In this document: positions 1-20,320 of the stretch, piece after piece
How positions within the stretch are numbered: the stretch's first letter is position 1
Layout of the letters: each line of letters starts with the position of its first letter
Source: a virus
DNA length: 20,320 nucleotides
Direction: 5' to 3' (one strand)
IMG/VR virus record: IMGVR_UViG_3300009488_000099
Span: 1 to 20,320 of that record
Position numbers and translations under genes: made by a program
Notes under the pieces: model-generated
Seen by the model: the letters and a program-made list of their open reading frames with translations, nothing else
What the model was told of the DNA's origin: nothing
Databases searched by the model: none

Positions 1-281
1 ACTATAGTTGATTTTCTATTGCGACGCTGCCAACCAGATATCATGTTGACTACGCGCCTTATTCGGTTGAAGTTGAAGTCCCTACGCCTATTACGGGGCA
101 TAATGCCGTATATGTCGTTCCATAGGTTCTGGTCACCTGACTCAAACCGAGTGTCAATATCAGCTTCTTCCCAAAAAGACTGGTTGATAGTAATGCTGTC
201 TTTATAGAACGTAGACATTCTCGCAAGTACAGAATTATCATTTTCCTCATAGAATTGAGGCCCTAACTCAGGAAAAATCAT
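1..281 (-). CDS. Portal protein, N-terminal fragment (P22-type)
   Basis: The gene runs off the left edge; 93 residues are visible and the frame is open to position 3. The portal forms the dodecameric ring at the capsid vertex through which DNA is packaged. The visible part starts at ATG 281 after an AAGGA site seven bases upstream. It holds an acidic stretch with FWEEADIDTRFESGDQ, then WNDIYG, then FNFNRIRRVVNMISGWQRRN. This order resembles the N-terminus of P22-type portals, where a short helical region is followed by a conserved element ending in arginine/asparagine and proline-rich sequence. It lies last in the visible leftward late genes, downstream of the terminase genes, which is the usual order terS-terL-portal. 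The identification comes from recognising this N-terminal pattern only; the body of the protein is outside the window. Confidence 0.72.
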   Translation of the reverse strand, partial: MIFPELGPQFYEENDNSVLARMSTFYKDSITINQSFWEEADIDTRFESGDQNLWNDIYGIMPRNRRRDFNFNRIRRVVNMISGWQRRNRKSTI

Positions 282-369
282 ACTTCTATCCTTGCGTATT
301 TAGATTTTATTACTACCTTTTTTTTACCTTTGTATTTTAATCATACACAACTACTCAGCCGTATGACTA

Positions 370-534
370 TTAATCGTAGTAAGTCGTAGATTTAAATGTA
401 ACTTTATCAGCGCCAATTTTACACTTAGACGGAACTAAAAATCCATCACTAAACATGTAATCGTTTGGAGTCGCACCAACTAAGAGCGAATTGTAAATTT
501 TGGCTCCTCTAGCCGATTTTTCTTGCGTTTCCAT
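370..534 (-). CDS. Small hypothetical protein, possibly the 3' part of a frameshifted gene
   Basis: A 54-residue ORF (METQEKSARGAKIYNS...) between the 172-residue gene and the portal. Its own ATG at 534 has poor ribosome-site spacing. A better start exists in another frame at ATG 565, five bases after GGGAG, reading MSIKVYFIKGNGNARK before a TAG. Removing one A from the A5 tract at 517-521 (minus strand) would join the two frames into a single 64-residue protein starting at 565. No known domain is recognised; the C-terminal half is mixed polar and hydrophobic with one cysteine. Either the 54-residue frame is used as it stands, or the gene is broken or misread at the A5 tract. Confidence 0.45.
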   Translation of the reverse strand: METQEKSARGAKIYNSLLVGATPNDYMFSDGFLVPSKCKIGADKVTFKSTTYYD

Positions 535-583
535 TCCCTTTGATAAAATAAACCTTAATACTCATTCATTCTCCCATTCTTCT

Positions 584-1102
584 TTAGTCTTCCCTGTGCG
601 CATAAAAAATAATTCCGTTCTTTACATTTGTAAGACACTCAAGAAGCGACCAATCAGTTCGCTCTAAAATAACTTGGTGGTCTTCTGTTTTATCTGGCCA
701 CTCACAGATATCTGTTCTTTCATGTATTAAGTCACCGCATGAAGCACTTACGTTTAAATCAAGACGACCCTTTAGTGCCTTTCTAACCATATTGTCAAAT
801 GCTCGCATTGGAACATTGTCGTTGATATACCTGATCCCACAATCAGTTTCAGACACGCCGCCAGGATAGTTCATAGCCTTCAGTTGTTTTTCATCTTTAC
901 TATCTACAACTGATTTATACATCCTTAAAAAGTTATCACCATATCTGGTGTTATATCCAATAAACTCAAGGCTTGCATGTACATCGGTAAGTTCATACCA
1001 AGTAATCGAACCAACTTTTGTTTCGCTTCCGCTTTTCTCAATCCACATGTCATACTTTATGTTCATAAAGTATTCATCTCTATAGTGTGGAATTTTACTC
1101 AT
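584..1102 (-). CDS. Hypothetical protein, 172 residues
   Basis: Soluble, acidic-to-neutral protein with no signal peptide or membrane span. The frame starts two bases after the stop of the upstream 79-residue gene, so the two are probably translated from one message. Tryptophans, histidines and several cysteines are scattered, without a clear zinc motif. No family is recognised. The start MSKIPHY at 1102 has a weak GGGAT/AAGA-type site inside the preceding gene's last codons; an internal methionine 13 codons later (MNIKYDM) is a less likely alternative. It lies between the terminase and portal genes, a place where phages of this type often carry variable accessory genes, so a structural role cannot be assumed. 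Confidence 0.8.
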   Translation of the reverse strand: MSKIPHYRDEYFMNIKYDMWIEKSGSETKVGSITWYELTDVHASLEFIGYNTRYGDNFLRMYKSVVDSKDEKQLKAMNYPGGVSETDCGIRYINDNVPMRAFDNMVRKALKGRLDLNVSASCGDLIHERTDICEWPDKTEDHQVILERTDWSLLECLTNVKNGIIFYAHRED

Positions 1103-1104
1103 TC

Positions 1105-1344
1105 TTAATCCCAGTCATCCTTAGCTACCTTGGAGCCCTTAAAGGCATCATCACAGGTAGTCTTAATTTTGTATTTTGGAGGCCCACGGTACTGATCAAC
1201 TAATTCCCTAAATTGACCATGTAATATCTCAGTTATCTTCTCAAAAGAAGAGTGAATTATTACCTTGTCTTCGTTACTACTGCTTATGTAAAGAGTAAGT
1301 ACAAGAAATATAAATACTCCTAAAACGAATCCATTCAGGTTCAT
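1105..1344 (-). CDS. Small membrane-anchored protein (possible inner-membrane spanin-like)
   Basis: 79 residues. Residues 4-21 (NGFVLGVFIFLVLTLYIS) form one hydrophobic segment right at the N-terminus, followed by a polar domain of about 55 residues, so a type II single-span protein is expected. Its ATG overlaps the stop of the upstream lipoprotein-like gene by four bases (ATGA), which suggests translational coupling. A small N-anchored protein paired with a small lipoprotein is the layout of two-component spanins that fuse inner and outer membranes at lysis. Here the order is reversed compared with the usual Rz then Rz1, and no coiled coil is obvious, so the spanin idea is inference only. 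Confidence 0.68.
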   Translation of the reverse strand: MNLNGFVLGVFIFLVLTLYISSSNEDKVIIHSSFEKITEILHGQFRELVDQYRGPPKYKIKTTCDDAFKGSKVAKDDWD

Positions 1345-1559
1345 TTCTCTAACGTCTCCTCAGGAGCCTTAACTTCTTCTGTGTTGGAGTGAACTGTGCA
1401 GGTGTCAGTTCGAAAGATACTTTTAATACAATTTTGTAGCGTCTTCGCAACAGATAGTATGGGAGATACCGATGCATCGAACACCCTCTTAGTACAAGAA
1501 CCCATAAAAACAACACTGAAAATACTTACTGATACCAGTAATAGCGTACGTCTATTCAT
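1341..1559 (-). CDS. Small predicted lipoprotein
   Basis: 72 residues. The N-terminus is MNRRT, then a hydrophobic core (residues 6-19), then GSC with cysteine at residue 22. This is a signal-peptidase-II-like pattern; the lipobox FMGSC is not ideal because methionine is at -3. The mature part would be about 50 residues, with three more cysteines and an acidic C-terminal tail. The start follows an AAGGAG site whose bases lie in the last codons of the upstream gene. It overlaps both neighbours by a few bases. It could be an outer-membrane spanin, a superinfection-exclusion lipoprotein, or a membrane peptide of another kind; no family is recognised. Confidence 0.65.
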   Translation of the reverse strand: MNRRTLLLVSVSIFSVVFMGSCTKRVFDASVSPILSVAKTLQNCIKSIFRTDTCTVHSNTEEVKAPEETLEK

Positions 1560-1821
1560 TATTACTCCTTTTTAGACCACAAAAATTACAAACAAAATCC
1601 TCAATACCTACAGACTCCCAATCGTCCATGGCCAGCTCTCCCAATAAATATATGCCGATAGTTATTGGGAGAGCTAAAAGCATACTTGGAAACAATGCGT
1701 AACTTATATGCACAAAAAAAGTTCCAATATTGAACGTGGCCCCAAATCCAAATGAATACATTCCACCAAAGCCAGGAAAAACCAGGGCCGTGATTAGTAG
1801 CATCAAATATCTACCCACCAT
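1552..1821 (-). CDS. Small membrane protein with two spans (holin candidate)
   Basis: 89 residues from ATG 1821. A GGAG site seven bases upstream favours this start over a longer frame that would run deep into the preceding gene. Residues 3-18 (GRYLMLLITALVFPGF) and about 28-58 are hydrophobic, giving two and possibly three membrane spans. The C-terminus is acidic and then carries CNFC and a polar end. It overlaps the upstream single-span gene by 11 bases and the downstream lipoprotein gene by eight. Small multi-span proteins next to a lipoprotein gene can be holins, but no endolysin is visible in this window, so the function is a guess from topology. Confidence 0.65.
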   Translation of the reverse strand: MVGRYLMLLITALVFPGFGGMYSFGFGATFNIGTFFVHISYALFPSMLLALPITIGIYLLGELAMDDWESVGIEDFVCNFCGLKRSNNE

Positions 1822-2050
1822 TTTTAGGCTCCGTTTTATTGACCCTTCTTCTAACCAAAACCACAATTGTGATAACCGTTGCAAAAAATAGCACTGTCGA
1901 AATAAGCGAGAGTCCCGCATTAAACATTAGTTTCATCTTTAAGTACTCAACATACTTACCTATAGTGTCAGCAGACATATTTCCTATATCTACAGTTCCA
2001 CTAAAAACTTTTTTCAACTGACCCGCCGCCTCAGTTGCTTCTTTAATCAT
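1811..2050 (-). CDS. Small single-span membrane protein
   Basis: 79 residues starting at ATG 2050, which shares one base with the stop of the upstream gene (TAATG) and has AAGGA six bases upstream. The first 40 residues are polar and amphipathic. Residues about 45-66 (LSLISTVLFFATVITIVVLVRRR) form one membrane span followed by three arginines, so the N-terminus is probably outside the cytoplasm or membrane-associated and the short tail is cytoplasmic. No family is recognised. It is the first of four consecutive genes for small membrane or exported proteins. Confidence 0.65.
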   Translation of the reverse strand: MIKEATEAAGQLKKVFSGTVDIGNMSADTIGKYVEYLKMKLMFNAGLSLISTVLFFATVITIVVLVRRRVNKTEPKNGG

Positions 2051-2418
2051 TATTTATCCTTATTTTCGTCGCACATCCCCAGTGGATGAGTGTTCCAGTC
2101 ATCTTCATCAATACGAGGATTTATCGCCATACTGGGGGATTTCTTAGGCTCAATAAACTTTAAATTTGATGACCATGTAGATCTATCGTCCTTACTTGGT
2201 CCATATAAACACGTTTGGCAGTACGACTTCATCCCTTCCTCACCACACATATGAATAAGGGCTTCACTTGAAGAGCATTTTTCACACACAGGCTTCATAA
2301 CTTCGCCATTCTCATCTATCAGTTCAGCAACCCACTCAGTATTTTTAGGCGCCTGCTCACTCTCTTCTTCTTTGTCTTTATCACCCCGAAGGTCAAGAAC
2401 CCATTCCTCGTTTTTCAT
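2050..2418 (-). CDS. Hypothetical protein with CxxC pairs (zinc-binding candidate)
   Basis: 122 residues if the second ATG (2418) is used. The first ATG at 2424 touches the AAGG site, while the second is six bases from it, so the second is preferred. Residues 45-70 hold CEKC, a further cysteine and CQTC, which could bind one zinc ion. The N-terminus is highly charged and contains two similar EWV(L/A)(D/E)L elements around residues 5 and 29. It begins just after the large terminase stop and ends in KDK encoded by the ribosome site of the next gene. No family is recognised. Confidence 0.72.
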   Translation of the reverse strand: MKNEEWVLDLRGDKDKEEESEQAPKNTEWVAELIDENGEVMKPVCEKCSSSEALIHMCGEEGMKSYCQTCLYGPSKDDRSTWSSNLKFIEPKKSPSMAINPRIDEDDWNTHPLGMCDENKDK

Positions 2419-2426
2419 CTTCATCC

Positions 2427-3782
2427 TTAATGTTTGTTAGTCCTAAACATATGCGGTAGTCCCGACTCATCGCCGTACATCGCTTCATGTCGTATCTTTT
2501 CCAGGTCCTCAGCGGACAATCCATCACGAGTCTTAGGAAGACTGATGCACATGTAACGTAAACAATCTGAACCGTGACTGTACTGATCATGTAAAGGAAC
2601 TTGTTTATAATCGTACTTAGTGGCGTTCCATTCATAACGATAATTCTCAAGACACTTAATTAGCCGCGCACACCTTTGATCATCTACCCATATTTTACTC
2701 AGGGCCGACCTAACCGACTCTATTCCATCACGTATGGAAACATCAGGAGCAAGTATAAAGTTTAAACCTAGGTTCTTTGCCTTCTCTATTCTTGACATAC
2801 CCGAACCCCACTCTCTAACAGCTATATCATGTGGAGCAATGTGCTTTCCGTATGTATATGGCTTTGATAACACATACTTACAATAAAAATCAAGGCCTTC
2901 ACTGCTCTTCTCTATATAATCTATTATTCTTACGGTCTGACCTATTGTCTGAAAAAATATTATCGCAGTGGAATCACTCATGCCTAAATCCCACGCAGTA
3001 TGTACCTTAAACCCAGCCTCCCATGGAACAACCCCAATTTGATTATTTAAGTTCATTCTGTCCAGATACTTACAATAAATTGATCCTTCAACTCCAGCCT
3101 CAAAAGAACAGTAATATTCTTGCTGAACCAAGTCAGGACTTATTTGGCCGTCCTTAAGGTCACGCTCAATCAACAATGGATCTATATGCTTTGTTTCATT
3201 AAGCCCTAACTTGCATGTCCACCAATGAGAGGAGTTCACAGCTAACTGATATATCTCCCAGAAATGATTCTTTCCTCGCGGGGTAGACTGGAATATGGCC
3301 CACCCCTTATTTGCTGCGAGAATGGGCGACATGAGAGCATATATGCGAGGGTTCTGCAGCGCATATTCCGAGAACACGACGCCCTGTGGGTTGGTACCAA
3401 CTATTCTATCAGGATTATCCGAACCGATAATCTGGATGATAGAACCATTTGTTAAATTTACTTTCATCTCCTGAGAGTTCATACCCTCAACAAGCTCAGG
3501 CGGAATAAAGTCGAGAAAACGAATTCCCTGTATAGTTACTGAAGACCATAGAATTTTCTTGCCCTGAGCGTACGTAGGATAGACTACATAGTAGACTCCA
3601 GGCCGAGTAACCGCTTCTCTTATTACAATATTCCACGTGCATAAGTCTTTACCAGCTCGACGACACATAACTATAACTAATCGACGAAACCGCTTCTCAA
3701 AGAACGCCTCAAAAATAGGACGCTGATAATCACGTGGCTTGAATTTGTTTAGGTGGATCTTCACTTCTACAGGATGGCTCAC
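2427..3782 (-). CDS. terL: Terminase large subunit (packaging ATPase/nuclease)
   Basis: 451 residues, the normal size. The protein docks on the portal, pumps DNA into the procapsid using ATP and cuts the concatemer. The ATPase domain has a Walker A-like CRRAGKD at residues 40-46, a Walker B element GVVFSEY at 134-140 with serine in place of the usual aspartate before the catalytic glutamate, and the coupling motif QSTPRGKNHFW at 165-175. The nuclease domain starts with AWDLGMSDST (residues 263-272, first metal-binding aspartate), continues with PHD at 317-319, and has HGSDCLRYM at 403-411, the late acidic motif. The start is GTG at 3782 with GGAG five bases upstream. Putative small terminase and portal genes are on the same strand, separated by pockets of small genes. 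Confidence 0.96.
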   Translation of the reverse strand: MSHPVEVKIHLNKFKPRDYQRPIFEAFFEKRFRRLVIVMCRRAGKDLCTWNIVIREAVTRPGVYYVVYPTYAQGKKILWSSVTIQGIRFLDFIPPELVEGMNSQEMKVNLTNGSIIQIIGSDNPDRIVGTNPQGVVFSEYALQNPRIYALMSPILAANKGWAIFQSTPRGKNHFWEIYQLAVNSSHWWTCKLGLNETKHIDPLLIERDLKDGQISPDLVQQEYYCSFEAGVEGSIYCKYLDRMNLNNQIGVVPWEAGFKVHTAWDLGMSDSTAIIFFQTIGQTVRIIDYIEKSSEGLDFYCKYVLSKPYTYGKHIAPHDIAVREWGSGMSRIEKAKNLGLNFILAPDVSIRDGIESVRSALSKIWVDDQRCARLIKCLENYRYEWNATKYDYKQVPLHDQYSHGSDCLRYMCISLPKTRDGLSAEDLEKIRHEAMYGDESGLPHMFRTNKH

Positions 3783-3823
3783 TTGTTCTCCTTTTAAAAA
3801 CCAAGTAACATTTAGGCAGATGG

Positions 3824-3895
3824 TTAAATAAAATAATCATCATTTTGTTGAGGAGTGTTTGGAGAGAATGCCACGCTCCTCTTTATTTTCCACAT
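3824..3895 (-). CDS. Possible 23-residue micro-ORF
   Basis: The frame MWKIKRSVAFSPNTPQQNDD... starts at ATG 3895, which shares its A with the stop of the upstream membrane gene (TAATG), and stops 41 bases before the large terminase. An AAGGAG site lies in the last codons of the upstream gene, but only two bases from the ATG. The same tight layout is seen at other junctions here. The bases also form a hairpin (GAGGAGTGT at 3850-3858 with ACGCTCCTC at 3873-3881), so the stretch may instead be untranslated structure. Length alone gives little support. Confidence 0.3.
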   Translation of the reverse strand: MWKIKRSVAFSPNTPQQNDDYFI

Positions 3896-4083
3896 TACTC
3901 CTTTTCACGCTTTTTCCGCGCTCTATGATCATCAAGAAACGAACTAAGTCCTGCGCTCCCAACAAAAAAAACCACAGTAAGAACTATCACGCTTACAACT
4001 ACCACATCAAACCAAAACGCAACCCACTGCAACTTAACGTAAGACGCACCGAGAACAACTGCTTTTCCCATAGAAATATTCAT
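3895..4083 (-). CDS. Small single-span membrane protein
   Basis: 62 residues. The start at ATG 4083 has an excellent GGGAGG site seven bases upstream. Residues about 16-46 are strongly hydrophobic (WVAFWFDVVVVSVIVLTVVF and on), followed by a basic tail (RARKKREKE), so the C-terminus should be in the cytoplasm. The last codons, GAA AAG GAG TAA, form a ribosome site for whatever follows. No family is recognised. It lies directly upstream of the large terminase gene. Confidence 0.65.
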   Translation of the reverse strand: MNISMGKAVVLGASYVKLQWVAFWFDVVVVSVIVLTVVFFVGSAGLSSFLDDHRARKKREKE

Positions 4084-4142
4084 ATTATTCCTCCCTTTTC
4101 TTTTATACAGCTAACTCAGGATTAAAACTCTCTACTTACTTT

Positions 4143-4184
4143 TTATTCTTCATATTCAGCCCACATCCTTAATGCTTCAAGCAT
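4143..4184 (-). CDS. Possible 13-residue micro-ORF
   Basis: The frame MLEALRMWAEYEE starts one base after the stop of the upstream 110-residue gene, in the layout TGAGATG, with AGGA five bases upstream. The same TGAGATG layout is used by the well-supported start at 5666. It is too short for coding statistics to help. It could be a leader-like coupling peptide, the remains of a deleted gene, or chance. Confidence 0.2.
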   Translation of the reverse strand: MLEALRMWAEYEE

Positions 4185-4185
4185 C

Positions 4186-4518
4186 TCATTCCTCTCTGGA
4201 GCACCCTAAAACAAAAGATACTACCGAAAGGAGCAGCTTTTCATTACAAACTACATACCTAAAAAGGCTATATTTACTTCTTAGGACGCTTTCACCTTTG
4301 CCAGAACGTTCAATAACAAGTTCATATTTACTGTCCCCATCCTCTTGCGCTTCTGCGCAAACTTCTGCACGATTTAAAAAACCATCTATCTCTAATAGCA
4401 CATCAATAGGTGACAACGATGCTGAGTCACCAATAACAAGAAGGTGATTGGGGGTTAGCTTTTCATCCTTGCTGAATTCAACTTTGCGTATGCTAATTCG
4501 CAGTTCTTTTTCGCTCAT
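4186..4518 (-). CDS. Hypothetical protein, 110 residues
   Basis: Probably a soluble protein with alternating charged and hydrophobic residues that suggest mixed beta strands, with a more hydrophobic C-terminal segment (about residues 91-106, CNEKLLLSVVSFVLGC). Its ATG overlaps the stop of the upstream gene by four bases (ATGA). The ribosome site GAGAGGA lies almost against the ATG, so reinitiation after the upstream stop is likely. It ends in REE-stop with the same bases (AGAGAGGAATGAG) that end the upstream gene, a 13-base repeat. No family is recognised. Confidence 0.7.
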   Translation of the reverse strand: MSEKELRISIRKVEFSKDEKLTPNHLLVIGDSASLSPIDVLLEIDGFLNRAEVCAEAQEDGDSKYELVIERSGKGESVLRSKYSLFRYVVCNEKLLLSVVSFVLGCSREE

Positions 4519-4519
4519 C

Positions 4520-4858
4520 TCATTCCTCTCTATCTAGTTCAACAGACTTCTTAACATCAGTGTATATCTCTTCATCAAACAACTTACCCGTCTTCTCTAA
4601 AAGCAGGACAGACTTTCTTAATTTGGCTACTTGTTTTCTAATCAGCCTGTCCTGATCTTTTAGCTCGCCGATCTTAACGTCAATATTAATATCTCTGTTA
4701 ACATCGATTCGTGCAACCCTTGAGCGTATGTCCTTAATAATTTCTTCGTTAAGCTCCGAAGATTTTCTGAGCCCATACGTTCTGATTAACGTGAAGGCAA
4801 TGGGAATCAGGAGAGCTGAAAAGTAAAGTATTGGTAAACCGTATTTAAATACGTCCAT
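4520..4858 (-). CDS. N-anchored membrane protein with coiled-coil tail
   Basis: 112 residues. Residues 7-27 (GLPILYFSALLIPIAFTLIRT) form one membrane span near the N-terminus. The rest is polar with heptad-like spacing of hydrophobics (LKDQDRLIRKQVAKLRKSVLLLEK, about residues 67-90), so a coiled coil is likely. This is the shape of an inner-membrane spanin or of a small accessory membrane protein. It sits between another N-anchored coiled-coil protein and a soluble unknown. It begins directly after the upstream stop, with an AGG site about ten bases away. Confidence 0.68.
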   Translation of the reverse strand: MDVFKYGLPILYFSALLIPIAFTLIRTYGLRKSSELNEEIIKDIRSRVARIDVNRDINIDVKIGELKDQDRLIRKQVAKLRKSVLLLEKTGKLFDEEIYTDVKKSVELDREE

Positions 4859-5131
4859 TTAATCACAGCCTAAGTGTATAATTACCTCTTCTATCTCTTT
4901 CTCTGCGTCCCCAAGCGAACTACCGTCCTTAGGGGCTATTGTTGAGTTAATCCTACGAAGAGAATTTCTAAACTCAGCAAATTCTTCTTTATGCAGCGCC
5001 CTGACTATCTTCTTGAGAGCTGCATTGTCATTCTCTAACTGCCCAATACGCTTGCTGATCTTCCAGTGAGAATAGAGGATAATCTTAATTGCCCCTAAAA
5101 CGAGTAATACTATCAGTGACTCCATATCCAT
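4859..5131 (-). CDS. N-anchored membrane protein with coiled-coil segment
   Basis: 90 residues. Residues 5-19 (LIVLLVLGAIKIILY) are hydrophobic and followed by KISKRIGQLENDNAALKKIV, a short coiled coil. The C-terminal third is polar and acidic. The start ATG 5131 shares one base with the upstream stop (TAATG) and has AAGGAG five bases upstream, encoded by the last codons of the upstream gene. It has the same anchor-plus-coil design as the next gene downstream, so the two may work together or be distant paralogues. No family is recognised. Confidence 0.68.
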   Translation of the reverse strand: MDMESLIVLLVLGAIKIILYSHWKISKRIGQLENDNAALKKIVRALHKEEFAEFRNSLRRINSTIAPKDGSSLGDAEKEIEEVIIHLGCD

Positions 5132-5457
5132 TATTTCTCCTTAGATAGGTTCTTAGTCGCTCTCCTGATGCCTTTTACGACTTCATCATCAGGAAACATC
5201 TTGTGGTAGCGATAAGCAAAGTTGCCATCTACGGGATACGCTCCGGACTGAATGAGCTGTACATATAAATTGTACTCATCAGTTAGATCATCCAGGTCCT
5301 CAAATTCATCTTGCGCTCGGTCTGGATATTCAAAGTGCATTTCTGCTTGATACGAAAGGCAGTCTATGCAAATCTTCTCTGTCTCACCCTTAGAATTCTT
5401 TATGTTTATCCATGGGCTGTTGCCAAGTTTCTTATCGCGCTCAAAGGTGTAGTCCAT
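5131..5457 (-). CDS. Hypothetical protein, about 108 residues
   Basis: Soluble acidic protein with one CIDC pair near residue 31 and a very acidic middle (DEFEDLDDLTDEY). Two ATG codons stand in tandem. The second (5457) is five bases from AAGGAG and is preferred over the first (5460), which is only two bases away. It therefore overlaps the upstream stop in the form TGATG. The last codons (AAG GAG AAA TAA) serve as the ribosome site of the next gene. No family is recognised. Confidence 0.7.
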   Translation of the reverse strand: MDYTFERDKKLGNSPWINIKNSKGETEKICIDCLSYQAEMHFEYPDRAQDEFEDLDDLTDEYNLYVQLIQSGAYPVDGNFAYRYHKMFPDDEVVKGIRRATKNLSKEK

Positions 5458-5666
5458 CATTTCTCCTTGAGATGAGCTATAAATTCCTTCAAATTTACCC
5501 CCTCCTTCTTACATTTAAAACAGTTGTAATACGAAGGTTCGCGTCTGCACTCAAAGCAGCCAAAGCAACTACAAAATGGGCATTTTCCGAACAATATCTG
5601 CGATGCAGGAAGCAAAAAAGTTCTTTCTGCTATCTCCGATATGAATTCATCTGTTTTCTCTTTCAT
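5457..5666 (-). CDS. Small cysteine-rich zinc-ribbon protein
   Basis: 69 residues with seven cysteines: CPFC at 29-32, C34, C37, C40, and CFKC at 49-52, followed by KKEGVNLKEFIAHL. The order CPFC, then about 16 residues, then (Y)NCFKCKKEG, is like the zinc ribbon at the N-terminus of DnaG/CHC2 primases, where CxxGxxG follows the last cysteine pair. The catalytic primase domain is absent, so this may be a stand-alone nucleic-acid-binding ribbon. The start follows the upstream stop as TGAGATG, with GGAG seven bases upstream. Its function is not known. Confidence 0.7.
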   Translation of the reverse strand: MKEKTDEFISEIAERTFLLPASQILFGKCPFCSCFGCFECRREPSYYNCFKCKKEGVNLKEFIAHLKEK

Positions 5667-5667
5667 C

Positions 5668-6174
5668 TCATTTCTCCACGGGTAGGTTCTTGGTTGGAGT
5701 TTTGACTTTCTTACTAAAGTCTTCTACGGCTATAACGTATTTAATATCGGGGTTAAGTTTATCGGTGGTTCTGGCTCTAAGTTCGGCTCTTTTGACTTCG
5801 GAGTCCCACCAAGAGTTATCGTAATGGTGTTGTTGGTGCATTACCATTTTGTAGTTGTATTTGCCGGTTAGTGCGCCTATTTCTCTACGGTCGCCTATAG
5901 CTTCTTTAGCGGCGGTTAGGGCGTTGCGCAGGGTAGGGTGCTTGTTGGCCCATCGATAGAAGGTACCGGAGTGTACTCCTACCTTGCGAGTGAACTGTGT
6001 TAGTTTAAGGGCGTTGTCGTCGTTGACGGCCCATTTGAGCAGGTCTTCTGAGAGTCTAGCGATGAAGGATGTGGTGACTGGGACGGTCATATTGGTGAAT
6101 AAATGTTTATAGAAATCCGACACTAGGCTAGGGGATCTTCTTTTTAGTTTGGTATGGTTAGTAGTTTTGGGCAC
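5668..6174 (-). CDS. terS: Putative terminase small subunit
   Basis: 168 residues, starting at GTG 6174 with AAGGA six bases upstream. Residues 57-80 contain a helix-turn-helix (KLTQFTRKVGVHSGTFYRWA) followed by a conserved-looking stretch (HPTLRNALTAAKEAIGDRRE, then GALTGKYN). The pattern of a helix-turn-helix with FYRW, an AKE helix and a RREIGAL element is seen in small terminase-like proteins, which recognise the packaging start on phage DNA and load the large subunit. The position on the same strand upstream of the large terminase supports this, although about 1.9 kb of small genes lie between them. A different DNA-binding role cannot be excluded. Confidence 0.62.
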   Translation of the reverse strand: MPKTTNHTKLKRRSPSLVSDFYKHLFTNMTVPVTTSFIARLSEDLLKWAVNDDNALKLTQFTRKVGVHSGTFYRWANKHPTLRNALTAAKEAIGDRREIGALTGKYNYKMVMHQQHHYDNSWWDSEVKRAELRARTTDKLNPDIKYVIAVEDFSKKVKTPTKNLPVEK

Positions 6175-6176
6175 TT

Positions 6177-6476
6177 TTATTCCTTGGGGCTAATGGGAAG
6201 AGAGTCTCGGTGGATACAAAATTTTAGGTGAGCTGAGGTGTATCCTTGGTTTGTGCATTCGCACTCACATTCACCCCAGTCTTCGTCATCTTCATCGCGA
6301 AGGTCATCGCATTCACATATGAACCTCCACTCGCAATCAAACATTTCTTTTTCTACAAGGATTTCCCTAGAGAATCTGCACTTCACAATTACTCCATTAA
6401 GCGAGCCGTCCTGGGAATATGATTCTTTGTGTTTAATGTTATTTTTCTTAACCCACTCTATGAGATTTTCAGGCAT
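6177..6476 (-). CDS. Hypothetical cysteine-rich acidic protein
   Basis: About 99 residues from the third of three tandem ATG codons (6482, 6479, 6476). The third is seven bases from AGGA and is preferred. The middle carries CEWRFICECDDL, an acidic run, then ECECECTNQG and a final cysteine, giving at least seven cysteines. This could bind metal. It overlaps the end of the upstream gene by eight bases. No family is recognised. Confidence 0.65.
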   Translation of the reverse strand: MPENLIEWVKKNNIKHKESYSQDGSLNGVIVKCRFSREILVEKEMFDCEWRFICECDDLRDEDDEDWGECECECTNQGYTSAHLKFCIHRDSLPISPKE

Positions 6477-6798
6477 CATCATTTCCTAAAAGTTCGTCTA
6501 TCATTTCAGATATAAAGTCTATAGCGAAGTTTTGGCTGTGGCCTTTGGTTTTGTATGTGTAGGGATCATACATTACGGTTTCAGTCTCATCTTCAGATAT
6601 GTGGTAGCACCCATATACTTCTGTTTCAACCCACAAAGCTTCGTCTATGAAGCTTTCTATTCCTGCATGACCAACATAACGGATAAGTTCCCCTACGATA
6701 TGACGTGTTGTCAATTCGTCATGGGCGTAACAAACGTCCCACATGAGGCTCATTCCAGGATAAGAGATTGAGAATGTGGCTTTCTTCGTATCTTCCAT
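6469..6798 (-). CDS. Hypothetical protein, 109 residues
   Basis: Soluble acidic protein with a well-placed AAGGA site six bases before ATG 6798. It has several histidines and aromatics and an amphipathic C-terminal helix (FAIDFISEMIDELLG). It lies between the winged-helix gene and the small terminase gene in a closely packed leftward unit. No domain is recognised. Confidence 0.72.
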   Translation of the reverse strand: MEDTKKATFSISYPGMSLMWDVCYAHDELTTRHIVGELIRYVGHAGIESFIDEALWVETEVYGCYHISEDETETVMYDPYTYKTKGHSQNFAIDFISEMIDELLGNDDA

Positions 6799-6808
6799 GG
6801 TTATTCCT

Positions 6809-7966
6809 TTAGGTATTCTGCATAGCTTTCGTTACAACATTGTGTTTGCATTTCTTTAGCAAAGCGTTGGATATCTCTGGTCCTAGTATCCGTTGAAACT
6901 CCTTAAAATAGGTGGATTGTTCGACCTTTTCGTAGCCTTGAAGCTCCTTTTCAGGATCTAAGTTCTCTACAGGTTTTTCCCATGGTTTGTAAGCCAAATA
7001 CATTTTGCGTCCCTTTGTGGTAGGTAGTGTGATTGTGTCTGAAGTGAGTGGATTTTCTGTCCCAACGAAAGAGTACCGATCAAAAAGGGAAAAGTTTAGT
7101 GGTATTTTTAGTTCTATGGCTGCCTTATGGGAAAGTTCGTAAGTATAAGCAAAGGGATCTCTGACTAATACACCTCCTTTTATGGAATTGATTAGTTTAT
7201 GTGTTGCGCTGTAGATAGCTGCATCCGGAAATATAGACATCCTGGCCTTGCCGTACTTGGATAAATCGATTACTTGTGCGAGCTTTTCGATAGCCTTCAC
7301 TCTTAAGCCTATTTCTTCTTTCGTCATCACTCTGCCTCCAGAGGGACGGACTCCAAGTGGGCAACATCGTGTTGATTTAGTAAAATGGTCACCGGTTGTG
7401 CCGCTTTTGGGGAGTGCCCTCTTACTATTGTAAGTTAAGTTACTACTAATACATGACATGGTAATACTATTTAACTTACTACTAACTAATAAATTCAATT
7501 GTGTGTGATTTTTCCTATTGTACGTCAGGAGGCTAGTTATAAACGAACCTATCTTGTTTATTACACGCTTGAGCTTGAAAAGTGAAGTTAATTTGTATAT
7601 TGATGGCTGCCAATGCCGATATATAGCACGAACGAGACCAAACGATTTAAGGCGTCCTATGCTCTTGTTTACCTCTGAACGTGTATAGCCTATGTTAGCC
7701 GCTATCGTGGACTGAGAGACAAACACATGCCGGTATAGATGTGAATAAGATACGAGCTCGTTAAGAACAAGCCTGTCTATCTTACGGAACATGTTTCTTA
7801 TGAATTTACGGGGGTCATATCTGAATAAAGAGACAGGGGACGGGCTAACCCAAGTACCGTCGGTATCCGTCCCCCAAGCGTCTACAAAAGCTTTTTTAGG
7901 TGATACACAAAGGGTATTTGCTGGTTCTTCTTGACTTCGGCGGGGGATGGTGTATCTTTGGTTCAT
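6809..7966 (-). CDS. Winged-helix DNA-binding protein, putative replication initiator
   Basis: 385 residues. Residues 64-127 look like a winged helix: KIDRLVLNELVSY, then VSQSTIAANIGYTRSEVNKS (helix-turn-helix), then GRLKSFGLVRAIYRHWQPSIYKL (wing). This layout is common in phage and plasmid replication initiators and in MarR-like regulators. Residues about 145-190 are a low-complexity linker rich in N, S, T and L whose DNA carries iteron-like direct repeats, as in lambdoid O genes, where the origin lies inside the initiator gene. The C-terminal half is unrecognised. The start at 7966 has AAGGA five bases upstream and a sigma-70-like promoter about 30 bases upstream. It is the first gene of the leftward unit. 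It could instead be a late-gene regulator. Confidence 0.6.
   Translation of the reverse strand: MNQRYTIPRRSQEEPANTLCVSPKKAFVDAWGTDTDGTWVSPSPVSLFRYDPRKFIRNMFRKIDRLVLNELVSYSHLYRHVFVSQSTIAANIGYTRSEVNKSIGRLKSFGLVRAIYRHWQPSIYKLTSLFKLKRVINKIGSFITSLLTYNRKNHTQLNLLVSSKLNSITMSCISSNLTYNSKRALPKSGTTGDHFTKSTRCCPLGVRPSGGRVMTKEEIGLRVKAIEKLAQVIDLSKYGKARMSIFPDAAIYSATHKLINSIKGGVLVRDPFAYTYELSHKAAIELKIPLNFSLFDRYSFVGTENPLTSDTITLPTTKGRKMYLAYKPWEKPVENLDPEKELQGYEKVEQSTYFKEFQRILGPEISNALLKKCKHNVVTKAMQNT
7435..7485. repeat. Iteron-like direct repeats inside the putative initiator gene
   Basis: Two 15-base direct repeats, TTAAGTTACTACTAA at 7435-7449 and TTAACTTACTACTAA at 7471-7485, differ at one base and start 36 bases apart. 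They lie in an AT-rich stretch (about 7420-7500) that encodes the N/S/T-rich linker of the winged-helix protein. The related words TTACTATT and AATACTATTTAA lie nearby. This arrangement resembles a replication origin embedded in an initiator gene, but two copies are few, and codon repetition in a low-complexity linker could also produce them. Confidence 0.4.
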
Positions 7967-7996
7967 AACATTCCTTTTGATTAAGCACTAATAGAA

Positions 7997-8025
7997 ATGT
8001 TACGAAAAAACCCGGTGAGAGTCAA
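7997..8025 (-). promoter_or_regulatory. Leftward sigma-70-like promoter
   Basis: On the minus strand TTGACT (8025-8020) is followed after exactly 17 bases by TAACAT (8002-7997). These match the consensus at five and four of six positions. Transcription would start near 7990, about 25 bases before the ATG of the winged-helix gene. The -35 box begins in the loop of the large palindrome at 8011-8036, and the spacer runs through one arm of it. Confidence 0.5.
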
Positions 8026-8041
8026 ATCTCATCGGGTTTTT
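8005..8041. terminator. Strong palindrome: bidirectional terminator or operator
   Basis: CCCGGTGAGA (8011-8020), a six-base loop, and TCTCATCGGG (8027-8036) form a 10-bp stem with one G-T pair. It is flanked by A6 on the left and T5 on the right, so both strands have the shape of an intrinsic terminator. It lies between divergent units, where no upstream gene needs terminating. It also overlaps the -35 box of the leftward promoter, so it could act as an operator or insulator. Confidence 0.6.
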
Positions 8042-8072
8042 ATTTTTATAATCCATAACCAGGAGAAGAAGA

Positions 8073-8276
8073 ATGAAACTCAAAGCCTTTATAGCAAACA
8101 TATTAAGCGACACGTTATAAGTAAGTAACTATGATGAAGAGATATGCGTAGAATTCGATTTATCTATCATCGCAGACAAAGACAACAACATTACAGTTGT
8201 TGAAAACTACGATGAACCTGTGATATCCAGAATAAAGTTCAAACTTAAAGCTGGCCCCAGAAGGCACCAAATCTGA
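8073..8276 (+). pseudogene. Small ORF interrupted by an in-frame TAA
   Basis: ATG 8073 stands eight bases after AGGAG and opens a frame MKLKAFIANILSDTL that meets TAA at 8118-8120. The same frame then continues for 51 codons (VSNYDEEICVEFDLSIIADK...) to TGA at 8274-8276. There is no ATG, GTG or TTG soon after the TAA that would restart it. The continuation looks like real protein with alternating strands and a basic end. A point change to TAA, a sequencing error or stop-codon readthrough could explain it. Genes all around stop normally at TAA, so a global recoding of TAA is excluded. No family is recognised. Confidence 0.55.
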
Positions 8277-8314
8277 TTTAAAAAAAGCTACGGTCCACGC
8301 TAGACCAGTAGTTA

Positions 8315-8388
8315 CAGCCACATACTATTAGAAGCAATGCGTAACCAGAAAATGTAGTGTTGTATTTAGTTGTATGTGGCTGCTTTTT
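8315..8388 (+). terminator. Hairpin with 11-bp stem, possible terminator
   Basis: CAGCCACATAC (8315-8325) pairs perfectly with GTATGTGGCTG (8372-8382), enclosing a 46-base loop, and is followed by CTTTTTC. On the plus strand it could end a transcript from the interrupted ORF upstream and shield the early promoter 40 bases downstream. The loop is much longer than in a usual intrinsic terminator, so it could also be a small structured RNA. Confidence 0.45.
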
Positions 8389-8418
8389 CATCTAAAACCT
8401 CACTTTTAGCCACTTTTT

Positions 8419-8456
8419 ACATATGCTTGACAACATAAGTACATATGTGCTATTCT
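8419..8456 (+). promoter_or_regulatory. Rightward early promoter with operator-like repeats
   Basis: A perfect -35 box TTGACA (8427-8432) is followed after 18 bases by TATTCT (8451-8456) and a TATATATA run. The spacer holds ACATAAGT and ACATATGT back to back (8433-8448), an imperfect 16-bp dyad with seven of eight pairs matched. A further ACATATGC at 8419-8426 abuts the -35 box, 22 bases from the third copy. This spacing of about two helical turns is typical of repressor operators. The promoter would drive the whole rightward operon beginning at 8519. Confidence 0.6.
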
Positions 8457-8518
8457 ATATATACGTTGAAAGTAGATATTACTAATAACGCTCCGGGGGG
8501 GGCAAAGAAAGGGAAAGC

Positions 8519-8806
8519 ATGGAAAAACAATTTACAACTACAGCTGAGAAACTTCTCGAGATACAAAAGAAAATCAAGTTTCTTAAAATAAAGGAAAAGG
8601 AAGAAGCTGAACGGCTAAAAAGTATATGCGGAGAAGAAACAACCTCTTTTAATGGATACACGTATAAAAACATAGAAAGAAAAGGCTCCATTAAATACAC
8701 GCTAATACCTGAGCTTAAGAAAATAAACCTTGAACAATACAGGTCAGAACCTACGTCATACTGGAAGCTCAGCTTTACCGAGCAGTTCGATATGGAAGTA
8801 GCATGA
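8519..8806 (+). CDS. Small protein resembling the C-terminal tail of YqaJ-type phage exonucleases
   Basis: 95 residues; first gene of the rightward operon. Residues 5-38 form a charged coiled coil (AEKLLEIQKKIKFLKIKEKE). Residues 53-85 read IERKGSIKYTLIPELKKINL, EQYRSEP, SYWKLSF. As I recall the family, the pattern RKGS-(I/V)-Y-IPEL-(D/N)LE-YR-P-YW occurs at the C-terminus of YqaJ-type viral recombinase nucleases, after a similar coil. Here the nuclease domain is absent, so the protein would be a stand-alone version of that tail. This fits an operon with ERF annealing proteins. The start has AGGGA about five bases upstream. The resemblance is from memory and needs a profile search. Confidence 0.75.
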   Translation: MEKQFTTTAEKLLEIQKKIKFLKIKEKEEAERLKSICGEETTSFNGYTYKNIERKGSIKYTLIPELKKINLEQYRSEPTSYWKLSFTEQFDMEVA

Positions 8807-8916
8807 TAATTTTAAATGTAATAGCTACGATAGAATATTTATATGCCATAGCAATCTGTTTAATAGGGGTCGATATTATATCTAAATGCCTACTTAGTTA
8901 CTCAAAAGGAGAGTAA
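8803..8916 (+). CDS. 37-residue membrane peptide
   Basis: This frame fills exactly the space between two genes: its ATG overlaps the preceding TGA by four bases (ATGA) and its TAA is followed directly by the next ATG. Residues 1-25 (MIILNVIATIEYLYAIAICL and on) are hydrophobic with one acidic residue, and a second weakly hydrophobic part follows. The last codons AAA GGA GAG TAA form the ribosome site of the next gene. Both junctions support real translation. The function is unknown; small phage membrane peptides of this kind often act on the host envelope or exclude other phages. Confidence 0.6.
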   Translation: MIILNVIATIEYLYAIAICLIGVDIISKCLLSYSKGE

Positions 8917-9120
8917 ATGAAAAGACTATCAATAATTGCTTCAGACGAATTGCATAAATCAATTAAAATTCTTGTACTCATGCACGACATAACAATGACA
9001 GAAGTAATAGCTATGGGTGTATCACTATTTGCAGAACAGGCAGACACCAAGAAAGAAGTTAAAAACCTTAAACACCAGATATACAAACTCAAATATGATG
9101 CAGCAGACAAGGATAAATAG
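8917..9120 (+). CDS. Ribbon-helix-helix DNA-binding protein with coiled-coil tail
   Basis: 67 residues. The N-terminus KRLSIIASDELHKSIKILVL has the strand-then-helix pattern of ribbon-helix-helix (Arc/CopG-like) proteins, followed by MTEVIAMGVSLFAEQ as the second helix and a charged coiled coil (residues 47-60). Such proteins bind DNA as dimers with the N-terminal strands in the major groove at short direct or inverted repeats. As the third gene of the operon, it is the best candidate in the window to bind the ACATATGT-type repeats at the operon promoter. That link is inference. AAGGAGA seven bases before the ATG supports the start. Confidence 0.75.
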   Translation: MKRLSIIASDELHKSIKILVLMHDITMTEVIAMGVSLFAEQADTKKEVKNLKHQIYKLKYDAADKDK

Positions 9121-9437
9121 TGCCTATCGTAAATGTTCTATATGGATTAGATAATTTACTTATAAAACAAATAATTATCGAAGAAGATTTCAACGATGAT
9201 GTATTAGAACTAGGTAAAGAAATTGTTAATAAAATACTAGAGATAGAGTCAAAAAAGGGGCCTAAAAAGTACATGGAGCCAATACTATTAAAAATAATGA
9301 TTCATCTGGAAGATGAAGAGCCAAAGAGATACTTAATAATGCACCCAAAGGCACATGAATTAAATATGGACTCTTTTAAGGATCAGCTTGCATCAGGCAT
9401 AGCAGTACAAATATTAAATACAGTTAAGGATAAATAA
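9120..9437 (+). CDS. Hypothetical protein, 105 residues, GTG start
   Basis: The start is GTG 9120, sharing one base with the upstream TAG, with AAGGA six bases upstream in the last codons of the preceding gene. The protein is soluble and largely helical, with acidic and lysine-rich segments (EIVNKILEIESKKGPKKYME). It ends in KDK, encoded by the ribosome site for the next gene. No family is recognised. Its place before the ERF genes suggests an early function. Confidence 0.72.
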   Translation: MPIVNVLYGLDNLLIKQIIIEEDFNDDVLELGKEIVNKILEIESKKGPKKYMEPILLKIMIHLEDEEPKRYLIMHPKAHELNMDSFKDQLASGIAVQILNTVKDK

Positions 9438-9655
9438 TGGAAAATTATCTCTGTTATGTAGACCTTATTTTAAGCATGACGCTCTGCGTAATGGTGTGGC
9501 GCTTACGCAGAGAAATGTTGAGCTCTAAAACAGGTACTCGCAAATACATAGATCAATCGTATGAAACTATCTGGAAAGTACTAGAACAAAGGCTAGAAAT
9601 CATGGAACGAAAACTAGAAAAAGTAATGGAAATTAAATCTACCTTTGAAGGATAA
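9437..9655 (+). CDS. Small N-anchored protein with coiled coil
   Basis: 72 residues. Residues 5-21 (LCYVDLILSMTLCVMVW) may form a membrane span, followed by RLRRE and a helical region with coiled-coil character (WKVLEQRLEIMERKLEKVME, residues 46-65). ATG 9437 shares one base with the upstream stop (TAATG). This anchor-plus-coil design is the same as in the leftward genes at 4520-4858 and 4859-5131, without evident sequence identity. No family is recognised. Confidence 0.68.
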   Translation: MENYLCYVDLILSMTLCVMVWRLRREMLSSKTGTRKYIDQSYETIWKVLEQRLEIMERKLEKVMEIKSTFEG

Positions 9656-9659
9656 ATTA

Positions 9660-10160
9660 ATGGAAGAACAAATAAAAGAACTCAACACTCTACAGACATA
9701 CGCAAGACAAGTAGCTAAAAAAGACTTCTTCTACAACATCATGTCTTCTAAGATAGACCTAATCTCTAAAGCTATTATAGACTTTAAAAAATCTTCCATA
9801 GAAATGAAAACAGATAAGGCCGCTGGCGGTAGATATAAGTATCAAAGCTTGCCTGCCCTCCTCAATGCAATATCTACATCGTTGGCTAAGTACGGTCTGA
9901 CGTGTATGCAGCCCGTTCACTCCTTAGCCGACAAAACATATGTCATCACACTGATATTGCATTCCAGCGGCCAGTATATTCGCTCCGTTACAGCCGTTCC
10001 AGAAAGATACACAATGGCAGGCAAAGTAGTTATAACTAACGAGAACCTACAAGCCATGGGAGGCGCACTCACTTACACAAAAAGACACGCACTGAAGTCT
10101 ATCCTTGGAATAGACGCAGACGAAGATACAGATGGTAACAGTCCCTACACGAGGAATTAG
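9660..10160 (+). CDS. erf: ERF-family single-strand annealing protein (copy 1)
   Basis: 166 residues. ATG 9660 is preferred because AAGGA stands seven bases upstream, inside the previous gene's end; an in-frame TTG five codons earlier is unlikely. ERF proteins bind single-stranded DNA and anneal complementary strands during phage recombination and genome circularisation. The core is RYKYQSLPALLNAISTSLAK (residues 58-77), GLTCMQ, TYVITLILHSSGQYI, and the signature NLQAMGGALTYTKRHALKSI (129-148) ending in LGIDADEDTDGN. The C-terminal domain found in the second ERF gene is missing, so this is a minimal form. It lies 0.6 kb upstream of the divergent second copy. Confidence 0.9.
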   Translation: MEEQIKELNTLQTYARQVAKKDFFYNIMSSKIDLISKAIIDFKKSSIEMKTDKAAGGRYKYQSLPALLNAISTSLAKYGLTCMQPVHSLADKTYVITLILHSSGQYIRSVTAVPERYTMAGKVVITNENLQAMGGALTYTKRHALKSILGIDADEDTDGNSPYTRN

Positions 10161-10161
10161 A

Positions 10162-10656
10162 ATGGAAAGAGAATGGAAGAGAACAGCCAAAGAAAAAGTT
10201 ACTAAAGTAATTTTTTACATCCTAATTGGTGATGAAAAAGGAGATTCAAAGGAATCAGCAGCAATTAAAGATGCCCAAGAAGATGGGATCGCCTACGGCT
10301 ACAGTCCTGAAGAAAGTCGATTTTATATTACAACATTAAATGAATTAAATATTGACATGAAAAGGTTCGTCGATATCATTCAAGAAAAATTAGACGCAAG
10401 CTTCTTTGAAAAAGCTAGAAAAGCCGCAGGAAGTAAGGCATTCACCCTGAAAATGGGCATAATCTTTACTTTATTGATACGAGAAGACGAAGAAGATGAT
10501 GATCAAGAAGTACACGATCAAGCTCTAGAATCCGTGGATTTTGCTAACGAATATCTATTAGAAAAAAACAGTCTCATCGGAGAAATAGTAACATCTTTTA
10601 AAGATTCTCTTAAGAGATATGCAATTAAAATGGGCGTCGTGGAAGAGGAGAATTAA
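10162..10656 (+). CDS. Hypothetical protein, 164 residues, between the two ERF genes
   Basis: ATG 10162 follows the ERF 1 stop by one base and has GAGGA six bases upstream; a longer frame starting inside ERF 1 is unlikely. The protein is soluble and charged, with a lysine-rich N-terminus, a very acidic stretch near residue 113 (REDEEDDDQEVHDQ) and otherwise helical segments. No nuclease or DNA-binding motif is recognised. Its position between two recombination genes suggests a role in DNA metabolism, perhaps as a partner of the annealing proteins, but the sequence does not show this. Confidence 0.75.
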   Translation: MEREWKRTAKEKVTKVIFYILIGDEKGDSKESAAIKDAQEDGIAYGYSPEESRFYITTLNELNIDMKRFVDIIQEKLDASFFEKARKAAGSKAFTLKMGIIFTLLIREDEEDDDQEVHDQALESVDFANEYLLEKNSLIGEIVTSFKDSLKRYAIKMGVVEEEN

Positions 10657-10657
10657 A

Positions 10658-10786
10658 TTGTGTACAAATGAGATTAAGATGGACTTTCCAGACATTGATA
10701 AGGAAGAGTTAATTAGATATATATATGAATCAGTTAGTGAAAAGCTAAAGGAACTTAATGGACATGACGGAGAGAGAGACGTTTAG
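10658..10786 (+). CDS. Short ORF before ERF 2, possible 42-residue protein
   Basis: The frame opens with TTG 10658, seven bases after GAGGAG, or with ATG 10679 (35 residues, weaker site). It reads DFPDIDKEELIRYIYESVSE and on, a plausible acidic helix. It overlaps the first 29 bases of ERF 2 in another frame and contains that gene's AAGGA site, so it may serve translational coupling. It fills what would otherwise be a 100-base gap in a tightly packed operon. It is short and unrecognised. Confidence 0.45.
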   Translation: MCTNEIKMDFPDIDKEELIRYIYESVSEKLKELNGHDGERDV

Positions 10787-11522
10787 AGACCAACTGTCTC
10801 ATTTTGATGCACTCGAGAAATACATAGATAAGAAGCTAAAAGATAGAGAGAAATCCAGCAAGGGTGACCCATACGAGTCAGAGAAGACTGATCAGATATG
10901 CACAGCGCTGGCCAAGGCACAAGGAGAGTTCCCTAAAATAAACAACAACAGAAAAAACAACTTCCTGTTCAACCAGTACTCAGACCTAGACATAATCGTG
11001 AGAACTATACGCCCAGCACTTTCCATTAATGGATTATCAGTAACCCAGCAAACCAAACTTAGCGATGAGAAGACTATTCTCATTACTAGACTCAGACACA
11101 AATCATCACAGTTCATCGAGACACGCTCAAGAATAATTCCCTCAAAGAACGATATACAATCTTACTCATCCGCTATTAAAGCTATGAAGCGTCATGACAT
11201 TATGGGACTACTAAACATAACCATAATAGACGACTACGACGACGACGATGGTGAGCACGACATGCAAGTGATAAGGAAGGAGCGTAACGCCGGATTAGGT
11301 ATAAACACTCGTTACAAGGCAAAAGAGGAGTCGTTTGAACCCATTACGCAACACCAGGCTTCAGAATTGCAGTACGTTCTAGCTAACTACCCAGATATAG
11401 CTAAACAAGTACTTGACGCCCTAAGGGTAACAACAGTCGCTGATATCCCTAGATCTAAGTTCGATAAAGTAAGAGAACAAGCTCAAAATATAATTAATGC
11501 TAGAGAAGGCAGAAATAAATAA
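10758..11522 (+). CDS. erf: ERF-family single-strand annealing protein (copy 2) with C-terminal domain
   Basis: 254 residues, with AAGGA five bases before ATG 10758. Residues 1-45 are a charged helical extension. The ERF-like core runs from about 46 to 175: AKAQGEFPKI, YSDLDIIVRTIRPALSINGL, TILITRLRHKSSQFIE, and QSYSSAIKAMKRHDIMGLL followed by an aspartate-rich stretch. It matches ERF 1 in order of elements but is strongly diverged. Residues 194-250 (EPITQHQASELQYVLANYP ... ADIPRSKFDKVREQAQNI) form a separate helical domain of the kind found at the C-terminus of some phage annealing proteins. That domain is repeated as the next gene. Confidence 0.85.
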   Translation: MDMTERETFRDQLSHFDALEKYIDKKLKDREKSSKGDPYESEKTDQICTALAKAQGEFPKINNNRKNNFLFNQYSDLDIIVRTIRPALSINGLSVTQQTKLSDEKTILITRLRHKSSQFIETRSRIIPSKNDIQSYSSAIKAMKRHDIMGLLNITIIDDYDDDDGEHDMQVIRKERNAGLGINTRYKAKEESFEPITQHQASELQYVLANYPDIAKQVLDALRVTTVADIPRSKFDKVREQAQNIINAREGRNK

Positions 11523-11677
11523 TGGAATTAATTACGAAACATCAAGTCAGAGAGATACAGTTACTGCTATTTAAGAACATTGGCAATCTAGATATGCACA
11601 AAGGTATCCTTATGGGGCTAAGAGTTTGCACTCTAGCAGACATCCCTAGATCTAAGTTCGATAAACTAAGAGAACAA
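11445..11677 (+). repeat. Near-identical 36-base block in ERF 2 and the next gene
   Basis: Positions 11445-11480 and 11642-11677 match with a single mismatch, including 24 identical bases in a row. Both encode IPRSKFDK(V/L)REQ in the C-terminal domain. The surrounding domain copies are more diverged. This points to a tandem duplication or to gene conversion between the two copies. The start and end given span both copies. Confidence 0.9.
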
Positions 11678-11722
11678 ATTAAAATGATAATCAATGTCAG
11701 AGAAGAAGGCATCTATAAATAA
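11522..11722 (+). CDS. Stand-alone copy of the ERF 2 C-terminal domain
   Basis: 66 residues. It aligns over nearly its whole length with residues 194-254 of ERF 2: LITKHQVREIQLLL against PITQHQASELQYVL, and TLADIPRSKFDKLREQIKMI against TVADIPRSKFDKVREQAQNI. ATG 11522 shares one base with the ERF 2 stop (TAATG), so both are translated together. By analogy with lambda Red beta, whose C-terminal domain binds the exonuclease and SSB, such a free domain could compete with or bridge partners of the annealing protein. That role is inference; the duplication itself is plain in the sequence. Confidence 0.8.
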   Translation: MELITKHQVREIQLLLFKNIGNLDMHKGILMGLRVCTLADIPRSKFDKLREQIKMIINVREEGIYK

Positions 11723-11739
11723 TTTTCTCCTGATAGTCG

Positions 11740-11770
11740 GCGCCCTAACCCCGAGAAAAAGCTAGGGCGC
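11740..11770. terminator. Hairpin between convergent operons
   Basis: GCGCCCTA (11740-11747) and TAGGGCGC (11763-11770) form a perfect 8-bp GC-rich stem with a 15-base loop. It lies just after the last rightward gene and just beyond the stop of the leftward propeller gene, the expected place for a shared terminator. There is no T run on either strand, so it is not a standard intrinsic terminator. It may block transcription in another way, protect mRNA ends, or act as leader for an ORF that starts at 11788. Confidence 0.5.
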
Positions 11771-11799
11771 TACCTAAAGGAGAGAAGATGAAGAAATTC

Positions 11800-13533
11800 T
11801 TACAGCGTTGCTACAATATTAAGATTAGAGGTTGGATATATAATTATATTTCCAGATGCATCAGAAGCTACATTTATAGCATTACCTATTTTATTTTTAT
11901 AATCCTGAAACCATAATATTCCATTAGGAGATATAGCCGTCATACCAGTTCCATCACCTGAAACGGCTACAAACATACCGTTAGAACTATCCCAAGTAAC
12001 ATCATCAGCTACCATAGTATTAGCCAATACATTCTTACGCTGTGTCCATGTTATTCCATCTGGTGAAGTTGCTACTTTTCCCTGCTCACCCACAGCACAA
12101 AACAATGTTAACGAAGATGAATATGTAATCGCCTTAATACTCTGCGTTCCAAAACTAGAAGTCTGCGATGTCCACGCACCAGTAGGATCTGCTGCTGTTG
12201 CCACAAACCCACTATCTCCAACCACTACATGGGTAGAGTTACCATACGCAGCACCGTTTAATGGCTGAGAAAGTCCAGTACTATTAACAGTCCATGCTCC
12301 AGTTGGATCAGTCGCAGTGTAAACTATAGAATCAGCCGTCAATACCCAGTGACTTCCTCCTTGATTAACTCCAGTAAAAGTTCCGCCAGCATCAGAAGGA
12401 AGCGTAGTATATTGTGTCCACGTTGCCGTAGGATCTGTTGCTACCCATACTCTTCCTGTTCCACCACCTTCACCGATAGATCTTGTGGGGATTACAACAC
12501 AAAATCCATCTCCACCGCAATGTGATTTAGTAAAGAAATCCCACGCACTAAAACCAGCCTGCAAATATTCCTGAGTCCATGTTACTGCGTCAGGTGAGCT
12601 ATAAATTCTTTGCGTTGCACCCGGTTCAACCTCTACCCAAACAGAAGATCCAAATGAATCATACGATACTCCAGTAAAGGTTGTTGGACCAGAAATTGCT
12701 CTCATTTCTAAGAGATATGGACTACCAAGATCGTTGGTAGATTCTAAATTTAACGTATTAGATCCTGCAGTATAAGTTATCGTACCACTTGTTGAAGTAA
12801 GAGTTGCCCAAATAGGTGCAACACCAGTTCCAGCTACGAATAACTGCCCGTCAGTTCCATTAGAACTAGACAAAACTCCACCCGCACTAGAAGAAACTAC
12901 TCCCAGTCCTAGACTTGAAAACGCAGGATCTGCATCCAAATTTATTGTAACTGTATCACCAGCACCAGCGGTATTGATATTAGTACCACCAGCTATAACT
13001 ATAGCGTTACCAGCTATAGTCGCTGTGCCAGCATCTGTTGTAAAATCTTGTGCGCCTAAAAACCCACCCTTAATGTCTATGTTTAATGTATTAGCGCCAG
13101 CCGTGATATCCATCGTGCCACCGCTAGAAGTAAGAGTAGCCCACGCAGGATCTAAACCAGTAGCCCCTACAACTAACTGACCGTCACCACCCTGCGTTAG
13201 GCCTACAGTTACAGTATCGCCAGTAGCAGACGTTACCACAACATTACCACCAATAACGTCCATCTCATCGTTTACTGCTGTCGCACTTCCCGTATCTGCA
13301 TTTACAGTAAGAACACCACCCGTAACCTCAGTCCAAGTAGCAACCCCTCCAACTAAATTAGTAAGGAACCACACCTCATTAGTAAGACTATTTACCCACA
13401 GATCACCGATATTAAAATTATTCTGTTGAGAGGTAGGGGTTCTAGGTTGAACTATTAACTGAGGAGGCGTAGTAGCCTCAACTCCCATGTACGAAAGAGG
13501 CTCTGCTCCAGTAACTCTTTTAGGTCTTGCCAT
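11800..13533 (-). CDS. Virion/tail-fibre protein with beta-repeats and C-terminal beta-propeller
   Basis: 577 residues, start ATG 13533 with GGGAG five bases upstream. Residues 40-70 hold GDLWVNSLTNEVWFLTNL, seen in phage fibre-like proteins. Residues 70-275 are glycine/threonine-rich beta-repeats, including two copies of a module of the form DGQL-V-TG-P-WATLTS-GT-TAG-NTLN and one copy of DAGTA-AG-IAGGTNINTAGAG. From about 285 a propeller of six or seven blades follows, each with (T/A)(T/A)DPTGAWT or PDGITWT near the blade end, like BNR/Ycf48-like repeats. Such proteins bind surface sugars or form particle appendages. The propeller is a paralogue of the next gene upstream. It is the last gene of the leftward fibre block. 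Confidence 0.75.
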   Translation of the reverse strand: MARPKRVTGAEPLSYMGVEATTPPQLIVQPRTPTSQQNNFNIGDLWVNSLTNEVWFLTNLVGGVATWTEVTGGVLTVNADTGSATAVNDEMDVIGGNVVVTSATGDTVTVGLTQGGDGQLVVGATGLDPAWATLTSSGGTMDITAGANTLNIDIKGGFLGAQDFTTDAGTATIAGNAIVIAGGTNINTAGAGDTVTINLDADPAFSSLGLGVVSSSAGGVLSSSNGTDGQLFVAGTGVAPIWATLTSTSGTITYTAGSNTLNLESTNDLGSPYLLEMRAISGPTTFTGVSYDSFGSSVWVEVEPGATQRIYSSPDAVTWTQEYLQAGFSAWDFFTKSHCGGDGFCVVIPTRSIGEGGGTGRVWVATDPTATWTQYTTLPSDAGGTFTGVNQGGSHWVLTADSIVYTATDPTGAWTVNSTGLSQPLNGAAYGNSTHVVVGDSGFVATAADPTGAWTSQTSSFGTQSIKAITYSSSLTLFCAVGEQGKVATSPDGITWTQRKNVLANTMVADDVTWDSSNGMFVAVSGDGTGMTAISPNGILWFQDYKNKIGNAINVASDASGNIIIYPTSNLNIVATL

Positions 13534-13544
13534 ACTATCTCCCT

Positions 13545-14477
13545 TTAACTAAAACTTGTTTTAATAGTCGGACCATCACCAACCACAACTAAAAATCCAT
13601 CTCCGTATTTCAGATCCCACATATTAGCGAAACCACCAGTATCTAAATGCCAAGTTATTCCATCTTGAGATAGTCCTATCTCCGAAGAATTAGTAACAAC
13701 TACAAACAAATTTTCTGTAGCATCCCATTGGACAGTTGTATCGATACTTCCACCACCAAAAGGGCTAGTTCTTTGAGTCCAAGACGTCGTATCAGAGCCT
13801 GCCGCAGTTCCTATCTTTCCAGATGCACCAACGGCACAAAATAAATCTAACGTAGGAGAATAAGCTACATATCTAATATCCGTAGCACCAAATGAAGATG
13901 TGCGCTGAGTCCACGTACCTGTTGGATCCGTCGCTGTAGCCAACTTACCAGCCCCACCAACCATAACGTACGTTGTTCCATCAAATGCACACGACCTACA
14001 GAAATCAGCACCAAAAGATGATGTCCTACTTGTCCAAGTTCCCGTTGGATCTGTCGCCGTTGTAAGAGTTCCAGATGAACCCATAGCTAACCAGTAGGTA
14101 GTCCCATCCCAAAAAACACCCTGAATACCAGTAGCACCAAACCCAGACGTTCTAGACGTCCAAGTGGCCGTAGGATCTGTAGCCGTAAGCATATAGCCAG
14201 AATCACCCACAGTCGTCCACGTTGTACCATCATTATCGATGTCTCTCATGTTATTTAAAGCTGTCTCCTGAATAGTCCATGTAATAGCATCGGTAGACGT
14301 AATAAGGTCAGATGTACCTGCAGTAGCAGCATTAACAGCAGTCCAGTAAGTACTACCATCATATCCTACACCTCGCATAGCCGAACTTATTGCTCCTGGA
14401 GTTCTAGATGTCCATGTATAGGGACTAATAAATTCTCTCCTCTTAGAAGAGAGAATACCTGGCTGGGATACTATCAT
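13545..14477 (-). CDS. Seven-bladed beta-propeller virion protein (BNR/Ycf48-like repeats)
   Basis: 310 residues made almost wholly of seven repeats. The TWT-type tryptophans are at residues 22, 67, 106, 148, 189, 233 and 276, spaced 39-45 residues. The blade pattern is TATDPTGTWTSRTSSFGA, then I-V-YDG-Y-VG-SG. Seven repeats of this size close one propeller, so the protein is likely a complete domain used for binding host-surface glycans. No sialidase catalytic set can be seen. The start overlaps the HNH gene stop by four bases (ATGA), with AAGGA six bases upstream. Similar blades occur in the downstream 577-residue protein. Confidence 0.78.
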   Translation of the reverse strand: MIVSQPGILSSKRREFISPYTWTSRTPGAISSAMRGVGYDGSTYWTAVNAATAGTSDLITSTDAITWTIQETALNNMRDIDNDGTTWTTVGDSGYMLTATDPTATWTSRTSGFGATGIQGVFWDGTTYWLAMGSSGTLTTATDPTGTWTSRTSSFGADFCRSCAFDGTTYVMVGGAGKLATATDPTGTWTQRTSSFGATDIRYVAYSPTLDLFCAVGASGKIGTAAGSDTTSWTQRTSPFGGGSIDTTVQWDATENLFVVVTNSSEIGLSQDGITWHLDTGGFANMWDLKYGDGFLVVVGDGPTIKTSFS

Positions 14478-15166
14478 GCTACATCCTTTCTAAGTCCTTT
14501 ATTCCATGGAACTTTTCCTTTAGAAGATTCACTCATTTTTTTCTTAGATTCTTCTGTGTGGGTTTTGCCTTTCATCCACGAAACCTTTCCCTTAAGTGAA
14601 TCACTCATTTTTTTTAAGCTCTCTTCAGTATGCCTTTTTCCCTTCATCCATGGAGTACGACCTTTTAGTGCTTCTTTGTGCGCCTCACTTAATTTCTTAC
14701 CTTTTTTAGCATCACGCATTTTCTTTCTTGCCTCGGCACTCTGCGTTTTTCCTTTCATACCAGAAACAACTATTCCTTTTGTTCCTTTATTCCAGGGGGT
14801 TCTGCCTTTAAGCTTCTCTCGATGTTCTAGGCTAAGCTTCTTTCCTTTGTGAGCTTCGCTAAGTTTTTTGCAATGCTCCTTGCTTAACGTCCTACCCTTA
14901 AGTAACGATACGCCATCTTTCATAAAATTACACTTCTGCTTTCCGTGCAATCTGGCGTGGCATGAGCTACATAAAGTTATACCGTTACTAATTTCAATCC
15001 TAAGCTCAGGATATTCATCCCAACATTTAATGTGATGTGCATGGATTAATATGGCATCTCCTGAGCTACCGCAATCTTGACAGGTAAAATTATCTCTTTC
15101 AAAAACTGCATCACGCCATTCATAGCAGTCAATCCTATTGCGCTGAGCAACTTTACATACTTTCAT
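14474..15166 (-). CDS. HNH homing endonuclease with NUMOD3 repeats
   Basis: 230 residues from ATG 15166, chosen because GGAG stands five bases upstream; a longer frame would run into the fibre gene. The HNH domain has CQDC at residues 29-32, the catalytic HAHHI at 42-46, asparagine 61 and CSSCHARLH at 66-74, with the four cysteines binding a structural zinc. Residues 85-230 are about six NUMOD3-type DNA-binding repeats (GRTPWNKG, GKTQSAEARKKM, KGKVSWMKGKTHTEES). Free-standing enzymes of this type cut a target near their own gene and spread by repair. It lies between two fibre genes and its last codons supply the ribosome site of the next gene. Confidence 0.93.
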   Translation of the reverse strand: MKVCKVAQRNRIDCYEWRDAVFERDNFTCQDCGSSGDAILIHAHHIKCWDEYPELRIEISNGITLCSSCHARLHGKQKCNFMKDGVSLLKGRTLSKEHCKKLSEAHKGKKLSLEHREKLKGRTPWNKGTKGIVVSGMKGKTQSAEARKKMRDAKKGKKLSEAHKEALKGRTPWMKGKRHTEESLKKMSDSLKGKVSWMKGKTHTEESKKKMSESSKGKVPWNKGLRKDVA

Positions 15167-15239
15167 GATATCTCCAGTTAATTTAAAACTATCAACTTTA
15201 TCTATCATGAAAGTATTACTTCTTGGCGCCAATGTCACA

Positions 15240-18200
15240 CTAAGCAAGGTCGCCACCACAGAGCCACTCATCTGTCGCTATCTTAGTAACAGAGGCTATA
15301 GCGTACTGCCCAGCAGTATCTAATAACGCTCCCCTAGACCTCAAGGTCACACCACCCTCTGGCGTTAGAGTTACCACTCCTGCACCATTTTGTGATATGA
15401 GAACGTTAGTTCCGATATCCATCGCAACATCAGCATTAACAGGAATCGTAACTGCAATAGCAGCAGCGTTTGTACACGTGACTATCTTACCTCTATCACT
15501 AGCTAGAAGTTCGTAAGTAGTTCCGGTCTGGTTGTTTACAGCTATCGTTCCAGTAGAAGAAAGATCTATAGTTCCAGCACCACCAGTAACTTCTATAGAA
15601 TTATCCGCAGACGCCACAGTAGCAAATACAGGGTCTGCTCCTGTAGAGCCAACAAGAAGCTGTCCATTAGTTCCAACAGCCAGCGGAGTAATAGCTCCAA
15701 CTCCAGAACCAACAAGAACACCATGGTCAGTAAGAGTGGCAGCCCCTGTTCCACCAGATGCTACACCAACTGGTGTAGTTGCTGAAAGAGTAGTAAATGC
15801 CCCTGTACTAGGTGTGACTGCTCCTATTGGTACACCTTCAATTTTTGTAGCGCCACCGATTACTACGTTGCCAGCTCCTATTTCAGTCAATGTTCCAGCA
15901 AGGTTAGAAACATTCAGACTAACTATCGAAGCAGCTGTAATATCGGATAGCTTATCTAAGTCTAGATTAGAAACTGTTAAATGAATTTCTGGAGTTCCTC
16001 CACCAGATGTAAGAAAAGCCGTTCCGTCTCCAGCGCCCATATTTCTTATAGAATCACCACTTGCCTGAAGTGCTCCACCTGTTGTACAACCAAATACTGT
16101 TCCTGTTCCTATTACATACAGACATAAAAACGAAATCTGTATGTCGTCTGTAGTTGTACTTCCTATCACAAATCCATTATCAAGCGAGATTCTCTCAACA
16201 AACAACGTTAAAGAACCAGCCAAACAAATAAAACCTGTTGCTGTTCCAGAAAGAACTATTCTTTTAAGATTGATGCTAGCTTTTTGACTTGCTGTGTTCA
16301 TAGTTATACCGGTAACACCAGTCGCTACCGTCATTTCACCAAATGTCCAAATATTATCTGTTGTTATAGAATGGCTACCTGCAAGAATCGCATTTGGGGC
16401 GTAGATATTTATGCCCGACACACCCGTTATATTTTCAGTATAGATTCCATCATCGGCACATGATACAACATCACCCGATGAAGCTGCCGCTATAGCTGCT
16501 CCGAAAGTAAGAAATGCTCTGTTTATACTTAAACCATCGTTTGCATCGTTACCATGCTTGCCAACATAATAGATATTAACCTGAGGCAATCCCCAATCAT
16601 CTATAGTCTCAAGAGCTACTTGAACAGTTGTATCGCTAGCAGATAAAATCCCATCAAAGTTAGCTACATCCGTAAGAACTAAAGAAGCTAAGTTAGTTCC
16701 ACCTCCTGTAGAGAAAAACGCCCTAAGAGTTGCCTTTTCTATAATTACTTCAACTATTGTGCTTGTAGATTGCCTATAAATTATATGACCAAGCTGGGCT
16801 AGTTCAAGTTTGGCCAATTCAGCTGTAGCTAGTGATACAGTTCCATCGGCTATAGCCGTTTCAGCTGTTCCAAGGTTATTGTATTCTTGATCATCTAAGA
16901 CAGCCCAATATATAGGAGTATCAACTGTAATATTATCCTTAGAGACATAAAGAGTATAAATGCTAAACCTAGTACCAGAGCCAGCTGTAGGTGTTCCGGC
17001 GCTATTCCAAAACCCATTAAATGTATCTGAAGCTTGATAGGTCGCCCACTTTCCAGCACCAGTTGTATACATTTGATTCCACACTTCAGCTACACCACCA
17101 CCATCTGGAATAACTGTATGCAAACCATGATCATCTAATTCATCGGCCCCAACAATCTCTATTTTTTGCGTTCCATTAAGAGTTATATTTGCACCCTGTA
17201 ATTGGTTTTCAATTATAGTACCTATTGCATCATGGTTGTAAACAGATACGGCAACTGGAAAATCAAATGGATGATTCTCTTTAACGGTATATTGTATATT
17301 GGTACCCGTAGAATCTCTTAATACCTCAAAAAGTGGAATGTTATTCTGATAGGCATCCTGACCACTGAAAGTTGTAGTCTTTCCGATTGTGCCAGTGTCG
17401 TCTATATATATTAAGTAAGTGTTCCCAGCGAGAAGACCAGTTACAGTCTGACTACCAGCCCATGAAACCTGGACCCCGTTTATATATCCTGATCCACCAG
17501 TCAGCACTTCAAATGATCCAAGTACAGTATCATCAAAAAATGGCCCACCACCACTCCATTGATCAAAACCTGTAGATATTGTCAATGAAGCAGAAGCTGA
17601 GACTACACCGCTTGAATCTACAATAAGACCGCCATCTGTTATAGAAGTAAGCGTTACATCTACTCCAACCGTAAGATCAGCACCTGCAACAAGATCACCT
17701 GCCGTGGCAGTAACATTACCAGTAGTAGCTATTACGCCTGTTCCACCAGTAACAGTTGTACCAAAATCACCATATCCTATTAAAGAAACAACGTTTCCAG
17801 CGTTTGCGGTTATATCTCCAACGACACTTGTGATACCAGTGCCAGCTTCAATTGTAGTAAAGGCAGTTATTAAACCACCAGAATTTATATTTCCCGCCGT
17901 TGTAGTTATATTTCCTGTAGTCGCTGTTACAAACGTACCAGCCGTAAGAGAACCAACAAGAGAAACACTATCATCTAATATAACAGTTACAGTATTACCA
18001 GCGCCTGTTGTATTTATATTAGTCCCACCAAGTATGTTAGTATCACCGGCTACAGGAACGGCAGTACCTGCATCTGTAGGAAAAGAATCGGCGAACACAC
18101 CCGCGTGAGAAATAGTTAAGGTATTAGGAGTTCCTGCAACTGTAATACCAGCTCCACCAAGAATATTGATGTTTCCTGCTACTGGCCCTATCACACCACC

Positions 18201-18260
18201 AGAATCTCCGGTTAGAGAAACGAGAGCTCCTGTTTGAAAAAATTGTCCGGCTTGACTCAT
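15240..18260 (-). CDS. Large modular tail fibre/tailspike-like protein
   Basis: 1006 residues, start ATG 18260 with AAGGAG six bases upstream. Residues 1-230 are glycine/threonine-rich beta-repeats (NILGGTNINTTGAGNTVTV; TATTGNITTTAGN). Residues 230-560 form an unrecognised globular region. Residues 561-640 begin a right-handed beta-helix of the pectate-lyase-like type (YYVGKHGNDANDGLS, then AFLTFGAAIAAASSGDVV). Near 840-920 is the common fibre module PSTGAFTTLSAT, ASGGTGAATLTDHGVLVGSG, GQLLVGSTGADPVFATV. The C-terminal 90 residues (ELLASDRGKIVTCTN, VTLTPEGGVTLRSRG, EWLCGGDLA) are a widespread phage fibre end domain. It should be a trimeric adhesin; no catalytic residues for a depolymerase are evident. 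Confidence 0.85.
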   Translation of the reverse strand: MSQAGQFFQTGALVSLTGDSGGVIGPVAGNINILGGAGITVAGTPNTLTISHAGVFADSFPTDAGTAVPVAGDTNILGGTNINTTGAGNTVTVILDDSVSLVGSLTAGTFVTATTGNITTTAGNINSGGLITAFTTIEAGTGITSVVGDITANAGNVVSLIGYGDFGTTVTGGTGVIATTGNVTATAGDLVAGADLTVGVDVTLTSITDGGLIVDSSGVVSASASLTISTGFDQWSGGGPFFDDTVLGSFEVLTGGSGYINGVQVSWAGSQTVTGLLAGNTYLIYIDDTGTIGKTTTFSGQDAYQNNIPLFEVLRDSTGTNIQYTVKENHPFDFPVAVSVYNHDAIGTIIENQLQGANITLNGTQKIEIVGADELDDHGLHTVIPDGGGVAEVWNQMYTTGAGKWATYQASDTFNGFWNSAGTPTAGSGTRFSIYTLYVSKDNITVDTPIYWAVLDDQEYNNLGTAETAIADGTVSLATAELAKLELAQLGHIIYRQSTSTIVEVIIEKATLRAFFSTGGGTNLASLVLTDVANFDGILSASDTTVQVALETIDDWGLPQVNIYYVGKHGNDANDGLSINRAFLTFGAAIAAASSGDVVSCADDGIYTENITGVSGINIYAPNAILAGSHSITTDNIWTFGEMTVATGVTGITMNTASQKASINLKRIVLSGTATGFICLAGSLTLFVERISLDNGFVIGSTTTDDIQISFLCLYVIGTGTVFGCTTGGALQASGDSIRNMGAGDGTAFLTSGGGTPEIHLTVSNLDLDKLSDITAASIVSLNVSNLAGTLTEIGAGNVVIGGATKIEGVPIGAVTPSTGAFTTLSATTPVGVASGGTGAATLTDHGVLVGSGVGAITPLAVGTNGQLLVGSTGADPVFATVASADNSIEVTGGAGTIDLSSTGTIAVNNQTGTTYELLASDRGKIVTCTNAAAIAVTIPVNADVAMDIGTNVLISQNGAGVVTLTPEGGVTLRSRGALLDTAGQYAIASVTKIATDEWLCGGDLA

Positions 18261-18272
18261 ATCTATCTCCTT

Positions 18273-18617
18273 TTATTCTGTTGCGCCGTAGTATATTGTT
18301 GCATACACAGAACCACTAGAAGGAACACCATCTTGCTTTACGTAAAGTCGATCGCCTTCAGGAATATAATAGCCTTGCTCATTAGACCTATTAGACGTAA
18401 TATCCAGCAAGAGATACGAACTTGTAGCCAATGGAAAGTGATCCAGAACGCCGTCATATGAAAACATCAATGTTACATCTGTTAAATTTTGTACATGAAG
18501 GATCCTTACTGGATTAGCAAAAGAAGTTCCCACCCCAGTGTATCCAGCAGCTATAGACCCAAAAGCTAATGATCTAACCGGCTCAACTGCAAGTTTAATT
18601 GATTGAGATTGCGCCAT
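18273..18617 (-). CDS. Small virion-like beta protein, paralogue 1
   Basis: 114 residues, with AAGGAGG four bases before ATG 18617. The sequence alternates strands and short loops: VRILHVQNLTDVTLMFSYDG, DHFPLATSSYLLLD, then EGDRLYVKQDG and VYATIYYG. The element N-(T/S)-D...SYDG...DHF is shared with the genes at 18947 and 19312, so the three are a tandem paralogous set. They probably form small beta-sandwich virion parts such as tail or capsid accessory proteins. It lies directly upstream of the large fibre gene. The function is inferred from context only. Confidence 0.72.
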   Translation of the reverse strand: MAQSQSIKLAVEPVRSLAFGSIAAGYTGVGTSFANPVRILHVQNLTDVTLMFSYDGVLDHFPLATSSYLLLDITSNRSNEQGYYIPEGDRLYVKQDGVPSSGSVYATIYYGATE

Positions 18618-18644
18618 CCTACCTCCTTATTTTTAATTTTGTCA

Positions 18645-18678
18645 TGCAGGGGAAAAAAATGCTATCAAAACCCCTGCA
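18645..18678 (-). other. Intergenic hairpin
   Basis: TGCAGGGG (18645-18652) pairs perfectly with CCCCTGCA (18671-18678) around an 18-base loop that is T-rich on the minus strand. It lies between the stop at 18696 and the start at 18617 in the leftward unit. No T run follows, so it may be an mRNA-processing or stabilising element rather than a terminator. Confidence 0.45.
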
Positions 18679-18695
18679 CAACAGTCGCTAATTAA

Positions 18696-18950
18696 CTACT
18701 TAGTTTCATCTTCCTTCTTCTTAGCTTCTTCTTTCTCTTTTTGCTTATCAATTGCTTCTTTAAATATTCTAGCTATTTCGTTTGCAGTATTAATGGCCGC
18801 ATTATGGCACTCTGGTAAAGGTGAGTAGAAGGGCATTGAAAATCTATAAATCCTACCCTTCTCTCCAGTAACCTCTATCACCATATCGTTTATAGTCTTA
18901 GTCTCCATATCTACTGTCTTAGCCGTATCTGTTTTTTTTTCTTCGCTCAT
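18696..18950 (-). CDS. Hypothetical charged protein, 84 residues
   Basis: ATG 18950 overlaps the upstream stop by four bases (ATGA), with AAGGAG four bases before it. The N-terminus is lysine/threonine-rich. The middle (TINDMVIEVTGEKGRIYRFS) is likely beta. The C-terminal third is a helix (NTANEIARIFKEAIDKQ) that runs into a lysine/glutamate-rich tail. It could be a small chaperone or assembly factor for the neighbouring virion proteins. No family is recognised. Confidence 0.7.
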   Translation of the reverse strand: MSEEKKTDTAKTVDMETKTINDMVIEVTGEKGRIYRFSMPFYSPLPECHNAAINTANEIARIFKEAIDKQKEKEEAKKKEDETK

Positions 18951-19282
18951 CTTTCTCCTTTATCTAAATAAAATCCACTCGCGGTAAGAAACCCAACTCC
19001 TGCAACTCCTCGAGCTGATATTGTAATTCCTTTTTTGAAAAAAGCTTCTTTACAAGTTAGCGTTGGGTTCAAGCTTACTGCATCTCCAGACACAATAAAT
19101 TCATGTGGATTTGTTCCATCAAAACTAATTTCGTAACCAAGATTACTATCATTGGTAAACCTTAACGAAAAAGCTGACTCTGGAACAACTCCAGTGGCAA
19201 ATTGTGTAAATGTTACAGCATTTAAAGTTGCAGAATCTACAAAATCAAGCGTTAAAGACAAAATTGCATTTTTTGTAGCCAT
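18947..19282 (-). CDS. Small virion-like beta protein, paralogue 2
   Basis: 111 residues, ATG 19282 with AAGGG seven bases upstream. Core elements are FSLRFTNDSNLGYEISFDGT, PHEFIVSGDAVSLN, then FFKKGITISARGVAGVGFLT and SGFYLD. These line up with the gene at 19312 (IRITNASD...SFDGVSDDHSL...KGSIIMVRGGAGTG...SGYYI) and more weakly with that at 18273. A beta-sandwich of the virion is likely, although no annotated family is recognised. It is translationally coupled to the charged 84-residue protein downstream. Confidence 0.72.
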   Translation of the reverse strand: MATKNAILSLTLDFVDSATLNAVTFTQFATGVVPESAFSLRFTNDSNLGYEISFDGTNPHEFIVSGDAVSLNPTLTCKEAFFKKGITISARGVAGVGFLTASGFYLDKGER

Positions 19283-19311
19283 ATTTTAACCCTTCTAATA
19301 TAGAATTAGTC

Positions 19312-19632
19312 TTAAATATAATATCCACTTAAATATATCATTCCCGTTCCTGCTCCTCCGCGAACCATAATGATGCTACCCTTTCTAACTCCTGTGTATT
19401 CATCGCATGAACCAGGACAAAACACTTCAATAATCGCATTAGGCTGCAGTGAATGATCATCGCTAACCCCATCAAAACTAACATTAGCTGCAGCATCGGA
19501 TGCATTAGTTATTCGAATTAAAAAGCAACCTTCATCCAATCCTAATGGATTTATTGGACGGAAAGTCGCGTCAATTGTGCTGGAATCAATCGATGTAAGA
19601 TTTACATAATTTATGGAATTCTTGATGGACAT
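19312..19632 (-). CDS. Small virion-like beta protein, paralogue 3
   Basis: 106 residues from ATG 19632, four bases after AAGGAGG; an in-frame TTG one codon earlier is not needed. The core is CFLIRITNASDAAANVSFDG, DDHSLQPNAIIEVF, then VRKGSIIMVRGGAGTGMIYL and a C-terminal SGYYI. It is the closest relative of the next gene. Three cysteines (residues 36, 72 and 76 or so) are not shared. It likely encodes a small structural protein of the tail or capsid; context is the only evidence. Confidence 0.72.
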   Translation of the reverse strand: MSIKNSINYVNLTSIDSSTIDATFRPINPLGLDEGCFLIRITNASDAAANVSFDGVSDDHSLQPNAIIEVFCPGSCDEYTGVRKGSIIMVRGGAGTGMIYLSGYYI

Positions 19633-19657
19633 CAATCCTCCTTAAATAGATATTTCT

Positions 19658-19730
19658 GGACGGCTAGCCCTATTAAGCAAAACAACATTTCACATATAAA
19701 ATATACGATCTAACTGTGAGCTAGCCATCC
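19658..19730 (-). other. Large intergenic stem-loop with nested stem
   Basis: GGACGGCTAGC (19658-19668) and GCTAGCCATCC (19720-19730) form an 11-bp stem, with one G-U pair when read on the minus strand. Inside it, TCACA (19690-19694) can pair with TGTGA (19715-19719), directly next to the outer stem. It lies between two leftward virion genes, about 26 bases before the next start. It has no T run and may be an RNA-processing, stabilising or regulatory structure. Confidence 0.5.
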
Positions 19731-19746
19731 AAAGCTAATTACTAAT

Positions 19747-20320
19747 TTAAGCAATTATCCAAAAAGTAATCAAAACATTGCCGTTAAGAGCTGCTGCGCC
19801 ATTATTGGTCAATGTAACAGTAAATGAACCTGCACCAGGCGTTACGCGAGTTACAGTCATTTGAGCATCGTTAGCACCAAGATTACTGGCTGATACAAAT
19901 ATCGCCGAACCTGCACCTACTACCGAGTTAGTAATTGTAAATATCTGAGCTGCGGCCGATGCTGTCGTAAGACCAGTGAATGTACCTACGCCAACGTTAG
20001 CATCAATGGTTACGGCAGCGCCAGCAAATGTAGCTGTGGCTGGAACCATGTCGACTATACCTGCAGCTTCAATTGAAACACCACCAGTTCCTGACTGAAG
20101 AGTTGTTGCAGATGTTGTATTTGTTGAACCTAGAGTAACTGGACGAGCAGCACCACCAGTACCAACATTAACAGCTTGGGCATCCGCATCATTACCTATG
20201 TTAATAGCTCCACCATCAGAGTTAATGCTTAAAGCACCAGCTGCATCAATATCAATGATACCTAGGCCATCAATTGTTAGAGCACCAGTTCCAGCATATA
20301 GATTTGTATCTGCCGCTGCG
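19747..20320 (-). CDS. Beta-repeat virion/fibre protein, C-terminal part
   Basis: The frame is open to the right edge, so only the last 190 residues or so are seen; an internal ATG at 20049 is not the start. The sequence is rich in A, G, T, I and N in short strands (INIGNDADAQAVNVGTGGAA, LGSTNTTSATTLQSGTGGVS), a pattern of tail fibre and fibre-like virion proteins with stacked beta-turns. The last 70 residues (QIFTITNSVVGAGSAIFVSA, VTRVTPGAGSFTVTLTN, LNGNVLITFWIIA) look like a compact beta end domain. It belongs to the leftward late block. Confidence 0.75.
   Translation of the reverse strand, partial: AAADTNLYAGTGALTIDGLGIIDIDAAGALSINSDGGAINIGNDADAQAVNVGTGGAARPVTLGSTNTTSATTLQSGTGGVSIEAAGIVDMVPATATFAGAAVTIDANVGVGTFTGLTTASAAAQIFTITNSVVGAGSAIFVSASNLGANDAQMTVTRVTPGAGSFTVTLTNNGAAALNGNVLITFWIIA

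Follow-up and report, generated by a model that had tools for sequence, protein, structure and literature searches.

A free-standing copy of an Erf-family annealing-protein C-terminal domain beside its parent gene in a virus record

The Erf gene run and its neighbours

The window analyzed here is the whole 20,320-base IMG/VR virus record IMGVR_UViG_3300009488_000099. On its plus strand, at roughly 8519-11722, lies a run of overlapping or closely spaced genes that includes two Erf-family annealing proteins, ERF1 and ERF2, the second of which carries a C-terminal domain (CTD); the last gene of the run encodes a 66-aa protein that is a free-standing copy of this domain. The features are:

8519..8806, plus strand: 95-aa gene related to the final ~80 aa of YqaJ-type exonucleases but encoded on its own (iterative HMM)
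9645..10160, plus strand: ERF1, the shorter of the two Erf proteins, with no CTD (PF04404, 53 bits)
10758..11522, plus strand: ERF2, an Erf-family single-strand annealing protein of 254 aa with a CTD (PF04404, PHROG 2324)
11334..11519, plus strand: ERF2 CTD (residues 193-254), from which the copy derives (CTD alignments, model)
11445..11480, plus strand: 36-base block in the ERF2 CTD, identical to the copy at 35 of 36 bases, a likely conversion tract
11520..11524, plus strand: TAATG, in which the ERF2 stop overlaps the ATG start of the copy (sequence)
11522..11722, plus strand: free-standing CTD copy, 66 aa (ORF, profile match, three-helix model)
11642..11677, plus strand: 36-base counterpart of that block within the free copy (sequence comparison with the ERF2 CTD block)
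11723..11786, plus strand: strong hairpin at the operon end, directly 3' of the copy (folding -29.2 kcal/mol, z -5.3)

Residues 49-167 of ERF2 match Pfam PF04404 at 45.9 bits (cut-off 25), which places the protein within the Erf core family, and its match to the Erf-like PHROG 2324 has E 8.6e-25. The 66-aa protein matches, over its whole length, a CTD profile built without it (E 6.7e-18); chance similarity is rejected on this basis, and the full-length alignment with the ERF2 CTD claimed in the initial annotation holds. Copy and ERF2 CTD share 53% amino acid identity over 62 residues and differ by two in-frame insertions, of 3 aa and 1 aa; K45 and R60, both basic and conserved, are retained in the copy, and at the DNA level there is a direct repeat (11421-11508 and 11618-11705) that is 78% identical. 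The 66-aa protein contains no Erf core (PF04404), and searches with it return no Pfam family at E <= 1 and no NCBIfam match; judged by these sequence models, the free copy is the tail domain only and not an Erf protein. The TAATG overlap suggests that ERF2 and the copy are co-translated, possibly by termination-reinitiation.

The copy is followed by the hairpin at 11723-11786 and then by a convergent gene; in the relative L001 a stretch similar to the hairpin, terminator-like, begins right after ERF2. Searches of the window for Rfam families gave no match, and a tRNA search found none. Two adjacent long, repeat-rich ORFs on the minus strand (11800-14477) contain recurring 'W..DG..W..' motifs, with repeats near 11905-12597, and are possibly tail fibres or adhesins. 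Between tail-fibre-like genes, also on the minus strand (14474-15271), lies a 265-aa ORF that contains HNH-like motifs and repeats of GRTPWxKGK and weakly matches models of IscB and of group I intron endonucleases; from these features it is likely a homing endonuclease.

At the other end of the run, an iterative HMM search links the 95-aa gene at 8519-8806 to the C-termini of 284-297-aa ORFs; seven of these were scanned, and PF09588 (YqaJ) is present in every one. The other members of its family are of two kinds: separate genes of 92-114 aa, found in related phages, and the C-terminal ~80 residues of YqaJ-type exonucleases, which other phages encode near ERF. This small exonuclease-tail domain is free-standing in 8 of 35 records, and the YqaJ nuclease domain was found in only 1 of 35. 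These phages thus keep a free exonuclease tail too, the presence of which does not track that of the free ERF tail; a link between the two was considered and dropped, the three other records with a free ERF CTD being without the free exonuclease CTD.

Age and distribution of the free domain

The initial annotation had described the duplication as recent and had noted a 35 of 36 base match between the two genes. The match is real, and a run of this kind arises in 0.27% of codon permutations, but the rest of the pair tells otherwise. Third positions differ between the copy and the ERF2 CTD at 0 of 12 sites within the block and at 27 of 50 outside it (Fisher P 0.0006). Outside the block, 15 of the 24 codons that specify the same amino acid in both are identical, and for the orthologous CTDs of L001 and the window the corresponding figure is 21 of 37. 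Because synonymous divergence outside the block is therefore about the same as that from the CTD of the nearest relative, L001, we reject a recent duplication: the pair is a mosaic, with old divergence along most of its length and one homogenized patch, the 36-base block, that looks like the product of a later conversion.

Profile searches recovered about 60 IMG/VR records in which an ERF carries a CTD of the ERF2 type, and free copies were sought with a tail profile in their loci and, for 49 of the ~60, in the whole records. Within this scope, free-standing CTD genes were found only in the window and in three other records, L035, L025 and L054, a rarity in keeping with the earlier remark that a separate copy of this domain is unusual. 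The same two-gene layout, which the initial annotation proposed to look for in related phages, is found in L035 (record 3300020129_000572), where a copy 38% identical to its own ERF2 tail lies downstream of ERF2 with an identical TAATG junction, but not in the nine other close-group records, all nine of which are without the copy; most close relatives also show two ERF matches. In L025 and L054 the free CTD genes lie upstream of ERF2. They are orthologous and 58% identical to each other, are 17% and 23% identical (L025 and L054) to their own ERF2 tails, and match the tail profile at E 3e-6 for L054 and 0.05 for L025, the latter match being backed by similarity to L054.

Used as a query, the 66-aa copy (P0002) finds no orthologues in viral contigs or phage records, and the L054 and L035 copies find nothing beyond themselves. 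In a tree the window copy groups with its own ERF2 (98/95), and three changes are needed; AU tests reject neither a tree in which the four copies form one clade (p 0.08) nor a grouping of the window copy with that of L035 (p 0.37). Repeated origin of the free copies is favoured by these sequence comparisons. ERF and terminase queries, run against genome contigs as a host search, gave no match. Several small genes in two relatives (L001:6595-7896 and L004:6878-7678) look secreted, with signal-peptide-like starts ending 'AME' or similar, and might hint at an unusual host.

Predicted fold and possible roles

The copy is predicted to form a three-helix bundle (pLDDT 82, from a 14-sequence alignment), as is the tail of ERF2 (residues 190-254; pLDDT 91, 59 sequences); a three-helix bundle placed C-terminal to an annealing core, as predicted for ERF2, is the arrangement of a Red-beta-type CTD. 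Annealing-protein tails are the best of the few PDB matches in both searches: for the ERF2 tail these are 8tg7 (Z 6.9) and 8tfu (Z 6.5), both of the Red-beta CTD with the SSB C-terminal peptide, then 6m9k, the Red-beta CTD with lambda exonuclease (Z 6.3), and 8qe9, 80-alpha Sak with SaPI2 Stl (Z 5.3), the next and unrelated row having Z 4.4; for the copy the best match is again 8tg7 (Z 6.8), and the Red-beta CTD matches of copy and ERF2 tail (Z 6.8-6.9) extend over 59-61 residues at rmsd 2.2-2.3, with weak Foldseek E-values (2-4) and with the proviso that Z < 8 in a small helical bundle can reflect a common arrangement. The correspondence with the partner-binding region of Red-beta that had been drawn from the sequence is thus matched by a resemblance between the predicted ERF2 CTD and the Red-beta CTD. 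The models point to a likeness in fold only: hhalign against a single Red-beta sequence gives a probability of 0.2%, and searching PDB sequences with the CTD profile returns chance matches only. The top BFVD matches are to phage proteins named 'Essential recombination function', in their C-terminal parts. At rank 28 there is a separate 68-aa protein of Lactobacillus phage SAC12B (A0A4Y5FFY1) with a similar predicted fold (TM ~0.7), which could be another example of a CTD-like protein encoded on its own or a three-helix bundle that resembles one by chance.

Our preferred reading, which we hold tentatively and at somewhat less than an even chance, is that the 66-aa gene encodes a stand-alone CTD module that acts in trans on the partner of ERF2's CTD, likely the host SSB. 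The gene would supply a three-helix partner-binding module copied from the ERF2 tail and made from the ERF2 message through the start/stop overlap, and the module would work in trans on whichever partner ERF2's own CTD binds. The partners of the Red-beta CTD are lambda exonuclease and SSB; it does not bind DNA, and its contact with SSB is required for recombination in vivo (PMC8303780, PMC4118853); by analogy, the partner here would be the C-terminal tail of the host SSB. No SSB gene was found in the 35 records examined, which points to the host SSB as the target, as in lambda. At SSB-coated DNA the copy may help or compete during the loading of multimeric ERF2, much like a minimal recombination mediator. 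Coupled translation, the SSB target and the mediator or competitor role are parts of the proposal that we infer, and the bridging or regulation suggested in the initial annotation may be read in the same way.

The copy could also be a decaying tandem duplicate of the ERF2 tail, functionless and open by chance. It is missing in all close relatives, and a branch model gives the window copy an omega of 0.68, which is not distinguishable from 1 (delta lnL 0.08) and lies well above the background omega of 0.03 (delta lnL 5.6 versus one omega), whereas orthologous ERF2 CTDs otherwise have omega < 0.1. The divergence is old, however, and the frame is intact all the same (P ~0.07-0.2 under neutrality at the divergence of the copy), both indels are in frame, and the changes relative to the ERF2 CTD affect 2 of 15 family-conserved columns and 24 of 44 others (P 0.005), so that variable positions have changed and conserved ones are mostly unchanged; this sparing of conserved columns holds without the 36-base block (P 0.02). 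Patchy presence alone is no argument for debris, since tandem copies would readily be lost by recombination. Free CTD genes also occur in three other records, and the orthologous L025 and L054 genes have pS 0.77 and pN 0.23, rates by which the pair is under purifying selection. The initial annotation had held that a frame that is not conserved in relatives, or is not under purifying selection there, would mark duplication debris. Absence from the nearest relatives and the dN/dS of the copy branch go that way, while the selected pair in two other records and the spared conserved positions go against it; we consider decay unlikely, although it keeps some weight.

Functional roles other than the one we prefer can be drawn from what is known of annealing-protein tails. 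The free CTD may compete with or cap the CTD contacts of ERF2 multimers, whether in self-assembly or with a partner such as an exonuclease, and so set the level of annealing. This would agree with the lambda CTD, which affects Red-beta multimerization and binds exonuclease (PMC5052646), and with the adjacent, overlapping genes of the window and L035, but YqaJ exonuclease is not found in 34 of 35 records, so that the classical partner is not visible, and L025 has another gene between the free CTD and ERF2; we give such a role rather little credence. The SaPI2 protein Stl2 inhibits 80-alpha Sak by gripping its CTDs and blocking access to its SSB (PMC11846896), and the Sak CTD is one of the best structural matches, which raises the prospect of a free CTD that titrates a host or satellite defence protein of this kind and so shields ERF2. 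Patchy presence and high omega would fit an arms race, but these phages have no known host and no known defence protein of the CTD-gripping type to face, and we regard titration as distinctly improbable. ERF1, part of the same run of genes, has no CTD, and the copy might give it the missing tail in trans; however, L025, L035 and L054 combine a free CTD with one ERF only, and the close relatives that have ERF1 are without the free CTD. This lack of co-occurrence speaks against a tail for ERF1, which we think very improbable indeed.

Returning to the stand-alone module acting in trans, the homology, the complete domain, the intact frame, the spared conserved positions, the predicted fold and the recurrence in other phages all speak for a functional module, and from the copies in three other records, one pair of them under selection, the free CTD genes look like real accessory proteins. 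It is possible, if doubtful, that free annealase tails make up a recurrent class of phage accessory proteins, Orf-like SSB-binding mediators or anti-defence decoys, repeatedly copied from the neighbouring CTD. The tails of annealing proteins are where host SSB and exonuclease are contacted and where one satellite defence protein takes hold. A phage that produces its tail separately offers a natural experiment on the tail's own activity and perhaps a handle for tuning recombineering or for anti-defence. It would also add a simple route to small accessory genes, in which a domain is copied out of a neighbouring gene.

Comparison with known systems

Like the domain described here, the Red-beta CTD is a ~65-residue three-helix bundle at the C-terminus of a phage annealing protein, but the two have no detectable sequence relation, its parent is RecT/Red-beta and not Erf, and it is not known as a separate gene. 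The CTD of 80-alpha Sak (8qe9) likewise belongs to a Rad52-like annealing protein and has a similar fold; it differs in being fused to the annealing core, where it is the target of the satellite, with no free protein. In fold the Red-beta CTD resembles Orf of lambda, which binds SSB and is a mediator protein in its own right (PMC8303780, PMC4118853). Orf shares with the 66-aa protein that it is a small separate phage protein, and it acts at SSB-coated DNA, the site proposed here for the 66-aa protein, but it is larger, dimeric and binds DNA via a central channel, and the 66-aa protein has no match to the curated Orf-family sequence models (Orf / NinB).

A shuffled C-terminal domain related to the Red-beta CTD is common to Sak4, RecT and Erf/Sak3/Rad52 proteins according to PMC8093625, and the ERF2 CTD is probably a shared SSAP C-terminal domain of this kind. 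A free gene for an annealing-protein CTD beside its parent is not reported in the literature searched; the domain itself is known, and its occurrence as such a gene appears not to have been described there. In the passages of PMC8093625 on this domain, it is described as a portion of larger proteins, and the free gene is the new element here.
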